From positions 1-64,000 of the forward strand of contig CAMBMS010000004.1 of the NCBI GenBank assembly GCA_945868845.1: a stretch of 64,000 nt of DNA, given 5' to 3'. The position numbers and the translations under genes were made by a program. This document shows, piece by piece, positions 1 to 64,000 of the stretch (position 1 is its first letter; each line of letters opens with the position of its first letter). The notes under the pieces were generated by a model that saw only the letters and a program-made list of their open reading frames with translations, was not told the DNA's origin and did no database searches. This DNA comes from Asaia bogorensis. Its GTDB lineage: Bacteria > Pseudomonadota > Alphaproteobacteria > Acetobacterales > Acetobacteraceae.

Positions 1-1296
1 GGTGAGGTAGGATGCAAAGGACCGCTCACCGCGCTTGATGAGTATTTCTGCTTGCATGCCTGGTTGCAGGTATAAATCCCCGTAGCGCGTCAGTTCATCC
101 GGAAATATTGCGATGCGCACCGCAAAGTAAGGCATACCGGTTCGCTGATCGATCATGCGGTCGGGGGATATTCGTTCTACCGCACCTTCAAGCACAGGCG
201 TCGTGCGTGCAGCCGCATGGGATAACCGGATGGAGGCAGTCATACCCGTGCGCACCGTATCCACATCATCTGGTGAGACCTGCGCTTCCAAAAAGAGTCG
301 CTCTCCTTGCGGAATTATTGCTGCAATCTGGGCTCCGGGCGCGATCACTCCTCCAGGTGCTGTAAAACGCAAGTCCATGACCATGCCAGCTTCGGGGGCA
401 GTGACAGCCATACGAGTCAGCTGATCCAACGCGCCTACCTCTCGCTCGCGTAGCTCAAGCAACCGTCCCTGTAGTTCACGAAGCTCCTTGGCGTTTTCCT
501 CCTGTCGGGTATAAAGCAGCTGTACACGCTGCATTTCAGCTTCACCAACTGCTTGCTGAGTACGCGCGATGTTTGCAATTGTCTCGCCGCGCTCACCGAT
601 TAGCCTTGCCTCCTCTCGCTGTAGGTTCAGAAGCCTAGGCAGACGTTCCAAACCCATCCTGACAAGGCCTTCTACGCCCGAGATCTCCTGTCGAACCAGC
701 TCAAGCTGACGCTCGTTGGATTTATTGCGCACATTTAAGCCCTCGATCTGCTGTTCTAGCTGCAGAATTCGTTGAGTGAGGATGGCCACCTGGCCTTGTA
801 AGGACAATCGGCGTGCCTCGAATTCTTCTGTCTGAACAGCAAGAATGCCTGCTACTTTCGGGTCCTCCGGACGCGCCGATAAATAAGCAGAAAAATCGGG
901 AATTGTTGCGCCTTTGCGCTCCGAGGTTAGAACCGCTATGCGTACCAAAATGCGATCTGTTTCGTATTGTAGCATGTTCAGTCCGGCGCGCACGCGGGTA
1001 TCATCCAGTCTTATAAGTGGCCGGCCTGCCGCTATCGTATCACCCTCTCGAACAAGAACTTCGCCAACAATTCCCCCTTCTAGATGTTGAATAATTCGGC
1101 GATTCAATTCAACCACAAGCGTACCAGGCGCTACAACGGCGCTATCAATCATTGCGAAAGCACCCCATCCAAAAAAGCCGCCTACCCCAAACAATATGAT
1201 AAATAGCGCAAGTCGGAGTGAACGCCACATGGAGTTTTTGTCAGCGGACTCCTCTGTGCTGCCACTCAAAGTCATGAAATTGTGTGGCTTTCGCAT
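1..1296 (-). CDS. HlyD-family type I secretion membrane-fusion (adaptor) protein, 3' end outside window
   Basis: Periplasmic adaptor that would link the inner-membrane ABC exporter to a TolC-like outer-membrane channel. The N-terminus has a short cytoplasmic segment, one membrane span (about residues 22-44) and then the family block VVAPGTLVV followed by QHLEGGIVGEVLVREGD, the first lipoyl-like half. The middle is a long alpha-helical hairpin. The last visible residues (GMQAEILIKRGERSFASYLT) match the conserved end of the family, so only a few residues are missing beyond position 1. An ATG at 1305 is also in frame, but the GAGGA box at about 1307-1311 is better spaced for the ATG at 1296. It lies 14 bases downstream of the ABC gene in the same operon. 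The outer-membrane partner and the secreted substrate are not in the window. Confidence 0.9.
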   Translation of the reverse strand, partial: MRKPHNFMTLSGSTEESADKNSMWRSLRLALFIILFGVGGFFGWGAFAMIDSAVVAPGTLVVELNRRIIQHLEGGIVGEVLVREGDTIAAGRPLIRLDDTRVRAGLNMLQYETDRILVRIAVLTSERKGATIPDFSAYLSARPEDPKVAGILAVQTEEFEARRLSLQGQVAILTQRILQLEQQIEGLNVRNKSNERQLELVRQEISGVEGLVRMGLERLPRLLNLQREEARLIGERGETIANIARTQQAVGEAEMQRVQLLYTRQEENAKELRELQGRLLELREREVGALDQLTRMAVTAPEAGMVMDLRFTAPGGVIAPGAQIAAIIPQGERLFLEAQVSPDDVDTVRTGMTASIRLSHAAARTTPVLEGAVERISPDRMIDQRTGMPYFAVRIAIFPDELTRYGDLYLQPGMQAEILIKRGERSFASYLT

Positions 1297-1310
1297 TACG
1301 ACCATAATCC

Positions 1311-3065
1311 TCAGGTACTGGCGATCGCGGTGACAGGGCGCGGAGCCTGGACCGAGCGTGTTAGACGCGACAAAATTTCATCGCGTCGCCCGAAGGCTTC
1401 CGTCTTCCCGGCCCGCAAAACCAAAATCTTATCTGCAAGAGCAAGGACAGCTGGGCGATGAGTAATTAATACGGTGGTTGCGCCACTTTCCTTTAGCCGA
1501 CCTATGGCCATAGCAAGAGCGGCCTCACCCTCGGAGTCTAAATTAGAATTCGGCTCGTCCAACACCACAAGACATGGTCTCCCATAAAGGGCGCGGGCCA
1601 ATCCAATCCGTTGGCGCTGCCCAGGCGATATACCACGCCCACCTGCACCAAGTGCTGTATCGTAACCCTCAGGCAAGCGTAGGATAAGATCGTGCAGTCC
1701 TGCGTTCTTTGCGGCGGCTACCACCTTCTCTGAGTCAATTTCCCCGAGGCGCGCAATATTTTCTGCGACAGTCCCCTCAAATAATTCAACTTCCTGCGGC
1801 AAGTAGCCAAGATGTGGTCCTATCTGCTCCCGAGGCATGCGTGACAGATCTGCTTTATCCAGTCTGACTGTTCCTGACTGGGGTGGCCAAATGCCCAATA
1901 ATCCGCGGGCCAAAGTACTTTTACCTGCTCCACTGGGGCCAACGACAGCTAGCGTCTCCCCAGCTTCGAGTGCGAAGGAAACGCCGAATAAAATCAGATT
2001 GTCTGAACCCGGAACTGCAAGAAAAAGATCTTCAACAGATAGCTGGCCAAGCGGATCAGGTAATTTCATACCCTCCTTCGCAGTCGGGGCCCGTAATAGA
2101 AAGCTTTGTAAGCGTTTATGTGCCATCCGCGTATTGGCCCCCTGTTGCCATAAAGAAATAATTTGCATACTGGGAGCTAGAGCGCGAGCCAAAATGAAAG
2201 TCGCGACAATCATAGTACCTGGCGTAATGGCTTGTTCAATAACAAGTAGGGCTCCGAGGCCAAGGGTTAAAATACTTGTAAGCACTAATTGTAGGAATTT
2301 TATGACGGCCGAAAAGCTGCCTGCGATCTTGCTCGCCGCTTCCTGCTGCTCAAGCATTGCAACATGCCGTTTGTGCCAACGCCGCCACACGCCAGGAAGC
2401 ATTCCCATGGCCTCTGCGGTCTCCGCGTTGCGAAGACTAGTTTCTACAAAGGCATATGATTGGACGTTAGCAGTAGATGCTTCTGATAATTTTTTGGTCG
2501 CCAAGAAGGCTTGGATCACCGCACTTCCGATGACCAACAGCACCCCCCCGAATCCAAGCAAGGCAAATGAAGGATGTAAAATGTACAAAATTACTAAAAA
2601 AACTGGGATCCAAAGCACGTCCAAAGCCGTGATAAGGCCAGCCGTCGTAATAAAAGATCGCAACAAATCCAGATCTCGTAGCGGTTGGGAGCCAACCCGC
2701 TCGCCCCCCTGGAGACTTCCCTGCACAAACAACGAAGTAAACACTTCTGAAGACAGGCGCCGATCGATCAGTTTCCCCAGCCCTATCAGGGCGAAGCTAC
2801 GACATCCCTCCAAAGCGGCATAAATGAATATCAAGAAAATAGCGATTACAGTAAGTGAAAGAAGCGTTGAGTGACTTCGGCTTGTCAACACTCTATCGTA
2901 GACCTGCATCATGTAGATAGACCCAGAAAGCTGAAGCACATTCACAAAAAAGCCGATCACAAATAAAATCGCGATGGAACCCTTCATGGTTTCAAGGATA
3001 GACAGGATTGGTGACGCTGCAGGTTCTGCCTCTTGGCGCCGGAAAGCCTTTAAAATTTTACGCAT
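1311..3065 (-). CDS. Type I secretion system permease/ATPase (PrtD-like ABC exporter)
   Basis: Inner-membrane ABC exporter of 584 residues that powers one-step secretion of RTX or similar C-terminal-signal proteins. An ABC-transporter membrane domain with about six spans covers residues 29-300. The nucleotide-binding domain follows: Walker A GPSGAGKST at 376-384, signature SPGQRQR at 480-486, Walker B LVVLDEP at 499-505 and the switch histidine in ITHRP at 534-538. There is no N-terminal C39 peptidase domain, which fits the PrtD/LapB-type exporters rather than bacteriocin exporters. It is the first gene of a two-gene minus-strand operon with the HlyD-like adaptor. Length is typical for PrtD. 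The start ATG is followed by a basic N-terminus (MRKILKAFRR), usual for this group. Confidence 0.93.
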   Translation of the reverse strand: MRKILKAFRRQEAEPAASPILSILETMKGSIAILFVIGFFVNVLQLSGSIYMMQVYDRVLTSRSHSTLLSLTVIAIFLIFIYAALEGCRSFALIGLGKLIDRRLSSEVFTSLFVQGSLQGGERVGSQPLRDLDLLRSFITTAGLITALDVLWIPVFLVILYILHPSFALLGFGGVLLVIGSAVIQAFLATKKLSEASTANVQSYAFVETSLRNAETAEAMGMLPGVWRRWHKRHVAMLEQQEAASKIAGSFSAVIKFLQLVLTSILTLGLGALLVIEQAITPGTMIVATFILARALAPSMQIISLWQQGANTRMAHKRLQSFLLRAPTAKEGMKLPDPLGQLSVEDLFLAVPGSDNLILFGVSFALEAGETLAVVGPSGAGKSTLARGLLGIWPPQSGTVRLDKADLSRMPREQIGPHLGYLPQEVELFEGTVAENIARLGEIDSEKVVAAAKNAGLHDLILRLPEGYDTALGAGGRGISPGQRQRIGLARALYGRPCLVVLDEPNSNLDSEGEAALAMAIGRLKESGATTVLITHRPAVLALADKILVLRAGKTEAFGRRDEILSRLTRSVQAPRPVTAIAST

Positions 3066-3377
3066 TTTTAAGACCCTTCACACACCCAAAAAGCGGTATA
3101 AATATATTTTTCGAACAGGCAAGCGAGTAAAATATTTTACCTAAAATAGCCGCTTAGGTTAAATTTATGAAATCTCCTGCGCAACACTTTCTAGATAGCA
3201 GAAAACTGAAATGAGTACGCGCGATTCGGCCGAAATGTCAAGTGAGGAGGCCAACTACGCTAGGCCAATCGGGTGCGCTGGTATCTAACAAACTGCCAGA
3301 ATATTGAATCTGTCACGACCCTCAGAGTTCGCATGAGAGGAACGTGGACGCCTCCCCCTCCCCCTGGCTAAGCCCCT
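3066..3377. promoter_or_regulatory. AT-rich promoter region of the type I secretion operon
   Basis: Non-coding stretch upstream of the ABC exporter start. It is clearly more AT-rich than its surroundings, contains a perfect 14-base palindrome (3127-3140) and a CCTAA/TTAGG inverted pair just beyond it (3140-3158). A plausible place for promoter and operator sites; no -10/-35 boxes can be called with confidence. Confidence 0.4.
3127..3140. promoter_or_regulatory. Perfect 14-bp palindrome GTAAAATATTTTAC
   Basis: The sequence reads identically on both strands and lies 62 bases upstream of the ABC exporter start codon. Its size and position suit a dimeric regulator's operator; which regulator is unknown. 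Confidence 0.4.
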
Positions 3378-3863
3378 TTGGCCTTAATTCGCGTTGAAAT
3401 GGATGATGCGCAGGGAGGCCCGCGGGAGAAGCTGGCCGCGACGGTGGATTTCGGGATCTTTCGCGTCGAACTAGCGGCCGTGCTCGGGTCTGGGGATCAC
3501 GCCAAGAGCGGGCGGCCCTCCTTTGATCCCGTCCTGTGTTTCCGGTTGCTGGTGTCGCAGGCGGTGCGCGGGCTGTCGCTGGCGCGCAAGGAATATCTGG
3601 TGGCCGACCGGCCGAGATGGATGCGCCTCTGAGGCTTAGAGCCGGGTGACACGGTGCCCGAAGCCAACACGCTGCGGGACTTTCGCGAGGCACTGATCAG
3701 CGCCGGAGCGCTCGAAACGCTGCTCACCCGGCTCGACCAGGCGACCACGGGTGTCCGCTATCTGCCGATGGCGGGCCAGATCGTGGATGCGACCCTGGTG
3801 GCAGCGGCCTCGCCAGCGCAACGCCGAGGCCGATAAGGCGCGCATCAAGGCCGGTAAGGCGGC
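3378..3863 (+). pseudogene. IS5-family transposase remnant (nonsense, frameshift, truncated)
   Basis: N-terminal half of an IS5-type DDE transposase. Recognisable blocks are GRPSFDPVLCFRLLVSQAVRGL, EYLVADRP, EPGDTVPEANTLRDFREALI and VDATLVAA. Three lesions are visible. A TGA at 3630-3632 interrupts the block RMRL-stop-GLEPGD in an otherwise continuous frame. A one-base insertion near 3804-3808 shifts the frame, after which RQRNAEADKARIKAGKAA reads on. The gene then stops abruptly at about 3863, where an IS1380-type fragment on the other strand begins. Most of the catalytic DDE region is absent, so it cannot be active. The reading beyond 3863 is unrelated. Confidence 0.82.
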
Positions 3864-4154
3864 CACATCCTCATAGCCAACAAGACGGCCAAACACCGAC
3901 TGACGCAACAACCCTGCCAGCAGGTGCCGGCTGTTCTTGCCCCGGCGGCCATCGGACAGCACAGCACTAGCCAGATCGATCAAGCTGAGAACATCATCGA
4001 GTTCGCGATACGGCAACAACCCAGCGTCGCACGTTATGCGGCTGCCGTGGCATTCCAGCCGCAGACAGCGGGCGAATTGGACCCGAAGAGCGCCATCATC
4101 CGATTCACCCGCTGGGTATTCCATGAAATCGTGTCCCGAATGCCTGCAACACAC
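3864..4154 (-). pseudogene. IS1380-family transposase, N-terminal fragment
   Basis: The minus-strand reading gives an IS1380-type N-terminus: SRITCDAGLLPYRELDD, then GKNSRHLLAGLLRQSVFGRL and VGYEDV. Similarity ends at about residue 97, exactly where the IS5 remnant on the opposite strand begins, so one element was truncated by the other or both by a deletion. It starts only 7 bases from the end of the glycosyltransferase gene. A C-terminal piece of an IS1380-type transposase occurs at 38858-39011; whether both come from one element cannot be told here. Confidence 0.8.
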
Positions 4155-4160
4155 TGAAAA

Positions 4161-7100
4161 TCATGACAGACTCGGCCGAGACGTACAAGAGAATTCGATG
4201 TCATCTGGGGCATGTGGGTTAAAACTATAGCGTTGGGAGCGAGGATCCGGAATATCGAGTCGATCTAGCAGAGCTCTTGCGGCGTCTTCCCACGAGATAA
4301 TATTTTCACAAGAAACAAGAGTAGCCTCGCCGCTGGTTACAGCCGGCAGCCAGGCATCGATGGCGGCGCTGAGTGAGGCGGCGTCCAGGCCTTCGAAGTA
4401 GCGGACGCTCTCGCCGACGATCTCACGGAAGACGGGGATGTCCCGGCAAAGGAGTGGGCGACGGAACCGCACAGCTTCGACGACCGGCAGACCGAAACCC
4501 TCAGCTTCGGAAGGGACGATTACACCGGCCGCCGCCCTATAGAGTTGCGCAAGTGTGAAGTCGTCTGGGTCATTGATGAAGTGCAGCCGCCTGTTCAGTT
4601 CCGGATGCGCTAGAACCTGCTGGACGAATTCGCCCGTGCCATAGCCGATACGGCCGGCGATGACATAATTAACCTGGCGTCCGCTCGCCCACAGGTTTTC
4701 GAAGGCGGCGAGTGTCTGTGAATGGCCTTTGCGGAGCCAGACTTGGCTGACGTGAAGAAGGCTCGGGCGGTCTCCGAATTCAAGGAACACGCGCTCCGGC
4801 GCTTCGATCGGAAGATCGCTGCCTAGATGAAACCAGGTAATGGCGGGCCTTTGGTCAACGTGGAGTCGGTCCAATTGAGCAGCCGTTTCCCGCTCTACCG
4901 ATTGCGAGATACAGATTAATTGGTCCCATTCGGAAACGGCCCTGAACCATTTTTCGTGGCCATCGGCTAAAGCTGTCGGAAACCAGTCCGGCCGAGAAAT
5001 CGGCAGCAGATCGTAGACGACGCAGCTCAGCCGTCCACCGACCTCGCGCATACGCTGTGCAAAGCCTGCCGACATGGCGAGGTTATGGTTGAGGGCGAGG
5101 CCGACGAAAATATCACCCGGGCAGGGCTCGATCTCGCCATCGGGATAGCCGGACATGGCATTGGACGTCAGGTGTTGGCCAAGTAGCTGCGTCGCAAGGA
5201 GCATTTGCTGGTTTGCGAGGTCTAGCTCGACGGGAAGGATTTCAACGTCCTTGGGCGCTATGCGGCAGAGGAACGTAATGATGCGCTCTACCACACGCGG
5301 GATTCCGCCACTCGAGAAGGCTTGTAAAGAGCCGATATCGAGCAAAAGGCGCCGCTTGCCGGTTTTTGGTGTGTTGGCCACGAGCGCAGAGATCATACGT
5401 TCGACGAAGGTCGTGGGTGCATTGTTGGGAACGATATGTGCCAGGTCTCGGACAGAAGCGAAGATCGATGCCGGGCCTTCATGGGTTTGCTCGAGTTGTC
5501 TGGCCGCGGCGCTTGCCCACTCGGGCATCGCTTTCCAGGAGCCGTTCTGTGGAGGTGGCGGCAGAACGCCGATACACATTGGTCGTTCTTCGCCCGCCGG
5601 TCCGACAGCCTCTCCCGCGCGCCCGAGGACCAGATGCGCCGCCTTGTACGCCCATGCGGGGGGCGAAGAGCTGTCGATCACAATCCGGTCGTAGTTGGAG
5701 GAGCCCGGCGCATAGGCGGTGGCGCCCGTGGCGGGATGGCCGCCGAAGGCCAAGCCCGCCGCGACGCAGGCGTCGGAATAGACGTCGATTTCGTAATGCG
5801 CTGCGAGTGCCGATGGCGCTGATAGCCGCGGAGAGTCCACAATGGCGTCGCTCAACCAGGCGAGCCTTCGGCGAGGGAGCACAGACTTTGGTATGGCATT
5901 CGAGTTTTCAAACACTTCGAGTAACTTTTGTGCTGAATGCGCCCAGGAGAAGGATGCCGCCCGTTCGCGGCCCCAGTCGCGCAGTTCGGCGTTGAAGGCA
6001 TCGTCAGTGAGAACGCGTGTCAGCACCTCTGCGATCGCCTTCGGATCGGTCGGATCGAAGACCGCGTCTGTGCGTCCAATCACCTCAGGTAGGCTGCTCA
6101 GGTTACTGCACAAGACTGCGCTACCCACAGACATAGCTTCAAGTACTGGCAGGCCGAAACCCTCCCAGATCGAAGGAAACACCACCACCGACGCCGCCGC
6201 TATCAACCTGATAAGTTCATTGTCTTCTACCCTGGCAACGAAGCGTACGTCCGAGGCTGTAAGGCCGAGATCGGCGACCTCCTGTTCCAGACTGGTATTT
6301 CTAGGGTTTCCGACCAGCACTAGCGGGCGAGCGCGCCGGAGCACCGGCGGCAACAGGGCGAAAGCCTGGATGAGGCGAGCGACGTTCTTATGGGGATAGA
6401 AGCCACCGTAATAAAGAACAAATCCGTCCGGGGCCGACAGGCCGACCCGGATGTCGGCGATGTCCTGTGGACCGAGATTCGAGGGAGCAAAGCGAGCGTC
6501 GACGCCCGCGGAAATATTTACTATCCTATCGGGGGACAGCCCCAACATTTTGATGCCATCCTGACGTGTAGATTCGGAAATCGCGAAAGCCCATTCGGCC
6601 CGCTTCAGATGGTGGATTTTCTCCCGGTACCAAATGCGGAACTGTTCAGTCGCCAGATAGATTGAGCTCAACCGCAAGGGCGTCAGATCGTAGAATATTG
6701 CGCCAGTCAAGCTGCAATCGGCTATCGAACCGATCGTCGTGCATACGTCATCTTCAAACAGACTTGTCGCGAGGAATGCATCTGGCTTCAGTCCAGCGAT
6801 AAAACGCTCGCGTACAAGCTGCGCCACGCGGGAACGCCACAATTCTGTCGTATTGTGGTACCCTAACGGCGGCTCCGGGCATTGCCAGGCGCGAATCTGC
6901 GAAAGGGGGAGAACACTGGAGAATTCCTTCCGAATATCCTGATATTCAGAGGGGCGTCCGCCGTTGGCGACGAGAATAATTTCATGTTTTGAGCCGATCT
7001 CGATCAGTGCCTTCGTCAATTGGAGCGAATAGCGCCCGATACCGCGGTGGCGGCTGGCCGTCTGGCATGCTTGCAGATCGATGACAATCCTCACGTTAAC

Positions 7101-7184
7101 GTTGAGCCTGGCTAGACCGGGCTTGCAGCTGCTGAAACAGCAAGAGTGCAGCGCCTGTTCGCCTTCTCGAGAGATAGGCCGCAC
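4161..7184 (-). CDS. Tandem double GT4 glycosyltransferase (1007 aa)
   Basis: Two complete GT-B glycosyltransferase family 4 modules in one chain. Module 1 covers about residues 30-425, with GGFYPHKNVARLIQAF near 260 and the donor-binding E-x7-E motif EGFGLPVLE at 341-349. Module 2 covers about 610-985, with HVSQVWLRKGHSQTLAAF near 811 and EGFGLPVVE at 895-903. Between them lie roughly 170 residues without a clear assignment. Such double enzymes build repeat units of O-antigen or capsule, often with mannose or rhamnose; the neighbouring rmd and gmd suggest GDP-D-rhamnose as donor (inference). The ATG at 7184 gives a 30-residue extension; a GTG at 7094, just before RIVIDLQ, is an alternative start. 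The C-terminus ends 7 bases from an IS1380 scar and its last dozen residues may be altered. Confidence 0.85.
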   Translation of the reverse strand: MRPISREGEQALHSCCFSSCKPGLARLNVNVRIVIDLQACQTASRHRGIGRYSLQLTKALIEIGSKHEIILVANGGRPSEYQDIRKEFSSVLPLSQIRAWQCPEPPLGYHNTTELWRSRVAQLVRERFIAGLKPDAFLATSLFEDDVCTTIGSIADCSLTGAIFYDLTPLRLSSIYLATEQFRIWYREKIHHLKRAEWAFAISESTRQDGIKMLGLSPDRIVNISAGVDARFAPSNLGPQDIADIRVGLSAPDGFVLYYGGFYPHKNVARLIQAFALLPPVLRRARPLVLVGNPRNTSLEQEVADLGLTASDVRFVARVEDNELIRLIAAASVVVFPSIWEGFGLPVLEAMSVGSAVLCSNLSSLPEVIGRTDAVFDPTDPKAIAEVLTRVLTDDAFNAELRDWGRERAASFSWAHSAQKLLEVFENSNAIPKSVLPRRRLAWLSDAIVDSPRLSAPSALAAHYEIDVYSDACVAAGLAFGGHPATGATAYAPGSSNYDRIVIDSSSPPAWAYKAAHLVLGRAGEAVGPAGEERPMCIGVLPPPPQNGSWKAMPEWASAAARQLEQTHEGPASIFASVRDLAHIVPNNAPTTFVERMISALVANTPKTGKRRLLLDIGSLQAFSSGGIPRVVERIITFLCRIAPKDVEILPVELDLANQQMLLATQLLGQHLTSNAMSGYPDGEIEPCPGDIFVGLALNHNLAMSAGFAQRMREVGGRLSCVVYDLLPISRPDWFPTALADGHEKWFRAVSEWDQLICISQSVERETAAQLDRLHVDQRPAITWFHLGSDLPIEAPERVFLEFGDRPSLLHVSQVWLRKGHSQTLAAFENLWASGRQVNYVIAGRIGYGTGEFVQQVLAHPELNRRLHFINDPDDFTLAQLYRAAAGVIVPSEAEGFGLPVVEAVRFRRPLLCRDIPVFREIVGESVRYFEGLDAASLSAAIDAWLPAVTSGEATLVSCENIISWEDAARALLDRLDIPDPRSQRYSFNPHAPDDIEFSCTSRPSLS

Positions 7185-7935
7185 CGGGGCGGTGAGCAGG
7201 CTGTGGTAACATCATCCTAATATCATATTTCTCTACCGCACCGAAGGGCGGGGCGAGGAGATGCAATAATGTAGCTCGCACGGCGCCTTTAGAATTAAAA
7301 ATAATTCGCCGCGCGTATTTGCGCGGATTCCCACGTTTGTGGAGCAGGACCCGGCACATGAGCCCGCGAAACCTGCTTGACATCTTGGCCCTCAGTCGTT
7401 GCGTCACTGCCAAAGAGGGTAGCTGCGTCGACTTCCGTGGGGTCTTATAGATGAACAATAGAGCCATCCAGCGCACAAATATACCTACCCTTGCAGCGAC
7501 ACGCGACCCCCGTTGTTTAAGCGCAGCCGAAGAGTTCTGACGCAAAGCGAGTTTCCCCCAAAGAGCCTATATCTAGTGAGATAAAAAATGATCGGGATGC
7601 GGATGGTTGTCAAACATCTTTGGCGCTGCGATCGGATTTTCTTTAACGATGCGATGGAGTTCTGTATTGAGGACGTGCCGGCGGAGAGCCGTCGCGGGGA
7701 ATAGGCGGCCTTGACTGCCTGTCATGGACCAGGACGGGTGTCATTCGATCGATATCAGAATCGTCATGGTCAGGGTTATACCATCCAAGGAACGCACGGC
7801 AGAGGGTTTCCACATTCTTCGTTCAGCCGAATTCCGTGGGCAACGTATGACCATCCGCCCTTGAGTAAACTACGTAGAAAATTAGCGACCATCTAAAAAA
7901 TTCAAGAAATATACGAACAGACATGCAATGGGTTT
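7185..7935. other. Long gene-free stretch (about 750 bp) inside the glycan island
   Basis: No reading frame here resembles a known protein. The minus-strand frame 7096-7545 overlaps the start of the glycosyltransferase and has unremarkable composition, so it is not called. A short plus-strand frame near 7588-7704 (starting MIGMRMVVKHLW) is also unsupported. The stretch may hold the promoter of the glycosyltransferase gene or a decayed gene that can no longer be recognised. Confidence 0.3.
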
Positions 7936-8883
7936 TCAACAGATTCTGGACCGCCAATCGGCGAGAACGGTGGTCAAAGTAGTTTCCCATGGGATCACCG
8001 GCGCCCAACCAAATGTATCTTTTGCAGCCGCCGCGTCTCCTAGGGTTCGTATTAAATCCGTCGGGCGCAGCCGCGCCTCTTCTGCCTCGATGCGTGCCTC
8101 GACGCCAGCCAGCCGCATTAGGTCGGCAAGAATATCGGCCACGCGGCGGGATCGGCCGGAAGCGAGGTTGAACACCGCCCCCGGCTGTAGTCGAGCGTCT
8201 GCGCGCAGCACCGCAATATAGCCAGCACAAACATCAGCCACGTCTAGGAAATCTCGCCAGCGCTCCAGCGCACCCACGCGGAGTGCATTCTCCTGCCGGC
8301 CCGCTGCGATCAATGCCACCTGCTTGGCTAAGGCCGGCACGACGAATTTATCCGTCTGCCCGGCACCAGTGTGATTGAAAGGCCGCACGCGGATCGCACG
8401 CAAGCCGCGTAGCGCCATCTCGCCAATGGCTAGGTCGGCTGCGGCCTTGGACGCCGCATAGGGGTTGGCAGGCTGCAGTGGCGCATCTTCGGCCAGTGGT
8501 AGGCCCGTCCGGAAAGCGAGCCCATAAACTTCGGCTGACGAGATCTGGACGAACAGCGCCTCCGGTGCCTGCGTACGTACGGCTTCAGCTAGCGCTAGAG
8601 TACCGCACAAATTGGCGCGCCAGATTGTTAGAGAATTGACGAAGCTCTCGCCGACAACTGCCAGCGCCGCCAGGTGCACGATGGCAGCGGGTGCGGCCGT
8701 GGTAATCGCTGCCGCGCAGGAAGTTGGATTGAGCAGGTCGAGCGATACTACCTCGTCCCAACCGACCACCGCCTCACTGCGGGTTGCCGCGATCAGGCGT
8801 GCCGTTGGGAAGGCGGCGCGCAACGCAGTCAGCAAGTGCTGGCCAACAAAGCCGGACGCACCAGTTACCAGGATGCGACGCAC
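7936..8883 (-). CDS. rmd: GDP-6-deoxy-D-mannose reductase (GDP-D-rhamnose synthesis)
   Basis: Extended short-chain dehydrogenase of 315 residues. The Rossmann motif TGASGFVGQHL is at the N-terminus, QISSAEVYG lies near residue 115, and the catalytic Tyr-Lys pair is in NPYAASKAAADLA, followed by RPFNHTGAGQ, a block typical of Rmd-type reductases. It reduces GDP-4-keto-6-deoxy-D-mannose, the Gmd product, to GDP-D-rhamnose. It lies 5 bases downstream of gmd on the same strand, which supports the pathway assignment. The main alternative is a GDP-L-fucose-type epimerase/reductase, but the sequence has the Rmd rather than the WcaG pattern. Confidence 0.88.
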   Translation of the reverse strand: MRRILVTGASGFVGQHLLTALRAAFPTARLIAATRSEAVVGWDEVVSLDLLNPTSCAAAITTAAPAAIVHLAALAVVGESFVNSLTIWRANLCGTLALAEAVRTQAPEALFVQISSAEVYGLAFRTGLPLAEDAPLQPANPYAASKAAADLAIGEMALRGLRAIRVRPFNHTGAGQTDKFVVPALAKQVALIAAGRQENALRVGALERWRDFLDVADVCAGYIAVLRADARLQPGAVFNLASGRSRRVADILADLMRLAGVEARIEAEEARLRPTDLIRTLGDAAAAKDTFGWAPVIPWETTLTTVLADWRSRIC

Positions 8884-8888
8884 GAGGT

Positions 8889-9962
<1,074 letters not shown>

Positions 9963-10105
9963 TCAACACGTCCCGACTCAAGGTAAGTTTTAATTTCCGA
10001 GGTTTTCCGACGCGTGCTTGATTGGAGGTGGGCTACCAAGGAGAGCGAGGTGGCTCGAACTGTAGGATTATTGCAAGGACGACCAGGACAAAAACTACCA
10101 AAAAA

Positions 10106-10351
10106 ATGTTCCCGGGAGGAACCATAGCCATAATCGAGTCAATTCTATTGCGAGCGCTGGCCATTGTGGCCTCCGCCGCTACGACGGCGATCTTCTATGT
10201 TGCCCCGGCGGTGGCTTGGGAGCCAACACGCAACGTGGAATTCATTGTTCCTGCGGGTACCGGCGGCGGCGCCGATCAGATGGCTCGCATGATCCAAGGC
10301 ATCGTCGCCAAGCACAACTTGATGAAGCAGAGCATGGTGGTCATCAACAGC
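10106..10351 (+). pseudogene. TctC/Bug-family substrate-binding protein, N-terminal remnant
   Basis: The first 80 or so codons encode a signal-peptide-like stretch and the start of a tripartite tricarboxylate transporter binding protein: the blocks NVEFIVPAGTGGGADQMARM and LMKQSMVVIN match the family's beginning. Similarity ends abruptly after VVIN; the remaining ~220 residues are missing. A good ribosome-binding box (GGGAGG, about 10112-10117) is followed by ATA, where an ATG start would be expected, so the original start codon may also have been lost. No TctA/TctB genes are nearby. Confidence 0.65.
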
Positions 10352-10668
10352 AGGACGCTCCCCACTGGGATCTTCGGAATATCTGGTTTATGTGCCGCCA
10401 CACCGGCGGCATTCTTAGTCTTTACGCGTGCGCCCTGCGCCAGCAGCTCGTGGTACAGCCGCCTACCCACATAACTACGCGCCGACGATCTTCAAAAACA
10501 TGCCGCACCACTCCTAGATCTTAATCAATTTCTTAGTCTATCTGATGGTGGAGTAGTTTAAGTTGGAAACCTTCTCGCGCCCCAACCTCGTCACCCAACG
10601 ATAATATGCTTGTGGGTAGCCGGGTGGGGGAGCCGGAAGATGCAGGCTCAGCGTCAGCGACGTGTGCT
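10352..10668. other. Gene-free stretch after the tctC remnant
   Basis: Contains only short broken frames, for example a minus-strand GRRLYHELLAQGARV that faintly recalls an IS3-type OrfB. The similarity is too weak to call. Confidence 0.25.
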
Positions 10669-12339
10669 CTAGAATAATCCTTCAATGTCACCGTTTGATT
10701 TCAGATGGATGGACTCGGCTGCCGGACGGCGGGGCAGGCCCGGCATGGTCATGATGTCGCCGCACACAGCCACCACGAAGCCGGCTCCGGCGGAGAGGCG
10801 AACCTCGCGCACCGGCAGGACATGGCCCGTGGGTGCGCCCATGACGGTGGGATCGGCGGTGAAGCTGTACTGCGTCTTAGCGATACAGACCGGAAGATGG
10901 CCGAAGCCCGAGTCTGTAAATGTTTTTAGTCGGCGTTCCACGGCTGGCGCGAGCGCAATATCGTCGGCGCGATAAATTTCGCGCGCGATGGTGCGGATTT
11001 TTTCGGCTAGCGGCAGGTCGGAATCATAGAGCGGATGTGACGTCGATTGACGTTTGTCGATCAGCTCTAGCACATGGCGCGCGAGTTCTCCGGCGCCGGC
11101 TGCGCCATCGGCCCAATGCGTACATAAAATCACGCGCACGCCTCGCTCCGCCATGGTGTCGCGGATAACGCCGAACTCGGCCTCGGTGTCCGATGTGAAA
11201 TGGTTCAGCCCAACGACGACGGGCAGGCCGAATTTTTGCAAATTCTCCACATGGCGTGCGAGGTTGACGAGTCCACGTGACACCGCTTCTGTGTCTTCCT
11301 TGCCGAGATTATTCTTCGCCACGCCACCATGCATCTTCAGCGCCCGCACGGTTGCGACAATTACGCACGCTGCTGTCTTCAATCCGGCGGATCTGCATTT
11401 GATGTCGAGGAATTTTTCCGCCCCGAGATCGGCACCGAAGCCGGCTTCGGTGACGACAACGTCGGATAGTTTCAGCCCCAGGCGCGTGGCCATGACGGAG
11501 TTGCAGCCATGCGCGATATTAGCGAACGGCCCGCCATGCACCAGAGCCGGAGAACCGGCCAGAGTTTGCACCAGGTTCGGCATTAACGCATCGCGCAACA
11601 GCACCGCCATGGCTCCATCGGCCTTCAGATCCCGCGCCGTCACCGCCGAGCCATCGCGGCGTTGTGCAACGATGATACGCCCTAAACGCTCCTGCAAATC
11701 CGTCAGGTCGCGTGCGAGGCAGAACACCGCCATTACTTCGGAGGCGACGGTGATATCAAACCCGTCCTCGCGCGGCGCGCCATTGGCGACGCCGCCCAGA
11801 CCATTGACGATGGAACGCAGCGCACGATCGTTCATGTCCATCGCGCGCCGCCAGCTGATACGGCGGGTATCGATACCGAGCTCGTTGCCCCAGTAGATGT
11901 GATTATCGAGCATCGCGGCGAGTAAATTATTTGCCGCCGTAATGGCATGGAAATCGCCGGTGAAATGTAGGTTGATCTCGTCCATCGGCACCACTTGGGC
12001 ATAGCCGCCGCCAGCCGCGCCGCCCTTCATTCCGAAACTGGGGCCGAGGCTTGGTTCACGCAGGCAGATAGTCGCGCGCACGCCCGCGGCGTTGAGCGCG
12101 TCGCCGAGGCCGACGGTGGTGGTGGTTTTTCCCTCTCCGGCAGCGGTCGGGCTGATACCCGTCACCAGCACCAGGGCGCCGTCTTTTTTGCTTTGGTGCG
12201 CATTGATGAAATCAAAATGGATCTTCGCCTTGTAGTGGCCATAAGGCTCCAGCGCATCGGGCGGAATACCGATACGGGCGGCGATGTCGGCAATGGGACG
12301 CAGCGTGGCTGCGCGGGCGATATCGAGATCTGATTCCAT
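10669..12339 (-). CDS. fhs: Formate--tetrahydrofolate ligase
   Basis: ATP-dependent ligase joining formate to tetrahydrofolate to give 10-formyl-THF, feeding one-carbon metabolism. At 556 residues it has the family's full length. The ATP-binding loop [13 protein letters not shown] lies at about 63-75, followed by the family blocks [22 protein letters not shown] (near 95-115) and the C-terminal [10 protein letters not shown]. The gene ends 4 codons after [12 protein letters not shown], the usual C-terminus. It starts 3 bases after the stop of the upstream PhnW-like aminotransferase, so the two are co-transcribed. No folD or other folate gene is adjacent. Confidence 0.96.
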
Positions 12340-12342
12340 ATG

Positions 12343-13470
12343 TCAGGCAGCCTTACGTTGCGTAATACCGAGGCGATCAAGTGCCTGGCCGATGGCGCGC
12401 ACCGCGAAGACCATATCCGCTTGGGTGATGGCGCCGATACAGCCGAGGCGAAAGCTGGGGAACGGTGTATTGTAAAAATTACTAATTAGCACGCCGCGCG
12501 CTTTCAGGAGGGCGACGAATTTTTGCAGATCCCAGGCCGGGTCGTCCGGCGCGTGGATGTTCATTGCGATCGGGCCTTGCACGTCGCGCGGCAGCACCGG
12601 GCTGAGACCAAGGGCGAGCAGGCCATCATATAATGCGCGCGCATTTGCTTGATAGCGGGCCAGCCGCGCCGGCTGGCCGCCTTCTGCTTCATAGAGATCG
12701 AGGGCGGTGTTCAGTGCCATCAGCGCCTGCGCCGGTGGAGTAAAACGGAAACTACCGGGGCGTTCCAGGCAATGGGTATGGATATCGGCCAGGTCGAAGG
12801 ACCAGCTGCCGGCATTGCCGAAGCAAGCCTCCAGCCGGTCGATTCGCGCGATGGCAAAGGCCAGGCCGGGCATGCCCTCCAGGCATTTGTTGGCGGTGAA
12901 AACCGCCGCGTCGATTTCCGGCTGCCCGGCGAGATCCAGTGGTAGCGCACCAAAGGCGGAAACCGCGTCAATGATTAGGCGCTTGCCGGCGTCGCGGACA
13001 ACGGCGCCGATGGCGGCGGGATCATGCACCACGCCGGAGCCGGTCTCGCTTTGCACCAGCCCAACATGGGAGATGGTTGGATCCGCCGTCAGGGCGGTGG
13101 CGATCAGAGCGGGGTCGATCGGATCGGCCTGCGATATGGCCAGGGGCGCGACTAGTCGCCCGGCTTCGCGTGCCAGGCGGGCCATGCGTTCCGCGTAGGG
13201 CCCGGTCATTGGGATGAGAATTTTGGCTCCGAGCGGCATGTCCCCCGGCGGCATAAAAGTGCGGATGGCCGCCTCAGTGATGAAATGCCCACAGCCTTGG
13301 AGGGGCAGTGCCGTATGCGTATCGGGGGAGACGCCAGCGATACGCAGCAGGCGGGCGAGCAAGCCGGCGACGACGGCGCGGAATTCATCGTCCCACGGCG
13401 CGATATCGCGCGTCAGCGCGGCCTTTACGGCAGGGCGCGTCACCACGGGGCCTGGGATCAGCAAGAGCAT
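12343..13470 (-). CDS. PhnW-like class V aminotransferase (2-aminoethylphosphonate--pyruvate or serine/alanine--glyoxylate type)
   Basis: Fold-type I PLP enzyme of 375 residues. The start MLLLIPGPV and the block LPLQGCGHFITEAAIRTF are typical of the PhnW/AGXT group. The PLP-contacting aspartate is in IIDAVSAFG (Asp168) and the Schiff-base lysine is Lys195 in FTANKCLEGMPG. Overall it looks most like proteins annotated as 2-aminoethylphosphonate--pyruvate transaminase, which make phosphonoacetaldehyde plus alanine. However, no phnX, phnA or phosphonate transporter is nearby. Its tight coupling to fhs instead invites a role in glyoxylate/serine or one-carbon metabolism (inference). Substrate therefore uncertain; the family is sure. 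Confidence 0.85.
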   Translation of the reverse strand: MLLLIPGPVVTRPAVKAALTRDIAPWDDEFRAVVAGLLARLLRIAGVSPDTHTALPLQGCGHFITEAAIRTFMPPGDMPLGAKILIPMTGPYAERMARLAREAGRLVAPLAISQADPIDPALIATALTADPTISHVGLVQSETGSGVVHDPAAIGAVVRDAGKRLIIDAVSAFGALPLDLAGQPEIDAAVFTANKCLEGMPGLAFAIARIDRLEACFGNAGSWSFDLADIHTHCLERPGSFRFTPPAQALMALNTALDLYEAEGGQPARLARYQANARALYDGLLALGLSPVLPRDVQGPIAMNIHAPDDPAWDLQKFVALLKARGVLISNFYNTPFPSFRLGCIGAITQADMVFAVRAIGQALDRLGITQRKAA

Positions 13471-13540
13471 AGGGGGTCATCCGGTGTCGAGGCGCGCAGC
13501 AAGCCACGACGGGGGATAAAAATCCACCCTGCAAAATACT

Positions 13541-13599
13541 GTTTGCAATCGGGCACCGGCCGGCTCCCCGCCCCATCTCCTGTTGGGCCGCCCAACGAC
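13541..13599. repeat. Intergenic repeat, copy 1 (GGCACCGGCC...GCCCAACGAC family)
   Basis: Shares the left core TTTG-rich/GGCACCGGCC and the right core CCGCCCAACGAC with copy 2 at 23752-23801; a more diverged third copy is at 35076-35120. It lies in the promoter region between the divergent aminotransferase and ABM-fold genes. Origin unknown. Confidence 0.5.
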
Positions 13600-13686
13600 A
13601 ATATACGACCGCGGTTATTCAGCGGGAGATGGGGTGGAGGAGCGCCTCGGTGCCAGATTGCGAGTACCAGATCTGAGGAGCTATGG

Positions 13687-14184
13687 ATGACGGAAATCGC
13701 TTTTCTGGCCGAGTTCGAAGTGGAGCCGCGGGATCTGCACCGCTTCTTGGCTGCCGTACGACGTGAGTTGCAGGCAGTCCTCGCGAACGAGCCAACCTGT
13801 TGTGTGTTCAAGGCTGCCCTACTGAGTGAGGCTAAGGGACGGGGCGTATTCGTCGAGATATTCGAAAATGAAGTTACCGCGACGGAACATCGTGGATTGT
13901 CTCATTTCATCTTATTCCATGAAGAGATTGCTGAGCTGGATGCCCGCTGGTCATCCTGGTGCGACGTATGGATTGCGGGGATGGAAGATACAGATGGGCG
14001 GTTCAGGCATCCGCCGTCTGGGCCCGGCCATGACTGGCTTGGCGTTCCATTTGGGCCTTGCACCGTCAGGGGTATTGCTGTTGAACGAATCCACGCACCT
14101 AGTTTTTCGTCAATAGTTTTACTGAAGCTATTTTGGACGCTGTTTACGACAAATGTGGAAGCGCCCCCCCCCCTCTTGGCTTGA
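13687..14184 (+). CDS. ABM-fold (antibiotic biosynthesis monooxygenase-like) small protein
   Basis: 165 residues. The first 100 fit a dimeric alpha/beta-barrel monooxygenase-like domain: an N-terminal strand (AFLAEFEVEPRDLHRFLAAV), a central NEPTCCVFKAALL in place of the usual EPGCLxF block, and a late FVEIFENEVTATEHRGLSHF. The C-terminal 65 residues have no such match and end in a Pro-rich tail encoded by a run of C, so the native stop may once have been earlier. GAGGAG lies 6 bases before the ATG at 13687, a very strong ribosome-binding site. The exact substrate cannot be told; many members act on quinones or have no known activity. Confidence 0.65.
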   Translation: MTEIAFLAEFEVEPRDLHRFLAAVRRELQAVLANEPTCCVFKAALLSEAKGRGVFVEIFENEVTATEHRGLSHFILFHEEIAELDARWSSWCDVWIAGMEDTDGRFRHPPSGPGHDWLGVPFGPCTVRGIAVERIHAPSFSSIVLLKLFWTLFTTNVEAPPPLLA

Positions 14185-14267
14185 TGGAGAGTCGGTTTAA
14201 TTCAATGCCGTGATTTGAAGGGTGCTTAGAACGGATTTTCAGCCGCGGAGTGGTCCAGGCAAAAAAT

Positions 14268-14347
14268 GTCAGGCGAAAAAATGCGGTGCGTTCCGTCATA
14301 GAATCATCTGCACAAATGCTAGAAAATGCCGCGCTTTTTTGCCTGAC
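14268..14347. repeat. Imperfect 19-bp inverted repeat with ~42-bp spacer
   Basis: The left arm (14268-14286, GTCAGGCGAAAAAATGCGG) and right arm (14329-14347) match at 16 of 19 positions when one is reverse-complemented. A partial direct copy of the left arm (CAGGCAAAAAATG) lies just before it. It could be a transcription terminator between the convergent genes on either side, or a small mobile-element relic. Confidence 0.5.
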
Positions 14348-14423
14348 GTAACCGGTGATTGCTTCCCGACTGTATTGAGGGTGATCGTTGGGCCGTTCGT
14401 ACGTCCGGTGCGGGGGGGGGGCT

Positions 14424-15683
14424 TTAGCCGGGGGCGTAGATGGCGCCTTCTCCGATCATGGTGGTGATTTCATCGGCTAAAAATCCGTGGGCGGCCAGTA
14501 TGTCGCGTGTGTGCTGGCCGAAGAGGGGGGCGGGGGTGCGGATACCCCCGGGGGTGGCGGAAAATTTGACTGGCAGGCCGATGGTTTTGACCTTACCGGC
14601 AGTGGGGTGGTCGGTCTGTACGATCATGTCGCGCGCCAGGGCCTGGGGGTCTGCGTGCATCTGAGCAACGGTGAGGACGGGGCCGGCGGGAACGCCGGCT
14701 TCCTCCAGCGCCGCCAGCCAGTCGGTGGATTTTTTGCCGCGAAAGATGCCGTTCAAGATTTCTTCCAAAGCGGCAAGGTTGGCCATGCGAGACTGATTAT
14801 TAGCGAAGCGTGGGTCGGTGTTGAGGTGCGGGGCGACGATGACTGCTAGCATGCGTTCCCAGTTGCGCTGGTTGGCGGCGCCGACATTGATCCAGCCATC
14901 CGCGGTGGGAAACGCCTGATACGGCCCGTTCAAAGGATGCGCCGAACCCATCGGTCCGGGCGGGGTGCCGGTGGCGAAGCAGATCGCGGATTGCCAGTAG
15001 GTGTGCATGATGCCGGCTTCGAACAGCGAGGTATCCACTAGTTGCCCTAGGCCGGTGGCAGAGCGGTGATGCAGGGCGGCGAGAACGCCCATGGCCGCCA
15101 GCACGCCGGCGGTGATGTCCGTCACCGGGGCACCGACTTTCACCGGCGGGCGGCCCACACCTTCAGCATTGGGGCCTTCGCCGGTGATGGACATCAGGCC
15201 GCTCATTCCCTGGGCGATGAGGTCGTAGCCGCCGCGGTCGGCATAGGGGCCGGTGCGGCCGAAGCCGCTGAGAGAGCAGTAGATCAGGCGGGGGTAGCGC
15301 GCATGAATTTCGCTGTAGCCGAAGCCTAGCTTCTCGATCGTATCGTGGCGGTAGTTCTCGATCAGGATATCGGCGTCGGCGAGCAGGCGATGCAGGACGG
15401 CCTTGGCGGATGGGTGCTTGAGGTCGAGGGCGATGCCGCGCTTGTTGCGGTTCATCATCATGAAGGCGGCGGATTCGCCCGCGATGTTGGGGGGTATCAT
15501 GCGGCGGGTGTCGTCGCCGCCGGGGTATTTCTCCACCTTGATGACGTCGGCGCCCATGTCGGCCAGCATCAGCGCACAGGTCGGGCCTGCCATGACGTGG
15601 GAGAGGTCGATGACCTTCAGGCCGGCCAAGGGGCCAGCTGGGGAGGGAGGGAAGGCGCGGGGAGGATGGGCGGGCTCGGGCAT
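14424..15683 (-). CDS. CaiB/BaiF family (class III) CoA-transferase
   Basis: Transfers CoA between carboxylic acids. From the chosen ATG the protein has 419 residues, usual for the family. After a Pro-rich leader it shows the family opening [31 protein letters not shown], then NRNKRGIALDLKHP, YCSLSGFGRTGPYADRGGYDLIAQGMSG and VGAPVTDITAG. The catalytic aspartate is expected in this last region. An in-frame ATG at 15794 would add 37 low-complexity residues and lies inside a tandem repeat, so 15683 is preferred, although neither has a clear ribosome-binding site. It is divergent from the GltD-like/Kor operon. Substrate unknown. Confidence 0.88.
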   Translation of the reverse strand: MPEPAHPPRAFPPSPAGPLAGLKVIDLSHVMAGPTCALMLADMGADVIKVEKYPGGDDTRRMIPPNIAGESAAFMMMNRNKRGIALDLKHPSAKAVLHRLLADADILIENYRHDTIEKLGFGYSEIHARYPRLIYCSLSGFGRTGPYADRGGYDLIAQGMSGLMSITGEGPNAEGVGRPPVKVGAPVTDITAGVLAAMGVLAALHHRSATGLGQLVDTSLFEAGIMHTYWQSAICFATGTPPGPMGSAHPLNGPYQAFPTADGWINVGAANQRNWERMLAVIVAPHLNTDPRFANNQSRMANLAALEEILNGIFRGKKSTDWLAALEEAGVPAGPVLTVAQMHADPQALARDMIVQTDHPTAGKVKTIGLPVKFSATPGGIRTPAPLFGQHTRDILAAHGFLADEITTMIGEGAIYAPG

Positions 15684-15787
15684 GGGGGAACTGCTTTCGG
15701 GCGTGGGAGAAAGTGTCGCGGCGATGCTACCGAGTGGCGGGGCAGTGGGAAATGGGGGCTTGTCAACGGTAGTGCCTTGAGACACTA

Positions 15788-15839
15788 CCCTCATATTGCA
15801 ATGCAGCGCCGAGCCCTCATATTGCGTTGCAGCGCCGAC
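15788..15839. promoter_or_regulatory. Tandem 26-bp direct repeat in a divergent promoter
   Basis: Two head-to-tail units, 15788-15813 and 15814-15839, match at 23 of 26 positions. Each begins CCCTCATATTGC and ends TTGCAGCGCCGA or TGCAGCGCCGA. They lie between the minus-strand CoA-transferase and the plus-strand GltD-like gene. The spacing (26 bp, about 2.5 helical turns) and position suit paired operator sites controlling one or both directions. Confidence 0.55.
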
Positions 15840-15986
15840 AAGTCTTTAATCCCTACTTTGCGTACGGTTGATGGTGGTGGGGTTTGCCCGTAGGTTTCGA
15901 CCGCCCAACCCGGATCGGTGGAATCGGAGGCGGCTCGTCGGGGCTGCTTGACGTGGGTTTTACGAAGAGTACGGAGGAAGCTTTCC

Positions 15987-17774
15987 TTGCAGGCGACCGA
16001 TATTCGCGACCCGGAGTATTTCCATAAGGTCGTCGATTGCCAACTCGCGTGCCCCGCGCACACGCCGGTGCCGGAATATATCCGGCTCATTGCGGATCGG
16101 AAATATGCCGATGCTTATATCATAAATTGGAAATCCAACGTCTTTCCTGGAGTGCTAGGCCGCACCTGCGACCGCCCGTGCGAGCCGGCGTGCCGGCGTG
16201 GGCGCGTGGAAGAGGAACCGGTTGCCATTTGTCGCCTGAAGCGCGTGGCCGCCGACAACAAGGGCGATATAACCCACCGTCTGCCTCGCCCCGTCACCAC
16301 GAAGAATGGCAAGCGCATTGCCCTGGTGGGTGCTGGCCCTGCCTCGCTAACTGTGGCGCGCGATCTGGCCCCGCTGGGGTATGATATAACGGTTTTCGAT
16401 GGCGATCGCCGCGGTGGCGGCATGATCCGTAGCCAGATCCCGAAATTCCGTTTACCCGAGGAAGTAATCGACGAGGAAGTCGGCTTCATCGAGAGCCTTG
16501 GCATTACCACGCAATACGGCACGCGCATCGACAGTCTGAAAGCACTGCTTGCCGATGGCTATGACGCCGTCTTCGTCGGCACAGGTGCGCCGCGCGGGCG
16601 TAATCTGGAATTGCCGGGCCGGGCGGAGGGCGCAGCGAATATCCATGTTGGTATCGACTGGTTGTCGTCCGTCTCCTTCGGCCATATCGAAAAGATCGGC
16701 CGGCGCGTAATCGTGCTGGGTGGCGGCAATACGGCCATGGATTGCTGCCGCACGGCGCGTCGGCTGGGTGGGGCCGATGTCAAGGTGATCGTCCGCTCCG
16801 GGTTCGACGAAATGAAGGCCTCGCCCTGGGAAAAAGACGATGCGATGCGTGAAGATATTCCCATTATGAATTTTCTCGTGCCGAAAAGCTTTGTCGTCGA
16901 AGGTGGCAAGCTTACGGGCATGACGTTTGAGAAAGTTAAGGCCGAACATGACGCGAAGGGCCGGCGGAATCTAGTTCCCACTGGTGATCCTGATACGCAT
17001 GTGGAATGCGACGATGTGCTGGTCGCGGTCGGTCAGGAGAATTCCTTTCCGTGGATCGAGAAGGACACGGGTCTGGAGTTCGATCGCTGGGGTATGCCAG
17101 TGGTGAACGAAATCACCTTTCAATCGACGCAGCCTAAAGTATTCTTCGGCGGCGACGCCGCCTTTGGCCCGAAGAACATTATCTGGGCGGTAGCGCATGG
17201 CCATCAGGTCGCCATCTCCATCCATAAACTCTGTCAGGGTGAGGATATCGCCGTGCGTCCGGCCCCTGGTGTGACGCTCACCTCGCAGAAGATGGGCATT
17301 CATGAATGGAGCTATGACAACTATATCTCCGACGACCAACGCTATGCCGTGCCGCATCGCGACAAGGCGGAAGCGCTGGCCGATATCAAGGCGGAGGTGG
17401 AGCTCGGATACGATGAAAAACTCGCTTTCGCGGAAGCTCAGCGTTGCCTGAACTGCGATGTGCAGACCGTGTTCGCCGAGAACCTGTGTATCGAATGCGA
17501 TGCCTGTGTCGATATTTGCCCGGTGGATTGCATCAGCTTTACAAATAATGATGAAGAAGTCGTGCTGCGTACTCATCTAGAAGCGCCGGCGTATAACCTG
17601 ACCCAGGATCTCTATGTGTCTCAACCACTGAATACCGGGCGGATCATGGCGAAGGACGAGGATGTCTGCCTGCATTGCGGCCTGTGCGCTGAACGTTGCC
17701 CCACTGGCGCGTGGGACATGCAACGCTTTACTTATGACCTGACACAAGCGGGGGGTGCAGCGTGCAGCCGCTAA
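15987..17774 (+). CDS. GltD-like FAD/NAD(P) oxidoreductase with C-terminal 2x[4Fe-4S] ferredoxin domain
   Basis: 595 residues from a TTG start. The TTG is chosen because a near-perfect GGAGGAA (15973-15979) lies 7 bases upstream, and because the family-like sequence starts right there. N-terminal cysteines (18, 22, 61, 65, 69) match the iron-sulfur domain of glutamate synthase beta subunits. The FAD motif VGAGPASL is at about 114-121, and a second nucleotide motif LGGGNTAMDCC is near 250. The C-terminus has CIECDACVDIC (501-511) and CLHCGLCAERC (561-571), a two-cluster ferredoxin. It overlaps KorA by 13 bases. Likely role: electron link between the KorAB 2-oxoacid oxidoreductase and NAD(P). 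Genuine glutamate synthase is unlikely because no GltB is present. Confidence 0.9.
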   Translation: MQATDIRDPEYFHKVVDCQLACPAHTPVPEYIRLIADRKYADAYIINWKSNVFPGVLGRTCDRPCEPACRRGRVEEEPVAICRLKRVAADNKGDITHRLPRPVTTKNGKRIALVGAGPASLTVARDLAPLGYDITVFDGDRRGGGMIRSQIPKFRLPEEVIDEEVGFIESLGITTQYGTRIDSLKALLADGYDAVFVGTGAPRGRNLELPGRAEGAANIHVGIDWLSSVSFGHIEKIGRRVIVLGGGNTAMDCCRTARRLGGADVKVIVRSGFDEMKASPWEKDDAMREDIPIMNFLVPKSFVVEGGKLTGMTFEKVKAEHDAKGRRNLVPTGDPDTHVECDDVLVAVGQENSFPWIEKDTGLEFDRWGMPVVNEITFQSTQPKVFFGGDAAFGPKNIIWAVAHGHQVAISIHKLCQGEDIAVRPAPGVTLTSQKMGIHEWSYDNYISDDQRYAVPHRDKAEALADIKAEVELGYDEKLAFAEAQRCLNCDVQTVFAENLCIECDACVDICPVDCISFTNNDEEVVLRTHLEAPAYNLTQDLYVSQPLNTGRIMAKDEDVCLHCGLCAERCPTGAWDMQRFTYDLTQAGGAACSR

Positions 17775-19600
17775 CAGCCGTCAACGACTTCGTTATCAAG
17801 TTTGCCAACGTCAACGGTTCTGGCTCAGCCAGCGCCAACACGTTGTTCGGCAAATCCATCCTGCGCATGGGCGTGGTGGCGACGCCGCGCAACATCTTCC
17901 CGTCCAACATCCAGGGTTTGCCGACCTGGTACGAAATTCGGGTGTCGGAGAAGGGCCATATCGGCTGCCGGGGTGGCGTTGATCTGATGGTGGCGATGAA
18001 CCCGCAGACCTGGGACGAGGATCTGAAATCCATCGAGCCAGGCGGCTATTTGTTCTATGACAACACCAAGGTGCTGCCGCCATCGAAATTCCGTAAGGAT
18101 ATTTCCGTTATTGGTGTGCCGCTGACCGCGATGTGCAACGAGGCCTATACCGACCCACGCCAGCGGCAGCTGTTCAAGAACATCATGTATGTCGGCGCCC
18201 TCTCCGCGTTGCTTGACATGGACATCACCACCATCGAATCCCTGATTGGAGAGCAGTACAAGGGCAAGGACAAGCTGATCCAACCCAATATCAACGCCCT
18301 GCATATGGGACGTGACTGGGTGCAAAAAAATCTTCAATGCCCGATCGGGTTGCGCATCCAGCGCGCTGACTCGGTGGGCAACCGGATCATGTTGGAAGGC
18401 AATTCCGCCGCCGCCCTCGGTGCCGTCTATGGCGGTGCCACGGTGTGCGCCTGGTATCCGATCACGCCGTCTTCGTCGCTGGCGGAAGCGTTCCAGAGCT
18501 GGTCGTCGCGCACCCGTACCGATGCGATAAGTAAGAAGCGCAACGTCGCCATCGTGCAGGCGGAAGACGAGCTTGCATCCATTGGAATGGTCATCGGCGC
18601 GGCGTGGAATGGCGCGCGGGCGTTTACCGCGACATCCGGCCCTGGCATTTCGTTGATGCAGGAATTTCTCGGCCTCGCCTATTTTGCGGAAATCCCGGCG
18701 GTGATCTTCGATGTGCAGCGTGGCGGACCATCAACAGGCATGCCGACGCGCACACAGCAATCGGACCTGCTTAGCGCCGCCTATGCCTCGCATGGCGACA
18801 CCAAGCATGTGATGCTGTTTCCCGAAGACCCCAATGAATGCTTCCAGTTTGGCGCCATTTGCTTCGATCTGGCGGATCGGCTGCAAACGCCCATCTTCGT
18901 CATGCTGGAACTTGAAATCGGCATGAATGAACGTCTTTGCGCCCCACTCGCCTGGGACGATACCAAGAAGATGGACCGCGGTAAGATCATCACCGCGGAG
19001 GATTTGCAAGCCGGCAAACAGTTCGGCCGTTACCTGGATGTCGATGGCGATGGCATTCCCTATCGCACCTTGCCCGGCACGCATCCCACGCGCGGCGCCT
19101 TCTTCACCCGCGGCACGACGAAGGACCGTTTCGCGCGGTATTCCGAGGAGGGCCACGACTATGTGGAGAACATGGACCGGCTGCTGAAGAAATGGGACAC
19201 TGCGAAAACCCTGGTCCCGCAGGCCATTCGCCGCAATGCCGATGAGCCAAGCCAGACCGGCGTGATCTATATCGGCTCCACCAGCCCGGCGATGGATGAG
19301 GCGGTGGAGATCCTCGCCGATCAGGGTATCGCGCTCGATCTGTTGCGCGTGCGCGCCTTTCCGTTTGGCAAGGAAGTGGCTGAATTCATCGCCCAGCATG
19401 AGCAGATTTTTGTCGTCGAACAGAACCGCGACGCCCAGCTTCGTTCCCTACTAGTCAACGAACTCGATATCGATCCGCGTAAATTAATAAAAGTGCTATT
19501 CTATGACGGCACCCCGATCACTGCGCGCTTTATCGCTGGTGCCATCGGCGCCAAGGCCCTTCCCCAGAAGGTTGTTCCTTTCCGTAAGGTCGTGTCATGA
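17762..19600 (+). CDS. korA: 2-oxoacid:acceptor oxidoreductase, fused gamma-alpha subunit
   Basis: 612 residues with a GTG start. Residues about 1-195 form the gamma domain (GQ/GG-rich turn, SEKGHIGCRGGVDLMVAMN, PNINALHMG). The alpha part follows: the TPP-pyrimidine region EGNSAAALGAVYGGATVCAWYPITPSSS, then QAEDELASIGMVIGAAWNGARAFTATSGPGISLM, QRGGPSTGMPTRTQQSDL and a C-terminal transketolase-like domain with GSTSPAMDEAVEIL. The fused order is typical of KorA from aerobes and facultative anaerobes. The substrate is probably 2-oxoglutarate, but pyruvate or branched-chain 2-oxoacids cannot be excluded. Overlaps of 13 bases upstream and 4 bases downstream indicate translational coupling. The enzyme makes acyl-CoA plus CO2 and passes electrons to iron-sulfur clusters; it can run in reverse for carboxylation. 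Confidence 0.92.
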   Translation: MQPLTAVNDFVIKFANVNGSGSASANTLFGKSILRMGVVATPRNIFPSNIQGLPTWYEIRVSEKGHIGCRGGVDLMVAMNPQTWDEDLKSIEPGGYLFYDNTKVLPPSKFRKDISVIGVPLTAMCNEAYTDPRQRQLFKNIMYVGALSALLDMDITTIESLIGEQYKGKDKLIQPNINALHMGRDWVQKNLQCPIGLRIQRADSVGNRIMLEGNSAAALGAVYGGATVCAWYPITPSSSLAEAFQSWSSRTRTDAISKKRNVAIVQAEDELASIGMVIGAAWNGARAFTATSGPGISLMQEFLGLAYFAEIPAVIFDVQRGGPSTGMPTRTQQSDLLSAAYASHGDTKHVMLFPEDPNECFQFGAICFDLADRLQTPIFVMLELEIGMNERLCAPLAWDDTKKMDRGKIITAEDLQAGKQFGRYLDVDGDGIPYRTLPGTHPTRGAFFTRGTTKDRFARYSEEGHDYVENMDRLLKKWDTAKTLVPQAIRRNADEPSQTGVIYIGSTSPAMDEAVEILADQGIALDLLRVRAFPFGKEVAEFIAQHEQIFVVEQNRDAQLRSLLVNELDIDPRKLIKVLFYDGTPITARFIAGAIGAKALPQKVVPFRKVVS

Positions 19601-20652
19601 CGTTTCTACCGAAACCGAAGTTGCATCATCCCAATCTGCCCACCAACACGTTGGGCCTGACAAGGCGCGATTATGAGGGTAGCGTCTCCACCCTATGCGC
19701 GGGTTGCGGGCATGACTCGATCAGCGCTGCCATCGTGCATGCGTGTTTCGAGATGTCGTTGCAGCCGCATCGCATCGCCAAGCTGTCAGGCATTGGCTGT
19801 TCGTCGAAGACGCCGACATATTTCCTCGGTGCCTCGCACGGCTTTAACTCCGTACATGGGAGGATGCCATCGGTTCTGACGGGCGCCAATCTGGCGAACA
19901 AAGATCTGATCTATCTCGGCGTTTCCGGGGATGGCGACAGCGCTTCCATCGGCTTCGGGCAGTTCGCGCATTCCATCCGGCGCGGCGTCAATATGGTCTA
20001 TATCGTGGAGAATAATGGCGTCTATGGCTTAACCAAGGGCCAATTCTCCGCCACCGCCGATCGGGGAGCGAAATCGAAGCGCGGCGTGGCCAATTCGGAT
20101 GAGGCCATCGATTTGGTTAATATGGCACTCGGACTTGGGGCCACCTATGTCGGGCGCAGCTTTTCCGGCGACAAGGAGCAGCTGGTGCCACTAATCCAGG
20201 GCGCCATCGCCCATCGTGGCGCCGCCTTCATCGACTGTATTTCCCCCTGCGTGGCCTTCAATAACCACGAAGGATCCACCAAAAGTTTCGACTATGTGCG
20301 CGCGCATAACGATGTGCTGAACACGCTCGACTATATCACCGGGCGGGACGAGATCACCGTGGACTACGCGCCTGGCACGGTGGAGATGGTGAAACAGCAT
20401 GACGGCTCCACCCTGGCGCTGCGTAAGGTGGCGAAGGACTACGACGTGCATGATCGGATCGCCGCGCAATCCTGGCTCCAAAAGCAGCATGCCAAGGGCG
20501 AGATTGTCACAGGCCTGCTTTATGTGGACCCGGACCCGGTTGATTTGCATGCCAGTATGCGCACCGTGGACACGCCATTGAACGAGCTGGATGAGTCCGT
20601 CCTTTGCCCCGGTTCCGCCATGCTGGACCGGATCAACGCTAGCCTGCGCTGA
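19597..20652 (+). CDS. korB: 2-oxoacid:acceptor oxidoreductase, beta (TPP-binding) subunit
   Basis: 351 residues. Binds thiamine diphosphate through GDGDSASIGFGQFAHSIRRG followed by NNGVYGLTKGQ, the classic GDG...N motif. Cys34 and Cys37 (TLCAGCGH), Cys68 (GCSSKTP) and a later Cys in FIDCISPC match the ligands of the beta-subunit [4Fe-4S] cluster. Its ATG overlaps the korA stop (ATGA). A perfect hairpin follows 7 bases after the stop. Together with korA and the GltD-like protein this forms a three-gene operon. Confidence 0.93.
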   Translation: MTFLPKPKLHHPNLPTNTLGLTRRDYEGSVSTLCAGCGHDSISAAIVHACFEMSLQPHRIAKLSGIGCSSKTPTYFLGASHGFNSVHGRMPSVLTGANLANKDLIYLGVSGDGDSASIGFGQFAHSIRRGVNMVYIVENNGVYGLTKGQFSATADRGAKSKRGVANSDEAIDLVNMALGLGATYVGRSFSGDKEQLVPLIQGAIAHRGAAFIDCISPCVAFNNHEGSTKSFDYVRAHNDVLNTLDYITGRDEITVDYAPGTVEMVKQHDGSTLALRKVAKDYDVHDRIAAQSWLQKQHAKGEIVTGLLYVDPDPVDLHASMRTVDTPLNELDESVLCPGSAMLDRINASLR

Positions 20653-20659
20653 ACGCACG

Positions 20660-20681
20660 AGACTTTTCCGTCCAAAAGTCT
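20660..20681 (+). terminator. Perfect 8-bp stem hairpin after korB
   Basis: AGACTTTT and AAAAGTCT flank the loop CCGTCC, directly after the korB stop and before accA. There is no run of T after it, so it may be a weak or bidirectional terminator rather than a classic one. Confidence 0.5.
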
Positions 20682-20735
20682 TGCCAAAAATGGGGGACTT
20701 CCCTTGTGGCCGGTTGTCTGTGCTAAAGCCCGCCG

Positions 20736-21692
20736 ATGCGGCATTTCCTGGACTTCGAAAAACCGATCGCCGAACTAGAGGGCAAGATCGAGGAACTACG
20801 GCGCATGTCGGTGCCCGACGGTATCAATGTTGCCGAGGAAGTTGCGCGCCTGACGGATAAGAGCGACCGCCAGCTGCGCGCCACCTACGCCAAGCTGACG
20901 GCCTGGCAGAAGACCCAGGTGGCCCGCCATCCGGACCGGCCACGGGCGGGCAATTATATTGCGGGCCTTATCACCGAATTTTCGCCCATTGCCGGAGATC
21001 GTGCCTTTGCCGATGACGCCGCCGTGCTGGGTGGGATCGGGCGCTTTCAGGGCCGCTCGGTGGTTGTGCTGGGCATCGAAAAAGGCTCAGACACGGAAAG
21101 CCGGGTGGCGCATAATTTCGGCATGGTGCGGCCGGAAGGCTATCGCAAGGCCCGCCGGCTGATCGAACTGGCCGGCCGTTTCGCCCTGCCGGTGCTCACT
21201 TTCGTCGACACCTCCGGCGCTTTCCCCGGCATTGAGGCGGAGGCGCGCGGCCAGGCGGAGGCCATCGCCCGCTCCATCGAAGCCTGCCTGGAAGCGCCCG
21301 TTCCCGTTATCGCGACCATCATCGGCGAGGGCGGATCGGGCGGCGCCATCGCGCTGGCGGCCGGCGATGCGGTGCTGATGCTGGAACACGCCATCTATTC
21401 GGTAATCTCCCCGGAAGGCTGCGCCTCCATTCTCTGGCGCGACGCGGCGCATGCCAGCACGGCGGCCGAGGCCTTGTGCCTGACCGCGCAGGATTTGCAG
21501 CGGTTGAAACTTATCGATCAGATCGTCTCGGAACCGCTAGGTGGGGCGCATCGCGACCCCAAGCACACCATTGCCGCCGTCGGTAAGGCCTTGCAACGGA
21601 CGTTAACCCCCCTGCTGGCTCTGGATGCCGCGAGCCTGAAGGCCAAGCGGCGCGACAAATTCCTCGCTATGGGCCGCGACACCCTGTCCTGA
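20736..21692 (+). CDS. accA: Acetyl-CoA carboxylase carboxyltransferase, alpha subunit
   Basis: 318 residues, the usual bacterial AccA length. The N-terminal helix MRHFLDFEKPIAELEGKIEEL is characteristic. It is followed by the carboxyltransferase core: ERVxW-like AWQKTQVARHPDRP, GRSVVVLGIEKGSDTESRVAHNFG, PVLTFVDTSGAFPGIEAEARGQ, IGEGGSGGAIALAAGDAVLMLEHA and SVISPEGCASILWRD. With AccD (not in the window) it transfers carboxyl from carboxybiotin to acetyl-CoA to make malonyl-CoA. The stop shares a base with the ATG of the MAPEG gene (TGATG), so the two are coupled. Confidence 0.97.
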   Translation: MRHFLDFEKPIAELEGKIEELRRMSVPDGINVAEEVARLTDKSDRQLRATYAKLTAWQKTQVARHPDRPRAGNYIAGLITEFSPIAGDRAFADDAAVLGGIGRFQGRSVVVLGIEKGSDTESRVAHNFGMVRPEGYRKARRLIELAGRFALPVLTFVDTSGAFPGIEAEARGQAEAIARSIEACLEAPVPVIATIIGEGGSGGAIALAAGDAVLMLEHAIYSVISPEGCASILWRDAAHASTAAEALCLTAQDLQRLKLIDQIVSEPLGGAHRDPKHTIAAVGKALQRTLTPLLALDAASLKAKRRDKFLAMGRDTLS

Positions 21693-22234
21693 TGTCCCAA
21701 CCGTCCAGTCCCAGCCCTAGCCCTAATTTGGACCGCAGCCTTTCCCTCCTGCTCGCGAGCACCGGTATCGCCGTCGGGATGTTGGGCTGGAAGGGTCTGG
21801 TGGAGATCATCCCGGCGGACCCTGCCTGGTCGTCCACGGCGGTCCGACTCGGTATCGCCGCCCTTGCCCTGCTGCCCGGGGCGATCGTGCTCTGGCTGAT
21901 GATCGCGACGCAGATGGCCGCGCGCATCGTCTCCGGCCGCTTTTACCCGACGGAGGGACGCGACACGGCATTCCTGCACACCAACCAGCGCGCTCTCACC
22001 AACACGGTCGAGCAATCGCTTTGTTTCGTCCCCGCCTTGCTGGCGCTGGCGGCGGGTGTCACGGGGTCCTTCATGCCCCAGGTGATCGCCCTGGCGCTGG
22101 TTTTTGCCGCCGCGCGACTCGTCTTCTGGCTGGGCTATCTGGTCCGTCCGGCGCTGCGCGCGCCGGGCATGGCGGCGAGTTTCGCCACTGTTACCGCCAC
22201 CCTGATCGGTGCCGTCTGGGCCTGGTTGGTATGA
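21692..22234 (+). CDS. MAPEG-family integral membrane protein
   Basis: 180 residues with four probable membrane segments (about 18-38, 52-75, 110-135, 150-178). The loop FYPTEGRDTAFLHTNQRALTNTVEQ carries the Asn-Thr-Val-Glu pattern of membrane-associated eicosanoid/glutathione metabolism (MAPEG) proteins. Bacterial members are mostly of unknown function; some have glutathione transferase or peroxidase activity. It overlaps accA at its start and the MFS transporter at its end (ATGA), so it belongs to that three-gene run. Confidence 0.8.
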   Translation: MSQPSSPSPSPNLDRSLSLLLASTGIAVGMLGWKGLVEIIPADPAWSSTAVRLGIAALALLPGAIVLWLMIATQMAARIVSGRFYPTEGRDTAFLHTNQRALTNTVEQSLCFVPALLALAAGVTGSFMPQVIALALVFAAARLVFWLGYLVRPALRAPGMAASFATVTATLIGAVWAWLV

Positions 22235-23730
22235 CCGTCACGCAAGACGGCCGACCGCAAGCGCTGGATGCGCGCGCCCGCCGCGCCGTGTTCTTCGGCA
22301 TCTTTCCCTCGATCATGCTGCCGATGTTCATGTCCTCGCTGGATCAGACCATCGTCGCAACCGCCCTACCCGCCATCGCCGCGCAACTGGGGGAGGTGGA
22401 GCGCGTTTCCTGGATCGTCGTCGCTTATCTCGTCGCCGGCACCATTGCGGCACCGGTCTATGGCCGACTGGGCGACGCACTGGGGCGCAGGCGTATGCTT
22501 TTCGTGGCACTCGCCGTGTCTATGGCCGGTTCGCTGGTCTGCATCCTCTCCACGTCCATGCTGATGATTATCGCCGCGCGTGTCATCCAGGGCCTGGGCG
22601 GGGGCGGGCTGATGACGATGGCGCAGTCGCTGATCGGGGAGCAGATCCCCGCCCGCGAGCGTGGCCGTTACCAGGGCTATCTCGCTGCGACATTCGTCAC
22701 ATCTTCCACTATCGGCCCCGTCGTCGGCGGCCATCTGACACAGCATTTTGGCTGGCAGGCGGTGTTCGGCGTCACCGTGGTGGCCGGTTGCATCGCCCTC
22801 GGCCTAGCCCGTCGCCTGCCGAATCGCCCTGGTTCTGGTGGACGACTGCAATTCGATGTCTGGGGTACATTCTTTTTCGCCGCCTTTATCACGCCGGTGC
22901 TGCTGGTACTCTACCAGATGCAGAGCTTCGCCCTCGATCGGCTCTGGATCATTGCCGTGTTGCTGGCCCTGGCCGGTCTCGCCCTGGTTCTGTTCTTGCG
23001 TCAGGAACGGCGCATCTCGGCGCCGCTCTTGCCGCTGGCGGTGCTCAGCCAGCCGGGAATCTGGCGTACCTGCGCGATGGCGGCCTGTATCGCGGGTGCG
23101 CTGATTTCCATGATTTCCTTCCTACCGATGTATCTGCAGGTCGTGCGCGGCATTGGCCCGGCGGAAATCGGCTTCGTCATGCTGCCGATGACGGTGGGGG
23201 TGGGCTTTGGCGCCATGCTGACCGGTCGGCTGATTTCTGCCACCGGGCACACCACGATCTTTTCGCGCTGCGGCCTGCCTGTCTCTGCGGCCGGCTATGC
23301 CTTCTTGGCATTCTACTCCCCGGCGATCCGGGTGGAGCACCTGCCCTGGATCTTTGCCCTCGTCTCCGTCTTTACCGGCACCGGCATGCCGGTAGTGCAG
23401 ATGACGGTGCAATCGGTCGCTGGGCCACGCTTTCTTGGGGCTGCGGCGGCTTCGGTGCAGATTTCGCGTTCCATGGGGGCGGCGTTTGGCACCGCGCTGG
23501 TGGGGGCCGTGCTGTTCGCCACCCTGGCGTTCCAGGATTCCGATCTGGCACGTCACTTCGCCGAGTTGGTCCAGAGCGGCCCCGCCGTGCTGGCCACGTT
23601 GGATGAGGCCCGGCGCGCCGAGGTGCAACGCGTAATCGCCACTGCCTTTTCCGGTGGTTTCCTGACCATGTGCGTCTTTATCCTGGCCGCGATCGGATTG
23701 GCGTGGTGGATTCCGGTGAAGCGGATCTGA
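22231..23730 (+). CDS. DHA2-family (EmrB/QacA-type) 14-TMS drug:H+ antiporter
   Basis: 499 residues from the ATG that overlaps the MAPEG stop. The frame is open further upstream, but that part lies inside the MAPEG gene. TMS1 carries the family block SSLDQTIVATALPAIAAQLG. The loop 2-3 motif A appears as GRLGDALGRRRML, and motif C as TSSTIGPVVGGHLTQHFGWQAVF. The long hydrophobic chain supports about 14 spans. Probable role: proton-driven efflux of drugs or toxic metabolites. No EmrA-like partner is adjacent. Confidence 0.88.
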   Translation: MTVTQDGRPQALDARARRAVFFGIFPSIMLPMFMSSLDQTIVATALPAIAAQLGEVERVSWIVVAYLVAGTIAAPVYGRLGDALGRRRMLFVALAVSMAGSLVCILSTSMLMIIAARVIQGLGGGGLMTMAQSLIGEQIPARERGRYQGYLAATFVTSSTIGPVVGGHLTQHFGWQAVFGVTVVAGCIALGLARRLPNRPGSGGRLQFDVWGTFFFAAFITPVLLVLYQMQSFALDRLWIIAVLLALAGLALVLFLRQERRISAPLLPLAVLSQPGIWRTCAMAACIAGALISMISFLPMYLQVVRGIGPAEIGFVMLPMTVGVGFGAMLTGRLISATGHTTIFSRCGLPVSAAGYAFLAFYSPAIRVEHLPWIFALVSVFTGTGMPVVQMTVQSVAGPRFLGAAAASVQISRSMGAAFGTALVGAVLFATLAFQDSDLARHFAELVQSGPAVLATLDEARRAEVQRVIATAFSGGFLTMCVFILAAIGLAWWIPVKRI

Positions 23731-23751
23731 CCCGGATTGCGCCTAGAGTCT

Positions 23752-23801
23752 GTTTGAAAAGTCCGGCACCGGCCCACTCCTCAATCTGACCGCCCAACGA
23801 C
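23752..23801. repeat. Intergenic repeat, copy 2
   Basis: Same family as 13541-13599: GTTTG, then TCCGGCACCGGCCCACTCC and, further on, CCGCCCAACGAC. It lies directly downstream of the MFS gene. Confidence 0.5.
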
Positions 23802-23847
23802 AGAAGGCAAGATGGATCGTACAAAGGGTTTTGTGTAGGTTTGCGCC

Positions 23848-24201
23848 ATGACCTTCCCGTTTGTTCTGCCGGACTGGCTGCCCTGGTGGGTGACGCTCGT
23901 CCTGATCGTGCCCTGCATGCTTTATGGTTTGGCATTGCTGGTGATGCCGTTCGCGGTGCTAGGCGTGAAGTCGCGGCTGGATGCGATCGATTTGCGGCTG
24001 GACGAGATTCAAGGGGAAATCCGCGCGCTGTCACTACGTATGCGGGAACCGGTGGAACGCCGCCAGGGGAGCGATGAGGTCACGATCGATCCGCCATCCC
24101 GTCCGCCGATTCCACCTGCCCATCCGCTGTGGAGCACGGGGTCGCGCGGGGCTGCCGCCGATGGCGTGCGGACCGAGCCACGTTTATCCCGACCGCGTTG
24201 A
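23848..24201 (+). CDS. Small membrane protein of unknown function
   Basis: 117 residues. One or two hydrophobic segments at about 4-38 (VTLVLIVPCMLYGLALLVM) are followed by an amphipathic heptad-like helix (KSRLDAIDLRLDEIQGEIRAL, about 41-61) and a Pro-rich, low-complexity tail. The pattern, a membrane anchor plus short coiled coil, suggests a scaffold or assembly protein, but no family is recognised. It stands alone, between the MFS gene and the nitrilase-nadK pair. Confidence 0.55.
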   Translation: MTFPFVLPDWLPWWVTLVLIVPCMLYGLALLVMPFAVLGVKSRLDAIDLRLDEIQGEIRALSLRMREPVERRQGSDEVTIDPPSRPPIPPAHPLWSTGSRGAAADGVRTEPRLSRPR

Positions 24202-24294
24202 TGGATGCTGTTGGATGACGCTGGAAAGGGAGTCGGCTAAGACAGGCGCCCTGTGACCGGGCTCGGCGACGCCCCCAGCCCTTAGGAGTAAGAA

Positions 24295-25131
24295 ATGCGC
24301 TTGAGCGTGGTGCAAATGGTTCCCGGATCGGATAAGGCGGAAAATATCGCCCAGGCGCGCCGGCTGATCGAGGCTGCGGTGGCTTCGGATCGGCCCGATA
24401 TCGTCAGCCTACCAGAAGTCTGGACGTGCCTTGGCGGCAATCGCGCGGCGAAATTTGCCGCCGCCGAGGATTTGCCCGCGCGAGGTTCTAACGAACAGGG
24501 CGGCGGTGCCTATGAATTCCTGCGCGAGATGGCGCGCACACACCGTATTCATGTACATGGCGGCTCCATGGGCGAAAAGGGGGGCGACAAACTGTTCAAT
24601 GCCACCGTCGTGTTCAACCCGAACGGTGCCGAGATCGCGCGCTATCGGAAAATCCATATGTTCGACATCGTGACGCCCGATGGGAAGGGTTATAAGGAAA
24701 GCTCTACATACGGTTGGGGCGACGAGGTGGTGACCTATGAAGCTGATGGCATCAAAATTGGTTGCGCCATCTGTTATGACGTCCGCTTTCCAGAAATGTT
24801 TTTACAACTGCGTCGGGCCGGGGCGGAGGTGATTTTTCTGCCCTCCGCCTTCACCTTGCAAACGGGCAAGGACCATTGGGAGGTGCTGCTGCGTGCCCGC
24901 GCGATCGAGACCCAGTGCTGGTTCGCCGCGCCGGCGACCTTTGGCCAGCACTTGGATGGAGGCGGGGAGCCGCGCTTCACCTATGGAAACTCTATGATCG
25001 TTGATCCCTGGGGCCATGTGGTTGCGCGCGTGTCGGATGGGCAGGGTTTTGCCACCGCGCGGATAGAGCCGGCACTAACCCGGCGGGTGCGCCGCGACAT
25101 GCCCGTGCTGGAACACCGGAAACTCGCGTGA
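24295..25131 (+). CDS. Carbon-nitrogen hydrolase (Nit1/Nit2-type amidase)
   Basis: 278 residues with the nitrilase Glu-Lys-Cys triad: Glu41 in SLPEVW, Lys119 in RYRKIHMFD and Cys160 in [12 protein letters not shown]. The sequence [14 protein letters not shown] near 200 is the usual dimer-interface block. It most resembles deaminated-glutathione amidase/omega-amidase (Nit1/Nit2), which clears damaged glutathione or 2-oxoglutaramate; other amides are possible. AGGAGT precedes the ATG. The stop overlaps the GTG start of nadK by 4 bases. Confidence 0.88.
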
Positions 25132-25946
25132 GCCCGATCGTGCCTGATGCGGCGCGCGCCGGGCTGGTCGCGCGGGAAATCGATCCCGGTCGCATCTGCA
25201 TCCTGTCCAGCCAGAGCGCGCTTGCGACGGAGAGCCGGGCGCGGCTGGTCGCGCGCTATGGCGATTGCCGGTTGGAACAGGCGCAGGTGGTGGTAGCTCT
25301 GGGCGGCGACGGCTTCATGTTGGAGACCCTGCATCGCATGCTGGGCGGGCAGGTGCCGGTCTATGGCATGAATTGCGGGTCCGTAGGCTTCCTGATGAAC
25401 AGCTTTCATGAGGACGACCTGCCCGGACGCCTCGCCCGGGCGCAGGCGGCGGAGCTGCATCCGCTGCGCATGCGTGCGGTGACCATGGCCGGCGCAGTGG
25501 AGGAAGCCCTGGCGCTGAACGAGGTGAGCCTGTTGCGCCAGCTGCGCCAGGCGGCGAAGGTTCGGGTCGTTATCGATGGCACGGTGCGGTTGCAGGAGCT
25601 GGTTTGCGACGGGGTGCTGATTTCCACCCCGGCTGGCTCCACGGCCTATAATCTTTCCGCGCATGGGCCGATCGTGCCGTTGTCGGCCAATCTGCTGCCG
25701 CTCACGCCGATCAGTGCGTTCCGGCCGCGCCGCTGGCGGGGCGCGCTACTGCCGAGCACCAGCGCCGTGCTGTTCGAGGTGCTGGAACCGGACAAGCGCC
25801 CGGTCGCGGCAGTGGCGGATTTCACGGAAGTGCGCGACGTGGTGGCCGTCGCGGTGAGTGAGGACCGTTCGGTGGGGGTGATCATCCTGTTCGACCCCGA
25901 CCAGGGATTGTCGGAACGGATCATCGCCGAACAATTCACGGTTTAG
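25128..25946 (+). CDS. nadK: NAD kinase
   Basis: 272 residues; phosphorylates NAD to NADP. The signature GGDG occurs in [17 protein letters not shown], followed by [13 protein letters not shown], the ALNEVS block (Asn-Glu, adenosine contact) and the [16 protein letters not shown] loop. The GTG start overlaps the nitrilase stop codon (GTGA), so expression is coupled. The N-terminus lacks the long extension seen in eukaryotic kinases, as expected for the short alphaproteobacterial form. Confidence 0.93.
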
Positions 25947-26123
25947 GCTACTTGTTGCTGACGCGCAGGCGGTATGGACCAACCACTTTAGACGATCATT
26001 GGGTGACCGGGCGGCCAGAGAATCGCCCGGAAAACGCAATTGATACCTTGAAGGTGCGGGGCCGGGGGGATACGGTGCCTCCCGTCGTCCATCCTGGTTT
26101 CTCAGCAACAATCACGGTTCCTC

Positions 26124-26639
26124 ATGTCTGTCCGTCCTGTCGGTAATCCCCCGCTATCAACGCCTTCGGAAATGGCGCTTCTGGTCGCCCAGGCGGGACT
26201 GTCTCTAAATGCGGGACAGATGGCGGATCTGGCCCTCGCCTGGCGGCAATTGGCTGGGCTAGTGGTCCGTATCCCGCGCGACAGGCCGCTGTCGGACGAT
26301 CAGGCCTATGTCTTTCATGTGCCGCCACCTGGCGCGACCGGTGGCACGGCGGCGGCCAAGACATCGCCTGGCAAAGTCCTCACGCCGAAGGCCGGGGTCG
26401 TCGCAGAACCGACGAAGGCGCCGTCCACCGGGGCGCCGGCCGCTGCGAAGCCGCAAGCGGCGGTGGCCAGGGAGGTTGGAAAAGCTCGGGCGCCAGCCGC
26501 TGCGAAGCCGCAAGCGGCGGTGGCCAGTGAGGTTGGGAAAGCTCGGGCGCCAGCGAAGACCCCTGCCAAAGCCGAGATAAAATCTGGAGCAAAAGTTGGG
26601 GCGACGGCAGCGGCGCGCAAGCGGGGCCGGCCGGCGTGA
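26124..26639 (+). CDS. Small GatC/AtzG-like protein with a repetitive Lys/Ala/Pro tail
   Basis: 171 residues in two parts. Residues 1-70 form a compact helical region (PSEMALLVAQAGLSLNAGQMADLALAWRQL) with the size and position of AtzG/GatC-like amidase partner domains; this match is by pattern and context only. Residues 75-171 are rich in Lys, Ala and Pro, resemble a histone-H1-like tail and contain two 19-residue repeats (104-122 and 123-141, unit APAAAKPQAAVA-EVGKAR), ending RKRGRPA. The stop overlaps the GTG of the amidase gene by 4 bases, strongly suggesting a functional pair. The tail is unusual for an amidase partner and could bind nucleic acid or the amidase itself. Confidence 0.6.
   Translation: MSVRPVGNPPLSTPSEMALLVAQAGLSLNAGQMADLALAWRQLAGLVVRIPRDRPLSDDQAYVFHVPPPGATGGTAAAKTSPGKVLTPKAGVVAEPTKAPSTGAPAAAKPQAAVAREVGKARAPAAAKPQAAVASEVGKARAPAKTPAKAEIKSGAKVGATAAARKRGRPA
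26433..26546 (+). repeat. 57-bp tandem duplication inside the AtzG-like gene
   Basis: Units 26433-26489 and 26490-26546 are nearly identical, differing at only a few bases, and encode the two 19-residue repeats. The unit is a multiple of three, so the frame is kept. A recent duplication; copy number could vary between strains. Confidence 0.85.
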
Positions 26640-28030
26640 GCGACAGAGCGGTGAACACCCCGACCATCGCGCAGGCAGCCCGCTTGTTGGCCAGCGGCAA
26701 ACTCTCGGCCGTGGAGCTCACCAAATCGTTGCTAAGTCACATTGAGACCAATGATAGCAAGTTGAACGCCTTCCTGCTGGTGACGGCGGAGCGGGCCATG
26801 GCCGATGCGCGCAACGCCGATCGTGCGCTGCGCGGCGGCAAGGCCGGACCTCTGACCGGCATCCCATTGGCCTATAAGGATATTTATGAAACCGCCGGGG
26901 TGCGCACCACCGCGCATTCACGTATCTTGGCGCATCACATCCCGAGCCGCGATGCCGAGACGGTGCGCCGGCTGGGCGTGGCTGGGGCGGTGATGCTTGG
27001 CAAGCTTGCCACGCATGAATTCGCTATTGGCGGCCCGGCCTTTGACCTGCCCTGGCCGCCCGCGCGCAATCCGTGGGATCCGCGGCGATTTACCGGCGGC
27101 TCCTCCTCCGGCTCCGGTGCCGCAGTGGCGGCGGGGTTCGCGCTGGGAGCGCTGGGATCCGACACGGGTGGCTCGATTCGCCTACCGGCGGCGTTTTGCG
27201 GCATTGCCGGGCTGAAGCCCACGCCAGGCCTCGTCTCCCGCCGAGGCGTGATTCCCTTGGCCCCCAGTCTGGATACCGCCGGGCCGATGGCTTGGACGGC
27301 GGAGGATTGCGCCATCCTGCTCGACGCGCTGGCCGGGTTCGACCCGGAAGATCCGGCCTCCGTCGCTGGGCCGGCGGTTTCCTACAGCCAGGGGCTGGGA
27401 GCATCGGTGAAGGGGCTGCGGGTCGGCGTGCTGCGCGATTTCGTGGAACGGGACGCCCCGCTCAACCCGGAAACACAGCGCATGCTGGCCAATGCCATCG
27501 CCGTGCTGAAATCGCTTGGCTGTACGGTCGGCGATGCTAGGCTACCCAGCTTGCATGAGTATAATGCCGTCGGACGCGTGATCATCTCGGCCGAGGCCTA
27601 TGCCCTGCATGAAGCGACCCTAAAAACTCGGAGTGCCGATCATTCCCGCGCCTTTCGCGTGCGCGTACTGCCCGGGGCGTTGCTGCGTGCCGCCGACTAC
27701 ATCGCGGCCCAGCGCTGCCGTACCGATCTGATCGCCACCACCACCGCAATTTTTGGCAAGTTCGACGTGCTGCTAAGCGTGCCCACCCCGGGCCCGGCCC
27801 CATTGCTGACCGAACAGCGTCAGGATGACGGCTTCGCGCGGCCCTTGCTCACCACCTTCGCCAATGTCGCTGCCCTACCTGCCCTGGTCGTCTGCGGTGG
27901 ATTCACCGTCGGCAATCTACCGCTAGGGATCGAACTGATTGGCGCGGCTTGGACCGACGCCACTCTGCTTCGCCTCGGCCACCAATTCGAACAAGCCACC
28001 ACCACCCGCACCAGTCGGCCTCGGTTGTAA
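26636..28030 (+). CDS. Amidase signature family hydrolase
   Basis: 464 residues with the Ser-cisSer-Lys triad: Lys81 in PLAYKDIYET, the cis-Ser in TGGSSSGSG (153-161) and the nucleophile Ser180 in GSDTGGSIRLPAAFCG. Length and blocks fit the broad GatA/AtzE/AtzF-like amidase group; the actual amide is unknown. It starts with GTG, overlapping the stop of the small AtzG-like gene. Its C-terminal half resembles the amidase at 63381-64000 (compare AVGRVIISAEAYALHE with AVNRVILTSEAWAIHA), so the two are paralogues. Confidence 0.9.
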   Translation: MSDRAVNTPTIAQAARLLASGKLSAVELTKSLLSHIETNDSKLNAFLLVTAERAMADARNADRALRGGKAGPLTGIPLAYKDIYETAGVRTTAHSRILAHHIPSRDAETVRRLGVAGAVMLGKLATHEFAIGGPAFDLPWPPARNPWDPRRFTGGSSSGSGAAVAAGFALGALGSDTGGSIRLPAAFCGIAGLKPTPGLVSRRGVIPLAPSLDTAGPMAWTAEDCAILLDALAGFDPEDPASVAGPAVSYSQGLGASVKGLRVGVLRDFVERDAPLNPETQRMLANAIAVLKSLGCTVGDARLPSLHEYNAVGRVIISAEAYALHEATLKTRSADHSRAFRVRVLPGALLRAADYIAAQRCRTDLIATTTAIFGKFDVLLSVPTPGPAPLLTEQRQDDGFARPLLTTFANVAALPALVVCGGFTVGNLPLGIELIGAAWTDATLLRLGHQFEQATTTRTSRPRL

Positions 28031-28077
28031 TCGGGCTATCGGCGGAGCGGCTTGAGGGTGGCAGATCGCAAGGAAAG

Positions 28078-28104
28078 GCCGGGGTAGCGCCCCGACCTTT
28101 CTTC
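28078..28104. repeat. GGGG...CCCCGACCTT intergenic element (copy a)
   Basis: GGGGTAGCGCCCCGACCTTTCTTC contains a small GC-rich palindrome followed by a conserved GACCTT tail. Related copies are at 32626, 43905 and 63289. A REP-like dispersed element, here between the amidase and the hpnH remnant. Confidence 0.5.
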
Positions 28105-28142
28105 CGATCCCCCTCACCCGAGCGTCTCTGCCGATGGTTTGA

Positions 28143-28934
28143 TTACTCCGCGGCGATTTTGGGGCGAGCTAAGAAGATTTTCAGAGTATTCCGCGGTGTG
28201 TGAACGGCGTCCATGACGGAAGTAGTTTCGTATCCGGAATGCGCGATGTAGTCGGCGCATTTTTCGTAGTTGCCGGTGCCGCACTGGTCCTAGTTGGCGG
28301 CGTCCATCAGTTCGGTGAAGGTCTTGGCGTAGACTTCACCAAGTAAGTAACATGGGCTCTGCCAGCTAAATACTTTGCGGGTGGACTTGTTCCAGCGAGT
28401 GCAAAGGTAACGCTGATTGCCGGTCAGGCAGTCAAGGAAAAGGAACGACTGATTGAATTTGTAGCTTTTGTCCTTGCCACGAAAAAATATCGCGAAAGAG
28501 CGGCTTGGATTTATGCCAGTTGAGGAAGTGCTCGTCGTCGCCGAGATTGATATCCCAGGCGAAATTTTTGTGTTGCTTGCACTGCGTGATGCGTTTGTCG
28601 GGCAGGAAGGCGTTAGTATAGAGATAAATGAATGTCCTACGTGCGGGAATTATTGCGACGACTTCCAGCATTTCCTTGTGCAGCAGAGGTTTCCTGCCGG
28701 CGGTAGCGACGACGGGGGCGCCTCATTCATCCACCGTGTCTCGGCAGTCCTGCATGGAAAGTCGTTAGTTCAGGGTTGCGTCGGGGGAGTCGTTCTTCCC
28801 GCAACCGGCGCAGGCGAGGTTGCAGCGGAACAAAGGTTCCAGCATCAGCACCAGGGGTAGCGCTTGCGGCCGAGAAAGTGTTTCTTGACGACATAGGTGC
28901 CGAGTTTGATGTCTTGGTTCAACGGCACAGGCAT
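28143..28934 (-). pseudogene. hpnH: Degraded hpnH (adenosylhopane-forming radical SAM protein)
   Basis: Reading the minus strand frame by frame recovers HpnH. The N-terminus is MPVPLNQDIKLGTYVVKKHF then GRKRYP. A one-base deletion in the C run near 28856 then shifts the frame, after which MLEPLFRCNLACAGCGK still shows the radical-SAM CxxxCxxC. Next come a TAA in LN-stop-RL and a TGA in DE-stop-GAP, the block YLYTNAFLPDKRI, a jump from WDINLGD to EHFLNWHKSKPLFRDIF that loses roughly 80 internal residues, another frameshift, and finally FLFLDCLTGNQRYLC, PCYLLGEVYAKTF, a TAG and NYEKCADYIAHSGYE. The C-terminal stop is at 28143-28145. It starts 11 bases after the stop of ispH, the order seen in hopanoid clusters. 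It cannot make HpnH. Confidence 0.88.
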
Positions 28935-28944
28935 CGTGGGTTTC

Positions 28945-29880
28945 CTAGACTTCCGCAAGCTGAGCGGGGAAGCGGAAGCGGACATTTTCCTTCACCCCGG
29001 CGAGGGTAGACACTTCAACTTCGGCAAAACGGCGCAGCCCGTCAATCACTCCTTGCACGAGCATTTCGGGCGCCGACGCACCGGCGGTGAGGCCAACGGA
29101 GGAAATGCCTGCGAACCATTCCGGTTGCAAGGCGTCTGCGTCGTCGATCAAATAGCTGGGCTTGCCCAGCTCGTCGCCGATTTCCTTCAGCCGGTTCGAG
29201 TTGGAGCTGTTGCGCGAGCCAATGACTAGGATCATGTCCACGGTGCCGGCGAGATCGCGCACAGCCTGCTGGCGGTTCTGCGTAGCGTAGCAGATATCGT
29301 TCAGATTGGGGCCGACAATGGCGGGAAAGCGCGCCTGTAGGGCCTGGATGATGGCACGAGTGTCGTCCACGGACAGCGTGGTCTGGGTGATGTAGGCGAG
29401 TTTCGTGACATCGGCGACGGCAAGGGTGGCGACATCCTCGGCTGTCTGCACCAAATATACGGTACCAGAGATCTGGCCAATCGTGCCTTCGACCTCAGCA
29501 TGGCCGGCATGACCTACCAGAACGATTTCGCGTCCCTGAGCGGCATAGCGCCGGCCCTCATTATGGACTTTTGCGACCAGCGGACAGGTTGCGTCGAGCA
29601 CGGGTAGTCCGCGCATCACGGCCTCCTCCTCTACCCGCCGGGCGACGCCGTGGGCGGAAAAGACGGTCATGGCGCCGGGGGGAACTTCGTCCAGTTCGCT
29701 TATGAAAACGGCGCCGCGCTGGCGCAGATCTCTGACGACATGGCGGTTGTGGACGATTTCATGCCGGACATAGATGGGTGGGCCGTATTTCTTCAGGGCC
29801 CGTTCGACGATCTCGATCGCCCGCTCCACGCCGGCGCAGAAGCCCCTAGGTTGGGCCAGCACGACACGTAACATTCGCAT
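28945..29880 (-). CDS. ispH: 4-hydroxy-3-methylbut-2-enyl diphosphate reductase
   Basis: 311 residues; the last enzyme of the MEP pathway, making IPP and DMAPP. The three cysteines of its [4Fe-4S] cluster are seen in [12 protein letters not shown] (Cys15), [12 protein letters not shown] (about Cys99) and [11 protein letters not shown] (about Cys193). VRHEIVHN, the SAHGV block and the TQTTLS motif are all present, and the frame is intact. It is the only intact gene in an otherwise ruined hopanoid neighbourhood, probably because isoprenoids are needed for quinones and undecaprenyl phosphate regardless of hopanoids. Confidence 0.96.
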
Positions 29881-29987
29881 ACTCCCGCTACTGAAGGGGC
29901 CATAGCGTAACCAGGGCGAATATCCAACAGGTTCGCTTTGGATTATGGCGGTGCCGGCTCAAACTGCCGGGATGGGCTTTCCTGCAC

Positions 29988-30183
29988 CGCTTCGTGACGC
30001 GCGCGGGCGCGGTGCCGATGGGGCGCCACCCCGGTAGGCGTGCTGAAGCCGCTTTGTGGCGATGAACCGTTACTGGAGGTGGCGCTCACCAGTCTGTGCG
30101 CGCTGGGTTTCCTCGAGTTTTAGATCGTGTGCGGGGTGCAGGATCCGGAGGGCCCGGCGTTAGCGGTGGTAGCATGGCTGTAA
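29988..30183 (+). pseudogene. hpnI: Degraded hpnI fragment (hopanoid-associated glycosyltransferase)
   Basis: After a short RFVTRAGAVPM and a frameshift, the plus strand reads GATPVGVLKPLCGDEPLLEVALTSLCA, a stop (TAG at 30121-30123) where homologues have Gln, then IVCGVQDPEGPALAVVAWL and a TAA. This is the N-terminal GT2-type start of HpnI, which adds N-acetylglucosamine to bacteriohopanetetrol. Everything after roughly 70 residues is missing; the next recognisable sequence belongs to HpnK. Confidence 0.78.
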
Positions 30184-30184
30184 A

Positions 30185-30650
30185 CGCGCGGCCGCGGCGG
30201 ATGCGGTGCGGCGGGGGAAGGCGATGCTGGGTTTCGCGGCGGGTCCGCGGCTGGTGGTGATCGAGGGGCCAGCACGTTGCCTGCCGTTGATATTCTTAGC
30301 TTAGTGGATACGCGCGGGTGGTTTGCATTCGGTCAATTACACTTGGCCTTCCGGTTTTTTTGTCCGATGTGCTGGCGGCATGCGGCCATGCGGTGGGTTT
30401 GGGTGCTCGCGTTTATATGTTTGGACCGCGTCTGCTGTTCGTACAGACCCGGTGCGTCGCGCTGCGCATGAACGATCATTATTTTGGTGCCGCCCGGAGA
30501 GGCGCGATAACAGCGGAACGTCTGCCACGCCTGGCGCCGTGTCTGCCGGATGGGTTTTCGGAGATTTATTTTTATCCCGCCCCTGGCCGTGACGCGATGT
30601 TAGCTGCGTTGATGCCAACCTGTGGACGCGCAGCGGAATTGGCAGCACTA
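30185..30650 (+). pseudogene. hpnK: Degraded hpnK fragment (hopanoid-associated YdjC-type deacetylase)
   Basis: Three frames together recover HpnK. AAADAVRRGKAMLGF...LVVIEG comes first, then in another frame LPAVDILSLVDTRGWFAFGQLHLAFRFFCP. After an internal deletion follow LAACGHAVGLGARVYMF, RMNDHYFGAARRGAIT, RLAPCLPDGFSEIYFYPAPGRD and AAELAAL. HpnK removes the acetyl group from GlcNAc-hopanoid. The N-terminal catalytic TADDFG motif and the middle His-x3-His region are gone. hpnJ, usually between hpnI and hpnK, has vanished completely. Confidence 0.8.
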
Positions 30651-30677
30651 TATGATGATCGCATTCTGGAAGTGTAT

Positions 30678-30908
30678 GGAAAAGGTACAGAGCGGATTCC
30701 ACGTTACCTGGCCGTCATAATGTGCGTGGTTGTCGATGAAACCGGGTGCCACGGCTCGGCCATCAGCGTTAATAGTTTGTTTCGCCAGCCTATCCAGCCG
30801 GCCAATCACCACGATCTTGCCATTCTTAGTACCGAGATCGGCTCGAAACGCCGGCAACCCGGAGCCGTCGACAATTAGGCCATGCTTGATCAACAGATCA
30901 TAGGCTAT
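30678..30908 (-). pseudogene. N-acyl-D-amino-acid deacylase-like amidohydrolase, N-terminal fragment
   Basis: The minus-strand reading YDLLIKHGLIVDGSG, then INADGRAVAPGFIDNHAHYDGQVTW and NPLCTFS, matches the first 75 residues of D-aminoacylase-type amidohydrolases, including the metal-binding HxH. A GAGGAGG box is followed, at the right distance, by ATA instead of ATG. Downstream the gene is cut by the hpnK remnant. Not functional. Confidence 0.72.
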
Positions 30909-31054
30909 TGGTCGCCCTCCTCTTCGCAGGGTCGCCCATCACGACCCTGTCGCGCTTGAGAGAACCGTGGCACGATCGCCGTGCGAGTCCAAGACCATGG
31001 CCATCGCTCCGGTTCCGGCGCATCATCGCTGCTTAAAATTGGGAAGGTCCAACC

Positions 31055-32470
31055 ATGTCGCATGCGGCCCTGCGCACGATCTTGCCCGTCGCCGGCTGGC
31101 CTGCCGAGCGTGCCGATGCGGTCCGCTTTACTGGCGGCACCGATCCGATCTTGCCAACGCCCTTCTGCATCGGTGCCGCTGGCGCGGCAACGCTGGCCGC
31201 GACAGGATTGGCGGTGGATGATCTCTGGGCGTTGCGCACAGGGCGGCGGCAATCCGTGGCGGTCGATCTGCGTCAAGCCACGGCGTCCTTACGCAGCGGC
31301 CATTACATGAAACTAGGTGATGGGGAGCTGTCGCACGCACGCAATTCCATCATGGGCGTCTACCCGACGAAGGATAGCCGCTGGAGCTATCTGCACTGCA
31401 ATTTCCCCAATCATCGCGCGGCGGCGCTAAAAGTTTTGAATGTGGCGGAGGATCGCGACGCGGTGGCGCAAGCGGTGCTGGGTTGGAATGCCGCCGATCT
31501 AGAGGAAGCAATCATCGGGGCTAAGGGCGCGGGCGGGATGGTGCGGTCGGCGGTGGAGTGGCGGGATCATCCGCAGGCACGCGCGATTGCGCAACTGCCA
31601 CTGATGGAGGTGTTAAAGATCGGTGATGCGCCGGTGGAGGCGCTACCGGCTGGGGATCGGCCACTGTCTGGCGTGCGAGTTTTGGATCTGACGCGGGTTC
31701 TGGCCGGGCCGACCTGCGCGCGCACGCTCGCGGAGCATGGCGCAGATGTAATGAAGATCACGGCAGCGCATTTACCCAATCTCGGTTACCAGGAGTGGGA
31801 TACTGGACACGGCAAGCTGTCGGCGCAGCTCGATCTGCGCGATGCGGTTGCGGTCGGGACGTTGCGCGCCTTGGTGCGGGAGGCAGACGTGTTTTCGCAA
31901 GGCTATCGGCCTGGGACGCTGGCCGCGCGCGGGTTTTCGCCGGAGGAGTTGGCGGTACTACGGCCGGGGATTGTGTGCGTTTCCTTGTGCGCGTTTGGAC
32001 ATACTGGGCCGTGGGCGTCGCGTCGCGGGTTTGATACGGTGGTGCAGACGGTCAGCGGCATGACCGCCCGGCAGACCGAAATCGTTCCCGGCAAGAAGCC
32101 TGGCCCAGATTTTTATCCCGTATCCGCCATCGATTACTGCACTGGTTATTTGATGGCGTTCGGCGCCATGGTGGCGTTGGCGCGGCGCGCGACAGAGGGT
32201 GGGACCTGGCTGGTGCGCATTTCTCTGGCGCAGGTCGGTAAGTGGATTTTTGATCTCGGCGAAGCGCCCGCCGAGGCGGCGCGCGCAGCACCAGAGGAAT
32301 TTACCATCGACGAGCTAGCGCGCTGGTCGATGACGAGCGAGACGCCATCCGGAACGCTGCGGCATTTGGCGCCGGTGGTGCAATTATCGGAGACCAAACC
32401 GCACTGGGCAAGGCCTTCGGTGCCGCTCGGTTATCATCAGCCAGTATGGCCCCCACGCGACATGGTCTAA
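31055..32470 (+). CDS. CaiB/BaiF-like CoA-transferase with an apparently permuted domain order
   Basis: 471 residues. The canonical CaiB opening, LSGVRVLDLTRVLAGPTCARTLAEHGADVMKI, appears only at about residue 205. It is followed by FSPEELAVLRPGIVCVSLCAFGHTGPWASRRGFDTVVQTVSGM. The first 200 residues carry blocks that in usual family members come near the C-terminus (YLHCNFPNHRAAALKVL, then VEWRDHPQARAIAQLPLMEV). This looks like a circularly permuted or rearranged CoA-transferase. Proteins of this layout exist in the family, but their function is not known to me. The frame is intact over its whole length. It stands alone, downstream of the decayed hopanoid block. Confidence 0.75.
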   Translation: MSHAALRTILPVAGWPAERADAVRFTGGTDPILPTPFCIGAAGAATLAATGLAVDDLWALRTGRRQSVAVDLRQATASLRSGHYMKLGDGELSHARNSIMGVYPTKDSRWSYLHCNFPNHRAAALKVLNVAEDRDAVAQAVLGWNAADLEEAIIGAKGAGGMVRSAVEWRDHPQARAIAQLPLMEVLKIGDAPVEALPAGDRPLSGVRVLDLTRVLAGPTCARTLAEHGADVMKITAAHLPNLGYQEWDTGHGKLSAQLDLRDAVAVGTLRALVREADVFSQGYRPGTLAARGFSPEELAVLRPGIVCVSLCAFGHTGPWASRRGFDTVVQTVSGMTARQTEIVPGKKPGPDFYPVSAIDYCTGYLMAFGAMVALARRATEGGTWLVRISLAQVGKWIFDLGEAPAEAARAAPEEFTIDELARWSMTSETPSGTLRHLAPVVQLSETKPHWARPSVPLGYHQPVWPPRDMV

Positions 32471-32625
32471 GTTAACAAGAGCGAGAGAAAATAACATCGG
32501 TCTGGGGCATGGCGCCAGACAAGAAGCGGATGGACGCGGCAGCATGTAAGGGCATTGCCACGCTACAGAAGCTAATTACCGACGATCCTACGTGCCGGGA
32601 ATTGGCCGGGGACAGGCCCAGCCTT

Positions 32626-32653
32626 GGGGGCAGAGCCCCTGATCTTGCTTCTG
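32626..32653. repeat. GGGGCAGAGCCCC intergenic element (copy b)
   Basis: GGGGGCAGAGCCCCTGATCTTGCTTC: a perfect GGGGC/GCCCC palindrome with the conserved downstream GATCTTGCTT. It lies in the 208-bp gap between the CoA-transferase and the dehydrogenase, which holds nothing else recognisable. Confidence 0.6.
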
Positions 32654-32678
32654 ACCGTAAAGCTCCCAAGGTCTGGTC

Positions 32679-33731
32679 TTACCTCAGGCTATCGGGGCGG
32701 AAGCCTAAGACGCGCTCGAAGCGTTTCGTGTAGAGCGGCCAGGCTTCCGGGTTCACCAGGCGGGGCGGCACGCGGCCGCGTAGGATTTCGATCCATTGTT
32801 CGGCTGTGGCGCGCGACATGGCGAGCGCGGCTTCATGCGTGCCGCCGGCAGTGTGTGGAGTGGCGACGACGTTATCGAGATGCAGCAACGGATGATCGGG
32901 TGGCGGCGGTTCCACGTCGAACACATCAAGGCCGGCGCCGGCGATTTTTTTCATGTTCAGCGCGTCCAGTAGAGCGGTTTCGTTATGGATCAGGCCACGC
33001 GCGGTGTTGATAAAATAGGCGCTTGGCTTCATCCGCGCAAAGGCTTCCGCATCGAACAGATTAATAGTTTCCTTTGTACGCGGACAATGAATGGAAATAA
33101 AATCCGACTGCGCCAGCAATTCGGAGAAGTCGACCTTGCGTGCACCACGGGCCGAAATATGGCCGGCCGTTAAGTAAGGATCATAGGCGATAACGTTCAT
33201 GTCGAACGCTCGACAGAAATGCGCGTTGCGCGTACCGATTTTTCCCAATCCGACGATGCCAACGGTCTTGTTCTGGATGTCATTACCCATCAGGGCATAG
33301 CGGTCATGTGCGTCGCCGCGTAGCAGCGCGCGGTTGGTCAGGCCGATCTTCTTGGATAGCGAGAGAATCAACCCGATCGCGTGTTCGGCAACGGGCTCGA
33401 AATTGGTGCCGGACTGGCTGCAAACGATCACGCCAGCCTTGGTGCAGGCATCGACATCGATCACGTCATAGCCAGCGCCGGTGGAACACATGGCGAGCAA
33501 ATCCGGGCACTGCGCGATTAGCACCGCGTCGCCGAGCCAGGGATCACGTAATTCGGTGCGCGCGCTGACATGGTAGCCCTGGGCACGCTGCATCTCTGGC
33601 CAATTTTTTGCCACGGGTGTCGCGTATTCGAGGCGCGCCAGCTCGATATCGTCCTGTGCTCCTAAAATCTGCTCGGCAACAGGGTGGAAAAACCGTTCGA
33701 AATAAATCAAACGCTTGCGGTTCGGGGCCAT
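32679..33731 (-). CDS. D-2-hydroxyacid dehydrogenase (NAD-dependent, phosphoglycerate dehydrogenase-like)
   Basis: 350 residues. The NAD-binding motif VGIVGLGKIG is near residue 155. The catalytic Arg lies in NTARGLIHNE, Glu in DVFDVEPPP and His in TPHTAGGTHEA. The substrate loop near 90-100 is CSTGAGYDVIDVDA. It oxidises or reduces a D-2-hydroxyacid such as phosphoglycerate, glycerate or lactate; there is no ACT domain, so it is not a full SerA. The start at 33731 (MAPNRKRLIYFERF) has AAGGAT about 8 bases upstream; the longer frame to 33890 would run into the divergent gene. It shares an 88-bp promoter region with the small DUF4286-like gene. Confidence 0.85.
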   Translation of the reverse strand: MAPNRKRLIYFERFFHPVAEQILGAQDDIELARLEYATPVAKNWPEMQRAQGYHVSARTELRDPWLGDAVLIAQCPDLLAMCSTGAGYDVIDVDACTKAGVIVCSQSGTNFEPVAEHAIGLILSLSKKIGLTNRALLRGDAHDRYALMGNDIQNKTVGIVGLGKIGTRNAHFCRAFDMNVIAYDPYLTAGHISARGARKVDFSELLAQSDFISIHCPRTKETINLFDAEAFARMKPSAYFINTARGLIHNETALLDALNMKKIAGAGLDVFDVEPPPPDHPLLHLDNVVATPHTAGGTHEAALAMSRATAEQWIEILRGRVPPRLVNPEAWPLYTKRFERVLGFRPDSLR

Positions 33732-33819
33732 GCGGAAATCCTTTCGGTCGGCGAAGCTGCCAGCTTGGCGAAGCCGCACTTCTCCTGCAACATGTGGCCA
33801 CAGCAGTGGAGACCCCGTG

Positions 33820-34167
33820 ATGCCCTTCAGCACTAAATATTTGTTCGTCGTTAGCATGGATGTGGATGCTGACAAGGAGGCTCTGTTCAACGAGGTCTAC
33901 GATATCGAACATGTCCCCTTGATCTGCCAGGTCCCTGGGGTGCGCGCCGCCACCCGCATCCGGGGCGAGGATTTTACCATGCAACTGGCCGGGCAGACGA
34001 CCCCCAAGCTGCACGAAGGCGCGCGCTACACCGCGATCTATGAAATCGACAGCCCTTCCGTGTTGCTCAGCCCGGAATGGGGCAAGTTTGCCGAACAGGG
34101 CCGCTGGCCGACCGAGGTTCGCCCGTTCACCCGCAACCGTAGCCATAAAGTTTACCAGGTGCGCTAA
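33820..34167 (+). CDS. Small dimeric alpha/beta-barrel protein (DUF4286/EthD-like)
   Basis: 115 residues. KYLFVVSMDVDADKEALFNEVYDIEHVPLICQVPGV followed by RAATRIRG is the typical strand-helix-loop opening of EthD/DUF4286-type ferredoxin-like proteins, with the conserved Asp-x-EHVP and PGV. The C-terminal half (YTAIYEID near 70) gives the second strand pair. The function of the family is mostly unknown. It is divergent from a D-2-hydroxyacid dehydrogenase, so both may serve one catabolic route (inference). Confidence 0.65.
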   Translation: MPFSTKYLFVVSMDVDADKEALFNEVYDIEHVPLICQVPGVRAATRIRGEDFTMQLAGQTTPKLHEGARYTAIYEIDSPSVLLSPEWGKFAEQGRWPTEVRPFTRNRSHKVYQVR

Positions 34168-34209
34168 GGAGCTGGTGTCGGACTTTGCCGAACACCTACT
34201 GAACGTCTA

Positions 34210-34368
34210 CTAGCGGGCGACCTGTATGGCCGACCCGTCGATCCGCCAAGCCTGCCGGGCATTTGCGAGGATATTGGCCGCGTCGGTGCCGCGCGGCATG
34301 GTGTCGGGCCGGTGCAGCCGCAGAATAAAATCCTCATAAGTCATGGGAGCGGCGCCCGGCGCCGTCAT
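34210..34368 (-). CDS. Hypothetical 52-aa protein coupled to the preceding gene
   Basis: Reads MTAPGAAPMTYEDFILRLHR, then PDTMPRGTDAANILANARQ and ends IDGSAIQVAR-TAG. Its ATG begins at 34368, immediately before the stop of the 65-residue gene (ATGA-type overlap), which is the main reason to believe it. The composition is protein-like and soluble. No family recognised. Confidence 0.5.
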   Translation of the reverse strand: MTAPGAAPMTYEDFILRLHRPDTMPRGTDAANILANARQAWRIDGSAIQVAR

Positions 34369-34566
34369 TCAGGTGCAGGTGCCGGTCGAGGGCGCGATGG
34401 CGCAACAGGAATAGTCTGCCTTGCCGCTGGCGCCGAAAGCACGCCCAACCAGCGGCACCGCCAGCATCAGGACCAGTGCGATAACGATGACTACCCTGAC
34501 CGACCATTTACGTGCTGCCGGGTTGAGGCTGTGAGGCTCATCATGTGGGGGGGATATTTTATCCAT
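34369..34566 (-). CDS. Hypothetical 65-aa single-span membrane protein
   Basis: A 22-residue polar N-terminus is followed by one strong hydrophobic segment (VRVVIVIALVLMLAVPLVG, about 23-41). A short C-terminal stretch carries three cysteines (YSCCAIAPSTGTCT), which would be periplasmic with N-in topology. The stop overlaps the start of the next small gene. The Cys-rich tail hints at metal or disulfide chemistry, but no family is recognised. Confidence 0.45.
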   Translation of the reverse strand: MDKISPPHDEPHSLNPAARKWSVRVVIVIALVLMLAVPLVGRAFGASGKADYSCCAIAPSTGTCT

Positions 34567-34702
34567 CTCTATTCAATTCGATCAACCGCAGCTTGCGTCA
34601 TGGCAGGCGCATCATCGGCACAAACTCATGGCAAGACTATGGCGATCTCCACAGGGCTGCGTTTCGCCGGACGCGGGCATGCCGCGCCAAGTTGTGTTGT
34701 TT

Positions 34703-35026
34703 CAGAACATTGGACTGCCCCTAGTGCGATATGCGTCCTGCGCAGCGGTCAGGGTGCGGGGTCCGTCCGCTAGATCGCGCGGGTGGTTCGTCAGGGCGGC
34801 GGTATCGCGCCAGCAATCCACCCCGCCCAGGCTGGGCTGCGCGAACAGAACGCCGGCGCGTCCGGGGGCGACTCGACCAGGCGGTATCGAACGGCGTGCG
34901 CTGCAGTTGCAGAAAGCTGGCCGCATTTAGCCCCAATAAAATACTGGTGAGCGCTGCCGGCGGGGCACCGGAGGCGGCGAGGCAGGCGGCACCAAGAAGC
35001 GGAATAAAGATCGCTACGCGAAACAT
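34703..35026 (-). pseudogene. Possible degraded membrane protein gene
   Basis: The reading MFRVAIFIPLLGAACLA with ALTSILLGLNAASFLQL looks like two membrane segments. After a frameshift the minus strand continues GGVDCWRDTAALTNHPRDLADGPRT, which has natural composition. This suggests one frameshifted gene, but the family is not recognised. The rest of the 34567-35238 gap shows nothing else except repeat copy 3. Confidence 0.3.
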
Positions 35027-35075
35027 GGAACGATAATCGCGCAAAGAGGTAAACGGGACCTTGCGCGGTATTTTC

Positions 35076-35120
35076 GTTTGCAGTCCGGCTCCGACCCACT
35101 CCCCCATATTTGCCCCCGGC
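35076..35120. repeat. Intergenic repeat, copy 3 (diverged)
   Basis: GTTTGCAGTCCGGCTCCGAC followed by CCACTCCCCC aligns with copies 1 and 2 (13541, 23752) over about 30 bases, but the right core GCCCAACGAC is lost. Confidence 0.4.
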
Positions 35121-35238
35121 CATGTGCATCGCTATGTTCCGCCCGCCGCCGGACAGGGTGCCGGCCGGGGTTCCATGCGGTCGCGCACACTCAGGGGGCC
35201 TTCCCCATGAATGTTCGCACGCGCGGAGAAGGACAGAC

Positions 35239-35904
35239 GTGGTTGATATTTTCGATGAAGTCGATGAGGAACTTCGGGCCGACCGCGCCCAGGCGCTGCT
35301 GAAGCGCTATGTCGCCGTGCTGATCGCCGGCGCCGTGCTGATCGTCGGCGCGACGGGGGCCTGGCAGGGCTGGCGCTGGTGGCAGGCCAAGCAAGACCTG
35401 GCGGCGGCGGAGGCTTTTCTGGTTGCCCTGCGCGGCGCCGAGGTGCTGACCCCGGCCAGCGCCGTGTCCGATCGTGCCACCGTCGTGGCGCAATTTGAAC
35501 AGATGGCCATAGACGCGCCGTCTGGCTATCGTTCCCTCGCGCGTCTGCGCGCCGCCGGGCTGCGGGCTCAGGCAGGGGACCGCGCTGGCGCGACATCCCT
35601 GGCTCAGGCCGTGGCGAGCGACAGCGCCACCGATCCGGTGCTGCGCGACTATGCCATTCTGATGACGGTGCAGTACCAGATCGATGAGGGTGACCCCGCC
35701 TTGTTGCAGATGCGCCTGGCGCCTTTGTTGGCGCCCGATAATTCGTGGTACGGTCTAGCGCGGGAAGCGCAGGCCCTGCTGGCCGTGCGCCAGGGACAGC
35801 AAGGCCAGGCGCGAGATATCCTGCGCGAACTAGCGAAAGACGTGACCGCGCCGGATGGCGTGCGCGCGCGCGCCAACGCCTTGCTGGGCCGGATCGGCGG
35901 CTAG
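35239..35904 (+). CDS. YfgM-like tetratricopeptide-like membrane protein
   Basis: 221 residues from a GTG start with AAGGA 7 bases before it; the first codons VVDIFDEVDEELRADRAQ match alphaproteobacterial family members. One membrane span (about 25-46, YVAVLIAGAVLIVGATGAW) anchors a periplasmic TPR-like helical domain. YfgM-type proteins work with the PpiD chaperone at the SecYEG translocon. It is followed by bamB and der, the conserved alphaproteobacterial order, which supports the assignment. Confidence 0.82.
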   Translation: MVDIFDEVDEELRADRAQALLKRYVAVLIAGAVLIVGATGAWQGWRWWQAKQDLAAAEAFLVALRGAEVLTPASAVSDRATVVAQFEQMAIDAPSGYRSLARLRAAGLRAQAGDRAGATSLAQAVASDSATDPVLRDYAILMTVQYQIDEGDPALLQMRLAPLLAPDNSWYGLAREAQALLAVRQGQQGQARDILRELAKDVTAPDGVRARANALLGRIGG

Positions 35905-36039
35905 CGCGTGATGACTGCGGGCGACATCGCCTTGGATCTGAATCGCGGCCTCAAATCAACATGGGGAACGGGGTACGTGGCCTCCCAAACGCTTCCCGCT
36001 CCCAGACCCGACCGGGTCGTCACGCCTTAAGAGGATCAT

Positions 36040-37431
36040 ATGCACGGAACTGGACCTGATCGCTCCGGCACGCCCCGCGCGCCCCTTCCCGCCACTCCGG
36101 CGCGACTCGGTCGTCGGGCGGCCCTGCTCGGCGCGGCTCTTGGCGGCCTGTCCGGCTGCAGCATCTGGGATGGATGGTTTGGCGAAAATAAACCCCTGCT
36201 GCGCGGCAAGCGTGAGGCGATCATGGTGACAAGGCGCGGCATGAGCGTCGATGAAGGCGGCGATCGCCGCATCACCCTGCCGCCGCCGGTCCGTAACGCC
36301 GGCTGGCCACAAGCCGGCGGAAATCCGGCGCATCTGATGGGCCATCTTGTTGCGTCCGAACGTCTGGCGCGTAGCTGGAGTTCGGGTATCGGCGCAGGTG
36401 GCGGCTATCGGCGCAAGATCCTGGCACAACCGGTCGCGGCCGATGGCCTAGTCTATGCCATGGACTCTGACGCCGTGGTGACCGCGTTTGACATCGCCTT
36501 CGGCAACCGCGTCTGGCGGGTTGATACCAAGAACGAGAAGGCTGACAGCACCAATATCGGCGGCGGCATGGCGATCGCCGATGGCGTGCTGTACGGCGTG
36601 AACGGCCTGGCGGAGCTGGTGGCGCTGGATGCCAAGACCGGCAAGCTGCGCTACCGCAAATCCGTCCCCGCCCCGGCGCGATCTGCGCCCACGGTCGCGG
36701 ATGGGCGGCTGTTCTTCACCACCATCGATGATCGCCTGCTGGCCATGGCCACCGATGATGGTCGTCAGCTCTGGAGCTATCAGGGCCGCACACCGCAAAC
36801 CGCGGTAATGGGGCAGGCGGCGCCGGCCTATGCGGATGGCATTGTCGTCGCCGGGTTCGGGTCCGGCGACCTGGTAGCCTTGCGCGCGGAATCTGGTGGC
36901 ATCGCCTGGTCGGATGGGCTGGGCGAGACACGGGCGCGGACATCCATCGCTGATCTCTCCGCCATTCGCGGCTTGCCGGTGATCCATAACAACCGCGTCT
37001 TTGCCATCAGCGCCGGCGGCCTGACTGTGGCGCTCGATCTGCGCTCCGGGCGGCGTTTGTGGGAACGCGAGGTCGGCGGGTCGGAAACCCCTTGGCTCGC
37101 AGGCGATTGGATGTTCGTGGTTTCGAGCGAGCAGCAGCTGGCGGCGATCAATGCAACAGATGGCCGCATCGCCTGGGTCACAGATTTGCCGCGCTGGGAA
37201 GACGAGGAAAAAAGCAAGGCTCCGATCCACTGGGTCGGCCCTGTCCTGGCCGGGGACCGGCTGATCGTTGCCTGTTCGGGTGGCAGGCAGGAAGCCTTCG
37301 CCGTCAGCCCCTACAGCGGTAAGATCCTTGGTCGGCAGTCGCTGCCAGGAAATGCTTCACTGGCACCGATCATGGCCGCCGGGACGATGTTTCAGATCAC
37401 CGACGACGCCAGCTTGCTGGCGTTACGCTAA
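36040..37431 (+). CDS. bamB: Outer-membrane assembly lipoprotein BamB (PQQ-like beta-propeller)
   Basis: 463 residues. The N-terminus carries a twin-Arg-like LGRRAALLGAALGG and the lipobox LSGC (lipidated Cys40). The rest is an eight-bladed propeller of PQQ-like repeats such as LVYAMDSDAVVTAFDIAFGNRVW, LVALDAKTGKLRYRK, LAMATDDGRQLWSY and LAAINATDGRIAW. BamB helps BamA insert beta-barrel proteins in the outer membrane. A second in-frame ATG occurs later, but the lipobox requires this start. It lies between the yfgM-like gene and der. Confidence 0.9.
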   Translation: MHGTGPDRSGTPRAPLPATPARLGRRAALLGAALGGLSGCSIWDGWFGENKPLLRGKREAIMVTRRGMSVDEGGDRRITLPPPVRNAGWPQAGGNPAHLMGHLVASERLARSWSSGIGAGGGYRRKILAQPVAADGLVYAMDSDAVVTAFDIAFGNRVWRVDTKNEKADSTNIGGGMAIADGVLYGVNGLAELVALDAKTGKLRYRKSVPAPARSAPTVADGRLFFTTIDDRLLAMATDDGRQLWSYQGRTPQTAVMGQAAPAYADGIVVAGFGSGDLVALRAESGGIAWSDGLGETRARTSIADLSAIRGLPVIHNNRVFAISAGGLTVALDLRSGRRLWEREVGGSETPWLAGDWMFVVSSEQQLAAINATDGRIAWVTDLPRWEDEEKSKAPIHWVGPVLAGDRLIVACSGGRQEAFAVSPYSGKILGRQSLPGNASLAPIMAAGTMFQITDDASLLALR

Positions 37432-37448
37432 TTTCTACCACGCTCCCC

Positions 37449-38783
37449 GTGGTGGTGATTGCCGGACGGCCCAATGTGGGGAAATCCACCTTGTTCAACC
37501 GCCTTGCGGGCCGTCGCTTCGCGCTGGTCGCAGACACGCCGGGGGTGACGCGAGATGCCAAGGACGCGGAGGCCTTGCTGCGCGGGCGGAAGGTGCGGCT
37601 GGTCGATACCGCCGGACTGGAGGAAGCTGCGCCAGAGTCCCTTAGCGGACGCATGCGCGCCGGCGCGCTGCATGCCGTGTCGCAGGCAGATGTGGTGCTG
37701 TTCGTCGTCGATGCCCGGGCTGGGCTGGCGCCGGCCGATCGGCACTTTGCGAGTTGGCTGCGCCGGCAGGGTAAGCCCGTGCTGCTGGTCGCCAACAAGG
37801 CCGAAGGCCGCGCGGCCAGTTCTTCCATCCTCGACGCCTATGAACTCGGCCTAGGCGATCCGGTCGGTGTCTCTGCCGAGCATGGTGAGGGCATCGCCGA
37901 TTTGATGAGCGAGATTGCCGCCCTGCTGCCCGATCCGGCGGAATCCAACGCCGATGAGCAAGAGACCGAGCGGCCACTGAAATTGGCCATCGTCGGCCGC
38001 CCAAATGCCGGAAAATCCACGTTGATCAACCGCCTGCTCGGCGCCAACAAAATGCTGACCGGGCCAGAGCCTGGCATCACGCGCGATTCCATCGCCACGC
38101 GGTTCACCGATGCCGAGGGCAGGGTCGTGGAGCTGGTGGACACGGCTGGGCTGCGCCGGCGCGCGCGCATCGAAGCGCCGCTGGAAAAAATGTCTGCCTC
38201 CTCCGCGATTGAGGCACTTAAGATGGCGGAGGTGGTGGTGCTCACCGCTGATGCGACCGAGGTGATCCATGATCAGGATCTGACGATCGCCAAGCTGATC
38301 GAGCGCGAGGGCCGTGCCTGTGTCATCGCGCTGAATAAATGGGACGCGGTGATGGACCGCAACCTCGCCCGCAAGGCGGTGGCAGACCGGCTGGAAACTT
38401 CGCTGGCGCAGATGAAGGAGATTTCGGTGGTGACGCTCTCGGCGCTGACCGGCGCTGGGGTCGATCGCCTGCTGCCGGCGGTGCGTGCCGCGCATGCCGT
38501 TTGGAACACGCGCATTCCTACCGGCGCGCTGAATCGCTGGTTCGATGTGACGCTGGAACGCCATCCGCCGCCCCTGGTGGATGGGCGGCGTCTGAAACTG
38601 CGTTATATCACGCAAGCGAAGGCCCGCCCGCCGACCTTCGTGTTATTCGGCACTCGTGCCGAACAACTGCCGCAGGATTACCAGCGCTATCTGGTGAATT
38701 CGCTGCGCCAGACATTTTCCCTGCCTGGCACGCCGATCCGGCTGCAATTGCGCGGCACGAAAAACCCGTACGCTGACGATTAA
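37449..38783 (+). CDS. der: Ribosome-assembly GTPase Der (EngA)
   Basis: 444 residues with two GTPase domains. Domain 1 has G1 GRPNVGKST (6-14), DTPGVTRD, DTAGL and NKAE. Domain 2 has GRPNAGKST (183-191), PGITRDS, DTAGLRRRARI and NKWD, then a KH-like C-terminus ending TKNPYADD. Der acts in maturation of the 50S subunit. The start is a GTG in a run of GTGs right after the bamB stop, and no clear ribosome-binding box is seen, so it may be translated by coupling; the exact codon is uncertain by one or two residues. Confidence 0.95.
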   Translation: MVVIAGRPNVGKSTLFNRLAGRRFALVADTPGVTRDAKDAEALLRGRKVRLVDTAGLEEAAPESLSGRMRAGALHAVSQADVVLFVVDARAGLAPADRHFASWLRRQGKPVLLVANKAEGRAASSSILDAYELGLGDPVGVSAEHGEGIADLMSEIAALLPDPAESNADEQETERPLKLAIVGRPNAGKSTLINRLLGANKMLTGPEPGITRDSIATRFTDAEGRVVELVDTAGLRRRARIEAPLEKMSASSAIEALKMAEVVVLTADATEVIHDQDLTIAKLIEREGRACVIALNKWDAVMDRNLARKAVADRLETSLAQMKEISVVTLSALTGAGVDRLLPAVRAAHAVWNTRIPTGALNRWFDVTLERHPPPLVDGRRLKLRYITQAKARPPTFVLFGTRAEQLPQDYQRYLVNSLRQTFSLPGTPIRLQLRGTKNPYADD

Positions 38784-39312
38784 TCTAGTGTTACCTTGAT
38801 GAATGACCAATTCTGTTGCCGTGAGGGCAGGATAGGCATTTAACGGGCCCTTCTTCAAAGACAGGAAAGATCTCCGTCAGCTGGACCCGGCTGTCCTGCC
38901 GGTGTTTGGCCGCCAACGCGGTGCGCCTCCAACAGCACGTTCTGGCCTACAGCCTCCCCAACTTCCTCCGCACCCTGGCAACACCGGAGCAGATCAGGGA
39001 GCTCTCGCTGAGCTACTTCCAGATCCTTTGGCAGATTTCGGGGTGCCACACTCTGATGGGAGTGGATCACAACCATCCTCATCGGCAGCTGGATGTCTCG
39101 AATCGCGAGAATGCCCGAGTTTGGTGTGAGTGGGTCCAGGCTCCCTGGACCTCCTTCCATCATCACCCAATGAATGGGTTCTCAGGCGCTATGCGCCGTC
39201 CTTCCTTCCAGCAGGCCCTGCTCATCGGGCCTCTGGTTCCGGCAGCGAATCCCCCACCGCCGCAACCCACCGCGCATGGACGTCCCCGGTGCAGTCCGGC
39301 ATGCTCGGGGCC
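38784..39312. other. Gap holding an IS1380 tail and otherwise no gene
   Basis: Besides the transposase fragment at 38858-39011, no frame in this 529-bp stretch resembles a protein. The MFS frame is open upstream of its true start to 39130, but that part does not look like protein. Confidence 0.4.
38858..39011 (+). pseudogene. IS1380-family transposase, C-terminal fragment
   Basis: The plus strand reads SWTRLSCRCLAANAVRLQQH, then VLAYSLPNFLRTLATPEQI and RELSLSYFQ. This matches the C-terminal part of IS1380 transposases (family pattern W-T-R-L-S-C-R-x6-N-x-V-R-L-Q). There is no start and no catalytic core. It is the complementary end to the N-terminal piece at 3864-4154, 35 kb away and in the other orientation. 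Confidence 0.72.
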
Positions 39313-40458
39313 ATGAATCGCCGCCTGGCTCTGGTCCTGGGATGCACGCAGACTTTGGCCTGGGCCACCAGTTTCTACATGCCGACTGTGCTTGCCCCGA
39401 CCGTCGCGCGCGCGCTCGACGTGTCGACCACCGCCTTGCTTGGGGGCTTCACCTGGGCCTTACTGCTGGCCGCTCTCCTCGCCCCCGTTGTCGGGCGCTG
39501 GATCGACCGGCATGGCGGGCGGGATGTGCTGGTCCTTAGCTCGTTTATCCTCGCGCTGGGCCTGGTGGTGATGGCTAGCGTGCCGAACCTGATGGGTTGG
39601 TATCTTGGCTGGACGATCGAGGGGCTGGGCATGGCGCTCGGCCTGTATGACGCCGCCTTCGCCACGATCGGGCGCCTGCTGGGCAGCGCGGCGCGGCCCT
39701 GCATCGTTGGCGTGACCCTGATCGCTGGCTTTGCCAGCACGCTGGGCTGGCCGATGGGCGTGGCTCTGGAGGAAGCGGTGGGCTGGCGGGCGACATTGTT
39801 CGTCTTTGCCGCCATCAATGCGCTGATCAACCTGCCCTGTGTGCTGCTGCTGGTGCCACGCGCCATCCCGCCGTACCCGCCCGCCCCGGCCGAGAGCATT
39901 TCGCCGCACCGCCTGGGTGTGTCGCTGATCCTGCTGTCGGTCTTCCTCAGCATACGCGAGGCGATCGGCGGAGTGTTTGCCCTGCATGTGCTGGTGCTGT
40001 TCCAGGGTATCGGTCTGAGCGTGGCGGCGGCGGTGGCGACGGCGGCACTGATGGGGCCTTCGCAGGTGTTTGGGCGGATCCTGGAATGGGGGTTCAAGGG
40101 CCGGTTAAACCCGCTGGTGGCCTCGCTGCTGGGGGCGTTGCTGCTGCCGCTTGGTGTGGTGGCGCTGTTCCTGGGCGGGCCGGCGCCGGTCTTCATAGTA
40201 CTTTACGGCATGAGCAACGGCATCCTGACGATCAGTCGAGGCACCTTGCCGCTCTATCTGTTCGGTCCGCACGGTTATGCCAGCCGACTTGGTCTGCTAG
40301 CCCTGCCGCAAATGCTCTGCAAGGCGCTGGCGCCGACTCTGGTTGCGCCGCTGGTGGTGGAATGGCCGGCGGAGAATATTTTTATCGGCATGGGTGTGCT
40401 GGCGGCGCTAGCCATGCTGTGCCTGCTGCCATTGCGGCGGGGCCCTGGGGGCGACTGA
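39313..40458 (+). CDS. MFS transporter (12-TMS)
   Basis: 381 residues from MNRRLALVLG. Hydrophobic segments repeat along the whole chain: TMS1 WATSFYMPTVLAPTVARAL, motif A-like GRWIDRHGGRDVLVLS after TMS2, and about twelve spans in all. It belongs to the group of small MFS proteins with a conserved Thr-x-Tyr-Met-P in TMS1, of unknown substrate. The longer upstream frame is not protein-like. Confidence 0.82.
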   Translation: MNRRLALVLGCTQTLAWATSFYMPTVLAPTVARALDVSTTALLGGFTWALLLAALLAPVVGRWIDRHGGRDVLVLSSFILALGLVVMASVPNLMGWYLGWTIEGLGMALGLYDAAFATIGRLLGSAARPCIVGVTLIAGFASTLGWPMGVALEEAVGWRATLFVFAAINALINLPCVLLLVPRAIPPYPPAPAESISPHRLGVSLILLSVFLSIREAIGGVFALHVLVLFQGIGLSVAAAVATAALMGPSQVFGRILEWGFKGRLNPLVASLLGALLLPLGVVALFLGGPAPVFIVLYGMSNGILTISRGTLPLYLFGPHGYASRLGLLALPQMLCKALAPTLVAPLVVEWPAENIFIGMGVLAALAMLCLLPLRRGPGGD

Positions 40459-40480
40459 AATTTGCTGCGCAGAGGACGGA

Positions 40481-40702
40481 TCAGTCGGCTGCCCTGCGCG
40501 CGGTGCGGGCTTCCGCTAGCAGGCAAAGGATTTCAAACACCATCGAGGCGGTGTTGAAGCTGGTCAAGGTGCCGGCATCGAAGGACGGCTCCATCTCCGC
40601 CAGATCGTCCCCGATGAAATCGAGGCTGCGCAGCGCGCGTAGCGGGCGCAGGGCCTCCAACATCGTGATCCCGCCGGCCTACGGCGTGCCCGTGCCGGGC
40701 GC
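40481..40702 (-). pseudogene. Agmatinase/arginase-family C-terminal fragment
   Basis: The minus strand reads APGTGTP, a stop, then AGGITMLEALRPLRALRSLDFIGDDLAEMEPSFDAGTLT and MVFEILCLLAEA. This is the end of an ureohydrolase (family pattern D-P-x-x-A-P-G-T-G-T-P...GG). The metal-binding part upstream is missing and two stops precede the fragment. Not functional. Confidence 0.7.
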
Positions 40703-40851
40703 CTATCAGTGCGCCCCCCAGCCCGATCGCATCCTGTCTCGCCGCGATCGCCTCGATGACTGCGAACCGTACGATATTAATGATATTAATCTTGCCCCTG
40801 AAGAACGCCTCCCAAGACTGCATGTGTTTCATCAGTTTTGGAGGAGCGGAC

Positions 40852-41097
40852 ATGACGGGGATTTTGCAGGCGCGCTACACGCTGGAGTTCAAGCGGGAGG
40901 CGGTTTGGCTGGTGCGTGGGGGTCGACCACTACCCTCGGTTGCGCGAGGTCTTGGCGTCTCCCCACAATCGATTGACAACTGGGTGAAAGCGGATGCCGT
41001 CGGTGGTCTGAAGGAAGCCAAGGGCAAGCCGGTGAATGCAGATCAGATGGAGATTGCTCGGCTGAAGGCGGTGCCCGGCATCACCATCGCACCATAG
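40852..41097 (+). pseudogene. IS3-family OrfA (helix-turn-helix) truncated
   Basis: MTGILQARYTLEFKREAVWL, then SVARGLGVSPQSIDNWVKA and MEIARL is the OrfA of an IS3-type element. GGAGGAG lies 8 bases before the ATG. Similarity ends at about codon 72; the remaining residues are unrelated, and no OrfB follows. The element lies between two other gene fragments. Confidence 0.78.
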
Positions 41098-41156
41098 ACC
41101 GGCTCGCGGGCCGGCCAGCCCGAGCGGGGCGACGCGTGCGGCGTGGCGCTTGCCGC

Positions 41157-41321
41157 GCCCCCGTCCAGCCAAAACCCAGCCGGCAATAGTGCGATCATTA
41201 CGATCACGGTGCTGAGGCTGAGCGCAATGTCGATCTGCGCCTAGCCCCAGCCCGGGGCGCCCGAATGGGCGGCGATGCAGGGACCGAAGCCGGTTTGCAG
41301 GGCGGCGATCAGGACGTTCAA
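41157..41321 (-). pseudogene. MFS transporter N-terminal fragment
   Basis: LNVLIAALQTGFGPCIAAHSG, then GWG-stop-AQIDIALSLSTVIVMIALLPAGFWLDGG matches the first two or three spans of an MFS group with the block ADVQTGFGPFIAVYL-x-GWTQVQIG. The stop replaces the Gln in that block. Only about 55 codons remain. Confidence 0.62.
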
Positions 41322-41447
41322 CGCATCAAGATGCGGGCTGCTCTACATAATCCGGTCCAACAGAGGGCGTGAGCCGGCGAAAGGCAGGTCTGGGCGCTAT
41401 CCCGACCCTCCTTTTGGCACGCCATGCTCCATGGAGCTCGGCCTAAG

Positions 41448-42638
41448 TTAAAACCCCGTGCGTGTTATTCCCGGCACATAATTTTTGTACGGAAATTCTT
41501 CAAAATATTGCCGATAACCCTTGCCGCTCATGTCGCGATAGGGGCGGTTGCGCAACCCCTCTACATCGAGGTCGATGCCATGCCCGGGCGTAGTGGGAAG
41601 TTCGGCGAAGCTGCCATCGATGATGATGGGATTGATGGCGATCGCGTCGCATGCGGGTTTCAGATTGACGAAACATTCGGCGATATAGAAATTCGGGATT
41701 ACCGCCGAGACAGCGATCGTCGCGGCGAGACCGACGAGGGTAGAATTATAGTTGTGCGGCGCGATGGCGACGCCATGTGGGACGGCCATGGCGGCGATAT
41801 CAAGCATGGCGGAAAGCCCACCGCAATTCGCGATGTCAGGGTTAAGAATATCGGCGGCGCGTGCCGCCAAGCATTGCGCGAAGGCTTCCCGTGAATACAT
41901 CGCCTCCCCCGTCACGATCGGTACGTTAACGTTCTGACGTACCTCCGCGACGAGAGCGATATTATCACCCAGGCAGGGTTCCTCGTACCAGCCGATATCG
42001 AATTCCTCCAGGCGCTTGCCGATGCGGATGGCATGCATCGGGGCAAGCCGGCGATGCACTTCTACCAGTAGGCCGAATTCTGGACCGAGGGCGGCGCGCA
42101 TAGCGCGCACATAGTTCACCACATGGTCTTCGTCCTCGCGGTGAATAAAGCTGCGCCACGGACCGGGGAACGGATCCCATTTCAAGGCCGTGTAGCCGAC
42201 TTCCTTGATTTTCAACGCGCGCTCGACATTGGCCTCGATCGAGGCCGCTCCATCGGACCAGCCATTGGCGTACACTTTGACCCGTTCGCGCGACGCGCCG
42301 CCGATGAGATTATAGAGCGGCATGCCGGCGCGCTTCGCCAGAGCGTCCCACAGCGCGATCTCGATGCTCGACCAGGCCGACATCAAATCCAGCGAGGCCC
42401 GGCGGATGGCGAAATCCTCAAAAATCATCTGTGCGGTGTGGCGGATGGAAAAGCAGGAGCGGCCGATGATATATTTCGCCATCGCCTGCACGCAGGCTTG
42501 GATGACGGGTTCCTTGCCGGGAGAGACATAGGCCTCCCCCCAGCCATAAATGCCGTCCGCCATCTCCACGCGGACAAAGAGCAGGTTCTTGGCGACCCCG
42601 GGGTCGAACAGGAAGCTTTCGATGCGGGCTATTTTCAT
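41448..42638 (-). CDS. Mandelate racemase/muconate-lactonizing-type sugar-acid dehydratase (enolase superfamily)
   Basis: 396 residues. Metal ligands are Glu193 (LLVEVHRR), Glu219 or Glu220 (WYEEP) and Glu245 (VTGEAMYS). His195 sits two residues after the first ligand and another His lies in IAPHNYN (about 295). This E-x-H pattern is that of the galactonate/mannonate dehydratase-like (GalD/ManD) subgroup rather than the KxK mandelate racemase type. Likely reaction: dehydration of an aldonic or uronic acid to a 2-keto-3-deoxy acid (inference). It is divergent from the LLM oxidoreductase at 42697. Complete, with ATG start. Confidence 0.87.
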   Translation of the reverse strand: MKIARIESFLFDPGVAKNLLFVRVEMADGIYGWGEAYVSPGKEPVIQACVQAMAKYIIGRSCFSIRHTAQMIFEDFAIRRASLDLMSAWSSIEIALWDALAKRAGMPLYNLIGGASRERVKVYANGWSDGAASIEANVERALKIKEVGYTALKWDPFPGPWRSFIHREDEDHVVNYVRAMRAALGPEFGLLVEVHRRLAPMHAIRIGKRLEEFDIGWYEEPCLGDNIALVAEVRQNVNVPIVTGEAMYSREAFAQCLAARAADILNPDIANCGGLSAMLDIAAMAVPHGVAIAPHNYNSTLVGLAATIAVSAVIPNFYIAECFVNLKPACDAIAINPIIIDGSFAELPTTPGHGIDLDVEGLRNRPYRDMSGKGYRQYFEEFPYKNYVPGITRTGF

Positions 42639-42696
42639 AATGGTTTTCCTTGGCTCGTCTTCGCACTACTCTAGGACCGAAATCCAGGAGGAAAAA

Positions 42697-43551
42697 ATGC
42701 ATTTTGGCGCCTCGATGTTCTTCACCGATTATTCCATGACCCCGCAGGCGCTGGCCAAGGCGCTAGAAGAGCGCGGCTTCGAATCCGTCTGGGCGCCAGA
42801 GCATTCGCATATTCCGACCTCCCGCAAGACGCCGTTCATCTTCGGCGGCGCATTGCCGAAGAAATATTACGACGCGATGGACCCATTCGTGACCCTGACG
42901 GCGGCGGCGCTGGCGACCACAACATTGAAGATCGGCACTGGCGTCTGCCTGCTCAATCAGCGCGATCCGATCCAGACGGCCAAATCGGTGGCATCGATCG
43001 ACCAGGTTTCGGGAGGGCGCTTCATCTTTGGCATCGGCAATGGCTGGAACCAGGATGAGATGGAAAACCATGGCACAGTGTTTGAGAGCCGCCACCAGTT
43101 GGTACGAGAACGCATCGAGGCGATGAAGGAGATCTGGACCAAGTCAAAGGCCGAATATCATGGTGACTTCGTGAAATTCGACCCGATGATGGCCTGGCCG
43201 AAGCCGGTGCAGAAACCATATCCGCCGATCCTGGTCGGCGGAGCCTTCCCCTATTCCGCGCGCCGGGCCATTCGCTATGCCGATGGCTGGATGCCGCAGC
43301 TGACGGCGAAGATGCAAGTTCCGTTTAACGAACAAATCCCGCGCTTTCGCCAGATGGCAGCTGAGGCGGGGCGCGATCCGGCGACGCTGCCCGTCAGCTG
43401 CTGGGGACGCATGCCGGTGTATGATGAAATCGCCGGCTACTGCGATCTGGGGGTGGAACGGGTGTGTACGAGTCTCGATAGCGACACGACGGATAAAATC
43501 GTGCCCGTGCTGGATAATTGGGCCGAGCTAATCCGCCGCATCAACGGGTGA
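42697..43551 (+). CDS. LLM-class flavin/F420-dependent oxidoreductase
   Basis: 284 residues, TIM-barrel luciferase-like fold. The start MHFGASMFFTDYSM has AGGAGG (42686-42691) 5 bases upstream, one of the best ribosome-binding sites in the window. It has the blocks ALEERGFESVWAPEHSHIP, LATTTLKIGTGVCLLNQRDPIQTAKSVASIDQVSGGRFIFGIGNGWNQDEMENHG and PYPPILVGGAFPYSARRAI. Members of this TIGR03619-like group are commonly called F420-dependent, but the cofactor (F420 or FMN) cannot be told here. It shares a promoter region with the dehydratase gene on the other strand. Confidence 0.87.
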   Translation: MHFGASMFFTDYSMTPQALAKALEERGFESVWAPEHSHIPTSRKTPFIFGGALPKKYYDAMDPFVTLTAAALATTTLKIGTGVCLLNQRDPIQTAKSVASIDQVSGGRFIFGIGNGWNQDEMENHGTVFESRHQLVRERIEAMKEIWTKSKAEYHGDFVKFDPMMAWPKPVQKPYPPILVGGAFPYSARRAIRYADGWMPQLTAKMQVPFNEQIPRFRQMAAEAGRDPATLPVSCWGRMPVYDEIAGYCDLGVERVCTSLDSDTTDKIVPVLDNWAELIRRING

Positions 43552-43590
43552 CGCGCCCCGGCCCTTCTGCCCCGCCTCCGACCGCTTAGT

Positions 43591-43902
43591 TCAGATCCGT
43601 AGTGCGGCGATCGTGTCGGTGAGAGTTTTGCGTACGCGTTCGTCGGCGGCGCCGGCTTGTTCGATGATTTGGCGGATGGGGCAGACGCGGGTTTCCTTCG
43701 TGTCCAGTTGGCGCAGCAGGCAGGGATGCAGTGCGTCGCCCCTGGGTGCGGCGCCCAGGTTGCAGTGCAGCCGTTTCTAATTGCGTTCCGCACCTTTGAG
43801 GTCTTTTTACGCCCGGCTGACATTGGCGTTGCGTTGGGCGGCCTCCTGGCGCAGAGCGGCGATCTATTCCAGCGCCGTCCGCGCCGTTGCGGGCAAAGTC
43901 TC
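43591..43902 (-). pseudogene. Fragment of a coiled-coil/Cys-containing protein with three in-frame stops
   Basis: One continuous minus-strand frame reads ETLPATARTALE, stop, IAALRQEAAQRNANVSRA, stop, KDLKGAERN, stop, KRLHCNLGAAPRGDALHPC, then LLRQLDTKETRVCPIRQIIEQ and ends ALRI. The three stops (TAG, TAA, TAG) each differ by one base from a Gln codon. The remaining pattern is natural: a helical coiled coil then a Cys-rich end. I do not recognise the family. The N-terminus is missing. Confidence 0.5.
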
Positions 43903-43904
43903 AG

Positions 43905-43953
43905 AGGGCGTCACCCCTTAGCGGGGTTCGGGGCAGAACCCCGACCTTGCTTT
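43905..43953. repeat. GGGGCAGAACCCC intergenic element (copy c)
   Basis: GGGTTCGGGGCAGAACCCCGACCTTGC has the same palindrome-plus-tail layout as copies b and d. A left part (GGGCGTCACCCCTTAGCGGGG) is also shared with copy d at 63289. Confidence 0.6.
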
Positions 43954-43993
43954 CATCAGATAATGCTCATCAATTTTTGATATTAGCCCCCGC

Positions 43994-45367
43994 CTATCCG
44001 TGGTGCCATTTTTTCCATGAGCCGGCATCGGGGCGTTCTAACCCCAGATTTTCCCGCAAGGTGCTGCCCGCATAGTCCTGGTGCACCAGGCCGCGGCGTT
44101 GCAGTTCCGGCACCACCATGGTGGCGAATTCCTCGTAGCCTCCGGGCACATGGCCGGCGGCTACGACGAAGCCATCGCAGGCGCGAGTCGTAAACCATTC
44201 CTCCATGCCGTCCGCCACGTCTTTCACGCTACCGACGAAACGGGGGTGGTCATGGAAGGTGCCGCGGCGGGTGATGTTGATGAAATCGCGCGGCGTGGGC
44301 AGGCGGTTGCCGAGTTCGCGCTTGATGCGATCGCGCATCCCCTGCACGCCGGTCCAGCTATCGATTTCCTCCTGCGTGAAGGGTTTATCGACCGGTTGCT
44401 TGGCGAAGTCGAAATTCAACACTTCTGAAAGTAAGGACAGGCTATCGATTTCCTTCGGCAGGCTGTCGATCAGGGCGGCTTTGTCCTCGGCCTCGGGGCG
44501 GGTCTCGGCGACGACCGGGTACACGCCGGCGCAGACAAAAACCTTTTCCGGATCGCGGTTGACCGCTGCCACCTGCTGTTTGAAGCTGGCATAGTCACGG
44601 CGGGATTGTTCGATGCCGTGATAGGCGACGAAGACGCATTCCGCCCAGCGCGCGGCGAATTTTTGCCCCCGCCCGCTCTGGCCGGCCTGAATGATCACCG
44701 GATGGCCCTGTTTCGAACGCGGTACGGTAAACGGCCCGCGCGAGTAGAAAAATTCGCCACGATGATCGAGGCGGTGGACTTTCTCTGGATGCGCGAACAG
44801 GCCGGTTTCCTTATCGGCAACGATGGCGTTGTCTTCCCAGCTGGCCCAATGACCCATGACGACTTCCATGAATTCATCGGCGCGATCATAGCGGCGGTCG
44901 TGATCCTTGTGCGATTCGTGACCCATGTTACGGGCCTCGCCATCGTTCATCGATGTCACGACGTTCCAACCCGCACGGCCATCGGTCATCAAGTCGAGCG
45001 TGGCGAAGATGCGGGCGATCTGGAACGGCTCAAAATAGGTAGTGGAGAAAGTGGACGCTAGGCCGAGTTTCTCGGTCGCCATGCCCATGCAGGTGAGGAT
45101 GGTGACCGGGTCCATCTTCACGCAGCGTATGCCGTTGGCCACCGTGGGGCCGTGATCGCCACCGAACAGGTCGGGCATCGCCAGGCGATCGTCGAAGAAG
45201 CCGAGATGAAACTTACCGTGTTCCAGCGCGCGGCCGATGCGGCGGTAATATTCGGCGCTGGTAAAATCCTGCGCCGCCTGCGGATGGCGCCATGATCCCA
45301 CAAAGTTGGTGCAGTTCTGGGCTTGAAGGAAGCCCACTAAGGTCATTTGCCGCACGTCGTTCTCCAA
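43994..45367 (-). CDS. NtaA/SnaA/DszA-family FMN-dependent monooxygenase (LLM class)
   Basis: 457 residues, the usual length of two-component monooxygenases that take FMNH2 from a separate reductase. It has the family opening FLQAQNCTNFVGSWRHP, the block GNVVTS-like GRAGWNVVTSMNDGEARN, and HPVIIQAGQSGRGQKFAARWAECVFV. Family substrates include nitrilotriacetate, EDTA, dibenzothiophene sulfone and alkylamines; none can be chosen here. It lies 23 bases after alaS on the same strand. No flavin reductase gene is adjacent. Confidence 0.88.
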   Translation of the reverse strand: MENDVRQMTLVGFLQAQNCTNFVGSWRHPQAAQDFTSAEYYRRIGRALEHGKFHLGFFDDRLAMPDLFGGDHGPTVANGIRCVKMDPVTILTCMGMATEKLGLASTFSTTYFEPFQIARIFATLDLMTDGRAGWNVVTSMNDGEARNMGHESHKDHDRRYDRADEFMEVVMGHWASWEDNAIVADKETGLFAHPEKVHRLDHRGEFFYSRGPFTVPRSKQGHPVIIQAGQSGRGQKFAARWAECVFVAYHGIEQSRRDYASFKQQVAAVNRDPEKVFVCAGVYPVVAETRPEAEDKAALIDSLPKEIDSLSLLSEVLNFDFAKQPVDKPFTQEEIDSWTGVQGMRDRIKRELGNRLPTPRDFINITRRGTFHDHPRFVGSVKDVADGMEEWFTTRACDGFVVAAGHVPGGYEEFATMVVPELQRRGLVHQDYAGSTLRENLGLERPDAGSWKKWHHG

Positions 45368-45390
45368 TCTTTCCTACACCCGCGATGCAA

Positions 45391-48030
<2,640 letters not shown>

Positions 48031-48207
48031 GGCGCGGTTTTTTCTCGTGTCCTTGAAGAAGACTAAGAATCACGAGGTAGCGCAGTCTCTGCCCGGAGTC
48101 ACGCCGGCTAGCGCGGGGGTCTGGGTCAGTTCGTTCGGCGTGACAAGACCCGCGTCCCGCTGTAACCCTGCGGAATTCGTGCTGTCGGATAGGATTTACC
48201 CACCCGT

Positions 48208-48933
48208 ATGAAGACGACGCTGCGCATCGCCCATTGCTCGGATATCCATCTGGACAGCAACGCCCCCGGCACCAGCGGCAATGACACGCTGCGCCATGCC
48301 TTCGCCGCTGCCCTGGCAGACATGCAGGCGCATCGTCCTGATATCATGCTGTTGGCGGGCGATTTGTTCGATTCCAATCGGCCCACGGACGCCACGGTCC
48401 ACTGGGCGATGGATATTCTCGGCGCGCAACCCTTTCCCGTCGTCATCATCCCCGGCAACCATGACTGTATGGAGCCTAGTGGAGTCATCCGACGCTTCGA
48501 TTTCAATTCAATTCCCAATGTCCGCATGCTCGCCGCCCCGGATGGCGAGATCGCGTTCCTGCCGGAACTCGGCACCGCAGTCTGGGGCAAGGGTATGGTG
48601 GAGCATAACCGCACCTACCGCCCGCTCGCCGGCTGCCCGGAGCGTCCCGAAGGGGTGCGTTGGTACCTGGGCATGGGGCATGGACTTTTCGTGCCGCATG
48701 GCGGGGATACTGATCGTTCTTCCCCGATCCATATGTGCGAGATCGAGACTAACCCTTGCGACTATCTCGGGCTCGGCCACCACCACGCCGCCATGGAACT
48801 GGTGACCGATCATTCGGCCGCCGCCTATTCCGGCTCCTGCACAGATAATATCGGGCGGGGGCGCAGCTATGTCATCGTCGATTTGGGGCTGGCCAACGTG
48901 GCCCGTGTCGGCATCCATGTTGTCGGCACGTAA
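48208..48933 (+). CDS. Calcineurin-like metallophosphoesterase
   Basis: 241 residues with the five metallophosphoesterase motifs: DIHLD in AHCSDIHLDS, GDLFDSN, GNHDC in IIPGNHDCMEP, GMGHG near 152 and LGHHHAAM near 190. These bind two metal ions. It is shorter than SbcD and lacks its capping domain, although the opening resembles SbcD/Mre11-type nucleases. The exact substrate (DNA, nucleotide or phosphoester) is unknown. It stands alone between alaS and tRNA-Val. Confidence 0.85.
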   Translation: MKTTLRIAHCSDIHLDSNAPGTSGNDTLRHAFAAALADMQAHRPDIMLLAGDLFDSNRPTDATVHWAMDILGAQPFPVVIIPGNHDCMEPSGVIRRFDFNSIPNVRMLAAPDGEIAFLPELGTAVWGKGMVEHNRTYRPLAGCPERPEGVRWYLGMGHGLFVPHGGDTDRSSPIHMCEIETNPCDYLGLGHHHAAMELVTDHSAAAYSGSCTDNIGRGRSYVIVDLGLANVARVGIHVVGT

Positions 48934-48969
48934 CATACGGCACAAATAGGGGCCCACGCGGCGGGTTAA

Positions 48970-49044
48970 TGGTGGGCGCAACAGGGATTGAACCTGTGAC
49001 CTCCTCCGTGTCAGGGAGGCGCTCTCCCGCTGAGCTATGCGCCC
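48970..49044 (-). tRNA. tRNA-Val (GAC), CCA encoded
   Basis: Minus strand. The acceptor stem GGGCGCA pairs with TGCGCCC. The anticodon stem CCTCC/GGAGG encloses the loop CTGACAC, giving anticodon GAC. The T arm has GGTTCAATCC. The discriminator A is followed by a genomically encoded CCA. The D arm (AGCTCAGCGGGAGAGC) is normal. Confidence 0.95.
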
Positions 49045-49138
49045 ATCCGTCCGCCGGGACGGCGCTTTTTACGCGCCACCCGAACGGATCGCAAGCACCG
49101 GTGGCACACCGGGTGGAACGGGACCCCGCACACTTCGA

Positions 49139-50425
49139 TTAACCCCGGTTGGTCTCGGCGGCGACGGCGCCGCGGAACGCTGCGATGGTGTGGGCCACAT
49201 CGGCTTCGGTATGGGCCAGGGAGGCGTAGAATTTCGAATCGCCTTTCAGCACTCCCGCTGCCCGCAGGCGGGTATTAATCCGGCCTTGCAGGGCAGCGTC
49301 GGATTTGGCGGCGGACCGGTAATCGCGCACTTCGTCTTTCGTATAGATCACGTCGAACAATACCGGCACGCCAATCACCTGCGCCGGCAGATCATACTCG
49401 GCGATGATACGGGAAAAACCTTCCATCAGCGCCCGCCCGGTGGCGAAGACTTGCTCGTAGGCACCGGGCTGGCGCAGTACGTTGAGGGTGGCGAGGCCAG
49501 CGGCGGCGGCGACGGGATTTCCGGATAGGGTGCCGATCATCGGCAGGAAACCCTCATCGCCAACCAGCGAACGATCAAAATGCGCCATGATATCAGCCCG
49601 GCCGACGACGGCGGCCAACGGAAACCCACCACCGATAATTTTACCGAGCGTGGCGATATCCGGCGTCACGCCATAAAATTGCTGCGCCCCGCCCCAGGCG
49701 AAACGGAAGCCCGTCACTACCTCGTCGAAGATCAACGGAATTCCGCATGCGGCGGTCACCGCGCGGAGGGTCTGCAGGAACCCAGGTGCCGGCGGGATCA
49801 GGCGCTGGAACGGCTCGACGATCACGCCCGCCAATTCATCGCGATGCTCGTGGATCAGACTGGCCGCCATGTCGGCGTCATTGAACGGCGCGATCAGCAT
49901 GTCCTGGACCGTGGCACGCGGAATGCCGGCGGAATCGGGTGAAGCCTGCGGAAAATTCCCCGGTCGCTTTGGCGCCAAACTAAGCAAACTCCAGTCCGAC
50001 ATGCCGTGATAGCCGCCTTCGAATTTTAGGATCTTGTCGCGCTTGCGAAAGGCTCGTGCCAGCCGCATGGCATAGGCATCGGCCTCGGTGCCGCTGCTAA
50101 CAAAGCGCACCTTTTCCGCGCAGGCCACGGCCTCGGCGATTTCGGCAGCCAGCCGGATGCCCGGTTCGTTGTTGGCGAAAAATGTCGTCCCGCGCGGCAA
50201 CTGTGCCAGCACCGCTTCGGTTACTTCTGGATGGCAATGGCCAATAAACATCGGCCCTGAGCCGAGCAGGAAATCTACATACTCGTTGCCCGCGACATCC
50301 CAGACCCGCCCGCCCTTGCCCTCGCGGATGACCATGTCGAAGGAAATATTGCCGAAGCCCCCGCCCGGCAATACCTTGCGGGCCAGTTCCATCAGGCTTG
50401 CGGTTGCATCACTGCCGGCGGTCAT
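49139..50425 (-). CDS. Class III PLP aminotransferase, glutamate-1-semialdehyde aminomutase-like
   Basis: 428 residues from the ATG at 50425 (GGAG about 9 bases before). Blocks: YVDFLLGSGPMFIGHCHPEV, RFVSSGTEADAYAMRLARAF, KFEGGYHGMSDW, LIFDEVVTGFRFAWGGAQ and the PLP lysine in IATLGKIIGGGFPLAAVVG. This is the GSA-aminomutase subgroup. The sequence is noticeably diverged from typical HemL, so a role in heme synthesis is not assured; a catabolic aminotransferase is equally possible. It lies between two tRNA-Val genes. Confidence 0.82.
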   Translation of the reverse strand: MTAGSDATASLMELARKVLPGGGFGNISFDMVIREGKGGRVWDVAGNEYVDFLLGSGPMFIGHCHPEVTEAVLAQLPRGTTFFANNEPGIRLAAEIAEAVACAEKVRFVSSGTEADAYAMRLARAFRKRDKILKFEGGYHGMSDWSLLSLAPKRPGNFPQASPDSAGIPRATVQDMLIAPFNDADMAASLIHEHRDELAGVIVEPFQRLIPPAPGFLQTLRAVTAACGIPLIFDEVVTGFRFAWGGAQQFYGVTPDIATLGKIIGGGFPLAAVVGRADIMAHFDRSLVGDEGFLPMIGTLSGNPVAAAAGLATLNVLRQPGAYEQVFATGRALMEGFSRIIAEYDLPAQVIGVPVLFDVIYTKDEVRDYRSAAKSDAALQGRINTRLRAAGVLKGDSKFYASLAHTEADVAHTIAAFRGAVAAETNRG

Positions 50426-50500
50426 GGTCGTTCTCCACACTGTTTTCGGACCCTAGGGTTGCATTTGTTCCCGCGCCGCGCCATTCGGGGCAAGCCAGAC

Positions 50501-50572
50501 GGGCGGTTAGCTCAGCGGTAGAGCGTCTCGTTTACACCGAGAGGGTCGGCGGTTCGAATCCGTCACCGCCCA
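50501..50572 (+). tRNA. tRNA-Val (TAC), no encoded CCA
   Basis: The acceptor stem GGGCGGT pairs with ACCGCCC. The anticodon stem TCTCG/CGAGA encloses TTTACAC, giving anticodon TAC. The T arm contains GGTTCGAATCC. The discriminator A is followed by TTCC, so CCA must be added enzymatically. Confidence 0.95.
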
Positions 50573-50663
50573 TTCCGCTGCCAATTCCGCCGGCCATGGC
50601 CATCAAGCGGTCACCGCGGCGACCAAGGCACCCTCGGGTCATGCCGATACCGACTTAAAAATC

Positions 50664-51749
50664 CTATTCCGCCGCACGGCCTTGGCTTTGCCGCCGGGCG
50701 ATGAGGGCCTTGGTCGCGGGCAGCAGGCTGTTGCCATAGTCGATGACGTCCGCCAACGGGTCGAAGCCGCGCAGCAGGAAGGTGGTGACGCCAAGATCGT
50801 AATAATCCAGCAGCGCTTCCGCGACTTGCTCCGGCGTGCCGACCAGGCTGGTGGTATTGCCGCGCGCGCCGGTGACGGCGGCGGCGCCGGTCCACAGGCG
50901 CTTGTCCAGCCGTTCGCCCTGCGCGGCGGCGGCGAGTAGGCGGCGGGAGCCTTCATTGGCGGGGTTATGGCCGCTGATGGCATCGGGGCCGCGCAGGCGG
51001 ATGATAGTTTGCTTGATCTCCTCAGCCCGCGCCCAGGCTTTTTCCTCGGTCTCGGCCAGGATCGGGCGGAAGGACAGGCTGAACCGCACGGTGCGTCCGT
51101 GTGCCGCTGCGGCGGCGCGCACGCGCGCGATCACCTCGCGGACTTGTGTGTGGGTTTCACCCCACAGCGCGTAGACATCGGCATGTTTGCCTGAGACGGC
51201 GACGGCGGCGTCGGATACTCCACCAAAGAAGATCGGAATATGCGGGCGCTGGACGCAGCGCATCGCTGTCGAGGTACCTGCGAACTGATAATATTTTCCG
51301 GTGTGATCCAGCGGGCCTTTCTCGGTCCAGACGCGCTTAAGGATCGAAACATATTCGTCGGTGCGGGCGTAACGTTCGTTCTTGTCCAGGTAATCGCCGT
51401 CGCGGTGCTGGTCGATATCGTCGCCACCGGTAATCACATGCATCGCCGCGCGGCCGCCGGTGATGTGGTCGAGGGTGGCGAATTTTCGTGCCGCCACGGT
51501 CGGCGCAATAAAGCCAGGGCGATGGGCAACCAGGAAGCCCAGCCGTTCCGTATGCGCCGCCGCGTGCGCGGCCACCAGGAAACCATCGGGCGAATCCGAA
51601 AAATACCCCACCAGCACGCGGTCGAAATTCCCCCGCTCCGCTGTCTGGGCGAAATCTCGGATATAGGCGCGATCCAGCAAAACATCCCCCGGTGGGTGGA
51701 TTTCCGATTGCTGGCGATGATGAATCATGCCGATGAATTCGACACTCAT
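50664..51749 (-). CDS. LLM-class flavin-dependent oxidoreductase (alkanesulfonate monooxygenase-like)
   Basis: 361 residues. VEFIGMIHHRQQSEIH, NFDRVLVGYFSDSPDGFLVAAHAAAHTERLGFLVAHRPGFIAPTVAARKFATLDHITGGRAAMHVITGG and HIPIFFGGVSDAAVAVSGKHADVYALWGETHTQV resemble SsuD-type FMNH2-dependent monooxygenases, which release sulfite from alkanesulfonates. No ssu transporter or flavin reductase gene is adjacent, so the substrate is open. It is divergent from the LLM gene at 51839 with an 89-bp shared promoter region. Confidence 0.85.
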   Translation of the reverse strand: MSVEFIGMIHHRQQSEIHPPGDVLLDRAYIRDFAQTAERGNFDRVLVGYFSDSPDGFLVAAHAAAHTERLGFLVAHRPGFIAPTVAARKFATLDHITGGRAAMHVITGGDDIDQHRDGDYLDKNERYARTDEYVSILKRVWTEKGPLDHTGKYYQFAGTSTAMRCVQRPHIPIFFGGVSDAAVAVSGKHADVYALWGETHTQVREVIARVRAAAAAHGRTVRFSLSFRPILAETEEKAWARAEEIKQTIIRLRGPDAISGHNPANEGSRRLLAAAAQGERLDKRLWTGAAAVTGARGNTTSLVGTPEQVAEALLDYYDLGVTTFLLRGFDPLADVIDYGNSLLPATKALIARRQSQGRAAE

Positions 51750-51838
51750 GGCAGGCCTCAGCGTTTAAACCAGGGTAACGTAGGCACATGCCCAGGACTG
51801 CGGCAAGCTGGCATCGAATCGAAAAAGGAGGATTAGGC

Positions 51839-52885
51839 ATGCGGGTCTTCACCATGCTGCCCTTGCGGCATTGGCGCGACGTGGAGCCGGCGGCGCGGGA
51901 AGCGGAGGCAGTCGGGTTCGACGCAGTGATGACGGTGGAGCTGGGCCATGACGTGTTCACCCCGTTGGCCATGGCGGCGCTGGTGACACGGCGCGTTGAG
52001 CTCACCCCCTCCATTGTCGTGGCGTTTCCGCGCAGCCCGACCGTGATCGCGCATCAGGCCTGGGATTTGCAAGCCAATTCGGACGGACGCTTTGTGCTCG
52101 GCTTGGGTAGCCAGGTGAGGGGGCATAACGAACGCCGTTTCGGAATCCCCTGGACCGCTCCGGCCCCACGGCTGAAGGATTATGTGTGCGCGCTGCGGGC
52201 GGTCTGGCGGTGTTGGGAAACACGCGGGAAACTAAACTACCAGGGTACGCATTATAAAATTTCCCTCATGACGCCGGACTTCTCGCCGGAGCCAACCGGG
52301 CTCCCGATGGTGCCAGTGGCGATTTCTGCCGTGGGGGAGGCGATGCTGCGCGTCGCCGGTGAAGTCGCAGATGGGGTGCGGCTGCACCCCATCTGCTCAC
52401 GCAAATATCTGGAACAGGTCTGCCTGCCGCAGATCGCGGAAGGCTGGCGGCGCGGCGGGCGAGCGCGCGAACATTTCGATATCCATGGCGGCGGCTTCGT
52501 CGCCACTGGCCCGGATGACGCGGCGGTGGCAAGGGCGATGGAAGAGGTGCGCCGCCGCGTGGCTTTCTATGGCTCCACCCGCAGTTATCTGCCCATCTTG
52601 GCTTTGCATGGGTTGGAGGATCTGGGACTGAAGCTCCATCGCATGTCCATTGAGGGGCGTTGGGCTGAGATGGCGGGAGAAATTTCCGACGACGTGGCAC
52701 GTATTTTCGCTGCCTGCGGAACTTATGACACTATCGCGGCCGAAATCGCGGACAGGTTCGGTGGTGTGGCCGATTCCATCGATCTGCATTTCGCGCCTGG
52801 CACGCCCGCCGGGCTGCAACGCGAGATCGTCGTCGATATCCACCGCATCCCCATTGGCTTCACCGGCTTCAAGGCAAATTGGTAG
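51839..52885 (+). CDS. LLM-class oxidoreductase
   Basis: 348 residues from MRVFTMLPLRHWRDVEPAAR; GGAGG lies 7 bases upstream, so this ATG is preferred over 51788. The core reads AVMTVELGHDVFTPLAMAALVTRRVEL, SNSDGRFVLGLGSQ-like ANSDGRFVLGLGSQVRGHNE and VRLHPICSRKYLEQ. It belongs to the TIGR03617-like group, usually annotated as F420-dependent. Five bases separate its stop from the next LLM gene, so the two are an operon. Confidence 0.85.
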   Translation: MRVFTMLPLRHWRDVEPAAREAEAVGFDAVMTVELGHDVFTPLAMAALVTRRVELTPSIVVAFPRSPTVIAHQAWDLQANSDGRFVLGLGSQVRGHNERRFGIPWTAPAPRLKDYVCALRAVWRCWETRGKLNYQGTHYKISLMTPDFSPEPTGLPMVPVAISAVGEAMLRVAGEVADGVRLHPICSRKYLEQVCLPQIAEGWRRGGRAREHFDIHGGGFVATGPDDAAVARAMEEVRRRVAFYGSTRSYLPILALHGLEDLGLKLHRMSIEGRWAEMAGEISDDVARIFAACGTYDTIAAEIADRFGGVADSIDLHFAPGTPAGLQREIVVDIHRIPIGFTGFKANW

Positions 52886-52890
52886 AAACG

Positions 52891-53874
52891 ATGATCCTTC
52901 CGTTGGATAAGAAGCTTTCCCTCGGCGTGCAGACCATTCATCGCCGCACCGAACCCGCCACGGCGCCATGGGAACCGAGCATCGACGAGCTGGTCGAGCT
53001 GGTCGAGCTGGTGGATCGTTGCGGTTACGATTCGCTCTGGGCCGGCGATCATATTTCCTACGCCATCCCGATCCTGGATCCCATGTTGCAACTCGCGCAG
53101 GCCGCCATGGTCAGCCGCCGGCTGATATTGGGAACATCCGTGCTGCTATTACCCTTGCGCCATCCGACGCCGGTGGCCAAGCAGGTGTCCACCCTCGATC
53201 ATCTGATTGAGGGGCGGCTCATTCTAGGCGTGGGTGTCGGCGGGGAATTTCCGAACGAATATGCTGCTTGTGGCGTGCCGGTTAATGAACGCGGCGCGCG
53301 GCTGGCCGAAGGTGTGGCAGTGCTTCGAAAATTCTTCAGCGGCGAACCGGTGAGCCATGAGGGAAAATTCTATGGCCCCTTTACCGACGTGACGATGCGC
53401 CCGGCGCCGCGCCAGGTGGGTGGCCCGCCGATCTGGTTCGCCGGCCGATCGGATGCGGCGCTGCGCCGCATCGGTCGGATTGGCGACGGCTGGCTATCCT
53501 ATGTGGTGACACCGGAGACGTACAAGGCCGGGCTGGACAAGATCGCCGCCGCCACGGAAGGGCGGACGATGCAAAGCTTTGGCACCAGCCATTTGCTGTT
53601 TACTCGTGTCGATGACAGTTACGAAAAAGCCCTGGAGGCGGCTACGGAAACGCTCAGCGTGCGTTACGCGATGGATTTCCGTCGCGCCGCGCAGCGTTAT
53701 TGCGCGCTGGGAAGGCCCGAACAAGTGGCCGAGCGCATTCGCGAATTTTACACCGCCGGGCTGCGCCACGTGATCCTGGACCTGCTCGGACCCTATGAGG
53801 AACGCCAGCGCCAGATCGCCTGGTTCGCCGCCGATGTGGCGCCGCTGCTGCGCGATCTGACCCATCCGGCATGA
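52891..53874 (+). CDS. LLM-class flavin/F420-dependent oxidoreductase
   Basis: 327 residues from the ATG at 52891. Blocks: GYDSLWAGDHISYAIPILDPMLQLAQAAMVSRRLILGTSVLLLPLRHPTPVAKQVSTLDHLIEGRLILGVGVGGEFPNEYAACGVP, and GGPPIWFAGRSDAALRRIGRIGDGWLSYVVTPE near 180. A local ELVELVELVD triplet arises from a three-fold 9-base repeat near 52986-53012. The stop overlaps the ATG of the MFS pseudogene (ATGA), implying the three were once one transcript and that the product may have been exported by that transporter (inference). Confidence 0.86.
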   Translation: MILPLDKKLSLGVQTIHRRTEPATAPWEPSIDELVELVELVDRCGYDSLWAGDHISYAIPILDPMLQLAQAAMVSRRLILGTSVLLLPLRHPTPVAKQVSTLDHLIEGRLILGVGVGGEFPNEYAACGVPVNERGARLAEGVAVLRKFFSGEPVSHEGKFYGPFTDVTMRPAPRQVGGPPIWFAGRSDAALRRIGRIGDGWLSYVVTPETYKAGLDKIAAATEGRTMQSFGTSHLLFTRVDDSYEKALEAATETLSVRYAMDFRRAAQRYCALGRPEQVAERIREFYTAGLRHVILDLLGPYEERQRQIAWFAADVAPLLRDLTHPA

Positions 53875-55232
53875 AGGCTTCCCAGGATCGGGTCGATCCG
53901 CGCGTTTGGCGCATCGCCGCCACCTGCTCTTGCGGGCCGCTGATGTTGGGGCTGGATTCCACCATGGTGAATATCTCGCTGGATACACTGGGCCAGGCTT
54001 TTGGGATGCCGCTGGGAAGCATCCAATGGGTGGTCAGCGCCTATCTGCTGGCCCTCGCCTTGGCGCTGCCCTTGAGTGGCTGGCTAATGGATCGTGTGGG
54101 TGGACGGCCCATTTTCCTCGGTTGTTTCGTGATTTTTGTACTGGGCTCGGTACTCTCCGCGATGGCGGTTACGGTCGAAATGCTGATCGCGAGCCGGGTA
54201 TTGCAAGGCATCGCGGGCGGGCTATTGGCGCCGATGATACAGTTGATGATGGCCCACCATGCCGGGCGGCACATGGCACGGGTGATCGGCATCGCCGCCA
54301 TGCCGGTGATGGGAGGGCAGATGCTGGGCCCAAGCCTGGGCGGGCTTTTACTCATGCATCTGGGATGACGATGGATTTTCCTGGTCAATCTGCCAATGGG
54401 TCTTCTGGCGATGGCATTTGCTTGGTTCGCCTTGCCGCGCGATGAAGCATCCACGCCGCGCCGGTTGGATCTGCTCGGGTTCGCTTTGATTTTGCCCGGC
54501 CTGGCATTACTGCTACACGGCCTAGTGGCGTTGGCACATGGAACGGACGGTCCACTGATCGGTTTATTATTAAGTTTTCTGCTGCTGGGCGGCTTCGTTG
54601 TGCATGCGCTGCGGGCGCGGCATGGTGCCCTTATAGATTTACGTCTGTTTGCCGGGCGCATCTTTCGTGCTGCTGCCGTTACGCAATTCCTGTCTAATGC
54701 CATCAATTTTGGCGGCCAGCTCTTGTTGCCGCTTTATTTTCTCAAAGTCCATGACTCGTCGCCCGGCTTGACCGGATTGCTGCTGGTGCCGATGGCGCTG
54801 GGCATGTTCGTATCCTTACCAGTGATGGGACGCCTCAGCGAGCGATTCGGTGCACGGGTAATTTCTGGCACCGGGGCCGGCCTTGCCTTGCTGGGAACCG
54901 TACCATTTTCCCTCGCGGGGCCAGGAACATCCTGAGTAGTGCTGTGCGGCGCCTTATTTGTGCGCGGCTTTGGTGTGGGATCCATTACTATTCCCTCGGC
55001 CGCGGCTGCCTATGCCTCCATCCCGCGTGAATCGCTTAGCAGCGCGACGACGGCCATTAATATATGCCAACGCCTTGGTGGTCCGGTGGGCACCACGGTG
55101 CTCGCGCTGTTCCTGCAACACCAGTTATTGATGGATGCGCCGCTTGCGGCCTATACTGCTACTTTCTGGTTATTGACGGCTTTGGCGGGCTGCGGGTTAA
55201 TCGCGGCCTCGCATTTACTGGGCTGGCGCTGA
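53871..55232 (+). pseudogene. DHA2-family MFS transporter interrupted by two in-frame TGA codons
   Basis: One unshifted frame of 453 codons encodes a 14-TMS EmrB-like transporter: LDSTMVNISLDTLGQAFGMPLGSIQWVVSAYLLALAL, GWLMDRVGGRPIFLG and RVLQGIAGGLLAPM. TGA occurs at 54366-54368 (HLG-stop-RWIFLVN) and at 54933-54935 (GTS-stop-VVLCGAL). The first stands where a Trp is expected (GWRWIF), so it is TGG changed to TGA. There are no frameshifts, so inactivation is recent; sequencing error at two separate places is less likely. The start overlaps the LLM gene stop. Confidence 0.85.
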
Positions 55233-55323
55233 AAGATAATCGAATTTATTAATGTTATCGTTGTTGACCGGAGAGCCATCCGCGTAGTAGGGGTATGTTT
55301 CTGTTCACATTTTGAGGTTTATT

Positions 55324-55539
55324 ATGGCGCGTAAGCCACAACTTAATACCATGCTCCGTGCCGCCCGGCTGAAAAAAGGCTTGACCCTGCAGCAGCTCGC
55401 CGATGCGATCGGCGTGACTGGCGCGGCCATCGCGCATTGGGAAGCTGGCAAGAACCGGCCCCGGGAAGCCCATCTGGCGGCGGCGTGCAAGGCGCTAAAG
55501 ATTTCCGTCCGCAATGCGCGGGAGCTGGCGGGGCTGTAG
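55324..55539 (+). CDS. XRE-family HTH regulator (small)
   Basis: 71 residues: LNTMLRAARLKKGLTLQQLADAIGVTGAAIAHWEAGKNRPREAHL is a complete Cro/C1-type helix-turn-helix with little else. GAGG sits 7 bases before the ATG at 55324. It may regulate the adjacent genes; no operator is apparent. Toxin partner: none adjacent. Confidence 0.82.
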   Translation: MARKPQLNTMLRAARLKKGLTLQQLADAIGVTGAAIAHWEAGKNRPREAHLAAACKALKISVRNARELAGL

Positions 55540-55587
55540 TCCCCGCCATCCGGCGCAGGGGCACCTTTGCGTATGGGTGGGTCGCGT

Positions 55588-56259
55588 ATGGATGGATTTT
55601 CCGATAACGCCTGGCGCCGGACAGCGTCCCTGCGCCAGGCCGTCAACACCCTGCCTTTCAATACGGAACTGGCCGCCGGGACGCTAAGCGCCGGGCGGTT
55701 TCAATTCTATGTGGTGCAGGATGCGCTTTATCTGGGGCAATATTCCCGAGCCCTGGCCATCGCGGCGGCACGGGCGTCCGATGCGCCGGCGTTGCATGTG
55801 TTCGCCCAGTCCGCGCTGGAAGCGGTTTCCGTCGAGCAGGCCCTGCACGCGGGTTATATGAAGCAATTCGGCGTGAACAGCGAACAATTTGCCAACACCG
55901 AGCCGACCCCTGATTGCCTTGCCTATACCAGCTTCCTGATGACAGCCGCCTATCACGAACCCTGGGAAGTTCTTCTGGCTGCCTTGCTTCCGTGTTTCTG
56001 GATTTACTGGGATGTCGGGACGGAAATTTCCCGCCATGCGGCGGCAGATAATCCTTATCGCGCCTGGATCGACACCTATGCCGATCAGAATTTTGGCGCC
56101 ACGGTGCGCGCTGTGATCGGCATTACCGACCGGGCTGCGGCGGCCACCACGCCGGCTATGCAGGCGCGGATGATGGCTGCATTTATCCGCTCCACCCAGT
56201 ATGAATGGATGTTCTGGGACAGCGCCTACCAGCAGCGTGGCTGGCCCATCACGCCCTGA
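55588..56259 (+). CDS. TenA-family aminopyrimidine aminohydrolase/thiaminase II
   Basis: 223 residues, all-helical TenA fold. The active-site cysteine is Cys136 in LLPCFWIYWDVG; Asp45 is in FYVVQDALYLGQYSRAL; and a late YEWMFWDSAY carries the conserved Glu. Family role: hydrolysis of aminopyrimidine to salvage thiamine from degraded material, or regulation. An upstream TTG/ATG at 55567/55573 is in frame; MDGFSDNAWRRTASLR gives the family-like N-terminus. One base separates it from the 2-oxoglutarate oxygenase gene. Confidence 0.87.
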   Translation: MDGFSDNAWRRTASLRQAVNTLPFNTELAAGTLSAGRFQFYVVQDALYLGQYSRALAIAAARASDAPALHVFAQSALEAVSVEQALHAGYMKQFGVNSEQFANTEPTPDCLAYTSFLMTAAYHEPWEVLLAALLPCFWIYWDVGTEISRHAAADNPYRAWIDTYADQNFGATVRAVIGITDRAAAATTPAMQARMMAAFIRSTQYEWMFWDSAYQQRGWPITP

Positions 56260-56260
56260 T

Positions 56261-57244
56261 ATGGTCGACCATATTCCTGTCATCGATGTGCGTGATATGC
56301 TGGCAGGTAGGCCTGAGGCGCTGGAATCTACGGCGCGGGCGGTGCATGACGCGTTGACCCAAGTGGGCTTCCTGGTCCTCACCGGCCACGATGTGCCGCC
56401 GGGCCTGATGGCGGCCACCTTCGCGCAGGCACGGCGCATCCACGATCTACCGATGGCGCGCAAGCTGGCGCTGCGGATGAACGAACATAATAACGGCTAC
56501 ATGGCGATGGGCCGATATGCTGTGTGGACATCGGACGTCAATAAAAACGACAAGCCCGATCTCAACGAAGCCTTCTTCGTCAAGCGCGAGCGTCCGGCCA
56601 GCGATCCGTTGCTGCTATCTGGGCGCAAGCTCGTCGGGCCGAATGTCTGGCCGGGGGAGGATGAGTTACCCGGATTTCGGGCCGGCGTGCTGGATTATGT
56701 GACCACTATGGACCATCTCGCGCTTCGCATGCTGCCTGCAGTGGCGCTGGCGCTCGACCTGCCGGTATATTGGTTCGACGCGGCGTTCACCGATAGCCAG
56801 TTTTCCTTCCGCCTGTCGCATTATCCGCCGATAGCGGCGGCGGAAAACCAGTTTGGTATCGCGCCGCACACTGACAGCAATTTTCTTACCTTCTTGGCAC
56901 AGTCTGAGGTGCCCGGATTGCAGGTCCGCCTGCCTTCCGGGGATTGGCTGGATGTTCCCTGTATCCCCGGCTCCTTTGCGGTAAATGCCGGGGATATGAT
57001 GAAACGCTGGACGAACGGACGTTTTAAATCCACGCCGCATCGTGCGTTGCCGCCGGTGGGGCGACATCGCTACGCTATTCCCTTTTTCCTTGGCCCCAAT
57101 TTCGATTGCGTGATCGAGTGCCTGCCGACATGCCAGAGGCCGGATAATCCGCCGCAATTTCCGCCGATCACCTATGCCGATTGGACCAGTTATTGGTACG
57201 AGGCCAATTACAATCCGCAAACGCAAAAGGACGTTGCCGATTAA
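56261..57244 (+). CDS. 2-oxoglutarate/Fe(II)-dependent oxygenase, isopenicillin N synthase family
   Basis: 327 residues. An N-terminal DIOX_N-like domain (IPVIDVRDML, VGFLVLTGHDVPPGL) precedes the double-stranded beta-helix with iron ligands His203 and Asp205 (APHTDSNFLT) and His260 (STPHRAL). Arg270 in RHRYAIPFF is the expected 2-oxoglutarate anchor; the usual RxS is RxA here, a small departure. Likely catalyses hydroxylation or cyclisation of an unknown small molecule. Directly downstream of tenA. Confidence 0.86.
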   Translation: MVDHIPVIDVRDMLAGRPEALESTARAVHDALTQVGFLVLTGHDVPPGLMAATFAQARRIHDLPMARKLALRMNEHNNGYMAMGRYAVWTSDVNKNDKPDLNEAFFVKRERPASDPLLLSGRKLVGPNVWPGEDELPGFRAGVLDYVTTMDHLALRMLPAVALALDLPVYWFDAAFTDSQFSFRLSHYPPIAAAENQFGIAPHTDSNFLTFLAQSEVPGLQVRLPSGDWLDVPCIPGSFAVNAGDMMKRWTNGRFKSTPHRALPPVGRHRYAIPFFLGPNFDCVIECLPTCQRPDNPPQFPPITYADWTSYWYEANYNPQTQKDVAD

Positions 57245-57327
57245 CTGATCGGCGCCTGTAAATCTGGTAACGCGCCCAGATCCCTCGCGCGTGATAGTGC
57301 GCGGATGGACATTAGCAAAGCCTTGGC

Positions 57328-57800
57328 CTACGCCGCGCCCAGCGGAGCCGCGCTGTTATCGCGGAATTTCTCTGCGATTTCGTTGGCGCTGAGCGGATGA
57401 CTGGGATCGCTCGTTGGCTTCATCACTGTTTTCTCATGCATCGCGCAGCCCTGCATGAGAATGGTGACGCGAGCGGGGAAATTGTCCGGATAACGCCTGT
57501 CCAGTTCGGCGACGGTAACCACCTCGGTGACCGCCAGAATTTGCGCACCAACGGGTTATTCACCCGCTCGGGCGTGAACAGGGCTTACGTCAGGGTACGG
57601 TCCACGGCTGTGAAGGCGGTACAATACGGCAAGGCAACCCGGCTAGCGTGCGATGCGGGATCCATCCGCATTCTCGATCCAACCGGAGGCGGCGCAGCCG
57701 GCGGTATCGAGAATGATGTCTCGCACCGGGCCACCACCGGCGTCGGTAAATCCTGATATTTCAAGTTAGCGACGAATTCTGTTAGCGTGCGGGTGGTCAC
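57328..57800 (-). pseudogene. MmgE/PrpD-family dehydratase remnant with large internal deletion
   Basis: N-terminal part TTRTLTEFVANLKYQDLPTPVVARCE and C-terminal part AVTEVVTVAELDRRYPDNFPARVTI, HPLSANEIAEKFRDNSAAPLGAA are both recognisable. Some 300 middle residues are lost and frames shift around 57560-57600 (ERVNNPLVRK in another frame). The family includes 2-methylcitrate dehydratase and cis-aconitate decarboxylase. Lies in the 640-bp gap before the SDR gene; nothing else is seen there. Confidence 0.75.
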
Positions 57801-57883
57801 GATCGGTATCCCCTCTTCCTCTGGCCATAGGATCGCCCCTATGGCAGCATCCGGTCAGACCATTGGAACGGGGGAAACCAACC

Positions 57884-58627
57884 ATGAGACTCGCGGGCAA
57901 GGTTGCCATCATCACCGGCGCAGCATCCGGCATGGGCGCGGCCACCGCGCGTATCTTCGTGCGCGAGGGCGCGAAGGTCATCATTGCTGATGTGATGGAG
58001 CATGAGGGTCAGCAGGTAGCTGCCAGCCTAGGGGCCGCCGCGCGCTTCGAGAAACTGGATGTGACGAATGAGGAGAACTGGGAAGCGGTCCTGGCGAGCA
58101 CGATCGCGCATTTCGGTAAGCTGGATGTGCTGGTGAACAACGCCGGCATTTCCGGCAGCGCGGAGCAGGATCTGCATTCTACGCCGGGCTGGCACCGGAT
58201 CATGGAAATCAACGCCAAGGGCGTGTTTCTGGGTATGAAATACGCCATTCAGGCGATGATCAAAAATGGTGGCGGCTCCATCGTTAATTTCTCTTCCATC
58301 TCCGGCATTGTCGGCCAGGATGGCATCCATATGGCCTATAATGCGTCCAAGGGCGCGGTGCGGTTGATAACGAAGGCGGCGGCGGTGCAACAGGGGCGGC
58401 ATAAGATCCGGGTGAACTCCGTGCATCCCGGCATCATGCCGCCGATGCGTACATCTGGGCGCACCGCCGATCCTGCAACGCGGGAGAAGATGCTGCGCCG
58501 CGTGCCGCTGGGGCGCGCCGGAGAAGTGGATGAGGTGGCGAACGCGGTGCTGTTCTTGGCGTCAGACGAGGCGTCCTACATCACCGGCTCCGAGATCCAT
58601 GTGGATGGGGGGTTTGTGGCGGCCTAA
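57884..58627 (+). CDS. Short-chain dehydrogenase/reductase (SDR), classical
   Basis: 247 residues. Cofactor motif TGAASGMG (11-18); LDVLVNNAGIS near 80-90; catalytic Ser about 138 (NFSSISG), Tyr152 and Lys156 (YNASK); and C-terminal ITGSEIHVDGGF. The D at ADVMEH near 36 suggests NAD(H) preference. Substrate unknown; members act on hydroxysteroids, sugars or cyclic alcohols. The shorter start at 57884 (MRLAGKVAIITGA) is preferred over 57863. Followed by the MetE-like and CaiB genes, possibly one catabolic cluster. Confidence 0.88.
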   Translation: MRLAGKVAIITGAASGMGAATARIFVREGAKVIIADVMEHEGQQVAASLGAAARFEKLDVTNEENWEAVLASTIAHFGKLDVLVNNAGISGSAEQDLHSTPGWHRIMEINAKGVFLGMKYAIQAMIKNGGGSIVNFSSISGIVGQDGIHMAYNASKGAVRLITKAAAVQQGRHKIRVNSVHPGIMPPMRTSGRTADPATREKMLRRVPLGRAGEVDEVANAVLFLASDEASYITGSEIHVDGGFVAA

Positions 58628-58666
58628 GGCAAAAAATTCTGGAGTCCGTTTCGATAAAGATATGCT

Positions 58667-58698
58667 CTGACCATTCCTGTAGAATAAAGGATGGTCAG
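58667..58698 (+). terminator. Hairpin after the SDR gene
   Basis: CTGACCATTCC and GGATGGTCAG form a nearly perfect 10-bp stem with an 11-base loop. It lies 40 bases downstream of the SDR stop, with no clear T-run. A likely terminator or processing hairpin between the SDR and MetE-like genes. Confidence 0.4.
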
Positions 58699-58769
58699 CA
58701 TGTATCGCCTGATCGTTATCGACGCCAAGTTCTACAAGCAGGCCCGAGGCTGCAAAAAGGAACGCTGCG

Positions 58770-59921
58770 ATGTTGATGAGCAGGGACAGAATTCTGGTCA
58801 GCCATGTCGGCAGCCTGCCGCGCAACGAGAAGCTGGCGGACATGCTGATCCGCCAGGAAGCTGGCGAAACAGTAGACGCGGCGGCGTTGGCAACGGAGAT
58901 CGAGGCCGCAACCGCCAGCGTCATCGCCAAGCAGGTGGCGGCCGGCGTGGATGTAGGCAATGACGGCGAGCAATCTCGCGTCGGCTTCCAGACCTATGTG
59001 CCACGCTGTATGTGCGGCTTTGGCGGCAAGTCGCAGCGCCCGCCGGCGCGCGACGCGGCGGAGTTTCCGTCCTATGCGCGGCAGATGGCGGCGCGGTTCC
59101 CGCATTCGGCCCGGGTTGTGGACGCGCCGGCCGCGTTATCGGACGTCCGCTATATCGATTCCGGGCCGATCAAGGCGGATGCCGCGCGGCTGAACCGGAT
59201 GGGCACGGGGTTTCGCGAACGCTTCATGACCGCCCCTAGCCCCGGCATCGTCGCCACCACGATGATCAACCAGCATTACGCAACGCACGAAGCCTATCTT
59301 ATGGCGCTGGCGGAGGGGCTGTCCTACGAATACCGCGCCATCCATGAGGCCGGCCTGGTATTGCAGATCGACAGCCCGGACCTCGCGATGGAACGCCAGC
59401 GTTTCTTTGCCCATCAATCAGACGCAGAATTCGTGAAGAGCGTGGAACTGCACGTTGCCGCGATTAACAAAGGCCTAGCCGACATTCCGCGCGAGCAGGT
59501 GCGCCTGCATGTCTGCTGGGGTAATAATGACGGTCCGCATATCTACGACATTCCAATGGCGAAAATCTTGTCGGTGCTGTACCAGACGAATGCGGGGGCA
59601 TTGTCGATCGAGTTCGCCAATCCACGCCATCAGCATGAATATGATGCGATCCGGGACAATCCGTTGCCGCCGCATATGTTGCTGATACCTGGCGTGCTGG
59701 ATACGACAACAAATTTCGTCGAACATCCGGAAGTGGTGGCCCGGCGCTTGATGGAGGCAGTCTCCGTTGTTGGCGATAAGGAAAGGATAATCGCCGGCAC
59801 CGATTGCGGCTTCGGCACTTTCGCCGGGCGAGAATATGTGGCGGAGGAGGTGGTGTGGCTGAAACTTAATGCCGCTGCCGAGGGAGCGGCGATCGCATCT
59901 AAGCGTTTGTGGGGACGTTGA
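58770..59921 (+). CDS. MetE C-terminal-domain-like protein (cobalamin-independent methionine synthase family)
   Basis: 383 residues with the zinc ligands of MetE-type methyl transferases: His247 and Cys249 (RLHVCWG), Glu281 (SIEFANP) and Cys346 (GTDCGFGT). It lacks the N-terminal half of MetE. Such short proteins act on varied thiols or are of unknown function (for example epoxyalkane:coenzyme M transferase is a relative). AAGGAA lies about 7 bases before the ATG. It ends two bases before the CaiB-type CoA-transferase, so the pair is an operon. True homocysteine methylation is not assured. Confidence 0.83.
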   Translation: MLMSRDRILVSHVGSLPRNEKLADMLIRQEAGETVDAAALATEIEAATASVIAKQVAAGVDVGNDGEQSRVGFQTYVPRCMCGFGGKSQRPPARDAAEFPSYARQMAARFPHSARVVDAPAALSDVRYIDSGPIKADAARLNRMGTGFRERFMTAPSPGIVATTMINQHYATHEAYLMALAEGLSYEYRAIHEAGLVLQIDSPDLAMERQRFFAHQSDAEFVKSVELHVAAINKGLADIPREQVRLHVCWGNNDGPHIYDIPMAKILSVLYQTNAGALSIEFANPRHQHEYDAIRDNPLPPHMLLIPGVLDTTTNFVEHPEVVARRLMEAVSVVGDKERIIAGTDCGFGTFAGREYVAEEVVWLKLNAAAEGAAIASKRLWGR

Positions 59922-59923
59922 TC

Positions 59924-61033
59924 ATGCAACCTTATCGCGGCATTCGTGTGTTGGATTTTGGGCAAGGCATTGCCTCGCCCTATACCGGACACTTGCTTGC
60001 GCTGAATGGCGCGGACGTGATCAAGGTAGAGCCGCCGGAAGGTGATTGGGGCCGCTGGATCAGCCATCGTCCTGCAGGGGATATTTCCGTGATGTTCGCC
60101 GCCTATAACCGCGGCAAGCGATCCATCGTGCTGGATTTAAAGAACCCCAACGATCACGTGGTAGCGAAACGTCTCGCCGACCAGGCCGACGTGGTGATCG
60201 AGGCATTTCGTCCTGGCGTAATGAGGCGCATGCGCCTCGATTACGAAACCTTGAAAAAGACTAACCCGAACATCGTCTACATTTCTCTTTCAGGCTTTGG
60301 CCAGACCGGACCGAACGCCGAACGTCGTTGTTCCGACAGTGTGGTGCAGGCTTTCTCCGGCCTTGCCGCGATGAACCGCGGCAATGACGGCATTCCGCAT
60401 CGTGTCGGCGTGTTTGCGGGCGATGTGATTACCGGCCTGTTCGGTTTTATGGCCGTGCAATCGGCCCTGGCCGCGCGTGCGCGAGGCGATGGTGGGGCCT
60501 ATTTGGATGTCGATCTGGCACAGGGCACGGCGGCGCTGGTGATGACACAGGTCGCGACCGCCGCAGCCATCGGCAATGATGGCGAGGTTTCTAACGTCCC
60601 AGCCGGTTCCTACCAAACATCGGATGACTTCATTATCGTCTCCCTGGTGAAGGAATCGCATTTCGTCGCACTGTGCGCGGCGATCGGCCGCCCTGATCTT
60701 GCGCAAGATCCGCGCTTCGGCTCCAACCCGCTCCGCAGCCAGCACGAAGCGGAGTTGCGCGGCATTTTCCGCGATGCTTTCCGCACCGCAAGCACGGAAG
60801 AATGGCTGACTCGGCTGAAAGCCGCCGATGTGCTTGGCGATCGTATCAACTCACCCAGGGACATGTTGACCGACCCACACATCGCCGCCCGTCAAGGGAT
60901 CATGACGTTTGCGCAGCCCGGCCTGGGCCAGGTTTCCATTCCGCGCACGTCCGGCCAGCCGGACGGCTCCGCGCTCTTGCCGGCGCCGACATTGGGGCAG
61001 CATACGGTGGAGATACTCGCCGAATTGGGGTAA
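59924..61033 (+). CDS. CaiB/BaiF family (class III) CoA-transferase
   Basis: 369 residues. [41 protein letters not shown] is the classic N-terminal Rossmann region. It continues with [26 protein letters not shown] and [22 protein letters not shown]. The catalytic aspartate is expected in the FAGDVITG block (inference by family). The start at 59924 (MQPYRGIRV) is more family-like than 59909. It ends 8 bases before uvrB, with which it is probably only fortuitously joined. Substrate unknown. Confidence 0.87.
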
Positions 61034-61041
61034 AATTCTGT

Positions 61042-63231
61042 ATGCCCCAGGCACTGACCCACCCGCATCCCGTCCTATTCATTCCGCAAAAGCAGGCGGC
61101 ACGGCCGTTTACCAAGCGTTTGCGCGTCGTTTCCGACTACGAACCGGCGGGCGATCAACCTACCGCGATCGCGGAACTGGTGGAAGGCATACAGGACGAA
61201 CAGCGCGACCAAGTTCTACTCGGCGTCACCGGCTCCGGCAAAACCTTCACCATGGCAAAGGTGATCGAGGCGGTGCAGCGCCCGGCACTGATCCTCGCCC
61301 CCAACAAGACCCTTGCAGCGCAATTATACGGCGAAATGAAATCCTTTTTCCCCGATAATGCGGTGGAATATTTCGTTAGTTATTACGATTATTACCAGCC
61401 GGAAGCGTATGTTCCGCGCACCGATACCTATATCGAAAAAGACGCACAGATCAACGAACAGATCGACCGTATGCGCCATGCCGCCACGCAGGCGCTGCTG
61501 GAACGCAACGATGTAATTATTGTAGCCTCCGTCTCCTGCATCTATGGCATAGGTTCCGTCGAGTCCTACGCACGCATGGTCGTCAAGCTGGAAACCGGCG
61601 GGCGGATTGATCGCGACTCTCTGGCGAAAGCGCTGGTGGAATTGCAATACCGGCGCAATGACACTGCATTTATCCGCGGCACTTTTCGGCTCCGCGGCGA
61701 GACTGTGGATATTTATCCCAGCCATTACGAAGACCGCGCTTGGCGCGTCACGTTATTTGGCGACGAAATCGAATCCGTGCAGGAATTTGATCCCCTCACT
61801 GGCGAGAAGACTGCCGCGCTGGATGCCATCACCATCTATGCCAACAGCCACTACATCACCCCGCGTCCGACGCTGACGCAGGCAGTGCAGCATATCAAGG
61901 TCGAACTAAAACAGAGGCTGGATGAATTTGTTGCAGCGGGAAAATTACTGGAAGCCGAGCGACTGCAACAGAGGGCGACGTTCGATATCGAGATGATGGA
62001 AACCACTGGATCCTGTAAGGGGATCGAGAATTATTCCCGCTACCTCACCGGCCGCAGTCCGGGCGAGCCGCCGCCCACTCTGTTTGAATATCTCCCGGAA
62101 AACGCGCTGTTGTTCGTCGATGAAAGCCATGTGACCGTGCCGCAGATTGGCGGCATGTATAAAGGCGACTTCAATCGTAAATCCGTCCTCTCCGAATTCG
62201 GCTTTCGCCTGCCCTCCTGCGTCGATAACCGACCTCTGAAGTTCGAGGAATGGGAAATTTATCGTCCGCAAACCACCTTCGTCTCCGCTACTCCCGGCCC
62301 CTGGGAAATGGAACGCACTCATGGCGTCTTTGCCGAACAGGTGATCCGCCCCACTGGACTGATCGATCCCATCTGCGAAATCCGCCCTGTAGAGCATCAG
62401 GTCGACGATCTTCTGGCAGAATGCCGCATTGTAGCGGCCCGAGGTATGCGTGTCCTCGTCACCACATTAACCAAACGTATGGCCGAGGACCTGACCGAAT
62501 ATCTCGGCGAGCACGGCATAAAAGTCCGTTATTTGCACTCCGATATCGACACGCTGGAAAGAATTGAAATCATCCGCGATCTACGTCTTGGCGTGATCGA
62601 TGTATTGGTCGGCATCAACCTGCTGCGCGAGGGGTTGGATATTCCCGAATGCTCGCTGGTGGCAATACTGGACGCGGACAAGGAAGGCTTCCTTCGCTCC
62701 GCCACCTCGCTCATCCAGACTATCGGCCGCGCCGCGCGCAATGTGGAAGGCAAGGTCATCCTATATGCCGACACCATGACCAAAAGCCTGCGCCGTGCGC
62801 TGGAGGAAACGGATCGTCGCCGCGCCAAGCAGACGACCTGGAACACCGATCACGCCATCACCCCGCAATCTATCAAGCGTCAGATCGGCACCGTGTTGGA
62901 AAGTGTGTTTGAACAAGATTACGTCACCGTCGCGCCCATCAAGGATTCCACCACCACCGAATTCGTCGGCAGGGACTTGCGCGCAACCATCACCGAGATG
63001 GAAAAACGCATGCGCGCCGCCGCCGCCGATCTGGAGTTCGAGGAAGCGGCCCGCCTGCGCGATGAAATTAAACGCCTGGAAGCCCTCGATCTCGGCCTGG
63101 CACCCCCACCCGCTGCAAGCATCAATATTCGCCACCGCCGTGAGAAAACCCCCGAACCCATGGGCCCTGGCGGTGGAGGCTACGACCCCGACAAACGCCG
63201 CGGCAGCCGAGGTCGCCGGCGCGGGCCTTGA
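61042..63231 (+). CDS. uvrB: Excinuclease ABC subunit B
   Basis: 729 residues from [11 protein letters not shown]; the frame is open upstream, but that part lies in the CoA-transferase. Helicase motif [13 protein letters not shown], the damage-probing beta-hairpin [20 protein letters not shown]-like block ([13 protein letters not shown]), [27 protein letters not shown] and QTIGRAARN are present. The C-terminal UVR motif that binds UvrC is seen in [28 protein letters not shown]. Acts with UvrA and UvrC in nucleotide excision repair. Confidence 0.97.
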
Positions 63232-63260
63232 GGGCTGATGAAGGGGTTAAGTCAGCAAGA

Positions 63261-63279
63261 TTGGGGGCTTTACCCCCAA
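63261..63279 (+). terminator. Hairpin after uvrB
   Basis: TTGGGGG, loop CTTTA and CCCCCAA form a perfect 7-bp GC-rich stem 30 bases after the uvrB stop. No poly-T follows. Together with copy d of the GGGG...CCCC element it separates uvrB from the convergent amidase. Confidence 0.5.
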
Positions 63280-63288
63280 ACCCTCACC

Positions 63289-63340
63289 AGGGGCGTTACG
63301 TTCTTAGCAGGGTTCGCGGCAGAGCCCCGACCTTACTTCT
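63289..63340. repeat. GGCAGAGCCCCGACCTT intergenic element (copy d)
   Basis: AGGGGCGTTACGTTCTTAGCAGGGTTCGCGGCAGAGCCCCGACCTTAC aligns well with copy c (43905) over about 45 bases, and with copies a and b over the right half. Confidence 0.6.
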
Positions 63341-63380
63341 TGCAGGCCACGCCCTCTGGTACTTGGTATCAGTCAGCGGA

Positions 63381-64000
63381 TCACCCGATTGGGGCGCGCC
63401 GCTTATGCCAGTCGGTTGCCTGCTCATAAGCCTCGGCAACGCGGAGAACTTTTGCGTCATCGAAATACCGGCCGACAAACTGCACCGACAGTGGCAGGCC
63501 AGTGGAGGAAAAACCGGCGCACATGGCGAGCGCGGGATGGCCGGTTACATTGAACGGCGTGCGTGCCTGGCGCGGATAGGTGCGCGCTGTTTCTGCCGCG
63601 TCGTGGATGTTCGAGGCCGGGTCCATGGAACTCGCGCATATCAGGATGTCATGATCGCGCAGCGTGTCGTTGACGGCGGCGATCATACTTAGGCGGCGGC
63701 GTTGGGCGTTGATGTAATCGCCAGCCGGGATGAACGCGCCGGGCATCAGGCGTTGGCGGGATAGCTCGCCGTAATTCTGCGGCTGCTCGCGGAGCCATTT
63801 GGCGTGGATGGCCCAGGCCTCGCTGGTTAGGATCACTCGGTTCACAGCCGAAAATTCGCCCAGGCTTGGCAGTTGCACGGTGCGCACAATGGCACCTTCG
63901 GCCTCCAGCACGCGCTCGGCGATTTCCAGCGCAGCGGCAACCTCGGGGTGCGCGGGCATATCGGTTTCATGGAAGTGGCGGATGAAGCCAATGCGCAAGC
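63381..64000 (-). CDS. Amidase signature family hydrolase, C-terminal part (5' end outside window)
   Basis: 205 residues visible. LRIGFIRHFHE-like start of the C-terminal half, PSLGEFSAVNRVILTSEAWAIHAKWL, GDYINAQRRRL and FNVTGHPALAMCAGFSSTGLPLSVQFVGRYFDDAKVLRVAEAYEQAT are typical of the end of amidases. The Ser-Ser-Lys triad lies upstream, beyond position 64000. It is related to the amidase at 26636-28030 (paralogues). Convergent with uvrB. Confidence 0.87.
   Translation of the reverse strand, partial: LRIGFIRHFHETDMPAHPEVAAALEIAERVLEAEGAIVRTVQLPSLGEFSAVNRVILTSEAWAIHAKWLREQPQNYGELSRQRLMPGAFIPAGDYINAQRRRLSMIAAVNDTLRDHDILICASSMDPASNIHDAAETARTYPRQARTPFNVTGHPALAMCAGFSSTGLPLSVQFVGRYFDDAKVLRVAEAYEQATDWHKRRAPIG

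Follow-up and report, generated by a model that had tools for sequence, protein, structure and literature searches.

The window, which is the opening 64 kb of contig 4 in the draft genome G000, contains the gene ispH as a full open frame flanked on both sides by broken hopanoid genes. G000 comprises 3.2 Mb in 49 contigs, with a listed completeness of 100% and contamination of 0.6%, and its IspH places it within the Acetobacteraceae. For comparison, we used 80 loci around ispH (L002-L036 of the Acetobacteraceae type, L037-L081 the rest), and every protein family was sought in a set of 20 genomes; the set includes G000, and 12 of its members are Acetobacteraceae, as G000 is. Among these, G001 is a congener that is 85% complete, so gene absences in it are weak evidence. 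The features at the locus are the following:

28125-28934, minus strand: hpnH pseudogene with three in-frame stops and two shifts of frame, lacking about 70 codons through a gap that keeps the frame
28945-29880, minus strand: ispH, full open frame (NF002188, 490 bits; cut-off 420)
30004-30183, plus strand: hpnI stub of about 60 codons with one TAG and one TAA inside (TIGR03472, 44.9 bits; cut-off 310)
30209-30668, plus strand: hpnK remnant with a clear part (30339-30668) and a weak part (30209-30387), only the end of the gene being clear

The hpnH model (TIGR03470) matches two main pieces, 28543-28902 (129.9 bits, with one TGA and one TAA inside) and 28209-28493 (110.4 bits, with one TAG inside), both below the cut-off of 225, and there is a third match at 28851-28934 (E 0.025). 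By tblastn, the hpnH pieces cover query residues 1-27, 14-135, 208-226 and 225-350, and their frames imply two frame changes and show that query residues from about 136 to 207 are missing with the frame kept. On the other side of ispH, the hpnI stub was also recovered by tblastn (30031-30171, E 2.5e-11), as was hpnK (30339-30665, E 1.4e-20, with the weak part 30209-30387 at E 0.09), which its model TIGR03473 matches at 30447-30668 with 44 bits (cut-off 232.6). HpnJ gave no match in G000 at E 0.001, and between the hpnI and hpnK remnants hpnJ is gone together with the facing ends of its two neighbours. The earlier note on this DNA had described an intact ispH between a ruined hpnH and a ruined hpnI and hpnK, and these lesions and scores bear out the description in full, ispH being undamaged and the other three genes being broken, partial and under their cut-offs.

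The gene directly after ispH is hpnH in 29 of the 33 Acetobacteraceae-type loci with at least 600 bases beyond ispH, and in 42 of the 44 remaining loci with enough room. In 16 of 17 Acetobacteraceae-type loci and 4 of 34 others, a divergent hpnI is found no more than 6 kb from ispH; these counts cover the loci long enough to tell and leave out those that were too short. The remnants in the window copy the order and strands of this Acetobacteraceae arrangement, and judged by gene order and strand the surroundings of ispH are what is left of a block conserved in the Acetobacteraceae, with hpnI-J-K running one way and ispH-hpnH the other. Set against the hpn islands of the family (hpnK-J-I // ispH-hpnH and hpnA-B-C-D-E-shc-hpnG), G000 has the same order and strands at ispH and the same hpnA-B-C-D-E order, but its post-squalene genes are broken or absent and ispH, hpnA and hpnC-D-E alone remain. 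In L002, frames that we read as hpnM and dxs (4166-6753) stand between hpnI and ispH, unlike the window, where only about 150 bases (29881-30031) separate the start of ispH from the hpnI stub. Neither hpnM nor dxs was found in the window, and dxs was not found in the examined stretch of contig 5 of G000 either.

Two distinct types of ispH occur in Acetobacteraceae (loci L172-L182), one linked to hpnH and one elsewhere in the genome, unlinked. The window copy is of the hpn-linked type, with 79-83% identity to most linked Acetobacteraceae copies and 50-54% to unlinked ones; its protein is 66% identical to the linked copy in G004 and 73-83% identical to those in the other linked Acetobacteraceae-type loci. 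Both types are present in G004 and G011, and only the unlinked type was recovered in G002, G005, G006, G007, G009 and G010. A second ispH was sought across G000 and not found, the window gene being the sole LYTB match in the genome profile search, and the ispH region of G001 was not found in that incomplete assembly. ispH is an essential gene of the MEP pathway. Since G000 carries the linked type alone, the ruined block had to retain it, which supports the earlier suggestion that ispH was kept for essential isoprenoids.

The loss extends well beyond the block. Intact hpnG, hpnH, hpnI, hpnJ and hpnK were sought throughout the 3.2 Mb of G000 and none was found; for hpnH, hpnI and hpnK, intact copies elsewhere had been set beforehand as the finding that would overturn the claim of loss. 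Of the 20 genomes, 11 have HpnH over cut-off, seven HpnI, six HpnJ and eight HpnK; G000 has none of the four over cut-off. The complete genome G004, which has SHC, HpnG and HpnH, is also without HpnI, HpnJ and HpnK over cut-off, so that the absence of hpnI-J-K alone should not be overread. HpnG has matches in 14 of the 20 genomes at E 0.001 (four of them over cut-off) and squalene-hopene cyclase (SHC) in 12, including nine of the 12 Acetobacteraceae; G000, G001 and G006 have neither. For the cyclase, TIGR01507 had no match in G000 at E 0.001, and the broader profile PF13249, which we take to cover the oxidosqualene cyclases of sterol producers as well, found nothing in G000, G001 or G006 at E up to 10 and matched strongly in G002. 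An oxidosqualene cyclase is thus also missing from G000 and G001 by this profile at E 10, and a search for a remnant of shc after hpnE in G000 gave chance-level matches only.

With HpnH and HpnG taken as the marks of C35 hopanoids, G000 has the former in broken pieces and no match to the latter. The loss of C35 hopanoid synthesis proposed earlier is supported by the broken HpnH, HpnI and HpnK and by the lack of matches to HpnG and HpnJ, but the proposal was too narrow, as the cyclase is gone too; since G000 has no squalene-hopene cyclase, C30 hopanoids have apparently been lost as well. On the evidence of the genome sequence, the lineage has lost shc, hpnG, hpnH, hpnI, hpnJ and hpnK, and also hpnB.

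Outside the window, on contig 5 of G000, hpnA and hpnC-D-E read as intact genes on either side of a ruined hpnB:

80005-81009, minus strand: hpnA (HpnA, 468.3 bits; cut-off 367.65)
pieces within 79398-79922, minus strand: ruined hpnB, between the kept hpnA and hpnC
from 78523, minus strand: hpnC (HpnC, 250.7 bits; barely over the cut-off of 250.45)
77672-78466, minus strand: hpnD (HpnD, 314.3 bits; cut-off 278.6)
76416-77675, minus strand: hpnE (HpnE, 370 bits; cut-off 283.05)

All three squalene enzymes are thus over their curated cut-offs, HpnC only just, and a shorter reading of HpnC scored 232. The two Asp-rich motifs of these enzymes keep their aspartates, which do not vary across the 8 aligned rows of HpnC or the 9 of HpnD. 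At least two squalene/phytoene synthase matches are present in each of the 12 Acetobacteraceae genomes. In G002, G009 and G010, shc and hpnG come after hpnE, and in G000 their place is taken by a thioesterase-like gene (PF13279) running convergently. G001 keeps hpnA, hpnC (250.8 bits) and hpnD; its hpnE is cut by a contig end so that the first part alone is present, and its hpnB is broken.

Between G000 and G001, dN/dS (Nei-Gojobori) is 0.15 for hpnC, 0.25 for hpnD, 0.12 for hpnA and 0.08 for the 101 codons of hpnE that can be compared, next to a housekeeping value of 0.095 for the nearby isocitrate dehydrogenase (PF03971), all of these being rough values because synonymous distances are 0.67-1.33, and covering a time of which part may predate the loss. 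The hpnH remnant has evolved differently: the ratio of its nonsynonymous distance to that of IspH is 2.46 (1.87-3.11, 9 pairs) versus 1.11 (0.38-2.13, 36 pairs) for intact genes, the ranges overlapping at the edge. Against an expectation of 1.11, the remnant has an excess of about 0.2 nonsynonymous changes per site, which we read as neutral decay. hpnH therefore appears long decayed, and the earlier description of the change as recent finds no support in these ratios. Lesions of hpnB common to G000 and G001 were also sought as a date of the loss; none was seen, and because hpnB is broken differently in the two species it does not date the event. Neutral change was simulated in 2000 runs per distance, counting stops only: at 0.02, hpnA, hpnC, hpnD and hpnE together came through without a stop in 210 runs, at 0.05 in 5, and at 0.1 and 0.2 in none. 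Squalene synthesis thus appears to be still under selection, with the pathway cut at squalene.

Our preferred reading, to which we give a probability of about 70%, is that the post-squalene steps of hopanoid synthesis were lost, that ispH was kept as the only copy, and that the squalene made by HpnCDE is useful in itself or feeds an unrecognised enzyme. The lineage would have lost every step beyond squalene listed above (shc and hpnG to hpnK) plus hpnB, and ispH would have survived the ruin of its block because the genome had no other copy of this essential gene. HpnD, HpnC and HpnE would still convert farnesyl diphosphate to squalene, and because neither a cyclase nor a CrtI-family desaturase was found, squalene may itself be the useful product, as a membrane component or antioxidant, or else the substrate of the unrecognised enzyme. 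Selection for squalene would then have outlasted the hopanoids.

The kept genes could instead be leftovers that happen to be unbroken while the whole pathway is being lost, with squalene of no use. The ruin of hpnB within the same operon fits such a course, as do the dN/dS of hpnD, which indicates faster change than in the housekeeping neighbour, and the failure of the SHC, PF13249 and crtI-family searches to find a sink for squalene. Four genes free of lesions in G000 are nevertheless hard to square with a remnant of hpnH that has drifted by an excess of about 0.2, given how rarely the simulated genes stayed free of stops at a distance of 0.05 and that none did so beyond it. The identities of HpnC, HpnD and HpnE of G000 to their relatives also resemble those among the relatives themselves, and we consider this explanation unlikely.

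The losses might instead mark host association, which the earlier note gave as an example of lifestyle change, together with decay across the genome. This view would draw on other broken or short genes of the window. An MFS transporter (53871-55232, plus strand) lies in at least two pieces matching PF07690 positions 6-149 and 162-291 and is, being split over separate frames, probably a pseudogene; a family III CoA-transferase (31055-32470, plus strand) matches its profile over positions 1-201 of 366 alone, its end seemingly lost or altered; and an amidohydrolase stub (PF07969, 30.6 bits; 30648-30893, minus strand) overlaps the end of the hpnK remnant. Against this view stand the genome size of 3.2 Mb, the long open frames of the window, which in a mechanical listing leave just nine gaps of more than 250 bases, and the grouping of IspH among environmental Acetobacteraceae, though in no starred clade of the tree. 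Moreover, a 2025 survey of Alphaproteobacteria (PMC12583986) names genera of the order Rhodospirillales that have no shc. One is Neoroseomonas, assigned by NCBI to the Acetobacteraceae, with species names that point to soil, lake and sediment. These losses do not reveal the lifestyle, and we regard host association as unlikely.

Squalene might also feed C30 carotenoids through a desaturase missed by our search, as HpnCDE does in Methylobacterium according to PMC10448405. G006 would offer a parallel within the family, as it is without SHC, HpnG and intact HpnH and keeps HpnC-D-E (HpnD and HpnE slightly or clearly below their cut-offs) together with a crtI-family gene pair (L158 8194-11090; C9:29198-32256), which makes C30 carotenoid use plausible in G006. 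G000 has the same three squalene enzymes as Methylobacterium, but a CrtI-family desaturase (TIGR02734) over the cut-off of 238.1 was found neither among the 45 candidates scored out of 49 in G000 nor among all 31 in G001, the best matches (42.9 and 39 bits, respectively) spanning the first 50-odd positions alone. SHC, a crtI-family gene over cut-off or both are present in 10 of the 12 Acetobacteraceae genomes, G000 and G001 being the exceptions, and the carotenoid route is very unlikely for these two. That the genes are in truth intact and only seem broken through faults of assembly or sequencing is hardly credible. The damage to hpnH, hpnI, hpnK and hpnB is made up of many separate lesions that differ in kind, whole genes are absent, and the codon-position pattern is one of long decay, yet ispH in the middle is clean.

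The five negative-control genomes of the 2025 survey are, in its account of selected genomes, without hpnC, hpnD, hpnE, shc, hpnG and hpnH together, and hpnA and hpnB are absent there wherever hpnH is absent, their functions being called elusive (PMC12583986). In having no shc, G000 resembles the Rhodospirillales genera listed in the same survey as natural cases; unlike the five control genomes, it keeps hpnA-C-D-E. In a 2017 paper on Acidobacteria, hpnA is suspected, without experimental proof, of a part in side-chain formation, and some evidence is cited that hpnA is non-essential (PMC5462960). The state of G000, with hpnA-C-D-E and without shc, hpnG and hpnH, differs from what both papers describe. 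The shc mutant of Methylobacterium extorquens, as portrayed in PMC5358736, contains squalene, no hopanoids and carotenoid in excess, and its growth is impaired; G000 is like it in having lost the cyclase with the squalene enzymes left, but its lineage is a natural one and has apparently long kept this state. In the open-licence literature (titles and abstract openings), we found no description of a bacterium with hpnCDE but neither cyclase nor desaturase. Hopanoid loss as such is already known, and the apparent cut at squalene with the synthesis genes kept seems to be a new form of it.

Hopanoids serve as traces of bacteria and their producers are predicted from genes; in this case a prediction based on nothing but hpnCDE or hpnA would go wrong. 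The case also raises the question of whether a Gram-negative membrane can benefit from squalene by itself, and cyclase mutants made in the laboratory grow too poorly to answer it. As hpnA has been kept and hpnB ruined after the loss of hopanoids, the two are separated and the role of HpnA becomes testable. Tentatively, the genus may have given up hopanoids and kept squalene as a functional end product, with HpnA acting in the squalene branch or elsewhere and not on hopanoid side chains, so that a kept module of A, C, D and E would stand against a dispensable one of B, shc and G-K.

Elsewhere in the window, a short frame at 40756-41097 on the plus strand carries a transposase N-terminal domain (PF01527) and is perhaps the remnant of an IS element.
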